Source: Actinobacteria bacterium casp-actino5
Lineage (GTDB): Bacteria > Actinomycetota > Acidimicrobiia > Acidimicrobiales > Ilumatobacteraceae
Length of the DNA: 63,027 nt
Reading direction: 5' to 3'
Assembly: GCA_001510385.1 (NCBI GenBank)
Contig: LFFE01000018.1
Span: 1-63,027 of the forward strand
Part shown: positions 1-63,027 of the stretch, piece after piece
How the letters are laid out: each line of letters opens with the position of its first letter
How positions within the stretch are numbered: position 1 is the stretch's first letter
Made by a program: the position numbers and the translations under genes
The notes under the pieces: generated by a model
What the model saw: the letters and a program-made list of their open reading frames with translations, nothing else
Databases searched by the model: none
Told to the model about the DNA's origin: nothing

Positions 1-1932
1 ACCATCGGCTGGCTTGGTGTCATGTTGTTGCTTGTTGCGACCGGATTCGAGACTGACCTAGCTCTCATCGGGCGTTTAGGCAAAGCAGCGGTTCTCGTCA
101 GTATTGGGTCGCTTGTGTTGCCATTTGCATTTGGTGGCGCGGTCGGGTCGGTGATCCCTGACAAGTTCCTCTTCTCAGGCGAAGATCGTGTGCTGTTCAG
201 TCTGTTCCTTGCCACAGGACTCGCAATCTCGTCGCTACCGGTCATTGCGGTGATCTTGTCGGAACTCAAACTGCTTCGACGCAACTTTGGTCAGCTCACG
301 ATTGCTGCTGGTATGGCCAATGATGTCGTTGGTTGGGTGGTGCTCGGTCTCATCGCTGGCCTGGTGTCAACCGGTCGATTCGTGTTCATCGAATTTCTAC
401 AAACCCTTCTCGGACTCTTCGTCTTTCTTGCAATCTCGGCGGCTCTCGGTCAGCGGATTGTTGATGCGGTGTTGAGGGCTCTTCGACGTCGCGAGGTCGG
501 AATTGGCGGCTGGGTCACGATGTGTATCGCGATTGCGGTCGGACTTGGAGCAGTCACTCAGGCCCTTGGAGTTGAGGCGGTGCTCGGGGCTTTCATCGCC
601 GGATTACTACTTGGCAGAAGTCGGTATACCCATCATCGAGTTGAGGAACAGATCGAAACCCTGACCTCCTCGCTTCTTGCCCCGATTTTCTTTGCAACAG
701 CGGGACTACGAATTGACCTGTCGTTACTTGCAGATGGCTCGGTCATCATCTGGTCATTTATTTTGTTCGCGGCCGCAACAGCATCAAAGTTCGTTGGATC
801 TTGGGCAGGGGCGAGAGCAGCCGGGTTGACTAACCGGGAGGGATTCACTCTTGGTATGGCTCTCAATGCTCGTGGTGCTCTTGGCATCATCATTGCGGCA
901 GTCGGACTTGACCTCGGAGTCTTTAACTCCGCCTCGTATGTCGTAATCGTGGTGATGGCAATCGCGACGTCGGTGGTAGCGCCACCTGCTATTCGCTGGT
1001 TGGTTTCCGGTTGGTCGGGGACCGATGAGGAGCAAGCACGACTCAAACGTGAGGAACAGCTTGCGGGCAACCTTGTTGTTCGTCCTGGGCATTTGCTGTG
1101 GCCGATGACTAGCGAAACCCGATGTCGGGCGGTGGCTGCATTCGTTGGCAAGACGTTTCCAGTTGAGTCAACTGTCACGTTGTTGAACCTGTCAGCAGAC
1201 GATGGTGACGTGCATGCAAACCCTTGCATTGATCTTTTGGGTGACCGTCGAGTCGAGGTGGTGGAGGATGATGCTGAGTGTGAAGAGGCGCTGGCAAGTC
1301 AGCTGAAGCTTGGGTTCGACCTCATTGTCGACAGTGTGTCTCCTGACGTCGAGTGGCCCGATGCAGGGCCACTGACCTCTGCGGTGCTCCACCAGCAAGA
1401 GTTGCCGGTGTTGCTGGTGCGGCCTGGACGTGACGAGATCGACTCTGAATCGATCGTGATGCCGTTCAGGCGCATTTTGCTGCCTGTATCTGCGACGCGA
1501 CCATCCAGGGCAGCCGCCGAACTAGCGATCTCATTTGCCGCGGCAACGGGATCTGTCATCAAACTTCTCCATGTCAACCCGAGCGAAGCGCCGAATACTG
1601 TCCAACGATTCATCCGAACGACGTTCCGGACCCACGAGCGGGCGATTGGTTCATACGCCGACCCTGTTGGCGTGAAGTTGCTCGATGAAACCGAGTCGTT
1701 GGCCCGTGAAGCCGGAGTTCGCTGTGACCGTATTTTCTCAAATCACCATTCGAGGGTGGAGGCCATTCTCGAGGCTGCAGATCAGCACTTCTGCGATCTT
1801 GTGCTGCTTGGCGCTGAGTCGAAAGAAGTTGGCGGTGTTGCGTTTTTGGGACACACAGCTCGCTCGGTGATGCAGCGATCAGAAATCGGTGTGGCGGTCA
1901 TTGCCCTGCGACAAGGATCTCACTCCGGCTGA
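1..1932 (+). CDS. CPA2 cation/proton antiporter with C-terminal universal-stress domains (5' partial)
   Basis: A membrane antiporter of the CPA2 (KefB/NapA-like) family, expected to exchange Na+ or K+ for protons. The frame is open from base 1, so the true start lies outside the window; the first internal Met is at base 22. About 330 residues of alternating hydrophobic helices carry CPA2 hallmarks, including ANDVVGW and GAFIAGLLLGRS. The soluble C-terminal half looks like two universal-stress-protein (USP) folds. The second is clearer, starting near RRILLPVS and ending with the LLGAES and GHTARSVM segments. USP tails on antiporters are common in Actinobacteria and probably regulate transport by nucleotide binding. 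Ion specificity cannot be read from the sequence. The stop codon overlaps the next start by one base. Confidence 0.85.
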   Translation, partial: TIGWLGVMLLLVATGFETDLALIGRLGKAAVLVSIGSLVLPFAFGGAVGSVIPDKFLFSGEDRVLFSLFLATGLAISSLPVIAVILSELKLLRRNFGQLTIAAGMANDVVGWVVLGLIAGLVSTGRFVFIEFLQTLLGLFVFLAISAALGQRIVDAVLRALRRREVGIGGWVTMCIAIAVGLGAVTQALGVEAVLGAFIAGLLLGRSRYTHHRVEEQIETLTSSLLAPIFFATAGLRIDLSLLADGSVIIWSFILFAAATASKFVGSWAGARAAGLTNREGFTLGMALNARGALGIIIAAVGLDLGVFNSASYVVIVVMAIATSVVAPPAIRWLVSGWSGTDEEQARLKREEQLAGNLVVRPGHLLWPMTSETRCRAVAAFVGKTFPVESTVTLLNLSADDGDVHANPCIDLLGDRRVEVVEDDAECEEALASQLKLGFDLIVDSVSPDVEWPDAGPLTSAVLHQQELPVLLVRPGRDEIDSESIVMPFRRILLPVSATRPSRAAAELAISFAAATGSVIKLLHVNPSEAPNTVQRFIRTTFRTHERAIGSYADPVGVKLLDETESLAREAGVRCDRIFSNHHSRVEAILEAADQHFCDLVLLGAESKEVGGVAFLGHTARSVMQRSEIGVAVIALRQGSHSG

Positions 1933-2657
1933 TGACAACAATTGCTGTCATTTTTGCGATGCGGGCTGAAGCGGCTCCGCTCATTGCCGAACTCGACGCA
2001 ACTAAAGAGCGAGCATCCCTGCGACCGACTCAGTTGTACTCAGCGCGGCAGGGGGAAACGAAGGTCGTCATCGGAGTCAACGGAGTCGACCCCGTGCATG
2101 GAGTCGATCTCGTCGGAACTGAACCTGCCGTTCTGACGACAATGTCCGTCATCGACAGGTGGAAGCCCGACATTCTCATCTCGGCTGGCACTGCCGGGGG
2201 TTGGAGCCGAGCGGAGGCAAACATCGGTGACGTATTCGTAGCCTGGCCACACGTGGTCCGCCACGACCGCCGGATTGGAATTGAACGGTTTCACGAATAT
2301 GGAATCGGAAGTCACCCGGTATGGAATCGAAGTAATGAACTCGCAACTGCGCTCGGGGCCCGCCTAGGAATTGTGACCACGAGCAACTCGCTCGATGAGA
2401 GCGACACCGATCGTGAGTGGATCCTCTCGCTGAACGGAGAGGTGAAAGAGATGGAAGCTGCCGCAGTGGCCTGGGTTTGTTCCTTGAGTGATATTCCATT
2501 TGTTGCGGTGAAGACGATCACCGACCTTGTTGATCATCCCACACCAACTGCGGATCAATTTTTAGCCAATCTGGCGACCGCGTCGCACCGACTGTCCGAG
2601 GTCTTACCACCGGCGATTCGATGGTGCGCCGAGAGCGTGAGGTCAGGGTCGCACTAA
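1932..2657 (+). CDS. MTA/SAH nucleosidase-like purine nucleoside phosphorylase family protein
   Basis: A 241-residue member of the PNP/UDP family, closest in motif pattern to 5'-methylthioadenosine/S-adenosylhomocysteine nucleosidases (MTAN), especially the plant-like form. Such enzymes hydrolyse the N-glycosidic bond of methylthioadenosine and related nucleosides in methionine salvage. Seen: the N-terminal VIFAMRAEAAPL strand-turn, the phosphate/ribose glycine motif SAGTAGG, the MEAAAVAWV motif whose Glu contacts ribose, and KTITDLVDHP with the catalytic Asp. The ATG overlaps the upstream antiporter stop (TGATG), so the two are probably cotranscribed. Futalosine hydrolase is an alternative within the same fold. 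Confidence 0.78.
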   Translation: MTTIAVIFAMRAEAAPLIAELDATKERASLRPTQLYSARQGETKVVIGVNGVDPVHGVDLVGTEPAVLTTMSVIDRWKPDILISAGTAGGWSRAEANIGDVFVAWPHVVRHDRRIGIERFHEYGIGSHPVWNRSNELATALGARLGIVTTSNSLDESDTDREWILSLNGEVKEMEAAAVAWVCSLSDIPFVAVKTITDLVDHPTPTADQFLANLATASHRLSEVLPPAIRWCAESVRSGSH

Positions 2658-2667
2658 GGTCGATTAC

Positions 2668-3555
2668 ATGATCGAAACTGCACCATTCGGAAGTACGGGG
2701 CATCACTCATCTCGCGTGATCTTCGGTGGAGCTGCTCTCGGGGCAATGTCAGAGGAACGTGCAGCCGCAACTCTTGACTTGGCTCTCGCTTCAGGCGTCA
2801 ATCATCTTGACACCGCACATTCGTACGGGCACGCAGAAGTTGTGATGAATCCGTGGTTGGTAGAACATCGCAACGAGGTCTTTTTGGCGACAAAAACTCG
2901 TGAACGAAGTGGCGAGGCAGCCCGGGCCGGACTCGAAGACTCATTGCAGCGGCTCGGTGTTGACCAGGTCGATCTCATCCAATTGCACAACCTTGTCGAA
3001 GAGGATGAATGGCAAGAGGCGTTTTCTCTAGGCGGGGCAGTTGAGGCACTTGCAGCAGCACGAGATGAGGGCCTTGTTCGATTCATCGGTGTCACGGGAC
3101 ACGGGCTTCGAATTCCAGGTATGCACCTTCGTAGTCTCGATGAATTCGCGTTTGATTCTGTGCTGTTTCCATTCAACTATTCGTTACTGCGCTCCGATGC
3201 GTTTTCAACCGACGTTGAGCAGTTGATCTCTCGTTGTGTTGAGAGTGGAATTGCGATTCAGACCATTAAGTCGGTGGCGAAATCAAGGTGGGAATCTGGG
3301 TATGACGGCCCGAAGTTCTCGTGGTACGAGCCACTTCGTGAGGCGGAGGCGATTGAACGTGCAGTGAAGTTCGTGCTTGGTAGAGAGCACGTCTTTTTAA
3401 ATTCAACGAGTGATGCGCAGGTGTTGCCGTTGGTGCTTGATGCAGCTGGTCGGGCAACGGTGGGTGATCTTCCTACGGATGCAGAGATGGAGCATGACTG
3501 CGAGCAATTCGAGATCTCACCATTGTTTGACGGCGCAGATCTCGAGCGAATTTGA
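2668..3555 (+). CDS. Aldo/keto reductase
   Basis: A 295-residue NADPH-dependent oxidoreductase of the AKR superfamily with a TIM-barrel fold. The catalytic tetrad is visible at canonical positions: Asp48 and Tyr53 (HLDTAHSYG), Lys76 (LATKT) and His107 (IQLHNL). The C-terminal cofactor region is less typical and the protein resembles the short regulatory-type AKRs. It starts 10 bases after the nucleosidase stop, so it probably shares that transcript. Its stop codon directly abuts the stop of the convergent exonuclease III gene with no spacer. The substrate cannot be predicted. Confidence 0.85.
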   Translation: MIETAPFGSTGHHSSRVIFGGAALGAMSEERAAATLDLALASGVNHLDTAHSYGHAEVVMNPWLVEHRNEVFLATKTRERSGEAARAGLEDSLQRLGVDQVDLIQLHNLVEEDEWQEAFSLGGAVEALAAARDEGLVRFIGVTGHGLRIPGMHLRSLDEFAFDSVLFPFNYSLLRSDAFSTDVEQLISRCVESGIAIQTIKSVAKSRWESGYDGPKFSWYEPLREAEAIERAVKFVLGREHVFLNSTSDAQVLPLVLDAAGRATVGDLPTDAEMEHDCEQFEISPLFDGADLERI

Positions 3556-4389
3556 CTAGTTCTTAAAGGTGATGACCAGGGGAGCATGGTCGCTCCACCG
3601 CTCGGCATAACTTGGAGCGCGATCGACTGTTGAACTGGTCGCCAATGCAGCGAGTTCGGGAGTGGCAAATTGGTAATCGATTCGCCAACCAACGTTCTTG
3701 TCGAACGCCTGGCCTCTAAAACTCCACCATGTGTAGGGGCCCTCAACGTCGCCAGCAAGCGTTCGTGCAAGGTCGACCCACCCAAGTTCATGAATCCAGC
3801 GGTCGAACCATGCCCGTTCGGTTTCAAGAAATCCCGCCTTGTTTCGGTTGCCCTTCCAATTCTTAATGTCGAGTTCAGTATGCCCGACGTTGAAATCGCC
3901 GGTGACAAGTACGTGCGATCCTGACGAACGAAGGGTTTCCATTCGTTTTGTCATCGCTGCGAAGAAGGCGAGCTTTTCTTCCATCCGGTGTTCGTCCTCG
4001 GCTTCGCCGGTATGGACATACGCAGAAATCACGACAAGCGGTTGATCGAGAAATTGGACATCGAGTGTTGCTTCGACCCAACGGCCGGTGTCATTGAAGC
4101 GTTGGGCAGGCCTCCCGATATCGATTTTTGTATCGGTCATCGGAATCGAGCTGACGACAGCAACTCCCGCACGACCTTTCGCAGCACTTTCAGCGTGCAC
4201 GCGCTGCCATTTCTCGCCCCAGAGACGATCAACGTGTTCGTTCAAAATCTCATCAGGAGCTCGTACCTCTTGAAGGGTCACGACATCTGGTTTCCGTCCT
4301 GAAATCCAGCTAGCAATTCCATTTCTGTCAGCGGCTCGAATGCCGTTCACGTTGACGCTTGCGATGGTGATGGAGCGACTTCGAGGCAT
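3556..4389 (-). CDS. xthA: Exodeoxyribonuclease III (AP endonuclease)
   Basis: A DNA-repair enzyme of the exonuclease III/APE1 family that cleaves 5' of abasic sites and removes 3'-blocking groups. Family motifs in order: ITIASVNVNGIRAA, VVTLQEVRAPDE with the metal-binding Glu, VTGDFNVGHTELDI with the catalytic Asp and Asn, NVGWRIDYQF, and the terminal SDHAPLV with the catalytic His. Length is about 277 residues from ATG 4389, usual for bacterial XthA. An ATG six codons upstream (4407) is possible but adds only a short unusual tail. It converges exactly on the aldo/keto reductase stop. Confidence 0.93.
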   Translation of the reverse strand: MPRSRSITIASVNVNGIRAADRNGIASWISGRKPDVVTLQEVRAPDEILNEHVDRLWGEKWQRVHAESAAKGRAGVAVVSSIPMTDTKIDIGRPAQRFNDTGRWVEATLDVQFLDQPLVVISAYVHTGEAEDEHRMEEKLAFFAAMTKRMETLRSSGSHVLVTGDFNVGHTELDIKNWKGNRNKAGFLETERAWFDRWIHELGWVDLARTLAGDVEGPYTWWSFRGQAFDKNVGWRIDYQFATPELAALATSSTVDRAPSYAERWSDHAPLVITFKN

Positions 4390-4445
4390 CTCACGATTGA
4401 AACACACTTATGGGGATGAAAGCGAGGCTCTCACTGGTGAGGCGA

Positions 4446-5507
4446 TCAGCGCTTGTTGTTTCCGGCGTTGCTATTGCCGTTCCCGTTTGAGTTTTCGCTG
4501 TTGCCGGGCGCGTTGTCGTTGGAGTCGTCGTTGGTGCTGTTCGTTGAGGAGTTCCCATTGTTTCCGGCGTTGCTATTGCTGTTCCCGTTTGAGTTTCCGC
4601 TGTTGCCGGGCGCGTCGTCATCGATTTCAGAACTTTCCTCGGACTCCTCAACTTTGGTTGCACACTTAGGGTTACGAGAAGCGGCAGGACCATCACACGA
4701 CGGGACTACGACGATGACATCGTCATCAACTTCTTCAAAGCAGTTCGGGTTGTTGGCTGCGGCCGGGGTGTTGCAGGCGGGGATGTTGGTGGCTGTGTCG
4801 TTGTCGCTCTCGGTGTCGGTGTTGTCGGTTTCGCAGTTCGGGTTGTTGCAGGCCGGTATCGAAGGAACGAGCGCGATCGTGTCGTCATCAATTCGTTCAA
4901 AGCAGTTGGGGTTGTTCGCGGCTGCAGGGGTATTGCACGCAACAACGCCGCCGGTGAATGTGTCACCTTCAGAATCTTCTGGCAGCGTTGTTGTGGTTGA
5001 GGTTGTTGACGTAGTTGTGGTCTCGGGCTCCGGTGTTGCTGACTCATCCGGATCTGTTTCGATCGGGCGCTCCTGCGTACCGGTTGTGTCTGGTTGTGCT
5101 TCATCTTGTGTTGTCGTGTTCGATCCGGGCGCAGGGACACCAGATTCTGGTGTCGGATCAGGGCGAGGAATATTCACATTGATGACGTCAAGCACGTCGG
5201 CCACGACGTTCTGAACCGGTGCCGGAAGGTTGCCAGTTGCCGCAAGTCCAACGCTTGCTCCGGCGGCGGCCGCACCCGCCCATCCAAGAATTCCAACCGC
5301 GCCAACAACAGCGCCAAGTTGTCGACGAAGCCGTGTCGAACGACCACTTGGGGTGATGGAACTTGCAATTGCGAGTGACTGCAGACGTGCAACGAAGTTT
5401 GCATCAACCTCGCTTGGATCAGTTGGGTAGCCAACAGGTTCAGTCGACAGCGCAAGGTCGGCGAGTCTCGACTGGAGGCGACGATGAGATGCGCGAATGG
5501 TCATCAT
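4446..5507 (-). CDS. Membrane-anchored partner of the upstream ECF sigma factor, with Asn/Cys-rich repeats
   Basis: A 353-residue protein whose ATG overlaps the sigma-factor stop (ATGA), which suggests an anti-sigma or sensor role by position. The cytoplasmic N-terminus is about 70 residues, followed by one Ala/Gly-rich membrane segment near 72-95. The outside part has a GNLPAPVQ motif also seen in sigma-linked actinobacterial membrane proteins, then a Pro/Thr/Glu linker. Next come repeated cysteine-pair units (CNTPAAANNPNCFE occurs twice, with shorter variants). The C-terminus is a long Asn/Gly/Ser tract. No zinc anti-sigma motif (HxxxCxxC) is seen, so anti-sigma function is inference. It is the last gene of the tad cluster. 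Confidence 0.7.
   Translation of the reverse strand: MMTIRASHRRLQSRLADLALSTEPVGYPTDPSEVDANFVARLQSLAIASSITPSGRSTRLRRQLGAVVGAVGILGWAGAAAAGASVGLAATGNLPAPVQNVVADVLDVINVNIPRPDPTPESGVPAPGSNTTTQDEAQPDTTGTQERPIETDPDESATPEPETTTTSTTSTTTTLPEDSEGDTFTGGVVACNTPAAANNPNCFERIDDDTIALVPSIPACNNPNCETDNTDTESDNDTATNIPACNTPAAANNPNCFEEVDDDVIVVVPSCDGPAASRNPKCATKVEESEESSEIDDDAPGNSGNSNGNSNSNAGNNGNSSTNSTNDDSNDNAPGNSENSNGNGNSNAGNNKR
4456..4513. repeat. 58-bp direct repeat, copy 1
   Basis: First copy of a near-identical 58-bp direct repeat near the 3' end of the sigma-partner gene. It encodes the APGNSENSNGNGNSNAG tail. The second copy lies at 4558-4615, with about two mismatches by eye. Confidence 0.85.
4558..4615. repeat. 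58-bp direct repeat, copy 2
   Basis: Second copy of the 58-bp repeat. It encodes the APGNSGNSNGNSNSNAG stretch of the Asn-rich tail. The 102-bp offset between copies is a multiple of three, so copy-number change would keep the frame. Confidence 0.85.
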
Positions 5508-6067
5508 GACAGCGCCTCCTCTTGCGAACTTGCCCGAAGATCGTCGACGAGCAAGTTCTTTAAACGGGCGAACGCTCTGGACAAACCGACTCGGGTTGCC
5601 ACCTCGGATTTACCGATCGCATCTGCGGTTTCCTTTGTCGACAGGCCCACGACGTAGCGGAGTTCAAGCATTCTCCGCTGCTCATCTGGCAACCGCTCAA
5701 GGGCCTCGAGCAAGTCGGGGTCGGTGAATGTGTCTTCGTTTGGCTCATCCGCCTCAAGCAGGGTGAGTGTGTTCTCGATTGAGACTTCGCTGCGGCGAGT
5801 CGCTTTGCGGAGGTCGTCAACAATTCGGGCGTGTGCGATTGAAAAGATGAAGGAACGCATCTGTGCCTCGTTTCCTTCAAAATCGGCTATTCGATTTGCG
5901 ATTGTCTCAAGAGTGGCGCTCATGACCTCCTCAGGGTCTCGAGCTCCCATCCGTGTCGCATAGCCAACAAGCTTTCCGGAGAATTCAGCGACAAGCCACG
6001 ACCATGCGTTGCCCTCCCCGGCTTTTAATCCGCGGAGGGAGTACCCATAGCGATTCCCGCGTTTCAC
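5504..6067 (-). CDS. ECF-type RNA polymerase sigma factor
   Basis: A sigma-70 family factor of about 187 residues that should direct RNA polymerase to a dedicated regulon. Region 2 spans roughly residues 20-90 and includes MRSFIFSIAHARIVDDLRKA. Region 4 lies near 125-180, with LPDEQRRMLELRYVVGLSTKE followed by the helix-turn-helix segment. The start is set at GTG 6067, which overlaps the prepilin peptidase stop (GTGA). The frame stays open much further upstream to 6823, but that part only reads antisense to real codons of the peptidase and shows no sigma features. It is coupled downstream to the membrane partner gene by ATGA. Confidence 0.85.
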   Translation of the reverse strand: MKRGNRYGYSLRGLKAGEGNAWSWLVAEFSGKLVGYATRMGARDPEEVMSATLETIANRIADFEGNEAQMRSFIFSIAHARIVDDLRKATRRSEVSIENTLTLLEADEPNEDTFTDPDLLEALERLPDEQRRMLELRYVVGLSTKETADAIGKSEVATRVGLSRAFARLKNLLVDDLRASSQEEALS

Positions 6068-6675
6068 GGGGTTCCCCGAATGGCGAGTGTGGCGATCGTG
6101 CCGACGACGAGAAATGGGCCGTACGGAATCGTCGACTGTTTGGAAAAACGCCGGAGTAGAAGACCAGCGCCGGCTGTAAGCCCACCGACGAGTGCTGAAA
6201 GGGCCCAGGCGTACATCGAGATGACCACGGTGGTCGACGTTGTCGAACCGATGCCGAGCGCGAGTCCTAATGGCAGGCAGAAGTACACATCGCCACGGCC
6301 GAGCGAGCCCCGAGAGACCGTCACCAGTATCTGGGCGATCAGCATCATGACGGTTGCCCCAGCGAGCATTGCGAGCAGCTGCGTTCCCGAGCGTGTCAGG
6401 AAAATGGCTACCAGCAACATCAAACCTGAGGCGGTCACGCTGATGAGAAGGGGAAGCCTTCGAGTGGTCACGTCGATGACCGTTTGAACTGCCGTTGTCC
6501 CACCGCAAATACCCAGAATGAGTGATGTAGCAATTGGCGGATTCGCTGAGGTGAGGGCGAGTGCCGAGAGACTCAACGCAAGCACAAATAGAGCGCCAAC
6601 ATCGTGACGCCAATCTGCCTGCTGTGCTGCTGATTCGTTGATCACTGAATGCTGGGTTCGCCGGAACAGAATCAC
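6064..6675 (-). CDS. Prepilin peptidase, A24 family (TadV/CpaA-like)
   Basis: A polytopic aspartic protease of about 203 residues that cleaves the leader of Flp pilin and TadE-type pseudopilins. Both catalytic aspartates are present: the first in IDVTTRRLP, the second in the GxGD motif (GRGDVYF). The remainder is hydrophobic helices. The start is taken at GTG 6675. The same frame is open back to the tadC stop and would encode another hydrophobic segment (YWGISYLIW), but only CTG at 6723 could start there. It sits 78 bases after tadC and is translationally coupled to the sigma gene. Confidence 0.85.
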   Translation of the reverse strand: MILFRRTQHSVINESAAQQADWRHDVGALFVLALSLSALALTSANPPIATSLILGICGGTTAVQTVIDVTTRRLPLLISVTASGLMLLVAIFLTRSGTQLLAMLAGATVMMLIAQILVTVSRGSLGRGDVYFCLPLGLALGIGSTTSTTVVISMYAWALSALVGGLTAGAGLLLRRFSKQSTIPYGPFLVVGTIATLAIRGTP

Positions 6676-6753
6676 GCAGGCAAGCCCTGACCAAATGAGA
6701 TAACTGATACCCCAGTATCTCAGGGGAAAGCAAGAAATTCCCGCGCATTTCCA

Positions 6754-7566
6754 CTAGAGGACTTCCATTAGCCGCACGATTGCTGGTCCGACAACGACGA
6801 TCATCAGAAGCGGAAGAATGCAAAACACTGTCGGGAAAATCATCTTCATCGAGACCGCAGCGGCACGTGTCTCTGCCGCTTGGCGACGGTGACGGCGTGT
6901 TGTCTCTGCCTGCTTACGCAAGACAGCCGCAAGTGGAGTTCCCAGCGTTTGGTTCTGATCGATAGCGGCAGCAAATGACCGAATAATTGGTGTTGGATTG
7001 CGTCTGCTGAGTTCGTCAATCACTTGACGCCGCGTTCGCCCGGCTTGCAGAAGTTGCGACATGTGTGTGAATTCGTTGCCCAACGGGGTCTCGTGTCGCT
7101 GGGCGTAATGATTCAGCACAGCCTCAAACGTGAGACCAGCCTCCACTCCCATCACGATTTCTCCAAGGGCGTTCGTGAGTTCACGATCGATGGACGCAAG
7201 CCGCTCCGTCTCAATGCGACGTGCCCTAATGAGTGGGAGTTGCCACGACCCAGCGATTGCAACCCCACCAGCAAGAACTGAAGTTGCAGATGGGGAACTG
7301 ATCATCGACATTGCGCTAATCACAGCGGTGACGCCAGCGAATGACAGCTGTGAGCGAAGAAGCTGTGCGATGTGTTCATTCGACCCTGCCACTGGACCCA
7401 GGGCATCAATCCTTGAGGCAATAGGGCGTGTGGGTTGTGTTGTTGACAGCTTCGCGACAAGTGTTTGCTTGGCTGAGTCGACAACTGGGCGAGCCACAGC
7501 GGCAATGAGGAATGCTGCGCCGCCGAATGATGATGCTGCGGTGATGGCGACAAAAGTTGAGGACAT
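6754..7566 (-). CDS. tadC: Tad pilus inner-membrane platform protein TadC
   Basis: A type II secretion F-domain protein of about 270 residues, forming with TadB the membrane platform of the Flp pilus machine. Start ATG 7566 overlaps the tadB stop (TAATG); an upstream in-frame ATG at 7605 lies inside tadB. The N-terminal membrane segments precede a cytosolic helical domain (DRELTNALGEIVMGVEAG, then LLQAGRTRRQVIDELSRRN), with more membrane helices at the C-terminus. The helical domain pattern is typical of T2SSF domains. Confidence 0.88.
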   Translation of the reverse strand: MSSTFVAITAASSFGGAAFLIAAVARPVVDSAKQTLVAKLSTTQPTRPIASRIDALGPVAGSNEHIAQLLRSQLSFAGVTAVISAMSMISSPSATSVLAGGVAIAGSWQLPLIRARRIETERLASIDRELTNALGEIVMGVEAGLTFEAVLNHYAQRHETPLGNEFTHMSQLLQAGRTRRQVIDELSRRNPTPIIRSFAAAIDQNQTLGTPLAAVLRKQAETTRRHRRQAAETRAAAVSMKMIFPTVFCILPLLMIVVVGPAIVRLMEVL

Positions 7567-8411
7567 TATGCGGCCTCCGGTTGAGCGAGGTGACGTAGCC
7601 ACCAAACTCCGATCGATCCGAGGACGAGTCCCCCGAGACTCATCACTCGACCAGCTGAGGTCGCAACCAACGGAGTTGCGTAGCCCGGACTGAGCAAAGA
7701 GGTGATGACAAGGGCACCGACTGGCATGGCGAGGAGGACATTTGCGCTCAGCCGAGCATCTGCTGTCAGGGTGAGAAGATCTCGGCGAAGTCGATCCTCT
7801 TCCTCAATCGATTCGAGAACTGCAACAAGTATGTCGGTGAGTGAGCCTCCGTGTTGGGCGTGGAGTCCAAGTGCGGAAGCGATGACGTGCAAGTGGTGGT
7901 TGGACTCCTCGTTCGCGACATCGCGCAGTGACACGTCGATGGGAATTCCGACATTGTGATCGCTCATGATTCGGCGAAAGATTGCATCGAGCGGCGCACC
8001 TGTGAGTTCGATGGAGGATTCAATTGCCGCGCTGACTGTTCGGCCCACGCTGAGTTGGTCAGCAATTCGTTGCAAGGCGGGTGCAAGGGCATTATCGATT
8101 GCGCTCTGGCGTTGTCTCGCCGATCGTTTTGTAATCGACCTTGAGATGATCTGAGGAGCAACGCCTAACATAAGGCCGACTGGGCCGATGAGGAGCATTG
8201 CAACGAGCGAGATGGCTATTCCGATGAAGAGCATCCGTTGGGATGATCTCGAGAGTGTCGGTCGCTGACGCTGCTCTTGCGAAAGGTCGGGGCGAAGCCC
8301 GAGTTGAGCCCGTGCATGAGCACTCACTCGAGCAGCGGTCCGCGCCTCGAAGCCCCAGGCAAGAAGTAATGCTGCTGCACCACCAAATGCGAACGCAGTG
8401 AAAGCTGTCAT
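7566..8411 (-). CDS. tadB: Tad pilus inner-membrane platform protein TadB
   Basis: A 281-residue T2SSF-domain protein, the partner of TadC. It has hydrophobic segments at the N-terminus (FAFGGAAALLLAWGF), near residues 70-95, and at the C-terminus. Between them is the T2SSF core with QRIADQLSVGRTVSAAIESS and HGGSLTDILVAVLESIEEE. The ATG overlaps the tadA stop (TGATG) and the stop overlaps tadC, so the three are translationally coupled. Confidence 0.88.
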   Translation of the reverse strand: MTAFTAFAFGGAAALLLAWGFEARTAARVSAHARAQLGLRPDLSQEQRQRPTLSRSSQRMLFIGIAISLVAMLLIGPVGLMLGVAPQIISRSITKRSARQRQSAIDNALAPALQRIADQLSVGRTVSAAIESSIELTGAPLDAIFRRIMSDHNVGIPIDVSLRDVANEESNHHLHVIASALGLHAQHGGSLTDILVAVLESIEEEDRLRRDLLTLTADARLSANVLLAMPVGALVITSLLSPGYATPLVATSAGRVMSLGGLVLGSIGVWWLRHLAQPEAA

Positions 8412-9760
8412 CAGTTACCTTCGCCCGGGCGAGAAGTGTGCCATTGCACGAGTTGCGAGGTGACCCCTGTGCTTACGAGCGGTGGCAGTGCCACTCGATC
8501 TGGTGCCGAACGTAGCGAACGATTGAACAACTCGGCAGTCGACACGACGTCACCTTCGAGTCCAACTACTTCGGTGATCGATGAGACGAATCTTGCACCG
8601 TCAGAACCACGTGTGAGTTGGACGATGAGATCAACCGCTGATGCAACTTGCTCACGGATCGCCCGCAGAGGAAGATCAACGCCGCCAAGAAGCACCATGG
8701 TTTCGAGCCGTCGTATCGCATCTCTTGGGTTGTTGGCATGAAGTGTTGAGAGTGAACCGTCATGGCCAGTGTTCATCGCTTGCAGCATGTCGAGAGCCTC
8801 AGCACCGCGAACCTCGCCGACAACGATGCGATCGGGTCGCATTCGTAGGGAGTTGCGTACGAGGTCACGTATGGTGACCGCTCCAGCGCCTTCCGTATTT
8901 GCAGGACGCGATTCCAACCGGATGATGTTCGGCATGTCGAGCTGCAGCTCGACTGCATCTTCAACGGTTACGACGCGTTCACTCCTTGCGATATGCGACG
9001 AAAGGACATTAAGCATTGTCGTTTTTCCGGTGCCAGTGCCTCCGCTCACGATGATGTTTCGTCGCTGCGAAACCGCCTCGGAAAGAAATTCTGCTGCCTC
9101 ACGAGAAAGCGCGCCGCGTTCAACAAGGTCACTACTTGTGAGGTGCTGAGCAGTGAACTTCCTAATCGTCACTGATGGGCCATCGACGGCAAGCGGAGGG
9201 AGAACAACGTTCAATCGAGAACCATCTGGAAGACGAGCATCAACCATTGGTGATGATTGGTCGACCCGACGGCCAGACGAGCGAACCATGCGATCGATGA
9301 CCGCTCGAAGGTGATCTTCGCTGTCGAATGTTCGGCCTGTTCGTTCTAGTCGGCCATTTCGCTCGACGAAGATCTGTTGATGGCCATTGACCATGATTTC
9401 AGAAACCTCGGCACGATTGAGAAGTTCCTGGAGCGGCCCGTAGCCAAGTAACTCGTTGAGTACTGCGTCACGGGTATTCATGAGCTGTTGGCGATCACTA
9501 ATTACGTATTTGCCCAGCGCCTCGTCAACTTCGCGTTCTGCAAGGCGACGAAGTTGTTCGCCGCCAAGCTGTTGCTCGCGGGTGGCTGATTGAAGCGAGG
9601 TTCGCACGCTGTCGACGACGATGTTGAGTTCGCTTCGTTCGAGAGCACAGAGATTGAGGTCGCTGGTGGCCTCGTACATTTCTTGCTGAGACGGAGTGTC
9701 TTCTGCGACAACTGCAGTCTCTGGAAAAGATTTCGTGTCAAATCTTGCTGCAAGGCTCAT
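8411..9760 (-). CDS. tadA: Tad pilus assembly ATPase TadA/CpaF
   Basis: A 449-residue secretion ATPase of the VirB11/PulE superfamily that powers Flp pilus assembly. Visible elements: an N-terminal domain with GYGPLQELLNRAEVSEIMVN, Walker A GGTGTGKTT, and an arginine-rich R-P-D-R-I-V-V-G-E-V-R-G stretch containing Walker B. The His-box segment TGHDGSLSTLHANNPRDA follows. All are hallmarks of CpaF. The ATG overlaps the tadZ stop (ATGA). Confidence 0.93.
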   Translation of the reverse strand: MSLAARFDTKSFPETAVVAEDTPSQQEMYEATSDLNLCALERSELNIVVDSVRTSLQSATREQQLGGEQLRRLAEREVDEALGKYVISDRQQLMNTRDAVLNELLGYGPLQELLNRAEVSEIMVNGHQQIFVERNGRLERTGRTFDSEDHLRAVIDRMVRSSGRRVDQSSPMVDARLPDGSRLNVVLPPLAVDGPSVTIRKFTAQHLTSSDLVERGALSREAAEFLSEAVSQRRNIIVSGGTGTGKTTMLNVLSSHIARSERVVTVEDAVELQLDMPNIIRLESRPANTEGAGAVTIRDLVRNSLRMRPDRIVVGEVRGAEALDMLQAMNTGHDGSLSTLHANNPRDAIRRLETMVLLGGVDLPLRAIREQVASAVDLIVQLTRGSDGARFVSSITEVVGLEGDVVSTAELFNRSLRSAPDRVALPPLVSTGVTSQLVQWHTSRPGEGN

Positions 9761-10530
9761 GACTGGTGCCCTTGCTTGAGTACGAGAAACTTCCGTCGTG
9801 GACCTGGGTCAATCCCAAGAAGGTCATCCGCGAATTCGTTGAAGGCCTGCGCTATTGATGATTTCGGGCTCGATTCGGTAACTGGACTTCCGCTGTTCAT
9901 CCCAGCTGCAAGGCTCGGGTGATCCGGGACAAGAAGCGAGGCAGACAATCCGAGAACTTCTTCAACATCATTGACATCGAGTCCGACCTGAGCGTTTGAT
10001 CGGTTCACAACAAGATGAACCGAATCGATCGGCATATCCAAGTCGCGCATCGTGCCGAGGAGCTTCTTGCCTGCCTGAATCGAAGGCACGTCGGTGCCAC
10101 AGACCAACACAATGTGGTCGGCCCGGTCGAGTGCGCCGAGCGAATAGTCGGAAATTCCTCCGGCTGTATCGAGAACAACGGGCTGTCCATTCTCTGCAAG
10201 TCGATCAACAACCTCGAATGCATCGATTGGGTTTAAGCGATCGGCTGCGACAGGGTCGTTCGGGGCGCACAGCACATCCAGTCCGCTCGGGTGGGCGGAA
10301 AGAAGTCCGGCGATGTCGTCGCGACGTTCCGTGACTGCCTGCACGAGATCGTCAAGCCGGTGTACCGGCTTCATGCGGAGTGCGTACTCAACATCACCGA
10401 AGTGAACGTCGAGGTCAATGATGATTGTTGGTTCACGGCGAGCAAGTGATACAGCAAGGTTCGCTGACACAGTGGTTTTCCCATTGCCACCTTTTGGAGA
10501 GACGACAGCAATGATGTTTCGGTCTTTCAT
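9757..10530 (-). CDS. Tad pilus localisation ATPase TadZ/CpaE (MinD/ParA-like)
   Basis: A P-loop ATPase of about 257 residues related to MinD/ParA, as found in CpaE/TadZ proteins that localise the pilus machine. The deviant Walker A is VSPKGGNGKTTVSAN near the N-terminus. Asp residues of the switch I strand follow in IIIDLDVHFGD, and VVLDTAGG is the Walker B region. It lacks an obvious receiver domain, unlike some CpaE proteins. Start ATG 10530 overlaps the cpaB stop; an ATG five codons earlier (10545) lies inside cpaB. Confidence 0.88.
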   Translation of the reverse strand: MKDRNIIAVVSPKGGNGKTTVSANLAVSLARREPTIIIDLDVHFGDVEYALRMKPVHRLDDLVQAVTERRDDIAGLLSAHPSGLDVLCAPNDPVAADRLNPIDAFEVVDRLAENGQPVVLDTAGGISDYSLGALDRADHIVLVCGTDVPSIQAGKKLLGTMRDLDMPIDSVHLVVNRSNAQVGLDVNDVEEVLGLSASLLVPDHPSLAAGMNSGSPVTESSPKSSIAQAFNEFADDLLGIDPGPRRKFLVLKQGHQS

Positions 10531-11153
10531 GCGCCTACCATCCAAATTTCGTTTTGTGAAGCAGCGGTGATGATGTTTGTTACTGCAGTTTCTGGAACGG
10601 CAAGTGTCACGATTGATTCCGCTCGAGAGTCAAGGTCCTCAAGTAGGGGAGCATGAATGATGACGACATCAGAAACGATGAGTTGAGTTGTCTCACCTGC
10701 TCGATAAATATCGACACGGTCACCGGTTGAACCGTATGGACCTGCCCAACGTTGGGCATCGACTCGAACCGAAACCGAGACGAAACCGCCTCCGAGGGCA
10801 TCAACTTTGTCGAGCGCAACCGATGACTTGAGTAGTTGTTGGCCAACGACGAGATCAGATGTGAGCACTCCTTGGGGAAGAGATTCGAGGTCGGAGAGCG
10901 CGCCGTCAGGTCGTGCTGACGCCGGGAGCATGCGAATATCGATCACGCCACCTAATTCAGATGTATCAGTGCCTGCAGCGATCGGCTCGATGGCAACGAT
11001 GCTCGGAAGGAGGTCTTCATTCGCTGCAGTGGAATCACCAGATGTGCCAATGAGTAGGTAGGTGCCCACCATGACGAGTAGGCCAGCACCGAGTGGGGCA
11101 GCGAAGTTGCGGCCAGGCGCTGAGCGTCGAATACCGAGTGAAGAGCGACTCAT
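10527..11153 (-). CDS. cpaB: Flp pilus assembly protein CpaB (SAF domain)
   Basis: A 208-residue protein with one N-terminal membrane segment near residues 20-38 (GAGLLVMVGTYLLIG), followed by a periplasm-facing SAF/CpaB domain. The pattern is typical: IEPIAAGTDTSELG, then SLPQGVLTSDLVVGQQLL, then a RcpC-like C-terminal part with GPYGSTGDRVDIYR. In Gram-negatives CpaB associates with the secretin; here no secretin is seen, as in other monoderm tad loci. Its ATG overlaps the tadG stop and its stop overlaps tadZ. Confidence 0.82.
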   Translation of the reverse strand: MSRSSLGIRRSAPGRNFAAPLGAGLLVMVGTYLLIGTSGDSTAANEDLLPSIVAIEPIAAGTDTSELGGVIDIRMLPASARPDGALSDLESLPQGVLTSDLVVGQQLLKSSVALDKVDALGGGFVSVSVRVDAQRWAGPYGSTGDRVDIYRAGETTQLIVSDVVIIHAPLLEDLDSRAESIVTLAVPETAVTNIITAASQNEIWMVGA

Positions 11154-12103
11154 GAGCAGTTTCCTTTTCCTTCGAGTGAGCAGATCTGAAACGACTGGGA
11201 TCCGTAGTTTGTGACCGGTCCACCGGCGAGGCCCTCGCCGAGAGTTCGTTTGATAAATCGAACGTCGACGTGTCGTTGAGCGGCAGCACCGGTCATGACG
11301 ACATCGACCACCTCGATTGCGACAAGGCCGTCAAGGTCGTATTCAGAGCTCGCGCCGTTTGATCGAGCGGCGCTGAATACAGGGATCGTGATGGTGTCAC
11401 CGATGAGGAGATCGATGTCAATACTTGGAGTTGGGATTCCCGGATCTCCATTGAGAGTGACCGGAAGAACGATTTCAGATTGATAGCCGTTTACGATCCG
11501 GTCTTGAAGCTCAGAGTTCGAGTTTGACCCGCCATCGAAATCGATCATCGACCAGTTGCCCGGAACACTCCCACTGCAACTAGCACCATCTGATTCAACA
11601 AAGATCGTGTACGTCGTCGACATCATTCCGGTGGAGAGCCATTCTTCGAGCGCAGGATGATCTGCGCATATTGCGAGTGGACGAAGGCCCATCGCTGAAC
11701 GTGAAGCCCCAACTTTGACCGAAGCGGTCGACGAGATTGATGCCTCTGTCTTTCCGAGCAATTGAGAGAACGCGAGTGGGGTTGACGCCTCGGCAGAAAT
11801 CGTGACAACGCTGTTCGAGGTGCCAGATATCGAACATTGTGTTGCTATCGGTGAAAGCGATGTCAAGTTGGCAGAAATATTCTCCGTATAGCCACTGCAG
11901 GCAGGGCTTCCGGCCGTCAACTTTGCAGCGCCCGCAATTGCTGATGCCTCAACACCTGTTTGCAATTCCTGCCGTTTTGCATGGACCATGCCAACGTCGG
12001 CAACGACAGCAGTGATTGCAAGCATTGGAAGTGCGGCGATCGCGAAGAGGACTGAGATTGACCCCTTATCTGAATGATGAAGCGCTGAGGTGTTGTGGTT
12101 CAT
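11150..12103 (-). CDS. TadG-like pilus-associated protein (pseudopilin-type N-terminus)
   Basis: A 317-residue protein with a prepilin-like N-terminus (SDKGSISVLFAIAALPM) and one hydrophobic helix, then a large extracytoplasmic domain. This resembles TadG/Flp-associated proteins. After the predicted leader Gly the residue at position +5 is Leu rather than the Glu normal in pilins, so processing or assembly may differ. Several cysteines in the outer part could form disulfides. It starts 9 bases after tadE and overlaps cpaB by ATGA. Confidence 0.75.
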   Translation of the reverse strand: MNHNTSALHHSDKGSISVLFAIAALPMLAITAVVADVGMVHAKRQELQTGVEASAIAGAAKLTAGSPACSGYTENISANLTSLSPIATQCSISGTSNSVVTISAEASTPLAFSQLLGKTEASISSTASVKVGASRSAMGLRPLAICADHPALEEWLSTGMMSTTYTIFVESDGASCSGSVPGNWSMIDFDGGSNSNSELQDRIVNGYQSEIVLPVTLNGDPGIPTPSIDIDLLIGDTITIPVFSAARSNGASSEYDLDGLVAIEVVDVVMTGAAAQRHVDVRFIKRTLGEGLAGGPVTNYGSQSFQICSLEGKGNCS

Positions 12104-12112
12104 GGTGAAGAG

Positions 12113-12535
12113 TTAGTCGGAGAGACATTCGTACGAAGCTGAAGCGGAAAGAGCGACCGTTCGGTCGCCGAGAATCGGTATCGAAATGAGGCGTTGTGCG
12201 CTGATATCGATCTGGTTACGTTCACCTGGACACGCCATCGTTGTGGAGCAGGTGATGTCACCAACGGTTGCCGTGGACCCGGCAAGTTGATCGATAGCGG
12301 TCGTGCACCCGGAGGTTGGTTCGACTGACTCGGAGCGAGCCCCATCTCGAGCTGCTGCCTGGAGGCTGAGTTGGCCGGCGGCGGCTGTCCCAGCGGTGAT
12401 CACTGCGAACAGCAACATCACGATGAGTGGAACGATGAGAGCAAATTCGACGGCGGCGAGACCAGCATCGCGTGAGTCGGCCTCCCGGTGGTGGGGTTGG
12501 GACAGGCCCGAACCCCACCAGGGAGAACGAATCAC
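12113..12535 (-). CDS. TadE-like pseudopilin
   Basis: A 140-residue TadE-family pseudopilin. A charged leader of about 25 residues ends at Gly in SRDAG. The mature protein then begins LAAVEFALIVPLIVMLLF, with Glu at +5 and Phe at +6 as prepilin peptidase substrates require. The outer part has cysteines in SGCTTA, DITCSTTMAC and YECLSD. It overlaps the pilin gene by ATGA and lies just upstream of tadG. Confidence 0.85.
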   Translation of the reverse strand: MIRSPWWGSGLSQPHHREADSRDAGLAAVEFALIVPLIVMLLFAVITAGTAAAGQLSLQAAARDGARSESVEPTSGCTTAIDQLAGSTATVGDITCSTTMACPGERNQIDISAQRLISIPILGDRTVALSASASYECLSD

Positions 12536-12717
12536 GGCAGGATGCTGTCGAACAAGCCGCCGATGCGACCGCCGAGGGCTGCTGCTGCGATGGCCACGAC
12601 GCCGACAATTCCGGCGAGGAGCACCCCATATTCCGCAGCGACGCCGCCACGGTCGTCAGCAGCCGCATCGCGAATTTGCGAGGCACGGATGAGCGATGTA
12701 ATCATCAATTTCTTCAT
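12532..12717 (-). CDS. flp: Flp-type pilin
   Basis: A 61-residue Flp/Fap pilin, the structural subunit of the tad pilus. The expected cleavage is between Gly24 and Gly25 (DDRG then GVAAEYGVLLAG). This leaves a mature chain of about 37 residues with the hallmark Glu5-Tyr6 and a single hydrophobic helix. A strong ribosome-binding site (AAGGGAG) lies seven bases before the ATG. It is the first gene of the tad operon, 113 bases downstream of the large protease gene. Confidence 0.9.
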   Translation of the reverse strand: MKKLMITSLIRASQIRDAAADDRGGVAAEYGVLLAGIVGVVAIAAAALGGRIGGLFDSILP

Positions 12718-12830
12718 GTTTTTCTCCCTTAGTTGGCCGCCGACTTGTTGGCGGACATCACTGCAATCGCTGAAGCCGATCGATTTGTTACAGGGAGATC
12801 GAAAAAAGTTGAAGTCTTTTCAGTTGATGA

Positions 12831-15800
12831 TTAAGTCTGGCTAATTCCGTTGACATCGATGAGTACGTCGGCTTTTCCATAGACGTACACGCAGATCGTT
12901 CCATCGGCCGAAATGGGTGTGACCACCGAGTTCGCAATTGTTTGGCCCGTGGTGAAATTCAGTGTCGATGTGTCGGGACGCGTTCCACATGGATAGACCG
13001 TGAGGAAGCCACCAACGTCAGGTGCCACGGTGCCAACTGCTGTGACATTTATGGTCGCAATCGTGTTGCTACTCGAGGCCGAACGAGCACCGACCGATAT
13101 CGGCACGACGAGATCGCTCGAGTTTGCAGACAGTGTCCCAATTGCAGATGTTGAACGTGTGTCAGCAACCCTCGTTGGTTGTAGTGCCGAGAATGTCGAT
13201 GCTGTTGTGAAGACGCCATTGATATCGACGATGATGTCGGCTTCGCCATAGATGTAGACGCAGAGTTTTCCATCGGAAGAAATCGGGCTGATAAATGAGT
13301 TTGCAACGGTCTCATTGCTGACGAAATTGAGAGTCGATGCGTCAGGTAGAGCGCTGTCGCACGCGTATGCCGTTGCGAATCCTCCGACCGATGGTGCGAT
13401 GGTGGAGGTGACTGTGAGAGTTGCAGAGATGGCATTCATCTCGCCCGCATCAATTTCATTGAGGTTGTCGATGGGAATCTCGAGCGACGTAAATCTCACT
13501 GGTTCAGCCACGGCACCCCCCAAACCGCTCCGAGTGTCAACCTGACGATGTGGAACAGACGAGGAGTACCCGCGACCAGTCGGGATCACACCAGTGACGT
13601 CAACAATCACGTGTGCTTCGCCGAACACGTAGACGCACACATCCCCCTCAGCGCTCGTATCGCTGAGAATCCCGGTAGCGATGGTTTTGCCGCTCACAAA
13701 GTTGAGACTTGAGGCATCGGGAACTGATGATCCACATGGGAACACTGTGGCAAACCCGCCGAACCGGCCCGCTACGGTGTCGGTGAGGGTGAGGTTGAGA
13801 GCAACTGCCTCAATGTCGTTGGCTGCGAACCGAACTGCATCAGTGACGTTGACCCGCAGCACCCGATCTTCGCTCACCTTTGAGCCAGATCGTCCAGTTG
13901 ATGAGGTTCGCCGAGTGTCGGCAACGCGTGTTGGTGCGACCTGGGTGATCGTTGCAGCAACAGGAGGTGACTCCTCAGGTGGAGCACTCGCCGGTATTTC
14001 TTGGACTTCGCTAGGTGATGGCGTAGCTGAGACCGAAGCAGAAGCGGGACTCGCAACTCCTGCTGCATTCACGGCAACGACAGAGAAGGTGTGTTCAACG
14101 TCGTTCGTTAAGCCGCTAATCGTGCACGAGTGCTGTGTTTCCACGGCAATAAATACGGCGGCGCATAGTCCCTCGGGTGAGCTAGTGACGGTGAATGACG
14201 ACACCGCTACTGCCGTTGCATCACCAGGTACCCAACTAATGGTCACAGACGAATTTCCCGGGTCCGCGGTGACAGAGATCGGGGCGGAGGGTATGTCGCT
14301 TGCTGGAAGCGAGTCTCCAGCAACCATCAGCAAGCGGTTTGGAGATTCTGCCCAGATGCTCGAGAGAACATCTCGTGTTGAGTCTCTGATCAGTAGTTCG
14401 ATGATTTGTGCCGGGCTCAAGGTCGGCCAAGCAGTGAATGCAATGGCAGCCGCTCCTGCTGCGTGAGGACTTGCCATCGACGTTCCACTCATTGTTTGCC
14501 TGGCGGTGGATGAGCTGAGCCCGGCACCAACGATGGAGTCGCCGGGAGCGAAGAGGTCAACACAGGAACCAAAGTTAGAGAACCAGGCTCGAGCATCTGA
14601 TGGTGTTGAAGCGCCAACCGTGAACGCCGACGGTTCGCGCGCAGGGGAAACATCGCACGCGTTCTGCGATTCGTTGCCAGCAGCAACCGCAACGATGAAC
14701 CCATCTGCGGTGAGTTGGGCGACAGCGTTATCGAGGGTTGAAGATGCGCTTCCACCGAGGCTCAAGTTGACGACACCCCGTCGGGTTCCGAGATCGACTG
14801 AGCGAATCCACGACAGTCCGGCAAGCACGTCCGATGTAGACCCTGCGCCATCGCAATTGAGCACTCGCACAGGTACTACGAGAGCATCATTCGCAACACC
14901 CAATGTTGTACCTGCTGCAGTTGATGCAACGTGGGTGCCATGTCCGTGACAATCGGCTGTGCCGTTGCCGTCGTTCACGGCATCAAAACCATTTGTAAGC
15001 CGTCCATTGAATTCAGTGTGTGGTGAGATACCTGTGTCGACAATGAAAATTGTCGCGCCATTTCCTCGATTTGTGGTGCTGAAGCGATCATCGAGCGGAA
15101 GGGTGGCTTGGTCGATGCGATCTTGTCCCCAACTATTGGGGATGCTTGTCTGGGCGCCATTTGATGACCCGACGATGACCGATTGTGATGGGGTCGTAGG
15201 GGTGCTCGACCCAAGTGCATTAGAGCTTGATACAGAAAATGTGTACTGGGCTCCCGTGACGAGGCCCGTAATCTCGCACTGTGTCGCAACCGTTTCGCAA
15301 CTTGCACCACCAGGGTGAGCGGTTGCAGTTGATGAAGTGATGGGCATCGCGCTGTCGGGAGCTGTCCACCAGACGCTCACGCTGTCAATGCCGGTCGCTA
15401 CCGCTTTCACCTGGCTTGGTGGCTGAGGAGGTCCGGCGGCAGTGAATGCCCAGTTCAATGAGATCGACCCAGTATTTGCGTTATAGCCATCGACAGCTAC
15501 CAAGTAGGTCGTTGTAGATGTTGGCGATAGTGAGACGGCTGAAGTCAGCGTTCCTGGCGCATCGTCGTTTTCAGCAACATTGATGAGGGTTGCAAGATCG
15601 GTGCCTGTGTAGACGGCCAAGGTGGTGTCGAAAGCTGACCCGGAGGTGTCAATGTTGAGGCGACCTGCTCCGGGCGCGGTGATTTCGAACCACATCGATC
15701 GGTACGGCCCGTAGATGTGGGCGGGTTCTCCATATTCAGCCGAGGCATAGCGGTTTGAGGAAATTGTCGACCCGCCGGCTGCTGGTTGAAGCCCGACCGG

Positions 15801-18761
15801 CGCTGCAAATGAATCGTTTGCATTTGCAGGAACAAACGCGAATGACCGCTGCGTGCTCCGCCCGATGCTGTTAATTGCAACGACGCTGATCGTGTACCGA
15901 GTCCACGGTCGCAAGCCGGTGAGCACACAGGATGTTTCGCTTGAGGTCGTCGAACACGACGCATCATCTGGAGTTGTCGTGACTTCGTACCCGATGATTG
16001 GACTCCCGCCATCGTTAGGTGGAGTTGTCCATTGAGCGACCACGTCACTGCCTGAATCGACCGCTGTGAGAGATGTGGGTCTGTCCGGGACGGTGAAAAC
16101 TGGTGTTGGAGCGAAGACAAAATCGGTAGTGAGATCGCCGACCTGATTATTTCTCGCTGCGTGACGAATGAAGTACGTTGTGCGCTCACTTACGTCGAAT
16201 ATGGCACTGTCAGCGTCGGTGTCTGAGATCCGCGCCGATCCGTCAATACGAATAAGTGACGCGAGATCAGAACCGGTGTAGAGGTCAACGCTGCTTGCGA
16301 TTGAGGTGTCACTCCGGCTGAGGTCGATTGTCCCATCGGAAACTGCCGTGTAGGTGAACCAAATGCTCCGCTCACCTTCCCCTGGCTCATTGCTTTCGAC
16401 TGTCGCGTTCGTGATATTGACGGTGTGCGTTTCAGCTTCGTTTGCGAGAACTATTGCGGCACAGAAATCATCGTTTGGCACGGCTCGAGTGGTGCAGTTT
16501 GCGGCAAGGCTCCAATTGAGTTCAAGGCTGCCTCGTGCTGACCCCCAGCTGTGCACTCGCAGTTGATACGTGGTGTCAGCTTTGACAGTGAATGCAACCT
16601 GCGATTGCAAGGAGTAGGTATCGTCGAAGCGGTAGTCGTCATTGATGGCGAGCCGGGTGAGGGTTTCGATTGACGAGCCTTGGTACGCGGTTAGCACTGT
16701 GTCGAACGCAGAACCTCGAGTATCGACGGTAAGAACACCGTCTGAGGTAGGAGTGTGGACGAACCACACTGTCGCCCCGCCGTAGCCGCTACCGAGCGAC
16801 GGTTCACCCGCTTCAAGAGTGGCGTAAGTGTTATCGGAGACAACTGATCCTGAGAGACCGACGAGCTCGGTGGCCCCAGCAAAGAAGTCATTTGAAAGTT
16901 CGATGTCAACTGAATTGGTTCGGGTTGAGCGCGGGGATGTGCCGGCTGGATTTGTTGCTTCCACAACAAATGTCCACGAACCTGGAGCGAGCCCGACAAC
17001 AGAGCATTCGAACGTTCCGCCAGCCCAGGTACAACCGTCGTTCTCGACTTCATCAGCATCGATTGCGATCACCGAATAGGTGGTCACACCAGCGGTCTCT
17101 GCATTTTCTGAAGCTTCCCACGAGATCGTTGGGATGCTTCCCGATGATGTTGCAACGGGGTTCAGCGGGGCGGTTGGGATGACGTCTGCGGATCCAAGGT
17201 GCAGAAGCCGGTTGGGTGAGCCCGTTCCTGAATCTGAGATCTTTCCAACGACGTGAGAATTTTCGAGAGTGCTGGCCACATCTGAAGGCGAAGCGGACAG
17301 CTCTTCGCTCCAGATGACAGCAGCTGCCCCGGCGACATGAGGACTAGCCATCGAGGTTCCTGAGATCGTTCTATTCTCGGTAAACGGCGATACATGCTCA
17401 GGCCATGCTGATTGGATACCGAGACCAGGAGCGAAGAAGTCGACGCAGGATCCATAGTTTGAAAACGATGCTCGACGATCGCTCGAGGTGCTCGCTGCAA
17501 CAGTGAAGGCGGATGGTTCTCGAGCAGGCGAGGAGTAACACGCGTTCTGGTTCGAGTTGCCGGCTGCGACTGCAACAATGATGCCATCATCCACCATCGC
17601 TCGAACAGCCGCGTCAAGTGCTGACGATGGACCTCCGCCAAGACTCAAGTTTGCGACGGCGGGCACGTCGGAGCGGTGATGTGCGACCACCCAATCAATC
17701 GCTTCAATAATGATTGAGGTTGATGTGCTTCCGTTACATCCGAATACCCGAACAGGGACGATGTCAGCGTTTTTTGCGACTCCGTACGTCGCTCCGGCAA
17801 TTGTGCCGGCGAGGTGCGTCCCGTGACCGTTGCAGTCGTCAGTATTCGTGTCGTGGGTAATCCACGGGAGCCAATCCCAACCGGCGTTGTAATAACGCCG
17901 GCCACTTTTTAGGCGATCACCAAATTCGGAATGATCGGTGACCCCGGTGTCAATGACGTATGCGGTGACACCGGTGCCATCGGCGTCGTAGGAGAATGAC
18001 CGGTCGAGGGGTAGTGCAGTCTGATCGAGACGGTCGAGTCCCCAAAGCCCGGTCGGAAGATCAGTTTGGGTGGCGAGTGGGGCCAGATCGGATGAATTGT
18101 CAAGGGTGATAATCGCATCGTTTTCTACTGACTTCACGCCGGACAAGGTTTTGATCGCTTTTGCCTCGGCATCTGTGAGTTCAACGGCGTATCCATGAAA
18201 AACGTTCTCATATGTCGCAATCACCGAGTCTCCCAACGCCGACACAATTGATGCTCGGGTGCTCGCATTTGCTGAACGATTGATGGTGACGATGTATCGA
18301 CCAGGTATCGGGCCTGGATCGGGTGTGCCCTGTGCGTCATCAACTGGCGGTTCTGGAGAGTCGACCGACAGCGCTAAGTCAGGTTCGATGCTGTCGATAG
18401 CGACATGGTCTTCAAGCACAGCCATCTGATCGTCGGAGACCCAAGCAACGACAGTGTTGAAGTCATTGATGGTGTCGACAACTGATGCTCCGGAGTCACG
18501 CAGCGATGCTTCAAGAGATTGAAGGTCTGTCAGCGTTGGGTCAATTGAGATGAGGTATCGAGACAGCGGCTGGTTACCTGAGTATGCAGGGAGCGAAATC
18601 GGTGGAGAGGCCTGAAAAGTAGAGTCATCGAGCGCCCGAGCACTTCCCGCTGATATCGCGAACGATGCACTTGCGATGACGGCGAATGATGCGACGACGC
18701 GCAGGAAGAGTGACGAGCGGTTCTCTGTGCTTACTGAAACGTGTTTGGGGGACGTCGTCAC
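12831..18761 (-). CDS. Giant secreted protease with two complete subtilisin (S8) domains
   Basis: A 1976-residue exported protein. Signal peptide: about residues 1-43. Two I9-type prodomain-like units follow (about 68-134 and 154-221). S8 domain 1 has the triad Asp271, His313, Ser470 and oxyanion Asn402. Fibronectin-III-like modules and three related beta domains (about 623-755, 762-885, 980-1105; each starts ND-F and has the WF pair) form the middle. S8 domain 2 has Asp1242, His1274, Asn1363, Ser1428 and no prodomain of its own. Another Fn3 precedes three C-terminal repeats of about 120 residues (near 1608, 1735, 1857), each with V-DTR and a closing V-D-x-x-G. No LPXTG or C-terminal anchor is seen. 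Start GTG 18761 has AAGGAGAG at good spacing. It probably digests extracellular proteins, or matures surface proteins. Confidence 0.92.
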   Translation of the reverse strand: MTTSPKHVSVSTENRSSLFLRVVASFAVIASASFAISAGSARALDDSTFQASPPISLPAYSGNQPLSRYLISIDPTLTDLQSLEASLRDSGASVVDTINDFNTVVAWVSDDQMAVLEDHVAIDSIEPDLALSVDSPEPPVDDAQGTPDPGPIPGRYIVTINRSANASTRASIVSALGDSVIATYENVFHGYAVELTDAEAKAIKTLSGVKSVENDAIITLDNSSDLAPLATQTDLPTGLWGLDRLDQTALPLDRSFSYDADGTGVTAYVIDTGVTDHSEFGDRLKSGRRYYNAGWDWLPWITHDTNTDDCNGHGTHLAGTIAGATYGVAKNADIVPVRVFGCNGSTSTSIIIEAIDWVVAHHRSDVPAVANLSLGGGPSSALDAAVRAMVDDGIIVAVAAGNSNQNACYSSPAREPSAFTVAASTSSDRRASFSNYGSCVDFFAPGLGIQSAWPEHVSPFTENRTISGTSMASPHVAGAAAVIWSEELSASPSDVASTLENSHVVGKISDSGTGSPNRLLHLGSADVIPTAPLNPVATSSGSIPTISWEASENAETAGVTTYSVIAIDADEVENDGCTWAGGTFECSVVGLAPGSWTFVVEATNPAGTSPRSTRTNSVDIELSNDFFAGATELVGLSGSVVSDNTYATLEAGEPSLGSGYGGATVWFVHTPTSDGVLTVDTRGSAFDTVLTAYQGSSIETLTRLAINDDYRFDDTYSLQSQVAFTVKADTTYQLRVHSWGSARGSLELNWSLAANCTTRAVPNDDFCAAIVLANEAETHTVNITNATVESNEPGEGERSIWFTYTAVSDGTIDLSRSDTSIASSVDLYTGSDLASLIRIDGSARISDTDADSAIFDVSERTTYFIRHAARNNQVGDLTTDFVFAPTPVFTVPDRPTSLTAVDSGSDVVAQWTTPPNDGGSPIIGYEVTTTPDDASCSTTSSETSCVLTGLRPWTRYTISVVAINSIGRSTQRSFAFVPANANDSFAAPVGLQPAAGGSTISSNRYASAEYGEPAHIYGPYRSMWFEITAPGAGRLNIDTSGSAFDTTLAVYTGTDLATLINVAENDDAPGTLTSAVSLSPTSTTTYLVAVDGYNANTGSISLNWAFTAAGPPQPPSQVKAVATGIDSVSVWWTAPDSAMPITSSTATAHPGGASCETVATQCEITGLVTGAQYTFSVSSSNALGSSTPTTPSQSVIVGSSNGAQTSIPNSWGQDRIDQATLPLDDRFSTTNRGNGATIFIVDTGISPHTEFNGRLTNGFDAVNDGNGTADCHGHGTHVASTAAGTTLGVANDALVVPVRVLNCDGAGSTSDVLAGLSWIRSVDLGTRRGVVNLSLGGSASSTLDNAVAQLTADGFIVAVAAGNESQNACDVSPAREPSAFTVGASTPSDARAWFSNFGSCVDLFAPGDSIVGAGLSSSTARQTMSGTSMASPHAAGAAAIAFTAWPTLSPAQIIELLIRDSTRDVLSSIWAESPNRLLMVAGDSLPASDIPSAPISVTADPGNSSVTISWVPGDATAVAVSSFTVTSSPEGLCAAVFIAVETQHSCTISGLTNDVEHTFSVVAVNAAGVASPASASVSATPSPSEVQEIPASAPPEESPPVAATITQVAPTRVADTRRTSSTGRSGSKVSEDRVLRVNVTDAVRFAANDIEAVALNLTLTDTVAGRFGGFATVFPCGSSVPDASSLNFVSGKTIATGILSDTSAEGDVCVYVFGEAHVIVDVTGVIPTGRGYSSSVPHRQVDTRSGLGGAVAEPVRFTSLEIPIDNLNEIDAGEMNAISATLTVTSTIAPSVGGFATAYACDSALPDASTLNFVSNETVANSFISPISSDGKLCVYIYGEADIIVDINGVFTTASTFSALQPTRVADTRSTSAIGTLSANSSDLVVPISVGARSASSSNTIATINVTAVGTVAPDVGGFLTVYPCGTRPDTSTLNFTTGQTIANSVVTPISADGTICVYVYGKADVLIDVNGISQT

Positions 18762-18940
18762 TTGCTCTCCTTGAATATCAACGTACGCACCTATGTCATC
18801 GTTTGCAATGCCGGAATTGTTACACGGGCCGCCTCAGCCATGTCGGCAAATTTTGTCGAGATGGCTCCTCTGATACCGCGATTGTGTTGCCGGTCTGCTG
18901 AGATGAGAACCGAACCAGCGGTACTTCGAAAGAGGGGAAC

Positions 18941-20125
18941 ATGTCAGAAGAACCTGGTGATCTCAGCAGCCTCCGACGTTGGGGTGTTGTTGGGGCCGCT
19001 TTTCTCTCGTGCTTTACCTGTTTTGGTGTGGCGTATTCGTTTGGAGCCTTCTTCGATTCGATGTCTGAGGAATTCGGATCAGGAAAGGGCATGACCGCCC
19101 TCATGTTTTCGTTGACGACGTGTTTTTACTTCCTTGGAGGAGTTGTCACCGGGAAACTTGCTGATCGCTTCGGACCGCGCCGAGTCGTCATGGTGGGTGC
19201 AGTAAGCATGGGTGTTGGACTGTTCCTGACCTCGTTAGTTCAGGCCATCTGGGTTGGTTTCATCACCTACGGGGTTGGCGTAGGAACAGCAACTGCCTGT
19301 GGATACGTACCCATGGTTGCAACAGTTGGAGGGTGGTTCAATAAGCGACGAACCGTTGCACTTGGCCTCGCAGTTGCCGGAATTGGCGCTGGCACGCTCA
19401 TTTGTGCCCCCCTTGCTGCGTCGCTCATTGATCGATACGGATGGCGAACAACCTATGTGATCTTTGCGATTGCTGGAATGGCGGCGCTGTTTATCGCATC
19501 GATCGGTGCGGTGAAGCCTCCAATTGTCGGTGGAGGTGGGGCCGTTGACCTCCGTGCCCTCACTCGAGATCGTCGTTTCTTGACGCTGTACAGCGCCTCG
19601 CTCATCACAACGATGGCGCTCTTCACGCCGTTTGTATTTGTGAAGACTTACGCAACAGATCGAGGCATACCATCGGGACGAGCAGCGGCACTTATCGGCG
19701 TGATCGGGGCCTCGTCGATCGTTGGCCGACTCGGCCTCGGTGCACTTGGCGCCAAGGTCGGCCCTATTCGGTTGATGCAGGCATCGTTCGGTGTGATGGC
19801 AGGCTCGTATGCAATTTGGCTCGTTGCCGATGGCCGGTATGCAGTTCTTGTGACGTTTGCAATTGTTCTGGGGGTTGGCTACGGCGGATTTATTGCGCTG
19901 TCACCGGCAGCGGTTGCTGTCATGTTTGGAACAAATGGAATGGCAACCATTCTTGGTGCGACGTATACCGGTGCCGGAATCGGCGGCTTGGTTGGTCCGC
20001 CGCTCGCAGGGGCCATTATCGATGGGGCCGGGTTCAACGCAGGAATTTCCTATGCATTGATCACAGCGGCGATTTCTACCGTTGTGCTGTTTACATTGCC
20101 GGTCAGTCGAACGTCCGCCGCGTAG
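18941..20125 (+). CDS. MFS transporter, monocarboxylate/oxalate-formate-antiporter-like
   Basis: A 394-residue major facilitator with about 12 hydrophobic helices. The N-terminal half carries the motif-A loop GKLADRFGPRRVVMVG, then GWFNKRRTVALGLAVAG, a pattern typical of monocarboxylate-type and OFA-family MFS proteins (GW-x-x-x-x-R-x-x-A-x-G-x-A-x-A-G-x-G). An organic-acid substrate is therefore likely but unproven. The ribosome-binding site AGAGGGG stands just before the ATG. It is divergent from the protease gene, with a 179-base intergenic region holding both promoters. Confidence 0.83.
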   Translation: MSEEPGDLSSLRRWGVVGAAFLSCFTCFGVAYSFGAFFDSMSEEFGSGKGMTALMFSLTTCFYFLGGVVTGKLADRFGPRRVVMVGAVSMGVGLFLTSLVQAIWVGFITYGVGVGTATACGYVPMVATVGGWFNKRRTVALGLAVAGIGAGTLICAPLAASLIDRYGWRTTYVIFAIAGMAALFIASIGAVKPPIVGGGGAVDLRALTRDRRFLTLYSASLITTMALFTPFVFVKTYATDRGIPSGRAAALIGVIGASSIVGRLGLGALGAKVGPIRLMQASFGVMAGSYAIWLVADGRYAVLVTFAIVLGVGYGGFIALSPAAVAVMFGTNGMATILGATYTGAGIGGLVGPPLAGAIIDGAGFNAGISYALITAAISTVVLFTLPVSRTSAA

Positions 20126-20134
20126 AAGAGGTAT

Positions 20135-21940
20135 TCACAGACGTCCCGCCGCTCGCGCTGCTTCAGTGGCTCGAACCAACTGCTGTTCGACAATGTCGAG
20201 GCCGGCTGACCAAAATCCTGGATCGGTGAGGTCGCAGTCAACCATCGCCGTGAGTTGCTCAGGTTTCATTGACCCTCCGGCCCGAAGCATGTTGAGATAG
20301 TTCGGGACGAATGAGTCGCCTTGTGCCTCGAATTTTGCGTAAACACTGAGCGCAAGGAGTTGACCGTAGGCGTAGGCATAGACATACCCGGGGGTGGCAA
20401 TGAAATGAGGGATGTAGCTCCACCAGTTGCGGTAGCCCTCAGTGATTTCAACTGAGTCCCCAAGCATTGCTTGCTGGGTTGAGGTCCAGAGATCACCAAA
20501 ACGTTCAACCGAGAGTTCGCCAACCTCCCGGCGTTCTGTATGGCATGCATCCTCAAATCGATTCATCGCAACCTGCCGGAACACGGTGGCAATCGAATCC
20601 TCCAAAGTCGATGCGAGGAGGGCGAATCGTTCACCCGGGTCGTCAAGCATCGCCAATAGGCGGTTATTCGTAACTGTTTCTCCGAATACTGACGCGGTTT
20701 CTGCGAGGGTGAGCGGCGTGGATTGATGGAAGATTCCCTGCTCGCGTGCGAGATATCCGTGTACCCCATGGCCAAGTTCGTGAGCAAGTGTGGCAACGTC
20801 ACGTGGCGTTGACGTCCAATTGAGTAGTACGTACGGGTGGTGTGAAGGAACGGCGTATGCGCAGAATGCGCCACCGCGTTTCCCCGGCCGTACAGGGGCG
20901 TCGATCCACTGCTCATCGATGAATCGTCCAACAATTCCTGCGAGCTCGGGCGAAAAGCTGGCGTACGCCTCTCGCACAACTGCACTGCCTTCTTGCCATC
21001 CGATTGAGGTATCGCTTTCGGCAACCGACGCCATGCGATCAAAATCCCGAAGCCGCGGTACCCCGAGAACTTGTGCTTTGAGCGAGTACCACCGCTGTGG
21101 GATGTCGAAGCGGGAGGAGACCGCATCGATCAGCGCCTGCACGCTCTCGTCGCTTGCCTCGTTCGCCATGTTTCGGCTTGTGATCCAGGTTGGGTAGTTG
21201 CGGATTCGATCATCGATTGATTTGTCTAAGAGCAAGGTGTTGTAAATAAAAGCACGGGTGCGAAGACCGGGCTCCAGCGCTGCTGATACCGCCGCAGCAG
21301 ATTGCTCGCGAGTCGAGGCCTTCGGAGCATGGAGGTGCGAAAGCGCACTCATCAAACTCACGTTCCCACCGAGTGACTCCGGCAACTGAACCTCAATTGC
21401 TGATGTGTGCTCCTCAAACAATCGAACCCATGCACTCGCGCCGGCGAGAGAAGTCTCTGACAGCACTGTTTCTTCGGCCTCAGAGAGTTGATGCGGTTGG
21501 TAGCGACGGAGGTTCTCAAGATGATGCCGGCAAAAATCGAACCGCGACTCGGCGAGTAACTCGCGTGAGCGCTCATCTGAAATCTCTGCCCATTCGAGGT
21601 CGATAAACAGAAGTGCTGTGCCAACCGAGTTCGACTGCTCATTGATTGATTGCATCTCGGCTGCAATCTCAGGGTCAGCGGTGTTTTCCGAGAACTTCAG
21701 CGTGGTGTAGTGGCCTGCTCGGCTGAGTAGTTCGGACGTTTCTGACAGCATGCTCATCATTTGGAAGAGATCGTCGCTCGTGATGCTGGCGATGGTTCCC
21801 TTAAACCGCTGCAGGTCGTTCGAGAGTCTTTGGGCGCGATCGATCAATTCGCGGGGTGTTGATGCGTCACACTCTGAAAGGAGACCTGACAGTTCCCATG
21901 AGACGTCAGACGCAGCCAAGTCGGTGTTGGGTGAGATCAT
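20135..21940 (-). CDS. M3-family oligoendopeptidase (PepF-like)
   Basis: A 601-residue cytoplasmic zinc metallopeptidase that should hydrolyse oligopeptides. The zinc motif HELGH is at about residues 387-391 (LAHELGHGVHGYLAR), and the third ligand Glu lies about 28 residues later in LTLAETASVFGE. The long N-terminal helical region and the C-terminal GYVYAYAYGQLLAL segment match the M3B/PepF family. It converges on the MFS gene with a gap of nine bases and is divergent from the TetR regulator. Confidence 0.92.
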   Translation of the reverse strand: MISPNTDLAASDVSWELSGLLSECDASTPRELIDRAQRLSNDLQRFKGTIASITSDDLFQMMSMLSETSELLSRAGHYTTLKFSENTADPEIAAEMQSINEQSNSVGTALLFIDLEWAEISDERSRELLAESRFDFCRHHLENLRRYQPHQLSEAEETVLSETSLAGASAWVRLFEEHTSAIEVQLPESLGGNVSLMSALSHLHAPKASTREQSAAAVSAALEPGLRTRAFIYNTLLLDKSIDDRIRNYPTWITSRNMANEASDESVQALIDAVSSRFDIPQRWYSLKAQVLGVPRLRDFDRMASVAESDTSIGWQEGSAVVREAYASFSPELAGIVGRFIDEQWIDAPVRPGKRGGAFCAYAVPSHHPYVLLNWTSTPRDVATLAHELGHGVHGYLAREQGIFHQSTPLTLAETASVFGETVTNNRLLAMLDDPGERFALLASTLEDSIATVFRQVAMNRFEDACHTERREVGELSVERFGDLWTSTQQAMLGDSVEITEGYRNWWSYIPHFIATPGYVYAYAYGQLLALSVYAKFEAQGDSFVPNYLNMLRAGGSMKPEQLTAMVDCDLTDPGFWSAGLDIVEQQLVRATEAARAAGRL

Positions 21941-22025
21941 GTTGACAGTCTGGCCGTAAACGGATTCCCGTGACTACGCGTACAGAACAATTAGGCCGGA
22001 AGTACTGAGAAAAATCGGCAAGGCT

Positions 22026-22646
22026 ATGGTGTTCAGCATGCCTACTAGTCAAGCGACGAGAGATCGCATCCTTACTGAAACCATCCGGGCGCTTGACGAG
22101 AGTGGAGACCGCGGTGTTCGGGTGGCGCGCGTTGCGCAGGCGGCCGGGGTGACACAAGGCATGGTGACCTACCACTTTGCGACTCGTGATCGACTTCTCG
22201 CCGAAGCCCATGCCCAACGGATTGCCAAAACAATCAATGATGATGTTGACACAGGCCTTGCAGAGGTCGTTGAGGCAACATCCACCGAAGAGTTCGTTGC
22301 TGGGGTGCGACGTCTCACTTCGGCGGTGCTCTCACCTGATCGTCGTGTTGAGCGTAAGCGGCGTTTGAATGCTCTGTCATATTCCCTGTCGGACGATGAA
22401 CTTCACTCAGCGATGTGCTCGGAGTACACCGTCACTGTTAACCGCTTCGAGAGTGTGTTTGATGCTGGGAAGTCGAGAGGATTTATTCGATCTGACCTTG
22501 ACTCTCGAGCAATTGCAACCATGCTGATGTCGTATTCATTTGGATTGGTGATTTCTGACTTCGACGAACATGCCCCGAGTGATGCCGCGTTGACGGCGGT
22601 CATTATGGCCTTTGTTGAAGGTCTCTTGGCTCAGTCGATTGACTGA
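22026..22646 (+). CDS. TetR-family transcriptional regulator
   Basis: A regulator of about 206 residues with an N-terminal TetR helix-turn-helix near residues 20-65 (VARVAQAAGVTQGMVTYHF). The rest is a helical ligand-binding domain. The start may be ATG 22026 or ATG 22038. It lies 34 bases upstream of a Bcr/CflA-type drug exporter on the same strand and likely represses that gene, releasing on binding a toxic ligand; this is inference from context. Confidence 0.87.
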   Translation: MVFSMPTSQATRDRILTETIRALDESGDRGVRVARVAQAAGVTQGMVTYHFATRDRLLAEAHAQRIAKTINDDVDTGLAEVVEATSTEEFVAGVRRLTSAVLSPDRRVERKRRLNALSYSLSDDELHSAMCSEYTVTVNRFESVFDAGKSRGFIRSDLDSRAIATMLMSYSFGLVISDFDEHAPSDAALTAVIMAFVEGLLAQSID

Positions 22647-22680
22647 TCAGCGCCATTCTGCGCTAGACCTTTCCCCAGCA

Positions 22681-23901
22681 ATGAACTCTTTGACGGCAAC
22701 GAACGCGCAACCACAAGTAAATAACCTTCGCCGAGGCGAACTCCTTGCAATGTTGTCGCTCATTATGGCGTTGATGGCGATGGCTATCGATCTCATGTTG
22801 TCTGCGTTTGATGACATGAGGGCGACCTTTGGCCTCGATCCAACTTCAAACGAGATTGCTGGCGTCGTCACAGTGTTTTTCATGGGGTTCGCAGTCGCTC
22901 AGTTTGTGTACGGGCCTCTCACAGATCGCTTCGGTAGGAAACGGGTGCTTGGTGTGAGCATCGCCATTTACATCGTCGGCGCAATCGCCTCCGCTCTTGC
23001 GCCCTCACTAGGACTCTTGTTTATTGCTCGATTTGTGTGGGGAATTGGCGCAGCAGGATCGAGGGTCGTCGCAACGGCGGTTATTCGCGACCTGTTCGAG
23101 GGCGCCGAAATGGCGAAAGCGATGTCGCACATCATGGCGGTGTTCATCATGGTTCCTGTCATTGCGCCAGCTCTTGGTGCTGGAATCATCGCGTTCTTGC
23201 CGTGGCAGTCAGTGTTCTGGGCGTGTGCGTTGTGGTCGATTGCAATGTGGCTGTGGTCTCGGCGGCTTCCGGAAACATTGCCGGTAGATCAGCGTCGCAA
23301 ACTTGATCGAGCCGATATCAGCGACAGTTACCGAACCTTTTTCACGACGCGTCCAACGCTGTGGTACTCGGTTTCTTCGATATTTATGCAGAGCGTGTTT
23401 ACGATGTATCTCGCTTCCTCGGAACTCATCGTGAGCGAAATCTTCGGGCACAGATCCTGGTTCCCGTTCGTGTTCGGTGTGACTGCAATCGGATTTGGAG
23501 TCGCCTCTCTTGTCAACGGTCAAGCAGTTCAACGTTTCGGAGTGCGAGCGGTACTCAACAAAATGCTTGTCGCCCTCAACGGGTGTGCAGCGTTACTGGT
23601 CATCATCTCGATAGCCGGCAACGGCCAGCCTTCATTTTGGGTATTCATGCCGGCACTGGGGCTCATGCTGTCAGCGTTCATGTTCATCATGCCGAACATG
23701 AACGCTGAGGCAATGCAACCAGTTCCGCATATCGCCGGAACGGTCTCGGCGCTGTCGGGTGGATTTCGAATGCTTGGAGGTTCGATTCTCGGTGGCCTAG
23801 TCGCTGCTCGAATCGATGTATCGGTCACACCATTTGCAATTGCTGCTCTCGTATTTGCTGCGCTCTCTTGGGCCTCCGCTTACGTCGCCCAAGCCGAGTA
23901 G
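22681..23901 (+). CDS. MFS drug-resistance transporter, Bcr/CflA type
   Basis: A major facilitator of about 406 residues with 12 hydrophobic helices, predicted to export small toxic compounds by proton antiport. Motif A is GPLTDRFGRKRVLGVS. Motif C-like glycines and prolines sit in the fifth helix (MVPVIAPALGAGIIAF), a Bcr/CflA signature. Start ATG 22681 follows the TetR gene by 34 bases; upstream in-frame starts lie inside TetR. The pairing suggests local drug-responsive control. Confidence 0.85.
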   Translation: MNSLTATNAQPQVNNLRRGELLAMLSLIMALMAMAIDLMLSAFDDMRATFGLDPTSNEIAGVVTVFFMGFAVAQFVYGPLTDRFGRKRVLGVSIAIYIVGAIASALAPSLGLLFIARFVWGIGAAGSRVVATAVIRDLFEGAEMAKAMSHIMAVFIMVPVIAPALGAGIIAFLPWQSVFWACALWSIAMWLWSRRLPETLPVDQRRKLDRADISDSYRTFFTTRPTLWYSVSSIFMQSVFTMYLASSELIVSEIFGHRSWFPFVFGVTAIGFGVASLVNGQAVQRFGVRAVLNKMLVALNGCAALLVIISIAGNGQPSFWVFMPALGLMLSAFMFIMPNMNAEAMQPVPHIAGTVSALSGGFRMLGGSILGGLVAARIDVSVTPFAIAALVFAALSWASAYVAQAE

Positions 23902-23909
23902 AGAATCAT

Positions 23910-23922
23910 CTCTCGCAGAGAG
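23910..23922 (+). terminator. Short hairpin after MFS gene
   Basis: A five-base-pair stem (CTCTC/GAGAG) with a three-base loop just after the MFS stop. There is no T-tract, so termination is only suggested. Confidence 0.3.
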
Positions 23923-23989
23923 CAAGGTACGAGTTATTGCTTTACGCAACGTGGGGTGACAGGTAGGCAAAGGCGATACCGTACGGTTC

Positions 23990-24217
23990 GTGGACGTACG
24001 AATTGGAGTAACGCAGGCAGCGAGAGAATTGGCGTTCGAGGTCGACGATGACCAGCGCGATGAGTTGCATGGCCGAGTTGAGGCCGCCCTTGCTGGGGCA
24101 AAAGACGTGTTGTGGGTGATTGACCGTAAGGGTCGTGAGGTTGCGATTCCTTCAGCGAAGATTGCCTATGTTGAACTCGGTACGTCAGATGAGCGACGTA
24201 TCGGCTTCGGTGGCTGA
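23990..24217 (+). CDS. DUF3107 family small protein
   Basis: A 75-residue protein with GTG start that matches DUF3107, a family restricted to Actinobacteria (the M. tuberculosis member is TB9.4, Rv3208A). Beta-strand pattern VRIGVTQAARELAF, a charged helix, then WVIDRKGREVAIPSAKIAYVE. It is soluble with no transmembrane segment. Function unknown. Its last 29 bases overlap the start of the methyltransferase gene in another frame. Confidence 0.82.
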   Translation: MDVRIGVTQAARELAFEVDDDQRDELHGRVEAALAGAKDVLWVIDRKGREVAIPSAKIAYVELGTSDERRIGFGG

Positions 24218-25451
24218 CATCCTCGAGGGATTCGACCCGCAGTCTCGACGGGTTGCGGTTCGTCCAACAGCAGCCGGTTTGCGCGCAGTGAAATCGGGTG
24301 ATCCTTGGTTGTACGACGGATCGATTGCTACTGCTGATCCGGCAGATCTGCCGGCGGGAAGTATTGCAGTCATCTTCGACGGACGTCGGGTTACCGGTGT
24401 TGGACTGTGGGACCCATCATCTCCAATACGTGTGAAGGTTTTGCATTCACGCGGCCCGCTCAACGTTGATCGCCAACTCTGGATTGACCGTCTCGAGACA
24501 GCGAAGGCACGGCGCGGTGGCCTCGTCGGTGACTTATCGACAACTGCTTGGAGATGGGTTCACGGTGAGAACGACAATCTTCCAGGACTTGTGCTCGATC
24601 GTTATGACGACACGCTTGTCATCAAGCTGTACAGCGATGCCTGGTACCCACATCTTCACGATGTGGTTTCCGTAGCTCAGGAAGTGATGCCAAGCACGAC
24701 GATCGTGCTGCGTTGCGCCCGTCGAGTGACCCCGCCAGTTGGCGCTCCGATCGATGGTGATGTCTTGGTGGGGTCGATGACGAGCGGAACGGTGTCATAT
24801 CTCGAGCGTGGGCTCACCATGGCGGCCGATGTCCGACGGGGAAATAAGACCGGGGCATTTCTTGACCAGCGCGACAACCGCAGTCTGGTCGGAGCAGCAT
24901 GTGATGGGGCACGGGTCCTTGATGTCTTTAGCGCAACGGGAGGTTTTGCTCTTGCCGCAGCAGCTGGCGGTGCACGAAGTGTTCATCTTGTTGACATTTC
25001 AAAGCCAGCTCTTGACGTCGCTCGAGCAAATATCGACCGCAACCGAAATGTTGGCTCAGTGCGGCGATGTGAGGTGACAGCGCAACAGGGCGACGCATTT
25101 CAGGTCATGGAATCGCTTGCCGCTTCAGGTGAACGTTTTGACGTTGTTGTTGTTGATCCACCATCGTTTGCCCAAAACGAGAAGTCGATTCCCCGGGCGC
25201 TCTCCTCGTACCGTCGGCTTGCTCGAGCGGGTCTGAGACTCACTGCTGATGGTGGACTTTTTGTGCAGGCGTCGTGCTCGAGCAGAATCACTGTCGACGA
25301 TTTGGCTCGCGAAATGAGAACGGCATCGCGCGAAGTCGGCCGATCGTTTACGGAGATGCGCCGCACCGGTCATGCGGTCGATCACCCGATCGGATTTGCT
25401 CGAGGGGCTTACCTCAAAGCGCTGTACGCAGCGGTTGCAGCCTCGGTTTGA
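24189..25451 (+). CDS. Class I SAM-dependent 23S rRNA cytosine methyltransferase, RlmI-like
   Basis: A protein of about 420 residues resembling RlmI/YccW, which methylates C5 of a 23S rRNA cytosine. An N-terminal PUA-like domain spans about residues 15-95 (LRAVKSGDPWLYDGSI, VTGVGLWDP). A Rossmann domain follows with RRGNKTGAFLDQRDNR, VLDVFSATGGFALAAA (SAM loop), VVVDPPSFAQN, and the Cys-containing QASCSSRI. The start MSDVSAS at 24189 is preferred; an earlier in-frame ATG (24120) lies deep inside DUF3107. The 3' end overlaps the convergent HD-domain gene by 43 bases. Confidence 0.87.
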   Translation: MSDVSASVADILEGFDPQSRRVAVRPTAAGLRAVKSGDPWLYDGSIATADPADLPAGSIAVIFDGRRVTGVGLWDPSSPIRVKVLHSRGPLNVDRQLWIDRLETAKARRGGLVGDLSTTAWRWVHGENDNLPGLVLDRYDDTLVIKLYSDAWYPHLHDVVSVAQEVMPSTTIVLRCARRVTPPVGAPIDGDVLVGSMTSGTVSYLERGLTMAADVRRGNKTGAFLDQRDNRSLVGAACDGARVLDVFSATGGFALAAAAGGARSVHLVDISKPALDVARANIDRNRNVGSVRRCEVTAQQGDAFQVMESLAASGERFDVVVVDPPSFAQNEKSIPRALSSYRRLARAGLRLTADGGLFVQASCSSRITVDDLAREMRTASREVGRSFTEMRRTGHAVDHPIGFARGAYLKALYAAVAASV

Positions 25452-25990
25452 GGTACAAAGAATTTCTCGATGATTGGAATAAACGAGTCAAGAGATGCCG
25501 ATTTGTACTCAGGGTCGAATGCTGTCTGGTCGTACTTATGGCAGAACTCTTCGGTGTATTCGAAATACGGAGAATCACGGTAGTTCTCACGGGTGTTTCG
25601 GTCGGCTCCGATGTGATGCCAGAAGTAGTACCCCTGGAAAATGCCGTGATGCTCAACCATCCAATGATTGGCTGCGGAAACATACGGCTTAATGATTCCG
25701 GCCGCAATTGATGGGTGGTTCATCGGGGCAAGGGTGTCACCGATGTCATGTAGAAGGGCGCACATGATGTACTCGTCATCGCGGCCATCTTCGGCAGCGC
25801 GTGTTGCAGTCTGGAGTGAGTGCTCCAGACGTGTCACGGGGAAACCACCGTCGTCACGCTCGAGAATTCGAAGCTGCTCAATGATGTTGGCAGCTGCCAT
25901 TGCTTGGGTAACGGGAAAGTCATTCTGAATGATCTTCCAGTCAGCCTCGGTTGATTCCTCAAAACTGCGAAAAGAAGCTTTTGCGTTCAT
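25409..25990 (-). CDS. HD-domain protein, COG4341 type (possible diiron oxygenase)
   Basis: A 193-residue HD-superfamily protein. Metal-ligand candidates: Glu56-His57 (LEHSLQTA), His81-Asp82 (LLHDIGD), His92, His114 (EHHGIFQGYYFWHH), and a late Asp in YDQTAFDPEY. This spacing resembles the PhnZ/TmpB mixed-valence diiron oxygenases more than classical phosphohydrolases, so it may cleave or hydroxylate an organophosphonate or a similar substrate. No phosphonate genes are nearby, so the substrate is open. The 3' end overlaps the methyltransferase gene. Confidence 0.78.
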   Translation of the reverse strand: MNAKASFRSFEESTEADWKIIQNDFPVTQAMAAANIIEQLRILERDDGGFPVTRLEHSLQTATRAAEDGRDDEYIMCALLHDIGDTLAPMNHPSIAAGIIKPYVSAANHWMVEHHGIFQGYYFWHHIGADRNTRENYRDSPYFEYTEEFCHKYDQTAFDPEYKSASLDSFIPIIEKFFVPQTEAATAAYSALR

Positions 25991-26059
25991 ATCTGTACCG
26001 TAGTCGTTTGTTGAGGGTATGTCGGATTCGGTGGTGCCCTGTGGGGCAGAATTTGTGGA

Positions 26060-27556
26060 ATGTCGTCGCTATCAGAATTCGCACGAGCGAATACTTCGCT
26101 TGATCGTGACAAGATTGCCCACCTCAATCGGCTCGTTTCTGAATGGGGAATGCTCGCCGATTTCTGTTTCTCTGACCTGTTGCTATACCTGAGAAGTGAC
26201 ACCGGCATCTGGACCACTGTCGGACAGGTTCGTCCCGCCACCGGTCAGACAATCTTTGCCGCCGACTTCGTCGGCGTGCCCGCGAACGAATCAGAGAACG
26301 TGGTGTTGTCTGAATGCTTTGAGTCGGGTGAGGTCATCGATGGTGAAGTGCTGGTTGAGGGACTAGATGATGAATCGCGAATGATGGCGATTCCGGTTCG
26401 TCATGAAGGCGAGATCGTCGCAGTGATGACGAAAGAGTGGATCGAACAAACGGGCCGTCGCCCCGGCGAGCTCGAACGGGTCTACACGAAGATTTCTGAG
26501 CACTTTATTCGCATGGTGTCATCGGGAGAGTTTCCAACAAGTTCTCGGGTTGGAGATTCGTCGTCCGCTCCACGTGTGGGCGATGGTGTGATGTATCTCG
26601 ATGCCGAGGGGTGCATTGGGTTTGCCTCACCGAATGCGACCTCTGCGCTGCATCGGGTCGGCATCCAATCGACGCCGGTTGGTGTTCGTCTCGCTGAACT
26701 GGGATTTCACGATGGCCCGGTTCGCCAAGCTTTTGAGCGAGGTGTTCCAGTCATTGAAGAATTTGAGCAGGGTGCCGAGGCAACACTGTTGTGCCGATGT
26801 GTTCCGTTCGTCGAAGACGGCAATGTTGTTGGCGGTGTGCTGCTGGTTCGCGACGTCACTGAATTGCGTCGCCGTGACCGACTGATTTTGTCGAAGGATG
26901 CGACGATCCGTGAGATTCACCACCGGGTGAAGAACAACCTTCAGACCATTTCTTCCTTGCTTCGGTTGCAAGCACGTCGTTTGACGCACCCCGAGGCAGT
27001 TGCGGCTGTTGGCGAATCAGTTCGACGTATCCGCACGATTGCGTTGGTGCACGAGGCGCTGTCGAGAGAGCCTGGCGACGACGTCACATTTTTGGAAATC
27101 GTTCGTCCGTTGGTCCGTCTTGCAGAAGAGGGTCTGCAGTCGTCTGATCGTCCGGTCAGGTTCTCTGTGATTGGTGATGGTGGGCGAATCCCTTCACGCA
27201 TCGCTACTCCGCTGTCGGTGGTGTTAACCGAGCTCTTGCAGAACGCAGTTGAGCACGGCTTTGGATATGGCGACTCTGATGGAGACGTCGTGGTGTCGCT
27301 TGCCCACGAAGACGACCTTCAAATCCGCGTGACTGATAACGGTCGTGGTGTGATAAATGGCTTTGATCTTGATCAAGCGAATGGGCTTGGACTGTCGATT
27401 GTGCGAACGCTTGTGACGACTGAGCTTGCTGGAACGATTTCGATTGATCCTGCGTCAAGTGACGATCTCGCACTGGTTGGATTGTCGGCGAGCGGCGTTG
27501 GGCGTGGCACTGTTGTGTCTCTTCGAGTGCCGGTGTCGGACGACGCTGACGAATAG
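26060..27556 (+). CDS. PdtaS-like sensor histidine kinase (HisKA_2/HWE type)
   Basis: A 498-residue soluble kinase. Architecture: N-terminal GAF-like region (about 1-150), PAS-like domain (about 170-270), HisKA_2 with the phospho-acceptor His in REIHHRVKNNLQTISSLLRL (about residue 287), then HATPase_c with LTELLQNAVEHGF (N box), VTDNGRGV and GLGLSIV. This matches PdtaS of mycobacteria, which signals to the RNA-binding antiterminator PdtaR. No response regulator is in the window. No membrane helix is predicted, so it should sense an intracellular cue. WhiB1 lies nearby, as in M. tuberculosis. Confidence 0.87.
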   Translation: MSSLSEFARANTSLDRDKIAHLNRLVSEWGMLADFCFSDLLLYLRSDTGIWTTVGQVRPATGQTIFAADFVGVPANESENVVLSECFESGEVIDGEVLVEGLDDESRMMAIPVRHEGEIVAVMTKEWIEQTGRRPGELERVYTKISEHFIRMVSSGEFPTSSRVGDSSSAPRVGDGVMYLDAEGCIGFASPNATSALHRVGIQSTPVGVRLAELGFHDGPVRQAFERGVPVIEEFEQGAEATLLCRCVPFVEDGNVVGGVLLVRDVTELRRRDRLILSKDATIREIHHRVKNNLQTISSLLRLQARRLTHPEAVAAVGESVRRIRTIALVHEALSREPGDDVTFLEIVRPLVRLAEEGLQSSDRPVRFSVIGDGGRIPSRIATPLSVVLTELLQNAVEHGFGYGDSDGDVVVSLAHEDDLQIRVTDNGRGVINGFDLDQANGLGLSIVRTLVTTELAGTISIDPASSDDLALVGLSASGVGRGTVVSLRVPVSDDADE

Positions 27557-27580
27557 TTCTCATCTGGCAGAATTCCACCT

Positions 27581-28387
27581 GTGCAGAATTGGATTGTTGC
27601 CGGACTCATTGTCGTTGGAACCTGGATAGTTACCCGTATCAATGGGCTGCTGCTGAAGTGGTTTGTTCGCCACCTGGCAAATCGGGCGTTAAGTGCTGGT
27701 GGAGGTCCTTGGCGTGTTCGGTCTGGCCGGATGCAAGAAGATTCCACCACCATTCGAGAGCAACGTCGACGCCAACGTGTGGATGCCGCATCAAAGATGG
27801 TGAATCATCTTGTCTCTCTTGTGATGTGGATCATCTCTCTCATCGTCGTGTTTCACGTCATCGACGTTGATGCAGCGTTTTATCTCTCCAGTGCAGGGTT
27901 TCTTGGCGCTGCGGTTGCTATTGGTGGACAGCACAAGGTCAACGATTACCTCACTGGTTTGCTGGTTCATCTTGAGGACCGATATGGCGTTGGCGACACC
28001 ATTGAGTGGGAGTCCCCAGTGGGGACTGTACTTTCGGGGCTCGTCGAATACGTCGGCATTTTTACAACTCGTGTCAGGGATGGAAGTGGATCGCTTCATG
28101 TGCCGAACTCGCAACTCAACATGCTCCGAAATACCTCGCAGGAGCCGGTCGTGACGAAGCTTCGAATTCGTGTGAGCGACAAGCCGTCGGCTGGTCAGGT
28201 GGAGTCGACGTTGCGAGAACTCGCGGGGTCCCCTGGGCTCACCGAGGTGTTGTTCGTCGACGACATCGCTTCATATCAAGAAGCGACCGGTGAGATCTCA
28301 ATCGATGTTGCTACCTCGCGTCCTCTCGAAGCCAAGGAGCTCGAGCGCCTGATTCGTCGTGCTGAGCGAGCGTTGAACGACGACTGA
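27581..28387 (+). CDS. MscS-family mechanosensitive channel
   Basis: A 268-residue small-conductance mechanosensitive channel expected to release osmolytes on hypo-osmotic shock. Start is GTG 27581. About three membrane segments: near residues 1-20, 75-95 (LVMWIISLIVVFHV) and 100-125 (FYLSSAGFLGAAVAIGGQH, the pore helix). The cytosolic beta domain follows, with DRYGVGDTIEW and LHVPNSQL. It lies 24 bases after the kinase gene on the same strand and may be cotranscribed with it. Confidence 0.87.
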   Translation: MQNWIVAGLIVVGTWIVTRINGLLLKWFVRHLANRALSAGGGPWRVRSGRMQEDSTTIREQRRRQRVDAASKMVNHLVSLVMWIISLIVVFHVIDVDAAFYLSSAGFLGAAVAIGGQHKVNDYLTGLLVHLEDRYGVGDTIEWESPVGTVLSGLVEYVGIFTTRVRDGSGSLHVPNSQLNMLRNTSQEPVVTKLRIRVSDKPSAGQVESTLRELAGSPGLTEVLFVDDIASYQEATGEISIDVATSRPLEAKELERLIRRAERALNDD

Positions 28388-28402
28388 TTCGTGTCGCAAA
28401 TA

Positions 28403-28705
28403 TCAGCTCGATATTCGCGCTGCTCTGGCTTCTGCCGCCCGGACTCTCCGTATCGCCCGACGTTCCTCCTCTGAGTGGCCACCCCAGACACCAGAATCTT
28501 GGTTGGTCTCGAGCGCGAAATCTAGGCACTCGTCAATGACTTTGCATTCGGTGCAGAGCCGCTTGGCCTCTTCAATGGCGACGATTGCATGGCCGGTTGT
28601 TCCGATTGGAAAGAACAACTCTGGGTCGGTATCGCGACAAAGTGCCTCGTCGCGCCATTCGTCTTGTGCGGTTGAGGGCATCTCGAGATATCCGGTGTTC
28701 GTCAC
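28403..28705 (-). CDS. whiB1: WhiB1-type iron-sulfur transcription factor
   Basis: A 100-residue Wbl protein carrying a [4Fe-4S] cluster on Cys23, Cys51, Cys54 and Cys60. The turn motif GVWGG and a basic C-terminal helix (SEEERRAIRRVRAAEARAAR) for DNA contact are present. CRDTDPELFFPIG and NQDSGVWGG match WhiB1/WblE rather than WhiB2 or WhiB3. In mycobacteria WhiB1 is an essential NO-sensitive regulator that partners the housekeeping sigma factor. Start is GTG 28705, with GAGGAG six bases upstream. It faces the MscS gene convergently. Confidence 0.92.
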   Translation of the reverse strand: MTNTGYLEMPSTAQDEWRDEALCRDTDPELFFPIGTTGHAIVAIEEAKRLCTECKVIDECLDFALETNQDSGVWGGHSEEERRAIRRVRAAEARAARISS

Positions 28706-28945
28706 AGTTGCTCCTCTTGGATGGCGGGTCGGTTGTTGCCCTCAATTCGGAAGTGAATTTTCTTGCATACGCTCTGGGGGGCGTAACGAACGTAGATGCT
28801 GGTCAGATGATCTGGCAAGGGTCGATAGTCGGAAATCTCTGCATCAGTTTCTATACCCCTATCGCAAAAAGTGATATCGAGTGGTTTGAGATGAGTGATG
28901 GAGCGATCACACATTGCCCTTGCCCGCCGTCATTACGCTGAATGT

Positions 28946-29638
28946 GTGCCAGCGATATTCGCCCATCGAGGAGCTCGACGTGTCGCCCCGGAAAATACTG
29001 AGGCAGCGTTCCAAATGGCAGTAGAACTCGGCGCCGATGGAATTGAACTCGACGTTCGACTCACAGTCGATGGCGTAGCGGTCATCCACCATGACGCTGC
29101 ATTAGTGGATGGAAGCATTCTGTGTGACCTGCCATTTCGAGATCTTCCAGACTCTGTGCCCTCGCTTCGCGCCGCCCTTGACGCCTGTGGTTCGGTGATC
29201 GTCAATATCGAGCTAAAACATTCCCCGAATGAGCCGAACTATGACACCAACTTCGATATTGTCCAGCGTGTAATTGACGAGTTGGACGTTCGCAATGACG
29301 ACCCTTCGCGATGGTTGATCTCGAGTTTTGATCTTGCAACCGTGAATGAGTTTCTTCGGCTGCGTCCAGAGGTTCCCACGGCAATTCTTACGATCGGTGA
29401 GCCTAAAACCGGCCTTGCGCATACCATTCAACATGGTCATTCGGCTTGGCATCCCTGGTGGGAAGACCTCAACGATGAGTTGGTATCGATGGCTCATGAC
29501 CATGGGGTTGCCGTTCATGCGTGGACGTGCAACGAGCCGGAACAAATTGCATCTTTGCTTGAACTAGGCGTTGATGGTGTGATCACCGACGTTCCAGATA
29601 TCGCACTTGCGGTTAGAGATCAGAATGGTCAGAATTGA
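28946..29638 (+). CDS. Glycerophosphodiester phosphodiesterase
   Basis: A GDPD-family TIM-barrel hydrolase of about 230 residues that releases glycerol 3-phosphate from glycerophosphodiesters. Key residues: IFAHRGA with the first catalytic His, APENTEAAF (Glu), DGIELDVRLT (Glu, Asp), VIHHD (second catalytic His). GVAVHAWTCN comes late, as usual. GTG 28946 is chosen because the family begins just before the AHRG motif; an ATG at 28895 would add 17 unconserved residues. The 3' end overlaps the convergent lipid kinase gene by 26 bases. Confidence 0.88.
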   Translation: MPAIFAHRGARRVAPENTEAAFQMAVELGADGIELDVRLTVDGVAVIHHDAALVDGSILCDLPFRDLPDSVPSLRAALDACGSVIVNIELKHSPNEPNYDTNFDIVQRVIDELDVRNDDPSRWLISSFDLATVNEFLRLRPEVPTAILTIGEPKTGLAHTIQHGHSAWHPWWEDLNDELVSMAHDHGVAVHAWTCNEPEQIASLLELGVDGVITDVPDIALAVRDQNGQN

Positions 29639-30557
29639 TCGGCCAAACCAGCCGAATTGCGTTGTCAACGTAGTCAATGTCAAGCGTGGGAGTATCTCCG
29701 AGGTAGTCACCATCGACTTGGAAGGGAACCGGGACCGTCGCTTGTTTCGACGAGATGTGAATGTTGTTTGCAGTCGGCCATTCTTCGATTCCATCGATCT
29801 TGTTCACCGGACGACCACGAAGTGCTCGGAGGAGCGCAGATCCGATGACCGGAAGTTGCAATGAAGTGAACGTCACAGCGGTAAGCCCGCGCTGCAGTCG
29901 TGCGTCGGGTGAAAGATCGATGGGTCGATTGCCCAAGTAGGTGTATGGCCCTGTATTGAGCACCACCGTAAAGAGACCTTCAACTTCGTGATCTGCATCT
30001 CGGTCGTGGATAGTGAATTGTGGTTGTGACCGGTCGTACCCTCGAGCCCACGTCGTCGCGCTGCTCCACATAAAAAGTGGGTGGCCAAGCCAGCGCTTCA
30101 ATGATGCGTGGCGCTCGACGGACGCGACGACGGCCGCATCAAACCCAATTCCAACGTGGAAACAGAAATAGCGTCCGTTCGCTCGGCCAAGTCCAATCGG
30201 CTCGATGCGACCCTCATGAATGCCGGCGAGCAGGCTGTTCGTTGCCCTGATCGGATCGTTCGCCATTCCAATCGTCCGTGCAAATACGTTCGTTGACCCA
30301 CCTGGTAGCACCGCAAGAGCTGTCTCTGTTCCTGCGAGGCCTGTGGCGACCTCGTTCAGGGTTCCGTCTCCTCCAAACGCCACAACTGCATCGAGTTCGC
30401 GCCGAGCGGCGTCTTGGGCAAAACGAATCGCGTGACCTCGGCGATTTGTCTCAACAATTTCGACGTCGTGGCTTCGTGAAAGTAGTCGGTGAACAATCAC
30501 GGTATTGCGCGCATTCACCGATGAAGCGAACGAGTTCACAACGAGTAGAAGGCGCAC
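29613..30557 (-). CDS. Diacylglycerol/lipid kinase family protein (DagK/YegS-like)
   Basis: A 314-residue soluble kinase with the diacylglycerol kinase catalytic domain. Seen: N-terminal LLLVVNSFASSVNAR, the nucleotide motif VVAFGGDGTLNEVATGL (GGDGT), and LPGGSTNVFARTIG, where TN replaces the usual TGNDFAR. The C-terminal beta sandwich ends near VPFQVDGDYLGD. It should phosphorylate diacylglycerol or a related lipid such as a sphingoid base. Neighbouring GDPD may recycle phospholipid head groups, but the two are convergent and not one operon. Confidence 0.87.
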   Translation of the reverse strand: MRLLLVVNSFASSVNARNTVIVHRLLSRSHDVEIVETNRRGHAIRFAQDAARRELDAVVAFGGDGTLNEVATGLAGTETALAVLPGGSTNVFARTIGMANDPIRATNSLLAGIHEGRIEPIGLGRANGRYFCFHVGIGFDAAVVASVERHASLKRWLGHPLFMWSSATTWARGYDRSQPQFTIHDRDADHEVEGLFTVVLNTGPYTYLGNRPIDLSPDARLQRGLTAVTFTSLQLPVIGSALLRALRGRPVNKIDGIEEWPTANNIHISSKQATVPVPFQVDGDYLGDTPTLDIDYVDNAIRLVWPINSDHSDL

Positions 30558-30629
30558 GAGACATGAAGGTATCAGGGAGTTCCGAGGTGGGGTTGGGGGA
30601 TGGGCTACCGATGGGTAAGAATGTCGTCT

Positions 30630-31406
30630 ATGAAGGTCATCGTATGCGTTAAGCAGATCCCGGATCCGGCCCTCCCAGGAGAGCTCGACTCCTCAACAAA
30701 CACGCTCAAGCGTGACGGAAAACTCATTCTTGACGAGTCTGACAGTTATGGCGTCGAGATGGCGTTGCAGCTTGTAGACGCAGCTGGCGGTGGAGAGGTC
30801 GCACTTGTGTCAATGGCTCCAAACGATGAGATGTCAGGTATGCGTACCGCACTCGCAATGGGCGCAGCCCAGGGGCTGCTCGTGTCTGACTCCGCTCTTG
30901 CAGGCTCTGATGCATTGACGACAGCGAAGGTACTCGCAGCTGCAGTCCAGCGCCTCGGTGGCGCAGATTTGGTTCTTGCCGGAACGGAGTCGTCAGACGG
31001 CTACACCGGAACAGTTCCTGAGCAGATGGCAGAGGTTCTTGGTCTTCCTTCGGTCACATTCGCGAAGAAAGTCACGGTCGATGGCTCAACGCTGAAAGTT
31101 GATCGTCAGACAGAATCTGGCTTCGACGAGGTCACCTGTCCGCTTCCTGCGCTTGTCAGCGTGACGGCAGGTGTTGTTGAACCTCGTTACCCCAGCTTCA
31201 AGGGAATCATGGCTGCCAAGTCGAAGCCAGTAGAGACCGTGACAGCAGCCGACCTTGGCGTGACCCCAGTTGGTTGGGAAGGCTCAGGCCAAGCAGTCGC
31301 AGCGGTTGAACAAGCACCAGCCCGTGAAGCTGGAACGATTATCGAAGACGATGGCGAATCATTCGGCAAGATCGTCGAATACCTCGAGACCATCAAGGTC
31401 ATCTAA
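30630..31406 (+). CDS. etfB: Electron transfer flavoprotein subunit beta
   Basis: About 258 residues. The family signature VCVKQIPDP starts at residue 5, and the AMP-binding region includes LVLAGTESSDGYTG and the ETF-beta loop with PEQMAEVLGLP. With EtfA it accepts electrons from acyl-CoA dehydrogenases (one is encoded at 41470) and passes them to the quinone pool. Start MKVIV at ATG 30630 is the family norm; an in-frame ATG at 30600 adds ten odd residues. It is followed 46 bases later by etfA. Confidence 0.94.
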   Translation: MKVIVCVKQIPDPALPGELDSSTNTLKRDGKLILDESDSYGVEMALQLVDAAGGGEVALVSMAPNDEMSGMRTALAMGAAQGLLVSDSALAGSDALTTAKVLAAAVQRLGGADLVLAGTESSDGYTGTVPEQMAEVLGLPSVTFAKKVTVDGSTLKVDRQTESGFDEVTCPLPALVSVTAGVVEPRYPSFKGIMAAKSKPVETVTAADLGVTPVGWEGSGQAVAAVEQAPAREAGTIIEDDGESFGKIVEYLETIKVI

Positions 31407-31452
31407 GACACGCACCAGGTAACGAACGAGCACGGAAGACAGGAAACTGAAC

Positions 31453-32421
31453 ATGGGCATTAGCAACATTTGGGTTTTTTCTCAGGAATCAAACGGAACA
31501 GCAACCTCGGGCACACTTGAGTTGCTCTCTCAGGCGCGTTCACTCGGCGGAACCGTGACGGCGTTCGTCGGTGGTGACGCAACATCGATCGCTGGCATCC
31601 TCGGCGAGTACGGAGCATCAAAGGTGTACGCAACTGGCGACCTTGCAGGTGCTCTTCCAGGTGCAGCTGTGGCATCGGCAATGAAAGCCGTTATCGACGG
31701 TGGCGATTCTCCCGATCTGATTCTGTTCCCGCAGAACTATGAAGGTCGTGACGTGATGTCGCGTCTCTCGGTCAAGGTTGACCGAACGGTATTGACCAAC
31801 AATGTCGCGGTCGCCGTCGACGGTGACACCGTGACTGTGACGACACCGGTCTTTGGCGGTAACACGTTGGTGAGCACTTCGTTCTCTGGGTCGGCCCCCT
31901 ATCTCGCAGCATTCCGCCCGAAGTCTTTCGCTGCGGAGTCAGCAGGTGGCGGAGCAGCAGAGGTCATCGCTGCACCAGTTCCCGATCTCGGCTCAACCGG
32001 TGGCGCCACCGTCACCGCAGTTCACGTCGAAGAATCAACTGGTCCCAAGCTTGATGAAGCTGACATTGTGGTGTCGGGTGGTCGCGGGCTTGGTGAAGCC
32101 GACAAGTTCAGCATGGTCGATGACCTGGCGAAGCTCCTCAAGGGCGCTGCAGGCGCATCGCGAGCGATCGTTGATGCTGGCTGGGTTCCGTACTCGATGC
32201 AGGTTGGCCAGACCGGCAAGGTTGTGAAGCCCAACGTGTACATCGCTGCAGGTATCTCAGGCGCTACACAGCACATGGTGGGCATGAAGGGTGCAAAGAA
32301 CATTATTGCCATCAACAAGGATGCAGAAGCTCCGATTTTTGGGGTCGCTGATCTTGGCATCATTGGTGATGTTCACAAGGTGCTTCCAAAGCTCATTGAA
32401 GCACTTCAGTCACGAGGCTGA
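31453..32421 (+). CDS. etfA: Electron transfer flavoprotein subunit alpha
   Basis: A 322-residue FAD-binding subunit. The N-terminal domain is followed by the FAD domain with [49 protein letters not shown] and [12 protein letters not shown], all diagnostic. AGGAAACT serves as ribosome-binding site. Cotranscription with etfB is expected from spacing and strand. Confidence 0.95.
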
Positions 32422-32428
32422 GTACCTC

Positions 32429-32443
32429 GCACCTTCAGGGTGC
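32429..32443. terminator. Possible hairpin between convergent genes
   Basis: GCACC/GGTGC five-base-pair stem with a five-base loop, in the 37-base gap between etfA and the convergent hypothetical gene. Short and without a T-tract, hence weak. Confidence 0.3.
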
Positions 32444-32458
32444 CTCTACCAATCTCGG

Positions 32459-33460
32459 TCATTTAACATCGTTGGCGCTGAACGCCCAAGCGATACCGCT
32501 TGACGGGTGTTCGACCGCAAGTCGAAGCTCCCAACCAGTTGATGGCTCCCACGCGTCCCACTCCGCCCATTGAAGTTGGGACACCTCCTGGGTGAATTCG
32601 ATGATGTCGTTATCCCATGAGCAATCGACAAGCGCAGCCAGTAGCCACCACACGCTAAACCGTCCGGTGGCAGCTCCACGCCTTCGGCCGTGGGCTCCTC
32701 CAGATGCCCCAGCCCAGACCAAAAGGTTTAATGCTTCTGCAGTTGACAGCTCTCGGTATCTCGCTCGTGACGTACCGGTTGCTGAGATGGCGTCAGCGCG
32801 AGATCCCTCGACGCACGTCACTTCTGAACGGCCGTTGGATTTCTCGGTCCACATTTCAACAAGTTGAGCAAACGCAAGGGTTGTCTCAGGGTCCTCCACC
32901 GTCTGGATGTCGGATAGCAATTCGACGTTGACCATTGGAGCAACGACCGTTGGACGATCGTGCTGTGCACCATTGTCGTCGTAGGTTGCGACGGTATACC
33001 TAGGCTCCCACGGTTGAAGATCAATCGGGATGTCGATGACAGGAACGAGAGCATCCTGGGCTTCGTAGGGAATGTGCTCGCCCCGAAGGCTGCGTTCATG
33101 GGCAAAGTATGTCGCAAGCGGACCAAGCTCTAGAAGTGTTCCAAGGCCGTTCCAGGAGTGGTGCACTGCTGCAACTTCGCTGAGAGGTCCAGGTGTGAAA
33201 CGCCCGGCGTTCTCCTGCATCACGGTGGCGCACCACTCGTCGGGGGCCCACAGTGCGAGTCGATATTCGGCAAGCGTCGCGGCAGGCCACAACTGTCGGC
33301 CGGTTTCGACGGCTGCTGCGCAAGACCGGCGCACCCTGCTGAGTCCACCCCAGTCTCGGGTCGATGTGCGTCGATCGATGAGGCGTATGAGTTCGTCAAG
33401 ATCTGCCCGGTGAACGGCTGTATCGAGTTCGTCGTCGGGTTGAAGTTCGTCAGACATCAC
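32459..33460 (-). CDS. Hypothetical protein linked to the SCO1664/DUF3090 cassette
   Basis: A 333-residue soluble protein not recognised from any named family. It is acidic at the N-terminus, has no signal peptide or membrane helix, and is rich in Trp. A possible small-residue/basic loop ASGGAHGRRRGAATGRF occurs near residue 255, next to a Trp pair (VWWLLAALVD). Its start overlaps the SCO1664-family stop by four bases (ATGA), so it is translationally coupled as the last gene of the four-gene operon. Function unknown; a role with the kinase-like neighbour is inferred from coupling only. Confidence 0.75.
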   Translation of the reverse strand: MMSDELQPDDELDTAVHRADLDELIRLIDRRTSTRDWGGLSRVRRSCAAAVETGRQLWPAATLAEYRLALWAPDEWCATVMQENAGRFTPGPLSEVAAVHHSWNGLGTLLELGPLATYFAHERSLRGEHIPYEAQDALVPVIDIPIDLQPWEPRYTVATYDDNGAQHDRPTVVAPMVNVELLSDIQTVEDPETTLAFAQLVEMWTEKSNGRSEVTCVEGSRADAISATGTSRARYRELSTAEALNLLVWAGASGGAHGRRRGAATGRFSVWWLLAALVDCSWDNDIIEFTQEVSQLQWAEWDAWEPSTGWELRLAVEHPSSGIAWAFSANDVK

Positions 33461-34161
33461 ACCAGCGGCCAGGGGTAACGCTGCCCGGTTTCGTCAATTG
33501 GGAACTCCCCAACCTCAGCTGTATGACGACAGCGTTCGCGCATGGCATCAATCTCATGGCGGTCAAGGAGTTCATCAAGTTCTTCTGGTGGCTGATCAGC
33601 TAGCCGACCGAGGGCCTCTCGATGGTGGGTAGCAATTGGCTCGCCGCCAAAATCCCAGATCACGGTCCGTAACTTGAACTCTGCAGCAAAACACAAGCCA
33701 TTGTCGATTGCCCACACATGATCATGAGCCAATAAGCAATGCCCACTTTTGCGGTCGGTGTTATTTGCCGCGAGGTCAAGCAGCGCAATGCCGCGCAACT
33801 CATCATGAAGATCTTCACGCGCTTCGTAAATGGTGAAGTAATGCTCTGAATGGTCAGCGTCAACGAACCACTGAACCGACCCAACGCCGAGAGGTCCATC
33901 TCGGATGATGGTGGGGGGAACTGCACCGATGTCGAGCGCTTCGCTCACCACGTACGCTGCTCGCTCACGACGGTGAAGTCCTGGCTCAAAGTCCCACAAA
34001 GGACGCTCACCGCGAATGGGTTTGTAGATTGCGCGATGCTCGACATCGCCGGAGCGCACGAAGACGGCGAACGTCGCATTTGAACTCCACGGCATTCGAC
34101 CTTCAATTTCAAGGTCGGCATGCTGTAAGAAATCGACGCGATCTAATTCATTCGTGGACAT
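33457..34161 (-). CDS. SCO1664-family protein with PI3/PI4-kinase-like catalytic motifs
   Basis: A 234-residue protein of the TIGR03843/SCO1664 family, largely actinobacterial. The key kinase positions are intact: Lys47 in AIYKPIRGERPLWDF (ATP Lys), a catalytic loop Asp129...Asn134-Thr-Asp-Arg137 (LLDLAANNTDRKSG), and Asp153-Asn154 in AIDNGLCF for metal. The last two closely resemble type II phosphatidylinositol 4-kinases (NTDR and AIDNGLAF). An active kinase on a lipid, small molecule or protein is therefore plausible, but no substrate is known. It overlaps the DUF3090 gene by 19 bases and the next gene by ATGA. Confidence 0.88.
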   Translation of the reverse strand: MSTNELDRVDFLQHADLEIEGRMPWSSNATFAVFVRSGDVEHRAIYKPIRGERPLWDFEPGLHRRERAAYVVSEALDIGAVPPTIIRDGPLGVGSVQWFVDADHSEHYFTIYEAREDLHDELRGIALLDLAANNTDRKSGHCLLAHDHVWAIDNGLCFAAEFKLRTVIWDFGGEPIATHHREALGRLADQPPEELDELLDRHEIDAMRERCRHTAEVGEFPIDETGQRYPWPLV

Positions 34162-34640
34162 ACGTGCCCATCAGGGTCGACCACGCCGTCACACCAGTGG
34201 CATGGTGGGCGTCCGGCTGATACTGCAGCATCGGCGTGTTCGCAGAATGCAGTTGCTTGGCCTCGGGTAATCGAAAGTCGAATCCGACCAAGATTTTCCA
34301 ACTCGTCATCCTCGGTTTCTCCCATTTCTGCGAGTTCGAGAATCAGGCGGTCGTTGTGGGTGTCGTAACCGAGAGCGATGCGACCGAGCACGAATGCTGG
34401 GTCGCTCGGCGTTGACAATGTCATAGAGCTGGCGATCGGTCGTTCGTCGGCGGGTGGAAGGTCTTGAAGGACGCTCATGAGATATTGGGAGATTGCTGCG
34501 ACCTGCATCTTCTCGCATTTCACGAAAAACCGTGAACTCTCACCGGACATCTGGAGAAAGAAGGTTCGCTGACCGGGCCGGCCAACTGCGCCGGTAGTGA
34601 ATACATCCACTTCGTCGAGGGAAGCGTCTATCGGATTCAT
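34143..34640 (-). CDS. DUF3090 family protein
   Basis: A 165-residue soluble protein of the DUF3090/TIGR03847 family (Rv2134c in M. tuberculosis). It starts MNPIDASLDEVDVFTTGAVG, includes FFLQMSGESSRFFVKCEKMQ, and ends in a cysteine-rich tail (CHWCDGVVDPDGHVCPRMN) that could bind zinc. Start ATG 34640 overlaps the phosphomutase stop (ATGA); the frame upstream lies inside that gene. Function unknown. The family is almost always next to MSMEG_4193-type phosphomutase and SCO1664, as here. Confidence 0.9.
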   Translation of the reverse strand: MNPIDASLDEVDVFTTGAVGRPGQRTFFLQMSGESSRFFVKCEKMQVAAISQYLMSVLQDLPPADERPIASSMTLSTPSDPAFVLGRIALGYDTHNDRLILELAEMGETEDDELENLGRIRLSITRGQATAFCEHADAAVSAGRPPCHWCDGVVDPDGHVCPRMN

Positions 34641-35287
34641 GACAATGCGAGGTCCCCAATTGGGCCACCTGTCGTGTTGATTGCAAGCGCTGCTGGGCCA
34701 TGCGAGGACCATGCAAGTGCGGAGATCGAACAGGTTGAAATGATGATTCGTTGAAAGAGGTCGAGGTGCGTGCCAACCGCGTGCGCAACAGCTGCTTTGA
34801 TTGGGTCGGCGTGCGAGACACATACGATGGTCCCACCCGGGTGCGCAGCGCGCAAGCGGTCAAGGGTGGAAACAATTCGAACCTGCATCTCAGTGAAGCT
34901 TTCACCATTTGGAAAACGAAACGTCGACGGGGCTCGTTGAACGGTTGACCATTCGGGCAGTTTGGAAAGTTTTGACAGTTGCGCTCCGGTCCAGTCACCA
35001 AATTCGCATTCAATCAGGCCACGGTCAATCTTTGGCTTTAGTCCACGAGCAGCGGCAATTGGGGCTGCGGTTTCCCGAGCGCGTTCAAGGGGTGAGCAAT
35101 ACACAGCATCAACTTGCTTGAGAGCGGAAATTCGTTGGGCAGCATTGTCAGCCTGCTCTCGTCCCGTGTCAGAGAGCGAGAGACCTTTCGCTCGACCTGG
35201 CAGCACCTTGCCTGTTGTTGGAGTGTTGCCATGGCGAACGAGGAGAATCGTTGTGAATGCCGGAGCTGCTGTTCGAGATTTTGCCAT
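34637..35287 (-). CDS. MSMEG_4193-family histidine phosphatase-superfamily protein (probable phosphomutase/phosphatase)
   Basis: A 216-residue member of the phosphoglycerate mutase-like superfamily (TIGR03848; Rv2135c in M. tuberculosis, reported to act as a phosphatase). The phospho-accepting His19 is in LLVRHGNT and the second catalytic His in VSHADPIK. Arg/Glu positions are in SPLERARETA and LIECEFGDWTG. It is the first gene of the four-gene operon and overlaps DUF3090 by ATGA. It could remove the phosphate that the kinase-like SCO1664 protein adds, but that is inference. Confidence 0.9.
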   Translation of the reverse strand: MAKSRTAAPAFTTILLVRHGNTPTTGKVLPGRAKGLSLSDTGREQADNAAQRISALKQVDAVYCSPLERARETAAPIAAARGLKPKIDRGLIECEFGDWTGAQLSKLSKLPEWSTVQRAPSTFRFPNGESFTEMQVRIVSTLDRLRAAHPGGTIVCVSHADPIKAAVAHAVGTHLDLFQRIIISTCSISALAWSSHGPAALAINTTGGPIGDLALS

Positions 35288-35323
35288 CGATCTGCAAACC
35301 TACTTCGGAAGCGGGGAGGACGC

Positions 35324-36028
35324 ATGAACGAGAGAACAGGTCAACCATCTGACAGCTTTGAATTACTCGAATCTGACATTGTGAACTGCCGGTCTTGTCA
35401 GCGTTTGGTGACGTGGCGAGAACAGGTAGCGGTCGAGAAGCGAGCGTCATATCGAGATGAGGAGTATTGGGGGCGGCCGGTCCCGGGTTTTGGAGACCGA
35501 GCAGCCCGAATTGTGTTTCTCGGTTTGGCTCCCGCTGCTCATGGGGCGAACCGAACTGGTCGCGTGTTTACCGGTGATCGAAGTGGGGACTGGTTGTTTC
35601 GGGCGCTGTATCGAGCTGGATTATCAAATCAGGCAGAGTCTCTCTCGCGAAACGATGGCCTCGAACTGTTGGATGCGTGGGTTCTCGCAGCGGTGCGCTG
35701 CGCCCCTCCGGCGAATAAACCGACCACACAGGAACGTGACGCGTGCGAAACCTTCCTTCATCGAGAGTTTTCGTTACTCACCAACTGCTCCGTGGTGGTG
35801 TGCTTAGGAGCATTTGGCTACCAGGCTGCATGCCGTCATTTTGGGATTTCGCCGCGGCCAGCATTTGGCCACGGTGTCGTCGTGCCAGCATCTGACTCGC
35901 ATCCGGCGCTGGTGTGCTCGTTCCATCCAAGCCAGCAGAACACGTTCACTGGCCGACTGACCGAGCAGATGTTTGATGAGGTCATAGAGAAGGCGACATC
36001 GATCGCCGATAGCCTCACATTCTCGTGA
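35324..36028 (+). CDS. Family 5 uracil-DNA glycosylase (UDGb-like)
   Basis: About 234 residues; an iron-sulfur uracil/deaminated-base DNA glycosylase. Start ATG 35324 follows GGGGAGGA at ideal spacing; the longer open frame to 35114 reads through the divergent phosphatase gene. Cysteine ligands appear in NCRSCQRLV, VRCAPPANKP and VVCLGAF. Motif 1 is GLAPAAHGANRTGRVFTGD and the C-terminal motif is CSFHPSQQNTFTGRLT. UDGb repairs uracil and hypoxanthine in DNA. Its stop overlaps the following lipoprotein start (GTGA). Confidence 0.9.
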   Translation: MNERTGQPSDSFELLESDIVNCRSCQRLVTWREQVAVEKRASYRDEEYWGRPVPGFGDRAARIVFLGLAPAAHGANRTGRVFTGDRSGDWLFRALYRAGLSNQAESLSRNDGLELLDAWVLAAVRCAPPANKPTTQERDACETFLHREFSLLTNCSVVVCLGAFGYQAACRHFGISPRPAFGHGVVVPASDSHPALVCSFHPSQQNTFTGRLTEQMFDEVIEKATSIADSLTFS

Positions 36029-36318
36029 GTACACAACGGCGTCCACTTCTCTCTTTGGCACTTGCTGCCCTCGTTACGGTGGTTGCCGTTGGATGTTCTA
36101 GCCCGCCACCAGCACGGCTTGTTGCAACGGAAATGATCGAGACACTCCGTGGAACCACCGATAGCAGTGGTGTCGACATCACTGATGCACAGGTTGATTG
36201 CATGCTCGGCGTTGTTCAAGCAATGTCTGAAGAAGAGGTTGAGACCATTGCGCTCAGTGCTGATCAGATCGTTCTCGACTCGTTCAGCGCAAAGCTCTCT
36301 GCTTGTCGCGGCCGCTGA
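36025..36318 (+). CDS. Small predicted lipoprotein
   Basis: A 97-residue protein with GTG start overlapping the UDG stop. The signal sequence LLSLALAALVTVVAVGC ends in a lipobox-like VAVGC, so Cys24 is the likely lipidated residue. The mature part is acidic, with one Cys in VDCMLG and one in SACRGR that could pair. No known family recognised. Its stop abuts the stop of the convergent FrhB-like gene. Confidence 0.7.
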   Translation: MSTQRRPLLSLALAALVTVVAVGCSSPPPARLVATEMIETLRGTTDSSGVDITDAQVDCMLGVVQAMSEEEVETIALSADQIVLDSFSAKLSACRGR

Positions 36319-37500
36319 TTAGCTCGCTGGAGCGGGTGCGGCAGCTTTTTTCTTCGGTGGTGGCACACCGACAGCAGGTGCAGGGTCAGCATCAGATGGC
36401 CACCGTCGACGGCTGACAATCGACAGCATCCGAAGCAGTTTCATCGCTTTCTCATCCTCTTGTGCGGGACGAGATTCGATGACGCCGTCTGCGATCATTC
36501 TGTTGATGACCTCGACGCCAAGGTCGGTCCGGACAATGGTGAGGGTCCAATCATTGTCTTCGCCAATTCCGCCAGTGGAAATATCGGCATGCTCTGCGGC
36601 GAAGTCAGGGCAATGGGTGCAGCCCTTTCGCGTCCAGCCGTGGCATTCCTTCAGATCGATCTCGTGATACGAGCCATCTTTCATCCAGATCTGGAAGGCA
36701 CCTTTGATGTTCATCTTCACCATGTCTTGTTTCTTCAGGCCGTACTTGGCCTCGAAGAGTTCGGTAAAAATGGCATCGTCGAAGGTCTTTGAACAGAGCA
36801 GGCCGATGTTGAATTGGAAGGGCTTTGAGACCTTTCCGGCACGGCGATCCCACATCGTTGGAGGCGATGATGTTTGGCATCCCATTCCCACGAGGGCGAG
36901 CCGCTCATGTCCTGCTGCTTTTGCTTCCGGAAGGGCAAGCGGATTCGCGCAGTAGGTATAGCGGCTTCCAGCGGTTGCAAGAATTTCTTCTCGGGTTGAG
37001 ACGACGACGGGTTTTGCCTTCCACGCGTCGTCTTCTTCAACTCCCGATACGAGTGCGGCGTCGATGTAATCGTTCTCGCGAAGCCAGATCAGCATCGCTG
37101 AGACGAATCCGCCGTCCTGGCCCATCTGGTGGACCATGTTGTCGCTGGCACGAGTGAGTAGTAGTTGCTGCCAAATTCCTGCCATTTCGTCCGGTTCACG
37201 GACCCGGCCAAAGAGGTGCATGTCAGCCGATGTTTCCCATGCGCCGTAGCGGGGGCATGCACGAGTGCAGGTTGTGCAGCCCTTTTCGCCGTGAACGCAA
37301 TTGTCAGGGCCAAGCTCTGATTCGAGATGGAACGGCAGATACTTGCCCTCTTCGTGCTCGTATCCAATGACATCATGAGGGCATGTGACAACACACCCGG
37401 AACAGCCTGTGCAAAGTCCAGTGTCAATGACCTCGGCTTTGAGTTCTTTCCACTGCGCGGTCCAGCGGGTTGGAGCGGCAGGTTGTTCGGTCGTGCTCAT
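36319..37500 (-). CDS. FrhB-like coenzyme F420 hydrogenase/dehydrogenase beta-subunit family protein
   Basis: A 393-residue iron-sulfur flavoprotein. A ferredoxin-type N-terminus carries Cys30, 33, 36 and 40 (CTGCSGCVVTC), and a second Cys set lies in NCVHGEKGCTTCTRAC. The FrhB N- and C-domains follow, with GQDGGFVSAML, GSRYTYCANPL, GMGCQTSSP and CTHCPDFAAEHADIS. FrhB proteins transfer electrons between F420 and iron-sulfur or FAD centres. No hydrogenase genes are nearby, so it is probably a stand-alone F420-linked reductase. The C-terminus is a Pro/Ala/Lys-rich tail. Confidence 0.85.
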   Translation of the reverse strand: MSTTEQPAAPTRWTAQWKELKAEVIDTGLCTGCSGCVVTCPHDVIGYEHEEGKYLPFHLESELGPDNCVHGEKGCTTCTRACPRYGAWETSADMHLFGRVREPDEMAGIWQQLLLTRASDNMVHQMGQDGGFVSAMLIWLRENDYIDAALVSGVEEDDAWKAKPVVVSTREEILATAGSRYTYCANPLALPEAKAAGHERLALVGMGCQTSSPPTMWDRRAGKVSKPFQFNIGLLCSKTFDDAIFTELFEAKYGLKKQDMVKMNIKGAFQIWMKDGSYHEIDLKECHGWTRKGCTHCPDFAAEHADISTGGIGEDNDWTLTIVRTDLGVEVINRMIADGVIESRPAQEDEKAMKLLRMLSIVSRRRWPSDADPAPAVGVPPPKKKAAAPAPAS

Positions 37501-37554
37501 CTCTACAACGTAGGCGATGCGAAGGTCACGAACGTATCTGGCACGAACGAATTG

Positions 37555-39112
<1,558 letters not shown>

Positions 39113-39135
39113 GAACTCGAACCTAGGTGAGAGAT

Positions 39136-39162
39136 GTTTCTGGAATGTTTCAGAAACGTTTG
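39136..39162 (-). promoter_or_regulatory. GlnR-like half-site array upstream of amt copy 1
   Basis: On the minus strand CAAAC, GAAAC and GAAAC stand at an 11-bp register (CAAAC-N6-GAAAC-N6-GAAAC). The GlnR consensus is GTnAC-N6-GAAAC, so only the GAAAC halves fit well. Position is 24-50 bases upstream of the amt start. It is weaker than the site at 41094-41131. Confidence 0.4.
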
Positions 39163-39183
39163 AATTTGTTCAGAGACGCGCAA

Positions 39184-39210
39184 CTCCCGGACCGTAGAAC
39201 GGTCCGGGAG
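39184..39210. terminator. Perfect 12-bp hairpin downstream of PII copy 2
   Basis: A perfect inverted repeat: 12-bp arms CTCCCGGACCGT/ACGGTCCGGGAG around a three-base loop. It lies after the second PII gene and before amt copy 1 on the minus strand. No T-tract follows, but the stem is very stable; it could terminate, attenuate or protect the upstream transcript. Confidence 0.65.
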
Positions 39211-39243
39211 CGCCCCTACCCCGCACAAGGGTGGAAAGGGGCG
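39211..39243. terminator. Second GC-rich hairpin beside 39184-39210
   Basis: CGCCCCT/AGGGGCG outer arms with an inner ACCC/GGGT pairing, directly adjoining the 12-bp hairpin. Together the two form a tandem stem-loop between the amt-PII units. Confidence 0.5.
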
Positions 39244-39269
39244 GGCGACGATGCCCCTGGCTGTCGGTG

Positions 39270-39623
<354 letters not shown>

Positions 39624-39634
39624 TCAGGGAGTTC

Positions 39635-41011
39635 TCAGGAGCTGACCGTGACCGAGTCACTGCTGTAGCCAGTAAGACCGTGCTCAAGTACGTCGAGACC
39701 TTCAATTTCTTCTTCTGCCGATACCCGAAGGCCGATGGTGGCCTTGATGATGCTGAAGAGAATGGCTGTGGTAACCGACACCCACGCAATGATGATGAGA
39801 AGCATGACTGCCTGCATAAGGAGCTGGTCAGTGCCTCCACCGTAGAAGAGGCCAGCATTCTCACGACCCAAGAACGCATCGTCGTACTTGGCGAATAGGC
39901 CAATCGAAAGCGTTCCCCAGATGCCGCAGACTCCGTGAACGGAAATTGCACCGACAGGATCGTCGACTTTGACCTTGTCAAAGAAGTACACGGAGTAGAC
40001 GACGATGATGCCGCCGATGCCGCCGATCAGTGCTGCCGGCAGTGGATCGACAGTTCCACATGGTGCGGTGATGGCAACGAGGCCAGCAAGTGCACCGTTG
40101 CCGACCATTGCGATGTCAGGCTTGCCTGCTTTCAACCAGATCGTGATAGCTGAGAATAGGCCGCCGGCTGCAGCTGCAATCATCGTGTTCACAGCAACTG
40201 ACATCACGTACTGGTCGGCAGCGAGTTCGGAGCCTGGGTTGAACCCGAACCATCCCATCCACAGGATGAAGACACCGAGAATGGCGAAGGGGATGTTGTG
40301 GCCTGGGATGGCTCGGGGAGTTCCGTCGGCGGCGTACTTGCCGATTCGAGGTCCGAGGAACATCGCTCCCATGAGGGCAGCGATACCGCCAACCATGTGC
40401 ACGATGCCGGAACCTGCGAAGTCAGAGTAAACGGCGTCACCGATCGATATTTGCGCAATGAGTCCGCCGCCCCACGTCCAGTGAACGACAACTGGGTAGA
40501 TGAAGGCGCACATGACAAGGCTGAACACCAAATATGCGGTGAACTTTGTTCGTTCCGCCATTGCACCTGAAGCGATGGTCACTGCAGTCGCTGCGAAGAC
40601 TGCCTGGAAGAAGAATGTTGTTGCGGGGCTAAGTCCACCGTCGAAGGCCGAGTAGTCGTCGAAACCGCCGAGGAAGAAGTTGTCACTTCCAAGCCATTTG
40701 TTTCCGCCTGAACCGAACGCGAACGCGTATCCAGTTGCGAAGAAGGCGAGGATGCCAACGATTGCATCGGCCATGTTCTTCGCAAAGATATTGACAACAT
40801 TTTTCGCCCGGGTGAGACCTGCTTCAACAAGCGCGAAGCCTGCCTGCATGAAGAACACCAAAATTCCGGCGATGAACACCCAGAGGTTGTTGAGAACAAC
40901 CTGCACGTCGTCGGGGGTGAGTTCTTGAGCGAATCCAATTGAAGGCATGAGGGCAACCAACGCTGCCGTTCCGCCCAAACCGGAGATAATTCGTAGAGCA
41001 CGTGAGTTCAC
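39635..41011 (-). CDS. amt: Ammonium transporter (copy 2, with N-terminal signal)
   Basis: A 458-residue Amt protein. The N-terminus looks like a cleavable signal (LGGTAALVALMPSIGFAQE). The first channel helix reads FFMQAGFALVEAGLTRAKN, which marks a different Amt subfamily from copy 1 (FMTPGLAFFYGG). Conserved stretches include DFAGSGIVHMVGG and GVCGIWGTLSIGLFA. The C-terminal tail contains EEEIEGLDVLEHG. It is paired with PII copy 2 and preceded by an array of GlnR-box-like pentamers. Confidence 0.94.
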   Translation of the reverse strand: MNSRALRIISGLGGTAALVALMPSIGFAQELTPDDVQVVLNNLWVFIAGILVFFMQAGFALVEAGLTRAKNVVNIFAKNMADAIVGILAFFATGYAFAFGSGGNKWLGSDNFFLGGFDDYSAFDGGLSPATTFFFQAVFAATAVTIASGAMAERTKFTAYLVFSLVMCAFIYPVVVHWTWGGGLIAQISIGDAVYSDFAGSGIVHMVGGIAALMGAMFLGPRIGKYAADGTPRAIPGHNIPFAILGVFILWMGWFGFNPGSELAADQYVMSVAVNTMIAAAAGGLFSAITIWLKAGKPDIAMVGNGALAGLVAITAPCGTVDPLPAALIGGIGGIIVVYSVYFFDKVKVDDPVGAISVHGVCGIWGTLSIGLFAKYDDAFLGRENAGLFYGGGTDQLLMQAVMLLIIIAWVSVTTAILFSIIKATIGLRVSAEEEIEGLDVLEHGLTGYSSDSVTVSS

Positions 41012-41093
41012 GTGAACCTCCTCTGTAGTGGTGGGATTAGGGGCGTCCCACCGGCCACGCTGCCCGGGACGAGAGAGAAGGTATGCGATGAAG

Positions 41094-41131
41094 TTTTCGC
41101 AAGTGTCGCCAAATTGTTTCTAGTTTGTGAC
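41094..41131 (-). promoter_or_regulatory. Tandem GlnR-type operator upstream of amt copy 2
   Basis: Minus strand reads GTCAC-N6-GAAAC-N6-GCGAC-N6-GAAAA, four pentamers at exact 11-bp steps. The first pair fits the published actinobacterial GlnR box (GTnAC-N6-GAAAC) fully; the second pair has one mismatch per half. Two boxes 22 bp apart is the arrangement known for amtB promoters in Streptomyces. The array starts 83 bases upstream of the amt ATG. Confidence 0.7.
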
Positions 41132-41139
41132 CAGTTTGT

Positions 41140-41364
41140 TCAGTTGGTCAGCATCCACCCTCGACGGCGAACGGTGACGATGCGATCAGCACCAATGTGA
41201 GTTCGTATTGCAGAGATCAACGCGTCACATCGGCGGTCGCTGAGGTTGGAGAGCTCGGCTTCACGAATGATGTGGAAGCGACTGACGACACGGCCTTTGT
41301 GTGCTTCTAGCACCGCGTACACAGCTGATTCTTGGGGAGAAAGCAGGATGCTAGGCGATGACAT
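41140..41364 (-). CDS. Stand-alone OmpR/PhoB-type winged-helix protein
   Basis: A 74-residue protein made only of an OmpR-type DNA-binding domain: LSPQESAVYAVLEAHKGRVV, a recognition-helix region SDRRCDALISAIRTHIG, and the wing IVTVRRRGWML. There is no receiver domain. In-frame sequence upstream has a stop and no ATG, GTG or TTG before 41364, so it is not a truncated call. It lies directly upstream of, and on the same strand as, amt copy 2, and its stop is nine bases before the GlnR-like operator. A role as nitrogen regulator is inferred from position; GlnR itself is of this DNA-binding type. Confidence 0.75.
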   Translation of the reverse strand: MSSPSILLSPQESAVYAVLEAHKGRVVSRFHIIREAELSNLSDRRCDALISAIRTHIGADRIVTVRRRGWMLTN

Positions 41365-41469
41365 GGGTACATCGTTTCGCGTCTTCGTGACGCGAATGTT
41401 GGAGAAAAATGAACGCTGTGTTTCGAGGTCAGTTGTCGCTTCTTACGAGAAGCGGGGCAGAATATCCCT

Positions 41470-42705
41470 ATGGACTTGACGTACCCCCAAGAGGCCGAGG
41501 ACTTCCGCGTTGAGATCAGCGCTTGGTTAAAGGACAACCTTCCAGATGGTTGGTTTGAGCCAGAATTCTCGATGAACGAGGAAGAGAAAGCTGAGTTCAA
41601 CCGCGAATGGCCGAAGAAATTGTTTGAAGGCGGTTGGATCTGTGCGACATGGCCAACCGAGTACGGCGGTAAGGGCCTTACAACCATGCAAGGTGTTGTG
41701 CTTGCAGAAGAATTCGCCCGTGCGCGTGCCCCAATGCGCGGCGACTTCTTTGGCGACACACTCGTAGGCCCAACGCTGTTGCAATGGGGAACCGAGGAGC
41801 AAAAGCAGCAGTTTCTTCCCGGAATTCTGAAGGGCGAAATTCGATGGTGTCAGGGATTCTCAGAGCCAAACTCAGGATCAGACTTGGCAAGCCTCAAGAC
41901 GACTGCGGTGCTCGATGGCAACGAATGGGTCATCAACGGTCAGAAGGTGTGGACAACCCAAGGCCATCACGCTGACTATTGCTTCCTCCTAACACGGACT
42001 GATGCTGACTCGCCGAAGCATGCGGGTATCTCGTATCTCCTCGTACCAATGCGCCAACCTGGAATTGAGGTTCGAGGGATTACGCAGCCTGACGGCACTG
42101 CCGAATTCTGTGAAGTGTTCTTCACTGATGCCCGCTGCCCAGCGGAGAACGTTGTTGGTGGCATTAATAATGGATGGAAGGTTGCGAACTCGACGCTCGC
42201 ATTTGAACGTGGGCAGTCAGCAACAACCGGTTACCGCCGTTTCGAAGAGGAGTACCGCATCCTCGTCGATGTTGCGACAGAGAATGGTCAAATCAACGAT
42301 CCAATGATCCGTCAGCGACTGATGGAGTACTACACGAAAGTGCAGATTCTCAAAGTTAATGGCCTACGCAATTTGACGAGCACCTTGAACAAGAGCAAGG
42401 ACATGGGAACGATGGCGTTGGGTGCGACGAACAAAATGTTCTGGTCAGAGATGCACAAGGCTGCAATGGAACTCGCTCTTGACATCTTTGGAGCCGAGTC
42501 AATGCTGATTGATGCCGGTCCTGCAAGCGGTTCGTGGCCAGGAGCACTGCGAGATCGTCGTCGCGAGGGCTATCCGGTGAGTGCCATGATGTCGTCGTTC
42601 TTCTTCTCAAGGTCAGAAACGATCTGGGGTGGAACTAGCCAGATCCAACGCAACATTGTTGGTGAGCGAGTCCTCGGACTTCCAAAAGAACCGAAACCCG
42701 GCTGA
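41470..42705 (+). CDS. Acyl-CoA dehydrogenase family protein
   Basis: A 411-residue FAD-dependent acyl-CoA dehydrogenase. N-terminal helical domain (WPTEYGGKGLTTMQ), beta domain with the FAD/substrate motif CQGFSEPNSGSDLASLKT and WVINGQKVWTTQ, and a C-terminal helical domain with SETIWGGTSQIQRNIVGERVLGLP. It would oxidise an acyl-CoA and pass electrons to ETF (30630-32421). Chain-length or steroid side-chain specificity cannot be told. The next gene starts 13 bases after its stop. Confidence 0.92.
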   Translation: MDLTYPQEAEDFRVEISAWLKDNLPDGWFEPEFSMNEEEKAEFNREWPKKLFEGGWICATWPTEYGGKGLTTMQGVVLAEEFARARAPMRGDFFGDTLVGPTLLQWGTEEQKQQFLPGILKGEIRWCQGFSEPNSGSDLASLKTTAVLDGNEWVINGQKVWTTQGHHADYCFLLTRTDADSPKHAGISYLLVPMRQPGIEVRGITQPDGTAEFCEVFFTDARCPAENVVGGINNGWKVANSTLAFERGQSATTGYRRFEEEYRILVDVATENGQINDPMIRQRLMEYYTKVQILKVNGLRNLTSTLNKSKDMGTMALGATNKMFWSEMHKAAMELALDIFGAESMLIDAGPASGSWPGALRDRRREGYPVSAMMSSFFFSRSETIWGGTSQIQRNIVGERVLGLPKEPKPG

Positions 42706-42718
42706 TCTGAGGCTGCAA

Positions 42719-43918
42719 ATGTCAACGGCGACGCCAGTCGCTGACAACACGGGGGCTCCCTCCCGTCTCGTCACCCTGCCGTTCATTGCGGTGACCGCTT
42801 CCATGTTGCTGTTCTTTCTCTATGTCGGAACGGCGATGGTGGCGATCCCTCGATTTGTCGAATTCGAGTTGGGTGGGGGAGAAATCGGCATTGGCTTATC
42901 GATTGCTGCATTTGCGGTTGCTGCAATTGCAGTTCGTCCGTATATCGGGCGATTGAGCGATCAGTATGGGCGTCGGTCGCTGATGACGCTTGGAGCCCTT
43001 ATTACGGCAGTTGCTGGAGTGTTCGCCGGATTCTCTCCAAACCTCACGGTGTTCTTGGCGCTTCGACTGCTGACCGGAGTTGGAGAGGCAGCAATCTTCG
43101 TTGCTGCAGCCACGCTGATTGCCGATCTTTCACCTGAAGGTCGGCGCGCCGAGGGAGCGAGCTATCTGTCGATCGCGGTCTATACGGGAATCGGCATTGG
43201 GCCTGTTATCGGTGAGTGGATCCTTGCTGGCGACCGATACCGCTTGCTGTTTGCTGTGTCGTCGTTATTTGCCCTAGCTGCGGCGGCTGTGTCTCGTGTT
43301 GTCCCGCAACGGGTTGACAGACGTGCTCCGCGTACAGACGGCAAGGCGCCACTATTTCACCGCGCGGCGATTGCCCCCGGGTTGGTTCTCATGTGCACGC
43401 TTGCAGCGTTTTCTGCCTATGGGGCGTTCATTCCTGATCATGCTCGGTCAGTTGGATTGACAGGTGCGGGAGGGCTGTTTCTCGTGTACAGCTTGACGAG
43501 TGTCGTTCTTCGCCTGCTCGCTGCTCGGCTACCTGACGTGCTTGGGGCGCACCCGATGGTGACAATTGCTCTTGTCTTTATGACGGCGGGAATGTTGTTG
43601 CTCGCGGTAGTTCCGTCAATCTGGGCCTTGTGGACATCAGCCGTGTTGCTGGGTGTGGCGATGGCCTTTAATTACCCACCGCTCATGGCTGCAGTTATTG
43701 ATGCAGTTCCTGAATCTGAACGAGCCTCAGCAGTTGGCTCATTCACTGCTTTTTTTGAAATCGGAAGCGTCGCTGGCGGGCTGTTGCTCGGAACGCTCGC
43801 TGAGTTCTTTGGTAAGCGCAGCGGATTTGGAGGAGCGGCAGCGATTGCTGTTGGAGGGTTGGTGATGCTGTGGACCGCGTTGCCGCGGCGCCCGATTCAG
43901 CGACCTTTGGCGCGCTGA
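42719..43918 (+). CDS. MFS transporter
   Basis: A major facilitator of about 399 residues with 12 hydrophobic helices. Motif A is GRLSDQYGRRSLMTLG; the fifth-helix region has YTGIGIGPVIGEWIL. Start ATG 42719 is preferred over an upstream frame lying inside the dehydrogenase gene. Likely an exporter or sugar-efflux type, but the substrate is unknown. The 3' end overlaps the convergent hypothetical gene by 22 bases. Confidence 0.83.
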   Translation: MSTATPVADNTGAPSRLVTLPFIAVTASMLLFFLYVGTAMVAIPRFVEFELGGGEIGIGLSIAAFAVAAIAVRPYIGRLSDQYGRRSLMTLGALITAVAGVFAGFSPNLTVFLALRLLTGVGEAAIFVAAATLIADLSPEGRRAEGASYLSIAVYTGIGIGPVIGEWILAGDRYRLLFAVSSLFALAAAAVSRVVPQRVDRRAPRTDGKAPLFHRAAIAPGLVLMCTLAAFSAYGAFIPDHARSVGLTGAGGLFLVYSLTSVVLRLLAARLPDVLGAHPMVTIALVFMTAGMLLLAVVPSIWALWTSAVLLGVAMAFNYPPLMAAVIDAVPESERASAVGSFTAFFEIGSVAGGLLLGTLAEFFGKRSGFGGAAAIAVGGLVMLWTALPRRPIQRPLAR

Positions 43919-44484
43919 GCCTGCTCTCGTCGAGCGCGTGCTTCGGCTTGCTTCTTCGCCTTCGCCTCTTTGCGGCGTGCCTTGAGTTCGTCGCGATCGT
44001 CGGGTTCGTTCTCGGATCGAAGTGGAACGACCGAGCCCAATTCGACCGGCGGAAGGCCAAGGGTCTCATCTGATTTCAGAAATTCGCGAATGATGGCTGC
44101 AGCGGGAGCTTCGCCAGCAATCGTTGCGGCGAGCATGATGCGCGTTGCAGCGATGCCGTGACGCTCGATGATGCCCGGGAGTACGTCGTTGAGGTCGTCG
44201 GTGCTGGGGTAGTCGGCAGCGTCGCCAAGTTGCTCAATGCAGTCTGCGAGACATACATCAGTGAGTACAATGGCAATTCCTTCCATGGTTCCATCGAGCC
44301 GACCGCGGCTGATGGCATCTCGAACCCGGACGACGTCTGGTTCTCCGCCAACGAGTTCTGTCAATGCCTCAAGATGATCCTCATCGAGACCGGCAACGAG
44401 AGCAACCACGTCGTCATCGGTAGCGACTGACAAGGTTCGATCGAGGAGCCCAAGGGTTTGCAGACGGTTCTTCACCTTATTCAC
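43897..44484 (-). CDS. Hypothetical protein with basic C-terminal tail
   Basis: About 195 residues from GTG 44484 (VNKVKNRLQTLG); the frame stays open to 44571. No recognised family. The body is acidic and helical (TDDDVVALVAGLDEDHLEAL, LPGIIERHGIAATRIM). The last 35 residues are a Lys/Arg/Ala-rich coil with KARRKEAKAKKQAEARARRE that may bind nucleic acid or form a coiled coil. One Cys pair occurs in VCLADCIEQ. It is divergent from the ABC ATPase gene and overlaps the MFS 3' end. Confidence 0.65.
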   Translation of the reverse strand: MNKVKNRLQTLGLLDRTLSVATDDDVVALVAGLDEDHLEALTELVGGEPDVVRVRDAISRGRLDGTMEGIAIVLTDVCLADCIEQLGDAADYPSTDDLNDVLPGIIERHGIAATRIMLAATIAGEAPAAAIIREFLKSDETLGLPPVELGSVVPLRSENEPDDRDELKARRKEAKAKKQAEARARREQAQRAKGR

Positions 44485-44562
44485 GAGAATCAGGCTACCT
44501 GCGCCAGTGGAATCACTGCCTGCAGCACGTAGCAGGCTCAGAAAGTTTGCGATTACTATGAC

Positions 44563-45792
44563 GTGCGGCATTCAGCGATAGTTGTGGTTGCTGGATGGAC
44601 ACAGACGAGGAGACGCATCTCAACGGCGACAGTCACGCTGGACAACGTAAGCAAGGTGTACCCAAATGGGTTTCAGGCGATTCAGGATCTCTCGATCGAT
44701 ATCGTTGATGGCGAATTCCTTGTGCTAGTTGGTCCATCGGGATGTGGAAAGTCGACGGCCCTGAGGATGATTGCCGGACTTGAAGAGATCAGTGGCGGGG
44801 AACTTCGCATTGGTGACCGAGTGGTCAACGACGTCGAACCAAAAGACCGAGACATTGTGATGGTGTTCCAGAACTATGCGCTGTACCCGCATATGACCGT
44901 TGAAGAGAACATCGGGTTCGCGCTCAAACTGGCAAAAGTGTCTAAAGAGGAGATTGCGCAGCGAGTTGCTCGGGCGGCTGAAATCCTTGAACTCACGAGT
45001 TATCTCGATCGCAAGTCAGGACAATTATCAGGTGGTCAGCGCCAGCGCGTTGCGATGGGGCGAGCAATCGTGCGTGAGCCAGCTGCGTTCCTCATGGATG
45101 AACCGCTGTCGAACCTCGATGCAAAGCTTCGGGTTCAGATGCGTGCCGAAATTGCTGCTCTACAGCGGTCGCTCGGTGTGACGACGTTCTATGTCACTCA
45201 TGACCAAGTCGAGGCCATGACGATGGGTGATCGTGTTGCTGTCATCAAAGATGGTGTGTTGCAGCAGGTCGATACTCCGCAAAATCTGTATGACGCTCCG
45301 GTGAACGTGTTCGTCGCAGCATTTATCGGTTCTCCCTCGATGAACCTGTTCGCCGCAACGCTGTCAGTTGATGGTGACTCAGCGGTGTTGACCCTCGGAT
45401 CCCAGCAGTTGACGTTGAGCGATGAGGTGTTGAAATCTCGGCCAGCATTGCGTGAATATGCTGGAAAAAGTCTCGTGGTCGGTATTCGTCCTGAGGATCT
45501 TGAGGATGCTGCGGAGGCTCCACATATCTCAGAAGGACAGCGACTCACAGCTCCAATCAAACTTATTGAAGCGTTGGGCTCTGAGTTGATGGTCCACTTC
45601 TCCATCGATGCTCCAACTGTTGACTCAGGTGACCCAGATGCCCTTGACACTCAGCCGGTTGAGGGCCAAGCGAATGCGGTTGGGCGTTTTAGTCCGCGCT
45701 CCCAAGTGAAATCAGGCGACACCGCATCGGTTGCGGTGTCAACGGAGAATTTGCACTTCTTCGATATTGAAACACGCCTCGCAATTCGCTGA
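44563..45792 (+). CDS. ABC transporter ATP-binding protein, UgpC/MalK-type
   Basis: A 409-residue ATPase of the carbohydrate-uptake CUT1 class. Walker [11 protein letters not shown]-loop [12 protein letters not shown], signature [14 protein letters not shown], Walker [16 protein letters not shown], switch His in VTHDQ, then a TOBE/regulatory domain (about residues 255-400). No permease or binding protein is nearby, so it may be a shared ATPase, as MsiK is in Streptomyces. The start is uncertain: GTG 44563 is used, and the conserved part begins at about residue 20 ([15 protein letters not shown]). Confidence 0.9.
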
Positions 45793-45808
45793 TTGTCGTT
45801 TGTTGTCA

Positions 45809-45823
45809 GGCCATTTTGTGGCC
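45809..45823. terminator. Hairpin between convergent genes
   Basis: GGCCA-TTTTG-TGGCC stem-loop in the 53-base gap between the ABC ATPase and the convergent LLM gene; a weak bidirectional terminator candidate. Confidence 0.35.
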
Positions 45824-45845
45824 GGCGCAAGGTTGCGATACCGGA

Positions 45846-46931
45846 TCAGCGTGACGGTGTCCAGCGTGGCTTCAACGGGGCGTGGTTCATTCGAGGTAGT
45901 ACGTAGTTTGCGAATAGGTCGCATTCTTCTCGATGTGGGTAGCCCGAGAGAATGAATGCTCCGACTCCGGCATCTTCGTAGGCCTTGAGTTTTGCGAGCA
46001 CTTGATCGGGATCGCCGACGATTGCCGCACCAGCACCGCTTCTGGCTCGCCCGATTCCTGTCCAAAGATTCTCTTCGGCATAACCGTCATCGGTTGCAGA
46101 GTCACGCAATGCCGCTTGCCGCTGAACGCCAACCGAAGCGGAATCGAGCGACTTGCTCCTGATGGCCGCACCTGTGTCGGCATCGAGTCGAGAGATGAGT
46201 TGCTCTGCCGCTGTTCGTGCTTCTTGTTCTGTTTCTCGAACGATTACATGGGTACGCAGCCCGTAAACAAGTTTGCGGTCATAACCAGCTGCTCGGTCTT
46301 GCATTTCACGAACGGTTGCGGCGACGGCTGCAACCGTGTCAGGCCACGTAAGAAATACATCGGCCTCGGCAGCAGCAACGTCTTTGGCATCTTCGGAAAA
46401 CCCGCCGAAGTACAGCGGAGGACATGTGCCGTTGACGGTTGCGGCACGAGGTGGTGTAACTGAGAGGTCGACGAAGTCGCCGTGCATCTCAAGTTGTTCG
46501 CCGGCAAGTAGTGACCGCAGTCCGCGCATCCACTCTCGCGTCCGTTGGTAGCGAGGTCCCGACGCCAAGGTTTCGCCCGGGATGTCGGAAGAGATGATGT
46601 TGATCGTTAGTCGGCCATCTGCGAATTGGTCGATGGATGCGAGTTGGCGCGCAAGTTGTGGGAGCCACATTTCACCGATCCGAACGGCGAGCAGGAGGTG
46701 AATGTTCTCGGTATGAGTTGCAATCGCTGCGGCAAATGCTGTTGAGTCGATGCCGAGGTCGTATCCAGATGGAAGCAGGACGTTGTCGAATCCGTTTCGA
46801 TCAGCCGTCCGAACAATGTCTGAGCAGTGTGGCCAAGAACTTGCGCGATGTGGTTCGGGTACGCCCAAGAATTCGTAGTCGTCGTCGCACAGCGCGCCGA
46901 ACCATGCCACTTCTACCGGCTGAGATGTCAT
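45846..46931 (-). CDS. LLM-class flavin-dependent oxidoreductase, SsuD-like
   Basis: A 361-residue luciferase-like monooxygenase with TIM-barrel fold. It resembles alkanesulfonate monooxygenases: LAVRIGEMWLPQLARQLASID, RYQRTREWMRGL, PPLYFGGFSEDAKDVAA and the late SGYPHREECDLFA. Reduced FMN is the likely cofactor, with F420 an alternative in this phylum. The ATG overlaps the aldo/keto reductase stop (ATGA), so the two are one operon. A desulfonation role is plausible but no sulfonate transporter is present. Confidence 0.85.
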   Translation of the reverse strand: MTSQPVEVAWFGALCDDDYEFLGVPEPHRASSWPHCSDIVRTADRNGFDNVLLPSGYDLGIDSTAFAAAIATHTENIHLLLAVRIGEMWLPQLARQLASIDQFADGRLTINIISSDIPGETLASGPRYQRTREWMRGLRSLLAGEQLEMHGDFVDLSVTPPRAATVNGTCPPLYFGGFSEDAKDVAAAEADVFLTWPDTVAAVAATVREMQDRAAGYDRKLVYGLRTHVIVRETEQEARTAAEQLISRLDADTGAAIRSKSLDSASVGVQRQAALRDSATDDGYAEENLWTGIGRARSGAGAAIVGDPDQVLAKLKAYEDAGVGAFILSGYPHREECDLFANYVLPRMNHAPLKPRWTPSR

Positions 46932-47827
46932 GGAAGTGGAACTCCTTCGGAGGCTTGGATAATCGCGTAGACGTCATTGCGATCGAGGTTGATGTCCGCC
47001 GAGGCAGCCGTTCCGCGAAGTCGGTCGACGCTTTGGCTGCCAACGATTGCGATTGGGCGTGATGGGTGGGCGAGCACGAACGCTAGGGCGACGCCAGCCC
47101 GGTCAGTGTCTTCGCGTGCGGCGATGTCATCAAGCACGGTGAGAAGTTGAGGTGGTACGCCTTCCCCTGTTGCGAGTCGACCTCCAGCAAGGGGACTCCA
47201 CGCCATCGGCGTGATTGCTGATGCCATGCAATGATCGAAGGTTCCATCTCGAAGCGGGGTGAGGTCGAGAGCCGAGTACTGCGGTTGGGTGGTGAGCATC
47301 GGAAATGGAAGGAATGTTTGAAGCGCTGCCGTTTGAGCGATGGTGTGGTTTGACACTCCGACTTCACGAATTTTCCCCGCATCGCGAAGTGATGAAAGAG
47401 CTTCGGCGAGCGCTTCAGGATGCACGAACATGTCGGGTCGATGAATTTGGTAAAGGTCAATGGTCTCGACCTGAAGACGCTGCAATGATGCCTCGCAAGC
47501 CGCGGTAATCGCTGCGGGTGACGAGTCATATGGTGTTGGTGGGACAATGCCACCTTTCGTTGCCAACACTATTTGGTCGCGGATTTCTGGCCGGTGCTGA
47601 AGAACCTCACCAAGTGCCGATTCGACCGTGCCAAATCCGGTCCCGTTCCAGTCGAGCCCGTAGACGTCTGCGGTATCGATGAGATTCATCCCAGATGACA
47701 GGGCAGCATCGACGAGTTCTGTCCGGCGATTGAGGTCAGCGTCGGTGAAACGCCACATACCAAATGAAAATGGGCCGACATCACCAAGTTGGCCGAGCGT
47801 ACGTGCAGAAAGATCAACCAGATTCAT
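46928..47827 (-). CDS. Aldo/keto reductase
   Basis: A 299-residue AKR of the YdhF/Tas-like group. Catalytic residues: Asp51 and Tyr56 (LIDTADVYG), Lys in VLATKGG, His in LYQIHRPD. The NADPH-binding C-terminus reads PIAIVGSQSVDRLRG. It is upstream of and overlapping the LLM oxidoreductase by four bases, so they probably act on one pathway, the reductase perhaps processing an aldehyde made by the oxygenase. Confidence 0.88.
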   Translation of the reverse strand: MNLVDLSARTLGQLGDVGPFSFGMWRFTDADLNRRTELVDAALSSGMNLIDTADVYGLDWNGTGFGTVESALGEVLQHRPEIRDQIVLATKGGIVPPTPYDSSPAAITAACEASLQRLQVETIDLYQIHRPDMFVHPEALAEALSSLRDAGKIREVGVSNHTIAQTAALQTFLPFPMLTTQPQYSALDLTPLRDGTFDHCMASAITPMAWSPLAGGRLATGEGVPPQLLTVLDDIAAREDTDRAGVALAFVLAHPSRPIAIVGSQSVDRLRGTAASADINLDRNDVYAIIQASEGVPLP

Positions 47828-47930
47828 CGAGGGTCCTTACCAGAGCATGTAGACAAATGTGCTCCCTCGTTTTTCCGGTATTGTTGACACTCTGCCTACC
47901 TCTGCGGGTATCACCGGCGCAGTAGATGGG

Positions 47931-48344
47931 TTATGAGCGCTTCACCCATTTTGAGTCGGCACTGACGTCTTCAACGGCTCCGCCTGCATCAGCCCAACCA
48001 TTGAAGCCGACTTCAAGGTGCGCAATGTTGGTGTATCCAATGTCGTTGAGTACGGCAGCTGCAAGAGCAGATCGCTGGCCTCCTGCGCAGTACAGCACAT
48101 ATCGATCATCGAACTTGAATTGCTCCCGGTAATAGGGGCTATCGGGATCAAACCAGAACTCGAGCATTCCGCGAGGGCTTGAGACCGCACCTGGTACGGC
48201 ACCTTTTTCGAGTCGCTCACGGAAGTCTCGTATGTCAATTACGGTGCACGTTCCTGCTGTAATTTCGGCTTGAAGTTGCTCGACAGATAGTTCCTCAATT
48301 CGTGCCTTTGCTGCTCGCACAAGATCGTTCACTGATGTTCTCAT
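47931..48344 (-). CDS. Rhodanese-like sulfurtransferase
   Basis: A single-domain rhodanese of about 137 residues. An N-terminal helix (MRTSVNDLVRAAKARIEE) precedes the rhodanese fold with VIDIRDFRERLEKGAVPGA. The active-site Cys86 is in the loop CAGGQRS, as in sulfur carriers. Start ATG 48344 is chosen since the frame upstream is poorly conserved and runs into the divergent SDR gene. It might supply persulfide sulfur, or act in detoxification. Confidence 0.85.
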   Translation of the reverse strand: MRTSVNDLVRAAKARIEELSVEQLQAEITAGTCTVIDIRDFRERLEKGAVPGAVSSPRGMLEFWFDPDSPYYREQFKFDDRYVLYCAGGQRSALAAAVLNDIGYTNIAHLEVGFNGWADAGGAVEDVSADSKWVKRS

Positions 48345-48382
48345 GTGTGTGACGGTAACTCGAAAGAGATCCTGAGCACGAA

Positions 48383-49093
48383 GTGCAGGGTCACCTGTTG
48401 AAGCCACAAACTGTGAGGGTGGATGTAGCAAATGCAGCAGTCTTAGTATTTGGCGGTACTGGAGGGTTAGGTGCGGCACTGACTGCGAACGCGGTGGCGA
48501 GGGGTGCTCAAGTGGTGACATCTTCTCGTTCGTCTACGGGTCCTGGTGGTGAGCGTTTGCACGTGTCTGGAGATATCACTTTGGCTGAGGATCGCGAACG
48601 CGTTGTTGATGCTGCTCTTGAAGAATTGGGTCGCCTAGATGTGGTGATGATTGCTAGTGGTGTTGTTGGCTTCGGTGCTGTCGACCGCGTGAGGTCTGAT
48701 GCGCTGCAGTCGATGATTGATATTGACCTAGTCGGTCCTCTTGCCGTCTGCGGTCTTGTCGCCCCGGTGATGACCGAGGGTGGATCAATAGTGGTTATTA
48801 CGGGTGCTGTGGTCGATTCAACAATGCTGGGAACCGGTGTTTACACGGCAGCCAAAGCCGGGTTGTCAGCAGCAGTTGCAGTGATGGCTCGTGACTGGCG
48901 CCGTCAGGGTGTGAAGTGCATTGATGTTCGTCCGCCACACACTGAAACCGGACTGTCTGACCGCCCACAATTTGGTGTTGCTCCAAAACTTGGTGCAGGG
49001 CTCTCCGCTGAGTCGGTCGCTGAGCGAATCTGGTTGGCGATTGAGCGCGATGAAACTGTTGTTGGCCCGAACGACTTCAACGAGTTGTCATGA
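48383..49093 (+). CDS. Short-chain dehydrogenase/reductase
   Basis: An SDR of about 226-236 residues with a Rossmann fold. Cofactor motif VLVFGGTGGLGAAL, an adenine-pocket region GDITLAEDRERV, and the active-site YTAAKAG with Tyr and Lys preceded by a Ser in VVITGAVVDSTM. The usual NNAG is replaced by MIASGVVGF, unlike classical SDRs. Starts GTG 48383 or GTG 48413 are both possible. The stop overlaps the next ATG by four bases. Confidence 0.82.
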   Translation: MQGHLLKPQTVRVDVANAAVLVFGGTGGLGAALTANAVARGAQVVTSSRSSTGPGGERLHVSGDITLAEDRERVVDAALEELGRLDVVMIASGVVGFGAVDRVRSDALQSMIDIDLVGPLAVCGLVAPVMTEGGSIVVITGAVVDSTMLGTGVYTAAKAGLSAAVAVMARDWRRQGVKCIDVRPPHTETGLSDRPQFGVAPKLGAGLSAESVAERIWLAIERDETVVGPNDFNELS

Positions 49094-49491
49094 CAGAACC
49101 TCGCCTTGTTGAGTTGCCCGGCGAGGCGGCCTCGTCGATTGATCAAATTTTGGGGATCGTGCTCGATTCGTTTATGGGTAGCTCGCCTTCGGCTCACGTG
49201 GGGGCGTTCGGGTGGGGTTTTGATGTTGAACATGTCGTTGAACTTGAGCAACGGCTGCGAGACGTCTGGAGTGTTGAGGAGCTATCTCGAGGCGAAGGCG
49301 ATGAACGCACAATTGAATTATCGATGGAAGATGTCGCACTCATCCTTCATGGGATGGCGTTCACCGAAGTGATGAGCGCTGATCTCCCATGGACCGATAT
49401 GGTGCGGTGGACGTCTGACTTTGTGACCACCCAACTCCGCGCCCCGTGGACTGATGAAGAGTGGGAAGCGTTCGGCGCTATCGGCGGGTGA
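49090..49491 (+). CDS. Hypothetical protein
   Basis: A 133-residue acidic soluble protein with no recognised domain. It contains GAFGWGFDVEHVVELEQRL and several Trp residues near the C-terminus (LPWTDMVRWTSDF, APWTDEEWEAFG). Its ATG overlaps the SDR stop (ATGA), so expression is coupled. No membrane helix or cysteine motif. Function unknown. Confidence 0.65.
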   Translation: MTEPRLVELPGEAASSIDQILGIVLDSFMGSSPSAHVGAFGWGFDVEHVVELEQRLRDVWSVEELSRGEGDERTIELSMEDVALILHGMAFTEVMSADLPWTDMVRWTSDFVTTQLRAPWTDEEWEAFGAIGG

Positions 49492-49492
49492 G

Positions 49493-50776
49493 TTACGCAG
49501 GGAGTTCTGCGTAGTTGCCATCGATGAGTGACTTGCCGCTCGCCAGAGCCTCAAGAGCGAAGCCGGCGGTTCGTCGGTATCCGTCGGTGACCTCGAGAAT
49601 CTCGTCTTGGGAAATGACATCGTCAATGCTGTCAAAGCCGTGGGGCGCGCGTTCGTGCACGAGTCGCATCGGCATCTCTGGCCCGAGGCCTCGATTTGCT
49701 AACACGATCGCTGATGTTGGCGGCCGGCGATGTGCTTCATAGATCGCTAGCGCACGATCAGGGTCGTTGCGGTGGGTTCGAATGCAGCCTGCGAGCACAC
49801 GCGCATCGAGGATTCCTTGGGATGCGCCGTTTGACCCGATTGGGTACATCGGGTGGGCAGCATCTCCAATCAGAGTGACTCGGCCCTGCGTCCACTGGTC
49901 GAGAGGGTCTCGGTCGACCATTGGGAACAGGAAGGTTCCGGGCGCTGCGCGAAGCAGCGTCGGAATATCAAGCCAGTCAAAGACCCATTCCTCAAAACGG
50001 GGCGCGAAGTCATCAAGGTTTCCGGCCCTGTTCCAGTCTTCGCGTTCGAGTAGTTCCCTATCGTCGGTGCGATATTCGGCGATGAAGTTGATGAGCTGCT
50101 TGCCGTTCTCAAGGTTTCGAATGGGGTAGGCAACAAATTTCTGATCGGGGTGGCCCGCCCAGACCATGGTGTTTCCATCGAGGATCGGGTCGTACTCAAC
50201 CGCTCCGCGCCAGAGCAGAGCGCCGTTCCAGAGCGGCATGCCCTCATTGGGGAAGCGTTGCTGGCGAACGGCCGAGTGGATGCCATCTGCGGCAATCACA
50301 ATCGATGCGTCAATGGATTCTTGCTGGCCGCTTCCATCTCGGCAGTCGAAATGTGCCGTCGCCCCTTCAGCATGCTGATCAATTGAGATGAGATGCCGTC
50401 CGGTGACAACCCGGTCGGCTCCGAGCCGCGCGACCGCCGCATGATGAAGCGTTACCTGAAGGGTCCCGCGATGAAGGGAGAGTTGTGGCCATTTGTAACC
50501 GGCCGCTCGACCCCGGGCCTCCTCCCAGATCATTTGGCCGCGAGCCGAGAAATACGCGAGGTTGGTCGGAGCTACCCCAACCTGTTCGAGTTCGTCGAGC
50601 AGGCCGAGCGCATCGAGTTCGCGAATCGCGTGAGGCAGCAGGTTGATTCCGACACCGAGCGGCTCGACCTTTGGCACCGACTCGCGAACAACAACGTCGA
50701 TTCCTTCTGCATGCAGGCTCAGAGCGGTAGCAAGACCAGCGATTCCTCCACCGACAACAAGTACTTCGTGCCCCAT
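49493..50776 (-). CDS. FAD-dependent monooxygenase, PhzS-like
   Basis: A 427-residue group A flavoprotein monooxygenase using FAD and NAD(P)H. FAD motif VVGGGIAGLATALSLH at the N-terminus, LGVGINLLPHAIRELDALG, the DG motif AADGIHSAVR, the GD motif LIGDAAHPMYPIGSNGASQ, and RPPTSAIVLANR. The spread of motifs closely follows PhzS, the pyocyanin-forming hydroxylase, and related aromatic hydroxylases. No phenazine genes are nearby, so it more likely hydroxylates another aromatic acid. It ends one base from the convergent hypothetical gene stop. Confidence 0.88.
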   Translation of the reverse strand: MGHEVLVVGGGIAGLATALSLHAEGIDVVVRESVPKVEPLGVGINLLPHAIRELDALGLLDELEQVGVAPTNLAYFSARGQMIWEEARGRAAGYKWPQLSLHRGTLQVTLHHAAVARLGADRVVTGRHLISIDQHAEGATAHFDCRDGSGQQESIDASIVIAADGIHSAVRQQRFPNEGMPLWNGALLWRGAVEYDPILDGNTMVWAGHPDQKFVAYPIRNLENGKQLINFIAEYRTDDRELLEREDWNRAGNLDDFAPRFEEWVFDWLDIPTLLRAAPGTFLFPMVDRDPLDQWTQGRVTLIGDAAHPMYPIGSNGASQGILDARVLAGCIRTHRNDPDRALAIYEAHRRPPTSAIVLANRGLGPEMPMRLVHERAPHGFDSIDDVISQDEILEVTDGYRRTAGFALEALASGKSLIDGNYAELPA

Positions 50777-50814
50777 TAAACGCTCCTCATCTCTACGGCG
50801 AGATGGAGATGACT

Positions 50815-51228
50815 TTAGGTCGTTGGTGAACAGCTAGCACAATGCCCTGAGATCTGGACATCGATCGTTGTCGGAGTAAATGAAGTATCGCGTTGAACCT
50901 CTGCCCGAAGTCGATCTACCACTGAAGTGCTGAAATGAATCGTTGTGTGGCACTTCTCGCATACGAGATGGATAGTTTCGTCTTCGTGGGCTGTTTCCCA
51001 GGTGCTGAGCTCTCCAAGGTGTGATTCGCGAACGAGATCGAGATCAGAGAACAGGGCTAAGGCTCGATAGACCGATGATGCGTTGATGGAGTCATCAAGC
51101 TCGTGCACCTCATCGAGAATTTCTGAAGCGCTCCGATGTGTGTCAGATCTGGTCAGCACTTTCCAGACCAGTTGACGGGCGCGGGTGACTCGAAAATCTT
51201 TCGCCCGCAACACTTCATCAATCGACAT
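50815..51228 (-). CDS. Fur-family metalloregulator (Nur/Zur/Fur subtype unresolved)
   Basis: A 137-residue Fur-family repressor. N-terminal winged helix (RVTRARQLVWKVLTRSD, INASSVYRALALFSDLDLV) and dimer domain with the metal region His81...His87 and Cys90/Cys93 (HLVCEKC). The second structural-zinc pair is Cys130/Cys133 (GHCASC). It is divergent from a CbiMN-Q-O Ni/Co importer, with a Nur-box-like site between them, so it may be a nickel-type (Nur) regulator of that importer. The subtype cannot be fixed from sequence alone. Confidence 0.87.
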   Translation of the reverse strand: MSIDEVLRAKDFRVTRARQLVWKVLTRSDTHRSASEILDEVHELDDSINASSVYRALALFSDLDLVRESHLGELSTWETAHEDETIHLVCEKCHTTIHFSTSVVDRLRAEVQRDTSFTPTTIDVQISGHCASCSPTT

Positions 51229-51347
51229 GAGTTCACGATAGGTCTCGTTTGGTGACCCATGTCACTTCTAATCAAATAATTGGCATGACGGACGTAGCGA
51301 TCGTCGATCGTTTTTCGCTGCTGCAGGGGTGATCAGGGCAAGAATTA

Positions 51348-51364
51348 TTGCGAACGACTTGCAG
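51348..51364 (+). promoter_or_regulatory. Nur-box-like site in the fur-cbiM intergenic region
   Basis: TTGCGA-N5-TTGCAG matches the Nur box reported for Streptomyces (tTGCaa-N5-ttGCAA, from memory) in spacing and in the TTGC cores. It sits between the Fur-family gene and the Ni/Co importer, 49 bases upstream of cbiM. Confidence 0.5.
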
Positions 51365-51387
51365 TAGCGGAATCCACTCAGTACGGT

Positions 51388-51413
51388 TTGCAACGTGACA
51401 TCACTCATTGCAA
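51388..51413 (+). promoter_or_regulatory. Two TTGCAA palindromes 20 bp apart over the cbiM start
   Basis: Perfect TTGCAA hexamers at 51388-51393 and 51408-51413, two helical turns apart; the second overlaps the A of the proposed cbiM ATG. Possible additional regulator half-sites. Confidence 0.35.
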
Positions 51414-52393
51414 TGCATGCTCCCGACGGGTTTCTGCAGCCTTCGGTAGCGCTTGTCACGGCGGTGATCTCGTTCGTATTGCTTGCTTTTGCCCTTCGTC
51501 ATGCAGGTAGTGAGCTTGGCGACCGGCAGGTTCCTCTTGCTGGCGTTGCTGCTGCGTTTATCTTCGCGGCGCAGATGGTCAACTTCCCGGTTGCGGCAGG
51601 CACGACAGGCCACTTACTTGGTGGAGCGCTCGCTGCGGTCTTGCTGGGCCCGTGGGTGGGGATGCTCGTTGTCTCAGTGGTGGTGATTGTCCAGGCGATC
51701 CTCTTTGCAGATGGTGGCTTAACCGCTCTCGGGTACAACACGCTCAACATGGCAATCGTGACGGCCTTTGGTGGCTGGGCGACCTATCTCGCCGTGAGAA
51801 AGTTGATGCCAAGAACGAGCGGTGGTGTTGTCGGAGCTGGAGCGCTTGCGGCTGGGGTTTCGGTCGTGCTTTCTGCTGCAGCGTTTTCGATTGAGTGGCT
51901 GTTCGGAGCTTCTGCACCGGTCGCATTCGACACGGTGTTCGGAGCAATGGTCGGAGTTCACGTGCTCATCGGAATTGGCGAAGCAGTGCTAACCGGTCTT
52001 GTGTTGTCTGCAGTGATGGCAACGCGCCCCGACCTCGTCGTTGGTGCTCGCCACCTCACTTCCGACGAGCTTCAAGCGAAGTCTCGTATTGGTATGCGCC
52101 CATTTCTTATCGGCAGCATTGTTGCGGCTGTGGTCGTCGGTGTCGTGATCAGCCAATTCGCAGCATCGAGCCCTGATGGCCTTGAGCGGGTTGCGATCGA
52201 CACGGGATTCGCTGAGGCCGCAACTGACCATGCGCTGGATTCAAGCCTGTTCTCTGATTACGCAACGGCCGGAGTGTCAAATGAGGCACTGAGCCTTGCG
52301 GTCGCCGGAACTGCAGGGATTGCGGTGACGCTGTTGGTTGGTGGCGGAGTGGTGAGCGCGTCTCGCTCTGCTCGACGCCGGCAGATGGTGTGA
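51413..52393 (+). CDS. cbiM: ECF-type nickel/cobalt transporter substrate-binding component CbiMN (fused)
   Basis: A membrane protein of about 326 residues. In CbiM/NikM the mature start is Met-His with the N-terminal MHAPDGFL binding the metal directly, so ATG 51413 is chosen over GTG 51395. About seven helices follow, including FIFAAQMVNFPVAAGTTGHLLG and a second metal-site region ADGGLTALGYNTLNMAIV. The C-terminal part contains PDGLE and a further helix, the CbiN/PDGLE-type module fused to CbiM. It heads the operon with cbiQ and cbiO. Confidence 0.9.
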   Translation: MHAPDGFLQPSVALVTAVISFVLLAFALRHAGSELGDRQVPLAGVAAAFIFAAQMVNFPVAAGTTGHLLGGALAAVLLGPWVGMLVVSVVVIVQAILFADGGLTALGYNTLNMAIVTAFGGWATYLAVRKLMPRTSGGVVGAGALAAGVSVVLSAAAFSIEWLFGASAPVAFDTVFGAMVGVHVLIGIGEAVLTGLVLSAVMATRPDLVVGARHLTSDELQAKSRIGMRPFLIGSIVAAVVVGVVISQFAASSPDGLERVAIDTGFAEAATDHALDSSLFSDYATAGVSNEALSLAVAGTAGIAVTLLVGGGVVSASRSARRRQMV

Positions 52394-52403
52394 CCGAGTA
52401 GCG

Positions 52404-53171
52404 ATGTCAGGTGCTCATGGCTCAACGGTGACGCGTTTGTACGTCGCCGGTGATTCTCGTATTCACCGTATTTCTCCCGAAGTCAAGTTGGTTGCCGTAT
52501 TCGCCGTTGTTGTTGTCGGAGCCGTCACCCCACGCACAGAGGTTGTGGCCTTTAGCGTGTATGTGGTTGCAGCGTTGATGGTTGTTGCGATGTCAGGAAT
52601 CGGGCTCATCAAGTATTTACGACGCCTGACAGTGATCGTTCCGTTCATCCTTTTTGCGTTCGTGATTCCCTTCGTCGGTGGTGGTGAAAAGCTGAATGTT
52701 GCTGGTGTGGCTCTCTCAGTCGACGGGTTGTGGGCGATGTGGAACATTCTGGTCAAGGCGGCTCTTGGTGCAACGATGAGCATTGTGCTCTCGGCAACGA
52801 CACCGGTCACTAATTTGCTCCACGGCTTGACTCGACTTCGAGTGCCGCGGCTTCTCGTGGCCATTATCTCGTTCATGTTGCGGTACATCGATGTGCTGGT
52901 TGAGCAACTTGGTCGTATGCGGCGATCGATGGTGGCTCGCGGCCATGATCCGCGCTGGCTGTGGCAGGTGAAGCCGATTGCGTCCTCTGCAGGCGCGTTA
53001 TTTGTTCGCTCGTATGAGAGAGGTGAACGCGTGCATCAAGCAATGCTCGCGCGCGGCTACAGCGGGGTGATGCCAGCGATGACGAATCAGCGGGCATCGA
53101 TTAATGAGTGGATTGCAGTCATGGTGTACCCGGCTGTTTGCTTCGGCGTGCTGATGTTGGCGGTGGTGTGA
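52404..53171 (+). CDS. cbiQ: ECF transporter T component CbiQ
   Basis: A 255-residue coupling membrane protein with about five helices. The two cytoplasmic coupling motifs are SMVARGHD and AMLARGYSG (the ARG motifs). It connects CbiMN to the ATPase CbiO. ATG 52404 lies 10 bases after the cbiMN stop; the stop overlaps cbiO (TGATG). Confidence 0.92.
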   Translation: MSGAHGSTVTRLYVAGDSRIHRISPEVKLVAVFAVVVVGAVTPRTEVVAFSVYVVAALMVVAMSGIGLIKYLRRLTVIVPFILFAFVIPFVGGGEKLNVAGVALSVDGLWAMWNILVKAALGATMSIVLSATTPVTNLLHGLTRLRVPRLLVAIISFMLRYIDVLVEQLGRMRRSMVARGHDPRWLWQVKPIASSAGALFVRSYERGERVHQAMLARGYSGVMPAMTNQRASINEWIAVMVYPAVCFGVLMLAVV

Positions 53172-53914
53172 TGCCGTCGTCATCGATTGAGGTTCGCGAT
53201 CTTCGTTATCGATACCCGGGTGAGCATCATGATGCGCTGACTGGCCTGTCTCTGTCGGTGAGCGCTGGAGAGCGAGTAGCGGTCCTTGGCCCAAATGGTT
53301 CAGGTAAGACGACTTTTGTGATGCATTTGAATGGTCTGCTGTCGATGCAGTCGGGTGAGATTGCGATCGGCGACACTTCGGTGACTGAGGATCATTTGCG
53401 TGAGATTCGTCGCCGAGTTGGTGCAGTATTTCAAGATGCCGATGACCAGTTGTTTATGACGACGGTTCGAGAAGATGTGGCATTCGGTCCGGCGAATCTT
53501 GGTGTGACTGGTGACGAACTCAACGCACTCGTGGAACAGACTCTGGCTCGGGTGGGGGCCTCTGGTTACGCAGATCGCAACCCTCATCATTTGAGTGGCG
53601 GCGAGAAGCGTCGGGTTGCGATTGCAACGGTGCTCTCGATGAACCCTGACGTGCTCATTCTTGATGAGCCAACCTCGGGCCTTGACCCGGCTGGGCGGCG
53701 AGAACTCATTGATTTGCTTGCTGGCCTGGACCAAACACAGTTGATTGTCACCCATGATCTGCCTCTCGCTCTGCAATTGTGTGAGCGTTCGGTCATCGTG
53801 AGTGGTGGACAAGTTGTTGCCGATGGTGCAACCGCAGAGTTGCTCGCCGACGAAGCGCTATTGGCGCAGCATCGCTTAGAACTTCCCCTTGGGTTCGACC
53901 CATCACGTTTGTAA
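53171..53914 (+). CDS. cbiO: ECF transporter ATPase CbiO
   Basis: About 247 residues; the ATPase that drives Ni/Co uptake. Walker A GPNGSGKTT, Q-loop VFQDADDQLF (the double-D-Q form typical of ECF ATPases), signature LSGGEKRRVAIA, Walker B VLILDEPTSGLDP and switch His in VTHDLP. Only one ATPase gene is present, so it should form a homodimer. It ends the importer operon, 84 bases before the P450. Confidence 0.93.
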   Translation: MPSSSIEVRDLRYRYPGEHHDALTGLSLSVSAGERVAVLGPNGSGKTTFVMHLNGLLSMQSGEIAIGDTSVTEDHLREIRRRVGAVFQDADDQLFMTTVREDVAFGPANLGVTGDELNALVEQTLARVGASGYADRNPHHLSGGEKRRVAIATVLSMNPDVLILDEPTSGLDPAGRRELIDLLAGLDQTQLIVTHDLPLALQLCERSVIVSGGQVVADGATAELLADEALLAQHRLELPLGFDPSRL

Positions 53915-53998
53915 CGAATCCTGGACGCTGCACATGTGAATTAGTGCGCGCTAGCATTTGGTGAGCGGCAACCGTGCCAAAACGTCATCCCGGGGGGA

Positions 53999-55219
53999 AT
54001 GATGACTGCAGTTGATCCAGTGTCAGATTGGGCGAACGATTTTGAAATCTTTGACCCAGATTTTGTGAAAGATCCGTATTCGGTATGGAGCGATCTTCGC
54101 GAGCAGGGTTGTCCGTTCGCCCGAACGGAACGTCGAGATGTGACGTTTATGCCGACCACATATGAAGGCGTTCGTTCGATTGCTGCCGATACCGACACGT
54201 GGTCATCGTTTTCGATCACGGTGACACCAGTTCCGCAGTCGTATGACGCAAACGGAGATCGCATTCGTTCGATCATTGCGACTGATGAGCCTGACCATAC
54301 GCCCGAGCGTCGTCTCATGTTGCCGTTTTTCTCTCCGAAGGCAGTTGAGAAGTACCGCGAGCACACCCAGGAGCTATGCCGACGTCTCATTAGAGAGTTC
54401 ATTGAGGACGGTTCTGCCGACATTGCTGAGCAATACGCTCGGCAGATTCCGCCGCGGATCATCGCAGCAATTCTGGGCATCGAGCCCGAAATGGCAGATG
54501 AATTCACGACGTGGGTGCAGGGAGCGCTCGAGCTCGGTCTGCAAGATGATGAAATCCGTGAGCACTATGCGTCAATTATCCGCAAGTTCTTTGTTGAGCA
54601 GATTGCAGACCGGCAGGAAAACCCCGGCGATGATCTCATCTCGTTTCTGCTTGCCGCAGAGCTCGATGGCAAGCCTGTGCCAATGCCGGTGATTCGGGGC
54701 AATGTTGGCCTCATGCTGATCGCAGGCATTGACACCACTTGGTCATCAATTGGTTCAGCGTTATTGCATCTCGCGACACACCCAGAAGATCGTCAACGTC
54801 TTGTCGATGAACCCGAACTCATTCCGACCGCCATCGAAGAGTTCTTGCGTGCGTATTCACCGGTGACGATGGCCCGTGTTGCAACACGTGACACGATGCT
54901 CGGCGACCGTGAAGTGAAAGCAGGCGAGCGCGTGATGCTGACCTTCCCAGCAGCGAATCGTGACCCTGCGATGTTCGAGAACCCTGAAGAGGTCATCATT
55001 GATCGTGAGCACAACCGGCACATTGCGTTTGGCTCTGGAATCCATCGCTGTGCGGGGTCAAACCTTGCTCGTATGGAGATGCAGGTCGCAATCGAAGAGT
55101 TTTTGAAGATGATTCCTGAGTTCGAGATTGATGATGCAGATGCGGTCACGTGGGCAGGCGGGCAGGTCCGTGGACCTCGGAATATTCCGGTCACGTTCCC
55201 TCACCGTCAGGCTTTGTGA
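53999..55219 (+). CDS. Cytochrome P450
   Basis: A 406-residue soluble bacterial P450. I-helix AGIDTTWSSIG, ExxR in IEEFLRA, aromatic region PAANRDPAMFENP, heme motif FGSGIHRCAG with the Cys351 ligand. The ribosome-binding site GGGGGGA suits ATG 54002 slightly better than 53999; both give MTAVDP. It needs a ferredoxin/reductase pair not found in the window. It is followed 15 bases later by a DUF3237 gene. Substrate unknown; steroid or terpenoid oxidation is common for such genes. Confidence 0.93.
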   Translation: MMTAVDPVSDWANDFEIFDPDFVKDPYSVWSDLREQGCPFARTERRDVTFMPTTYEGVRSIAADTDTWSSFSITVTPVPQSYDANGDRIRSIIATDEPDHTPERRLMLPFFSPKAVEKYREHTQELCRRLIREFIEDGSADIAEQYARQIPPRIIAAILGIEPEMADEFTTWVQGALELGLQDDEIREHYASIIRKFFVEQIADRQENPGDDLISFLLAAELDGKPVPMPVIRGNVGLMLIAGIDTTWSSIGSALLHLATHPEDRQRLVDEPELIPTAIEEFLRAYSPVTMARVATRDTMLGDREVKAGERVMLTFPAANRDPAMFENPEEVIIDREHNRHIAFGSGIHRCAGSNLARMEMQVAIEEFLKMIPEFEIDDADAVTWAGGQVRGPRNIPVTFPHRQAL

Positions 55220-55234
55220 TGAGCGTCATGTCGA

Positions 55235-55705
55235 ATGCAGCATCCTGAACACGTTCCTCAGCTTGAGTTTGTTGCTCATGTGGAGGTTGAACTTGCGTCG
55301 CCAATGGAGTTTGGCGAGGTGCTCACCGGCACTCGTCGAGTTATCCCGATTATTGGTGGTTCGATTATCGGCCCCTCACTTAAGGCAGAGATTCTTGATG
55401 GTGGGGCTGATTGGCAGATTGTTGCCGAGGATGGAACCGCGATCATCGATACTCGTTACACGGCCCGTACAGACGATGGCTCGTATATTTATTTGGCGAC
55501 CTCGGGATACCGGCATGGACCTGCAGAGGTGTTGGCAAGAGTGGCCGCCGGTGATGCTGTTGGGCGAGATGAGTACTACTTCCGCTTGATCGTGCAACTC
55601 GAGAGTGGTGGTTCAGGGCTTGAGTGGCTGAATAACACGGTGTTCGTTGCCTCAGCTGGGCGGAATGCAATGTCGGTCGTGTACGACTTGTTCGCTCTGC
55701 GGTGA
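55235..55705 (+). CDS. DUF3237 family protein
   Basis: A 156-residue beta-rich protein with the DUF3237 pattern: VIPIIGGSIIGPSLKAEIL followed by GGADWQ, TRYTARTDDGSYIYL, and the terminal GLEWLNNTVFVASAGR. Proteins of this family often sit beside catabolic enzymes and may be lyase- or hydratase-like, but no reaction is proven for this one. Cotranscribed with the P450. Start ATG 55235. Confidence 0.85.
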   Translation: MQHPEHVPQLEFVAHVEVELASPMEFGEVLTGTRRVIPIIGGSIIGPSLKAEILDGGADWQIVAEDGTAIIDTRYTARTDDGSYIYLATSGYRHGPAEVLARVAAGDAVGRDEYYFRLIVQLESGGSGLEWLNNTVFVASAGRNAMSVVYDLFALR

Positions 55706-55714
55706 CGACAGCGT

Positions 55715-55740
55715 TGCCGTCGGCAGGGTTCGAACCTGCG
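55715..55740 (-). repeat. Partial copy of tRNA 3' end (possible attachment-site remnant)
   Basis: 26 bp matching the 3' end of the tRNA-Arg gene (56006-56031) with two mismatches, in the same orientation, 291 bp away. It covers the T-arm and 3' acceptor strand only; the rest of a tRNA is not found beside it. The stretch between the two copies, 55741-56005, holds a 14-bp hairpin but no gene. Confidence 0.7.
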
Positions 55741-55849
55741 TAGATGGTGCTGACCGCAGTCGTATTTTCACACGTTGTTCAGGGTTTTTCGGGGGTGTTG
55801 TGTTGTTGAGCGTCTTGGACAAGTAACTGCAACAGCTTGAGTTCGAGCT

Positions 55850-55880
55850 TTGGTTAGCCGGAGACTCTCCGGCTAACCAA
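55850..55880. terminator. Perfect 14-bp hairpin
   Basis: A perfect inverted repeat with arms TTGGTTAGCCGGAG and CTCCGGCTAACCAA around a three-base ACT loop, in the non-coding stretch between the DUF3237 gene and the tRNA. It could terminate the P450-DUF3237 transcript or the tRNA transcript, or be part of a small remnant element. Confidence 0.6.
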
Positions 55881-56005
55881 CGGCGACCCGGATGCCGCCT
55901 GGTTACCGAATCAGTGGCTGACAGGGGTAAATAACGGCAGTCAGTGGCAGAGGCCCCGATGGCGAGAATCCAGCGTTTGGCCTGCATATGCGGTGTTTTC
56001 AAGGG

Positions 56006-56077
56006 TGCCCTCGGCAGGATTCGAACCTGCGCACACGGCTCCGGAGGCCGATGCTCTATCCCCTGAGCTACGAGGGC
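56006..56077 (-). tRNA. tRNA-Arg (anticodon CCG)
   Basis: A full cloverleaf on the minus strand: acceptor GCCCTCG/CGAGGGC, D-arm GCTC/GAGC, anticodon arm with loop CTCCGGA giving anticodon CCG, a four-base variable loop, T-arm GCAGG/CCTGC with TTCGAAT, and discriminator A. No CCA is encoded. The outermost anticodon-stem pair is T-T, the rest is intact. It reads the CGG arginine codon. Confidence 0.93.
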
Positions 56078-56154
56078 GGGATGACGTCCAAAGGCTACCG
56101 TCGCCGGTCGCGGTCGAGGGCAGCGGTTGGCGATAGTCGACGACCCTCTGCCCT

Positions 56155-59100
56155 GTGACACCCAACGCGTACGATCACGGTGTGGGTTTTGAACTTCATG
56201 TCGATCGCGATCTGATTTCACTTGCAGATCGCCTTGCAGATCGGCTGAGCGAAGCACCAGAAGACCCATTCACCTTCGAAACGATCGTTGTCCCCGGTGC
56301 AGGTGTAAAGGCGTGGCTGTCTCATGCTCTGGCTCATCGACTCGGAATTTGCGCCAACTTGTCGTTCACCTATCCGGCGTCACTGATTTCGACTGCGCTT
56401 GGGGCTGGTAGCGGGCTCGGGCGGTGGCAGACCGGCCCGTTGACATGGGCCGTCCAGTCGCTCACCGTCGACAGCCAGCGCCGAGACCTACTGCGGTCTC
56501 GCGCAATCGCTGACATGTTCGACCGGTACACGCTGTACCGGCCACATATGGTTCGCCAATGGTCTGACGGACGCAACGTTGACGGAATGTTGAATGAGCT
56601 GCCATTGCATCATCGTTGGCAGCCAGAGCTCTGGCGACAACTCGAGCAGCAACTTGGCACTAGCGATGCGGTTGCAATGTTGGGCTTGGTGGAACAACTC
56701 CGTCACTCCGCCCCTGATGGTATGAACCACGAAAATCGTATTTCCATCTTTGGAATTTCGTCGATGCCGTTACCGCATCTCGAAGTATTGCAATCACTGT
56801 CACGACATGTCGATATCGCATTGTTTTCACCATGCGTATCTCCCAACAGATGGCGACAGCAATTTGACCGTTCGATCGAGCTGTATCACCCAAAGCGTCG
56901 CAGCGACGCTGACCGCATTCCGGCTCAACACCGCCTCAACGAGGGATGGGCTCGTGCAAACGAAGAAGGCCATCTGCTCCTCGTTGATACCGCCCGAGCA
57001 GCTGGAGGGAATGTCATCGGGCCATCGGTGAGCGAGGGTGCGCCGACCACATTGCTGGAGCATGTGCAGCACAGCGTGAGGTCAGACCTACTTCCGTCAC
57101 AAGCCGTCGTTGTCGACGAGACCGTCATGAGTCATCGCACCTATGGTGCGCATCGGCAGGTTGAGGTGGTACGTGACCAGCTTCTCCACCTGTTCGACCA
57201 AACCGATCAAGATGGGGCTCCTCGCTATGAACCACGAGATGTCGTCATCTTGATGAGTGATGTTGAACGGTTTGCTCCGCTGGTTGAGGCAGTGTTTTCT
57301 GGCCATCCAAGTCATGGTGTTCCTGAGATCCCAGTTCAGATTGCCGATCGATCGGTCGGCGTCACCAATCCAATTGCAGCTGTCGCACTGCGAGTGCTTG
57401 ACATGCTCGATGGCCGGTTTCGGCTCGCTGATGTCGCCGCTCTCCTCGGCTACGAGGTGGTCGCCAAGCGCTTCGAGCTCACAAGCGACGATGCATCTCG
57501 ACTCATCGATCTTCTCAGTGCGGCAAATGCGCGTTGGGGGCTCGATTGCGACGACCAGCATGCAGTCGGCTTTGAACCACTTGGCCGCTATACCTTGCTG
57601 GACGCCCTTGACCGCCTCACTACAGCTGCTGTGTCAGGTGTCCGAGGCCCTGATCTTGTTGCCGGCCAGATTGCGGCGCTGCGTGGTGTCGGATTCGATG
57701 ATCTTCCGTTACTTGCACACGGGGCACTATTCGTTGAGCAATTGCGAAATAGCCACCGACTCCTTTGTGCATCTCAATCTCCTCTGGTATGGCTCAAACA
57801 ATTCGAAACGGCAATTGGTGGTCTTGTTGCCGTTGACGACGACTCAATCCAGTTCTGGATTGCAATCGAGCGAGCGATCGGTCAGCTGGTCGATGACATG
57901 ACGTCGGTAGATCTCGACATTGACGAGAGCAACATTGACCCTGTTGAGATGGCCTCTCTGGTGGCATCACAACTTGAGTTGGTTGCTGGATATCCACGGT
58001 TCAACAGCGGCCGAGTAACTGTGTCATCGCTTACCGCGCTTCGAGGAATACCGCACAAGATTGTGTGCGTGCTTGGCCTCGATCGAGAGTCAACTCCAAG
58101 TGGGTTTGCAAACCCTGACGACCTCTCAGGGTTAGAACCCTGCGTTGGCGATCGAGACGCGGCAAGTGAATATCGGGCACAGATTCTTGATGCAGTTCTC
58201 GCTGCCCAAGACCACCTCATCATTGCATCAAACGGATTCTCAATTACTAATGGCGCAGTGATTTCGCCGTCCTCGGTGCTTGCTGAATTCACTGACACGC
58301 TCACATCGTTAACCGATGGCAAATTCAAAGAAATGGTGCACCCGCGGCAGGCCTGGTCAGAGGAATCATTCGCCGAGTCACGAACGTTTCTGGGGCATCC
58401 ATGGAGCCACGACAAGATGGCAGCTGAGGCCGCCATGGCCCGTCGCGATCAGCGAGCACCAACGACATTGACTTCGGTTCTTCAACATCACGTTGTTGGC
58501 CTCATCGAATTTGCCGATGTGCGCAGAGCGGTAAGCAATCCCTTGAAGCTGTTTGCAGAGCGTCGACTTCGACTTCGGACACCATCAGTCGACAACAGCG
58601 AGATCTCATCCGATATTGCCTTCGGCTTAGGGCCACTTGAGCGGTATTCGCTCCGCGACCAATTGCTGGCCTCCGCTATTGCGGGCGTTGACCCGTCCGC
58701 GTGGCAACCATATGTCGAGGCATCCGGTGATCTTCCGCCGTTTACCTACGGCAAGACTGCGTTTGATCTCGAGGTCGCGGGCGTTGACGACATCGTCGCA
58801 GCAATCAAGGCTGATGGTCTGAGCGTTCCAGCAGTTTGGCGAGATGTCCACATCGACCATGTTGCGGACAGCAGCGGCGCACGCGTCCGTGGAGCAGTGT
58901 CGGGAGTGATCGATGACGTGATCGTTGAGACCCGCTCATCGTCGCAGGTTGTCGAGGTTGTTCTCGAACGAATTGTCGACCTCGCCGCACTCACCATTGT
59001 TGACCCGACTGTTGAGTGGCGCTGTGTCATCTACGCCCCTCAGTCATCTAATGGAGTTCGTCGGATTGAGTTGCAGCTTCGAGATCATCTTGTCGCTCAA

Positions 59101-59415
59101 TCGATATTCGAGCTGTCAGCAGACTTGTGCATTCGGGCAATGAGCGAGCCCATTGCGTGGTTCCCGAGGGTGGGAGTAGCCCTCGCTCGGCAACAGCGAA
59201 GTGCTGCAGCGAGCGAATGGAATGGGAGCAATAACTCGCCGGGCTTGAGGTCACGCGGTTGGAACACTGCATTTTTTGACATGTCCTTCGATGACCTTGA
59301 ACGCAATGTCGATCTTGGCGCTCCGGTTCGAGAAGTTCTGATGCCACTCATCGCAGCAGTGACGATCAACGACTCAGCAGACACCTTGACGAACCTCTTT
59401 GGTGACGACCAATGA
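56155..59415 (+). CDS. recC: Exodeoxyribonuclease V subunit gamma (RecC)
   Basis: A 1086-residue RecC of the RecBCD recombination-repair nuclease. The N-terminal part has the helicase-like region (VVPGAGVKAWLSHALAHRLG, RADSLI-like ANLSFTYPASLI, ISIFGISSMPLPHLEVLQSL), then RHDVQ-like PRYEPRDVVILMSDVERFAP and VTVSSLTALRGIPHKIVCVLGLDRE. RecC holds the Chi-reading channel and an inactive nuclease fold. Start is GTG 56155 or GTG 56182 (which gives VGFELHVDRD). Stop overlaps recB by four bases (ATGA). Confidence 0.9.
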   Translation: MTPNAYDHGVGFELHVDRDLISLADRLADRLSEAPEDPFTFETIVVPGAGVKAWLSHALAHRLGICANLSFTYPASLISTALGAGSGLGRWQTGPLTWAVQSLTVDSQRRDLLRSRAIADMFDRYTLYRPHMVRQWSDGRNVDGMLNELPLHHRWQPELWRQLEQQLGTSDAVAMLGLVEQLRHSAPDGMNHENRISIFGISSMPLPHLEVLQSLSRHVDIALFSPCVSPNRWRQQFDRSIELYHPKRRSDADRIPAQHRLNEGWARANEEGHLLLVDTARAAGGNVIGPSVSEGAPTTLLEHVQHSVRSDLLPSQAVVVDETVMSHRTYGAHRQVEVVRDQLLHLFDQTDQDGAPRYEPRDVVILMSDVERFAPLVEAVFSGHPSHGVPEIPVQIADRSVGVTNPIAAVALRVLDMLDGRFRLADVAALLGYEVVAKRFELTSDDASRLIDLLSAANARWGLDCDDQHAVGFEPLGRYTLLDALDRLTTAAVSGVRGPDLVAGQIAALRGVGFDDLPLLAHGALFVEQLRNSHRLLCASQSPLVWLKQFETAIGGLVAVDDDSIQFWIAIERAIGQLVDDMTSVDLDIDESNIDPVEMASLVASQLELVAGYPRFNSGRVTVSSLTALRGIPHKIVCVLGLDRESTPSGFANPDDLSGLEPCVGDRDAASEYRAQILDAVLAAQDHLIIASNGFSITNGAVISPSSVLAEFTDTLTSLTDGKFKEMVHPRQAWSEESFAESRTFLGHPWSHDKMAAEAAMARRDQRAPTTLTSVLQHHVVGLIEFADVRRAVSNPLKLFAERRLRLRTPSVDNSEISSDIAFGLGPLERYSLRDQLLASAIAGVDPSAWQPYVEASGDLPPFTYGKTAFDLEVAGVDDIVAAIKADGLSVPAVWRDVHIDHVADSSGARVRGAVSGVIDDVIVETRSSSQVVEVVLERIVDLAALTIVDPTVEWRCVIYAPQSSNGVRRIELQLRDHLVAQSIFELSADLCIRAMSEPIAWFPRVGVALARQQRSAAASEWNGSNNSPGLRSRGWNTAFFDMSFDDLERNVDLGAPVREVLMPLIAAVTINDSADTLTNLFGDDQ

Positions 59416-62400
59416 TCGATGCAAGCCCGTTCAACATCGCTCGGCAGCCCAAGGTTGGACTCACTGTGCTCGAAGCCTCAGCAGGCACAGGAAAAACGTT
59501 CTCGATAGCGGGCATGACAGTGCTCGCTCTGGCGCGAGGAACGCTCGTTACACGCGATATCTGTGTGGTCACATTCACAGAAATGGCGACTTCAGAACTT
59601 TCGGGACGACTTCGTTCACGACTTGTGACCGCTATCGATTTATTACAGAAAACTGATGTAGGCGCACCAGAAGAACTCAATGATGTCGACCGTGCGCTAC
59701 TTAACTTCGGAGACCTTGGCGAATCGGAACGGTCCGATCGCATTGGCCGACTTGCTTCAGCGCTTACTGAGTTTGATGCGATGACAATCTCGACAATTCA
59801 CGGCTTTTGTCAGCGGCTGCTGGCATCTGTTGGCTCGTCAACCGGTATTGCAATGCACCAGCGAGACGTCGAAGAAGCGGTGCACGACGTCATGCTTCGT
59901 CACAATGTGTTTCCTGCCAAGCCCGACCGCGTGATTGCTGCGACAAAACTGCGGCTATCGGTACCCGATGCGAAACTTGCTGAGTTCACATCAGCGAAAC
60001 CAGACGTCATTGATGACATCAACCAGGTGGTGGGCCTTGTCGAAGAAGCAGTTGATGAAGTGAAACGGCGCCGTGAAATGTGGCGACGTCGAACCTTTGA
60101 TTCAATGCTGACCGAGACTCGAGATCTTCTTCTCAACGAATCACTTGGTGCTGCAACTGTCGCCGAGCTCCGACGCCGGTTCAGGTTTGTTCTCGTTGAT
60201 GAATTTCAAGACACCGATCTCGTCCAGTGGGAAATCTTCAAAACTGCATTTCTTGACAGCACGCGAGGCGAGAACACGACGGCGATGGTCGTAGTTGGCG
60301 ACCCGAAGCAGTCGATTTACCGGTTCCGCGGCGCCGAACTCTCCGCCTACCTGACTGCGGTCGACTACGCCCGCGATAGCGGAGGCGACATCCACACGCT
60401 CGATACGAACTATCGCTCTGATGCGCTGCTGCTTGAAGGCCTTGAGGTCATCTTTGCCGGCGCCACATTCGGTGATGATGAGGTGCGGTTTGAGTCCGTG
60501 AAGCCCGGTCGGCTGGGTGATGGCAAACATGTCGTTGACCCCTGCGGAGAACACCTTTCTCCCTGCCAGTTCCGGGTGATTCACCCACCAACAAACGACA
60601 AAGGGGCCGTTGAAGCACCGCTCGCAAAAACATGGATCGTGTCAGACGTCGTCAACGAGGTCATTCACTATCTGAGCGATGTCATACTTGTGAGAGAAAC
60701 GGGTGCCGAGGCAACTGCGCTTCGTCCAGCTGACATCGCAATTGTTGTTCGTTCAAACAACGACGCTCGTCTGCTTGCGAATGCACTTCGATCGGCAGGC
60801 GTTCCAGCCTCCACAAGCGGTACCGACCCGGTGCTTGACTCTCCCGCAGCCGGTCACTGGGAGGCACTCATTCAGGCGCTCCTCCTTCCGTCGTCGATTG
60901 GGTCGGCGAGAGTCGTGGCTTTCGGCCCCTTTGGCGAGGCCGACATCGAAGCTCTTGACAACTTTGATGCGAACGATGATGCGAATCTCATCGAATGGCA
61001 GCGCAGTCTTATCCGTTCGATGAGGGTGGGAGGCGTAAGCGCGCTGATGTCGGCGCTCCACGCGAGTGGGTTTGCTGCAAGAGTGCTGAGCAACGTTGAT
61101 GGCGAGCGGTTGTTGACTGATATCGAACACATTGGTGAGCTACTCCATCAAGCCACTGGCGGGGGTCCCTGCAGTGCAAGTGATCTCGCAACGGGCTTCG
61201 CAGATCTTCGATCGCTATCCGATGACTCATCGACTCGTGACATCCTCGACCGACGGCTCGATCGAGATGACGACACGGTGACCGTCATGACAATTCACAA
61301 GGCGAAAGGGCTCGAGTTCCCAATTGTTATGTGCCCGCTTCTCTGGAACAGTAAAACCTCGAATTCGAACTCTGTTCCGCATGCTGTTGATCTCGAATCT
61401 GGCACCCGGTTGATCGACTCGTATTGGATCACCAGCGGAACATCAACCGCAAAGGCAGTAAAGACAGTTCGTGACCTCGCAAAGGAAGAAGAAGCCGGGG
61501 AGCACCAGCGTGATATCTATGTTGCGTTGACGAGAGCCGCCCATCGGTTAGTTCTCTGGACCGTCCCAGATCACACATGGGGAACCCAGCCGTTACGGGC
61601 ACTCCTTGAGGGGTCGTGTGGCCTGGCGCCTGTTGAAGCGGCGAAGGCGCATCCACTCGCGATAGACGTCGTCACCGTGACCGACCGCCCAAACCGTCAA
61701 TCTATGGCGGCATCTCAACCATCAACTTCAGCATTGGCGGTACACACCACCGATCGAACCTTTGCTGATCACTGGCGAATCTGGTCGTTTACCTCGATCG
61801 ATCGCTCACTTCGAATCGGTAATGCTGACTCGCTCATTCGATATCAATTTGATCCAGTGTTCGGTGGTGTCGACGAGCAGCAGGGTGTCGACGCCCCACA
61901 TTCCGAATCCGCTACGCAACACAGTCTTCGAAACGTTCCTGGCTCAGCCGCATTCGGCACGCTCGTGCACGAGGTTCTCGAACATGTTGACTTCACATCG
62001 CCGACAATTGAAGCCGACCTCATCAGTGAATTAGAAGATCGAATGCAGAAGCGTGGTCTTGAAATTCCGGCACCAGCTGTTGCGGGAGGCCTCGTCAACG
62101 CATTGCGCTGTGAACTCGGTGGCCCACTAGGTGACCTTCGCTTGGTAGATCTGAACCGCCGCGACCGTCGCGACGAACTCGAATTTCTTCTGCCGCTCCC
62201 GTCAGTCTCGACACGGAACATTGCGCAACGGGTTTCGGAGGCTCTTGACGATCGTGACCCGCTAAAACCTTGGTTTGTGGCGGTTGCCGAGGGCGAATTG
62301 TCGATTGAGATCGAAGGAATGTTGATCGGATCTATTGACCTTGTTGCTCGACGTGATGGCCGTTACTTCGTTGCCGATTACAAGACCAACCGCATCGCAG

Positions 62401-62672
62401 ATGATGCAACATTTTCAACCGAAGAGATGGCGACAGAGATGATCCATCACGGATATCCGCTCCAGGCCCTGCTGTATCTCGTAGCGCTCCGCAGATTTCT
62501 GCGCTTGCGCAGCCCTGCAGGCAACGTCGATGACTCGATTATCGGAGCCGCGTATCTGTTTGTGCGTGGCATGGTCGCAGAGACTGATTCAACATCTGGC
62601 GTGATGTGGTGGACGCCACCGATGTCGTTGATCGCCGACATCGATACCAACTTGTTTGGTGGTGATTACTGA
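59412..62672 (+). CDS. recB: Exodeoxyribonuclease V subunit beta (RecB)
   Basis: A 1086-residue helicase-nuclease. Helicase motif I EASAGTGKTFSIAG (Lys28), motif II VDEFQDTDLVQWEIF, motif III GDPKQSIYRFRGAEL, motif V/VI with VTVMTIHKAKGLEFPIV and YVALTRAAHRL. The C-terminal PD-(D/E)XK nuclease domain has Asp976 (GSIDLV) and Asp989-Lys991 (VADYKTNR), so nuclease activity should be intact. It starts inside the recC stop and ends inside the recD start (TGATG). Confidence 0.94.
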   Translation: MIDASPFNIARQPKVGLTVLEASAGTGKTFSIAGMTVLALARGTLVTRDICVVTFTEMATSELSGRLRSRLVTAIDLLQKTDVGAPEELNDVDRALLNFGDLGESERSDRIGRLASALTEFDAMTISTIHGFCQRLLASVGSSTGIAMHQRDVEEAVHDVMLRHNVFPAKPDRVIAATKLRLSVPDAKLAEFTSAKPDVIDDINQVVGLVEEAVDEVKRRREMWRRRTFDSMLTETRDLLLNESLGAATVAELRRRFRFVLVDEFQDTDLVQWEIFKTAFLDSTRGENTTAMVVVGDPKQSIYRFRGAELSAYLTAVDYARDSGGDIHTLDTNYRSDALLLEGLEVIFAGATFGDDEVRFESVKPGRLGDGKHVVDPCGEHLSPCQFRVIHPPTNDKGAVEAPLAKTWIVSDVVNEVIHYLSDVILVRETGAEATALRPADIAIVVRSNNDARLLANALRSAGVPASTSGTDPVLDSPAAGHWEALIQALLLPSSIGSARVVAFGPFGEADIEALDNFDANDDANLIEWQRSLIRSMRVGGVSALMSALHASGFAARVLSNVDGERLLTDIEHIGELLHQATGGGPCSASDLATGFADLRSLSDDSSTRDILDRRLDRDDDTVTVMTIHKAKGLEFPIVMCPLLWNSKTSNSNSVPHAVDLESGTRLIDSYWITSGTSTAKAVKTVRDLAKEEEAGEHQRDIYVALTRAAHRLVLWTVPDHTWGTQPLRALLEGSCGLAPVEAAKAHPLAIDVVTVTDRPNRQSMAASQPSTSALAVHTTDRTFADHWRIWSFTSIDRSLRIGNADSLIRYQFDPVFGGVDEQQGVDAPHSESATQHSLRNVPGSAAFGTLVHEVLEHVDFTSPTIEADLISELEDRMQKRGLEIPAPAVAGGLVNALRCELGGPLGDLRLVDLNRRDRRDELEFLLPLPSVSTRNIAQRVSEALDDRDPLKPWFVAVAEGELSIEIEGMLIGSIDLVARRDGRYFVADYKTNRIADDATFSTEEMATEMIHHGYPLQALLYLVALRRFLRLRSPAGNVDDSIIGAAYLFVRGMVAETDSTSGVMWWTPPMSLIADIDTNLFGGDY

Positions 62673-63027
62673 TGTCGTCGCTAACGCAGCGCCGTGCGCA
62701 TGTTGAGAGTTTGAGGCCGTGGGTAGAGATGGATGTTGTTAGCGAAGCTGATGCTGCTGTCGCAGCTGCGTTGGCTGATATCTGCGGTGAGTCTTCCCCG
62801 TCGGTGCTTCTCGCAGTCGCTCTCGCAGTTGGAGCGCCTCGCTCAGGTCATACCGCCGTCAATCTTGAACTTGTCAAAGATCATGCAGTCAGCCGTGTGG
62901 AACGCTCGGAACCTGACGCAGTAGAAGCGGTACTCGCCTTGCCATGGCCTACTGATGCCTCCGATTGGCGAGAGAGCATTGAACAGAGTCCACTCGTCAC
63001 CGCTGATCACGCACCAATCGTCGTTGA
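62672..63027 (+). CDS. recD: Exodeoxyribonuclease V subunit alpha (RecD), 3' partial
   Basis: The first 118 codons of a RecD-like helicase subunit, open to the window end. It shows the RecD N-terminal pattern LLAVALAVGAPRSGHTAVNL preceding the helicase motifs, which lie outside the window. ATG 62672 overlaps the recB stop. With recC and recB it completes a RecBCD operon. Confidence 0.85.
   Translation, partial: MSSLTQRRAHVESLRPWVEMDVVSEADAAVAAALADICGESSPSVLLAVALAVGAPRSGHTAVNLELVKDHAVSRVERSEPDAVEAVLALPWPTDASDWRESIEQSPLVTADHAPIVV

Follow-up and report, generated by a model that had tools for sequence, protein, structure and literature searches.

Type II PI4-kinases characteristically carry a CCPCC palmitoylation motif. 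Plant type II PI4K-gamma proteins have been reported to act as protein kinases and to produce no PI4P (PMC4986951). For the locus studied here, what was known beforehand is the trio of families (MSMEG_4193-type phosphatase, DUF3090 and SCO1664) and a weak PI3/4-kinase similarity, both from NCBIfam and Pfam models. We take Rv2135c to be a member of the phosphatase family, TIGR03848, and MSMEG_4192 to be the DUF3090 gene. Rv2135c is reported to be an active acid phosphatase with an optimum at pH 5.8, a tetramer, and without phosphoglycerate mutase activity (PMC3866925). Brief mentions exist of DUF3090 (PMC13118837), of MSMEG_4192 in a ClpC1 interactome (PMC10433963), of Rv2134c (PMC11329110) and of Rv2133c (PMC11754781); nothing turned up on SCO1665-SCO1667 or MSMEG_4190-4191 in the literature searched.

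As far as searched, the new elements are the fold evidence for the SCO1664 protein, its invariant His141, a PUR-like lead for DUF3090, a DUF3090-free form of the locus, and Trp56 of the kinase. The reading that we prefer, tentatively and at somewhat less than even confidence, is that the kinase and the phosphatase act on one substrate, likeliest a protein (DUF3090 or its cargo).

Layout of the locus

The features lie in the window, by which we mean the whole 63,027-nucleotide stretch of DNA that was analysed:

34637..35287, minus strand, TIGR03848 (MSMEG_4193 family) histidine phosphatase, branch 1, 216 aa
34143..34640, minus strand, DUF3090 / TIGR03847 protein, 165 aa
33457..34161, minus strand, TIGR03843 / SCO1664-family compact kinase (P0003), 234 aa
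32459..33457, minus strand, DUF6183-like protein, clade-specific fourth gene, 332 aa
35288..35323, no strand, gap between the phosphatase gene and a divergent UDG-superfamily gene (whose ATG at 35324 is a guess); a possible promoter region

The coordinates confirm four overlapping minus-strand genes from 32459 to 35287, as the earlier note had described. Phosphatase and DUF3090 overlap by 4 bp (ATGA) and DUF3090 and kinase by 19 bp, again as described; the third junction, given earlier as ATGA, is instead a 1 bp overlap between kinase and fourth gene, GTGTGATG, that is, TGATG with an ATG start, or with a GTG start three bases earlier. The three family assignments made earlier also hold, all above curated cut-offs: the phosphatase scores 218.7 bits against TIGR03848 (cut-off 203.85; His_Phos_1, E 1.6e-50), the DUF3090 protein 125.3 bits against TIGR03847 (117.25) and 123.7 bits against the DUF3090 Pfam model (27), and the kinase 238.4 bits against TIGR03843 (172.4). 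None of the four proteins matched a PADLOC phage-defence family at E<=0.01. Viral carriage was considered and rejected, as none of six pattern matches was a relative.

For comparison between loci, the best 80 of at least 594 candidate stretches were picked by similarity to the window, and the counts lean to its relatives. The fourth gene exceeds the cut-off for DUF6183 (PF19681; 36.9 against 26.6 bits), which two of five fourth-gene relatives scanned also pass. Eighteen of the best 80 loci, all titled Actinomycetota or its groups, have such a relative downstream of the kinase, directly behind it in 17 and about 0.8 kb further on in L036; in seven of the 80 the sequence stops no more than 1.2 kb from the kinase, so that a fourth gene could not show. 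An HMM of these relatives found no further copies in the open frames of the best 80 loci. The stretch SGGxxGxRxGxAxGR is conserved (18-19 of 19 at each letter). The DUF6183-like gene looks like a lineage-specific add-on outside the core.

The UDG-superfamily gene has relatives in 41 of the best 80 loci. On the other side, GDPD, DAG-kinase and both ETF subunit genes (28895-32421) adjoin the cassette, with relatives in 30-36 of the 80. A WhiB-family gene (28403-28705, minus strand, PF02467 match) lies 4 kb from the cassette and has relatives in 27 of the 80, and an ammonium transporter gene stands between two PII-like (GlnK) genes, recognised by eye, at 37555-39608.

Kinase and phosphatase

The predicted structure of the SCO1664 protein, which the earlier note had proposed to compare with kinase folds, is a kinase fold that comes nearest to PI4KII, and the same fold test identifies Fam20 as well. 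The PI4KII/Fam20 fold is predicted with confidence. Sequence models fall short of this: P0003 scores 23.8 bits against PF00454, under the cut-off of 27.1, and the Fam20C model PF06702 is matched by one of 81 SCO1664 members (E 0.057). A sequence search of solved structures with P0003 alone returned nothing useful.

Conservation was read from two alignments, A2 (81 rows: the window and the best 80 loci of at least 594) and A1 (18 rows: P0003 together with 17 more divergent sequences from Actinobacteria). K47, E66, D129, N133, D136, R137, K138, G140, H141 and D153 are invariant in all 81 A2 rows, and likewise in A1 except for a variable G140. The Lys, Glu, catalytic Asp and metal Asp expected of an active ATP kinase (K47, E66, D136, D153) are thus present in every A2 row. 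K47, D129, N134-T-D-R137 and D153-N154 all stand where the earlier note had placed them. As to its claim of PI4KII-like catalytic residues, the Lys and both Asp are borne out; Asn154 is not, being Asn in only 26 of the 81 A2 rows, His in 51 and Gln in 4, so that "DN" is no family feature. Nor does the equivalence extend to the catalytic loop, D136-R137-K138-x-x-H141, in which the SCO1664 protein has His141 where PI4KII has Asn. In a profile alignment, this position (catalytic Asp +5) is Asn in PI4K2B, Glu in FAM20A and His in the SCO1664 family.

We found no discussion of this catalytic-loop His in the literature searched. Nor did the searched papers yield a kinase assay, and this second absence counts against our preferred reading. 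So does the prospect that His in place of Asn may alter or abolish phosphotransfer. The fold would then be retained by a pseudokinase, or by an enzyme that transfers some other group (as in AMPylation) or uses a non-ATP donor, its chemistry altered by His141; the presence of this His in 81 of 81 A2 and 18 of 18 A1 rows is in keeping with such a role. However, pseudokinases seldom keep the Lys, catalytic Asp and metal Asp together, all of which are found here throughout A2, and we consider this alternative improbable.

In the phosphatase, every aligned sequence without a gap at the respective site has R18 and H19 (71 of 71) and H159 (76 of 76); we presume all three to be catalytic, from their known roles in the superfamily. 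The phosphatase gene precedes the kinase gene on the same strand, no more than 3 kb upstream, in 75 of the best 80 loci of at least 594. Two of the other five (L057, L075) end at a contig edge, and the remaining three (L104, L105, L110) are Chloroflexi, for which the family HMM found no phosphatase in 3 of 13 loci. Nor did the HMM find one within 13 kb at L113, where an Arthrobacter genome has its canonical DUF3090-kinase locus. Both absences weigh against our preferred reading. PEP, glycerol-1-phosphate and fructose-6-phosphate are reported as weak substrates of Rv2135c (PMC3866925), which means that the substrate may be a metabolite, contrary to our preference for a protein. A sugar or small-metabolite kinase with its cognate phosphatase, and DUF3090 as sensor, is nevertheless a slim prospect: on inspection of the best 80 loci of at least 594, with some neighbours annotated, no sugar-pathway neighbour recurs across phyla.

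The chief rival to a protein substrate is a lipid or inositol one. The SCO1664 protein would then be a lipid, inositol or polyprenyl-phosphate kinase acting on a membrane lipid or inositol compound, and the phosphatase would reverse the reaction. PI4KII as the nearest fold speaks for this, as does mshC, which lies within 2 kb of SCO1664 in 20 of the 22 genomes with MshC above cut-off (exceptions G008 and G214), the substrate of MshC being an inositol glycoside. Rv2135c has reportedly been detected in membrane fractions, and its gene adjoins an undecaprenyl-pyrophosphatase gene (PMC3866925); MSMEG_4192 is among the genes tabulated for enriched insertions following exposure to dibucaine, which stresses membranes (PMC10127668). 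DAG-kinase and GDPD genes are also near in the window, with relatives in 30 and 32 of the best 80 loci; however, given that ETF genes on the other strand separate them from the cassette, this is synteny and not an operon. Moreover, 104 of the 126 SCO1664 genomes are without MshC above cut-off, all 13 Chloroflexi loci contain both kinase and DUF3090, and P0003 has no CCPCC motif. On balance, we regard a lipid or inositol substrate as unlikely.

The linkage of mshC to the actinobacterial signature gene SCO1664 is already in print (PMC4255298), and that gene is of the same family as the window kinase. Unlike the mshC-linked form, the window genome is without MshC above cut-off (best 416 of 485.1 bits). 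Mycothiol dependence was rejected, since all 22 MshC genomes carry SCO1664 but so do the 104 just mentioned. The 416-bit match is a 381-aa open frame outside the window (G000:C15:79919-81019); comparable scores, about 400-446 bits, are common to most sampled genomes of the same order and may represent a separate MshC-like ligase.

DUF3090 and the two-gene form

The DUF3090 protein has a CxxC...HxC tail (C147, C150, H159, C161) and, tentatively, a predicted PUR/Whirly-like domain. At 6% identity and a Foldseek E of 0.014, the match to PUR is a distant one, which tells against the preferred reading; for 61 DUF3090 members, no PUR family was among the matches listed, which cover 25 of 36 Pfam families, and a search of solved structures with the DUF3090 profile gave nothing useful. 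An alignment of DUF3090, A3, holds 60 of 68 relatives, eight with short envelopes (L033, L035, L039, L045, L047, L056, L073, L092) being left out.

DUF3090 lies immediately upstream of the kinase in 68 of the best 80 loci of at least 594, and the order phosphatase-DUF3090-kinase is found in 64; as the same order recurs across these loci, the arrangement is more than chance. The family HMM detected no DUF3090 in 12 of the 80. One of these, L075, ends at a contig edge; in the other 11, from Arthrobacter, Citricoccus, Kocuria and Propioniciclava (L046, L051-L054, L060, L071, L079, L083, L096, L100), phosphatase and kinase are adjacent without exception. An oppositely directed AAA (MoxR/ChlI-like) ATPase gene is nearby in all 11 and a VWA protein gene in 10, judged from clusters with one pair annotated.

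Six Arthrobacter two-gene genomes carry DUF3090 elsewhere, with a SCO1664 gene beside it that is full-length and canonical in three, in two pieces in G296 and lacking in G299 and G301. In the other five, DUF3090 was not found genome-wide; the 11 genomes come without completeness figures, and absence of DUF3090 or PrcB may partly reflect missing sequence. Corynebacterium glutamicum, a control genome, has SCO1664 above cut-off and no DUF3090 match. From these DUF3090-free loci and genomes, DUF3090 is dispensable. Hence the four-gene cassette proposed earlier is not a unit, its fourth gene having been found in 18 of the best 80 loci and no DUF3090 having been found in five genomes with kinase and phosphatase. 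At L111 and L112, from Arthrobacter genomes, DUF3090 is present and no canonical kinase or phosphatase was found beside it.

In the kinase tree, the two-gene pairs, L114 and L049 form one clade within the Ilumatobacteraceae-type part (support 96/97; 89/40 for the placement of L049 itself). The pairs thus look horizontally acquired, with DUF3090 lost once or twice. Judged by its nearest relatives, the genome that holds the window probably falls within Ilumatobacteraceae or near that family. Some record titles disagree with this tree. L040, L042 and L075, titled Bifidobacterium breve, group with Acidimicrobiia-type sequences (the first two with Ilumatobacteraceae) and are probably mislabelled MAGs; L063, L073 and L080, titled Rokuibacteriota, come from genomes with PafA and PrcB, group with Actinomycetota and are probably mislabelled.

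Trp56 of the kinase (in GERPLWDF) is present in 66 of the 70 other A2 rows (the window and 69 loci, including the truncated L075) and in none of the 11 two-gene rows, a difference that is statistically weak because the rows are not independent and the loss goes back to a single event, or two, in the tree. It is the only column at least 85% conserved in the 70 yet lost in the 11. L049, which bears DUF3090 within the two-gene clade, keeps it; DUF3090 relatives are nonetheless present though Trp56 is absent at L039, L059, L086 and L095 (A2) and L022 (A1). As a hypothesis drawn from the alignment, Trp56 could be the DUF3090 docking site on the kinase.

Among 296 sampled actinobacterial genomes, SCO1664 is found in 126, DUF3090 in 126 and both in 125 (E <= 0.001), their presence differing only in G174 (marginal) and G172; above curated cut-offs the counts are 121 and 107. 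This co-occurrence is inflated by shared ancestry, as SCO1664 and an unrelated WhiB give phi 0.879, and to that extent it weakens our preferred reading.

The same genomes bear on whether SCO1664, with PafA, and DUF3090, with the 20S proteasome, are accessories of the Pup-proteasome system. PafA is found in 137 and PrcB in 125 genomes. SCO1664 and PafA occur together in 124, SCO1664 alone in 2, PafA alone in 13 and neither in 157 (phi 0.90); SCO1664 is nearly nested in PafA (124 of 126), an association as good as PafA-PrcB (phi 0.907). All 11 two-gene genomes carry PafA, one below cut-off; five of them lack both DUF3090 and PrcB, five have both, and G296 is the exception (DUF3090, no PrcB). However, in 80 of the 296 genomes the clade-marker control WhiB-PafA reaches phi 0.975 (SCO1664-PafA, 0.902), so that shared ancestry alone can give the association, and the 13 Chloroflexi genomes with kinase and DUF3090 have neither PafA nor PrcB (0/13 each); the pair therefore does not occur only with the Pup system. 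These two results largely refute the pupylation link. A tie of DUF3090 to the 20S proteasome, consistent with 10 of the 11 two-gene genomes, was likewise set aside: DUF3090 occurs without PrcB in 11 of the 296 genomes, including G006, G024, G063, G139 and G215 (96-100% complete), and PrcB without DUF3090 in 10, one marginal. We consider a Pup-accessory role very improbable.

Proposed mechanism and comparison with known systems

Of the phosphorylation switch suggested by the earlier note, the kinase fold, the catalytic Lys with both Asp, and the acid phosphatase activity of Rv2135c (PMC3866925) survive, while the DN, the loop Asn and the four-gene unit fall away. In our preferred reading, kinase and phosphatase would be made together, and one phosphate would be added and then removed. 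The SCO1664 protein would bind ATP in a PI4KII/Fam20-type cleft to which the N-lobe contributes Lys47 and Glu66; Asp136 would serve as catalytic base, His141 and Asp153 would hold the metal, and a hydroxyl would be phosphorylated. The TIGR03848 phosphatase would take the phosphate off via His19. The substrate would be either DUF3090 or a cargo (a protein or nucleic-acid complex) delivered to the kinase by DUF3090, which would dock near Trp56, and the DUF6183-like protein would be a lineage-specific extra. A more specific version is quite unlikely: a kinase family intermediate between PI4KII and Fam20, with a metal-ligand His in DRKxxH, would reversibly phosphorylate a PUR-fold, zinc-tailed DUF3090 that binds RNA or single-stranded DNA. 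If true, Actinobacteria and Chloroflexi would gain in DUF3090 a phosphorylation-controlled nucleic-acid regulator. With a confident fold, a family-specific loop His, a minimal two-gene form and one candidate docking residue (Trp56), function is directly testable with purified proteins.

Compared with described systems, the SCO1664 protein shares its predicted kinase fold with type II PI4-kinases (PI4K2A/PI4K2B), but has only 234 aa, His141 for the loop Asn and a PF00454 score below cut-off, and its gene lies in a bacterial operon with a phosphatase and DUF3090. The fold is also that of the Fam20 kinases (Fam20A/B/C, Golgi casein kinase), from which it differs in its size, its bacterial origin without a secretory-pathway setting, and His rather than Glu at D+5. 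HipA-like kinases (PF20613 HipA_2, HipA) differ in that the SCO1664 kinase is paired with a phosphatase, and no toxin-antitoxin partner was noticed. The window phosphatase is of the same superfamily branch as the Rv2135c acid phosphatase and carries RHG, whereas Rv2135c carries RHA (PMC3866925). Finally, DUF3090, tentatively likened to PUR-alpha/Whirly domains, has 6-11% identity to PUR and differs from these domains by an extra zinc-type tail.
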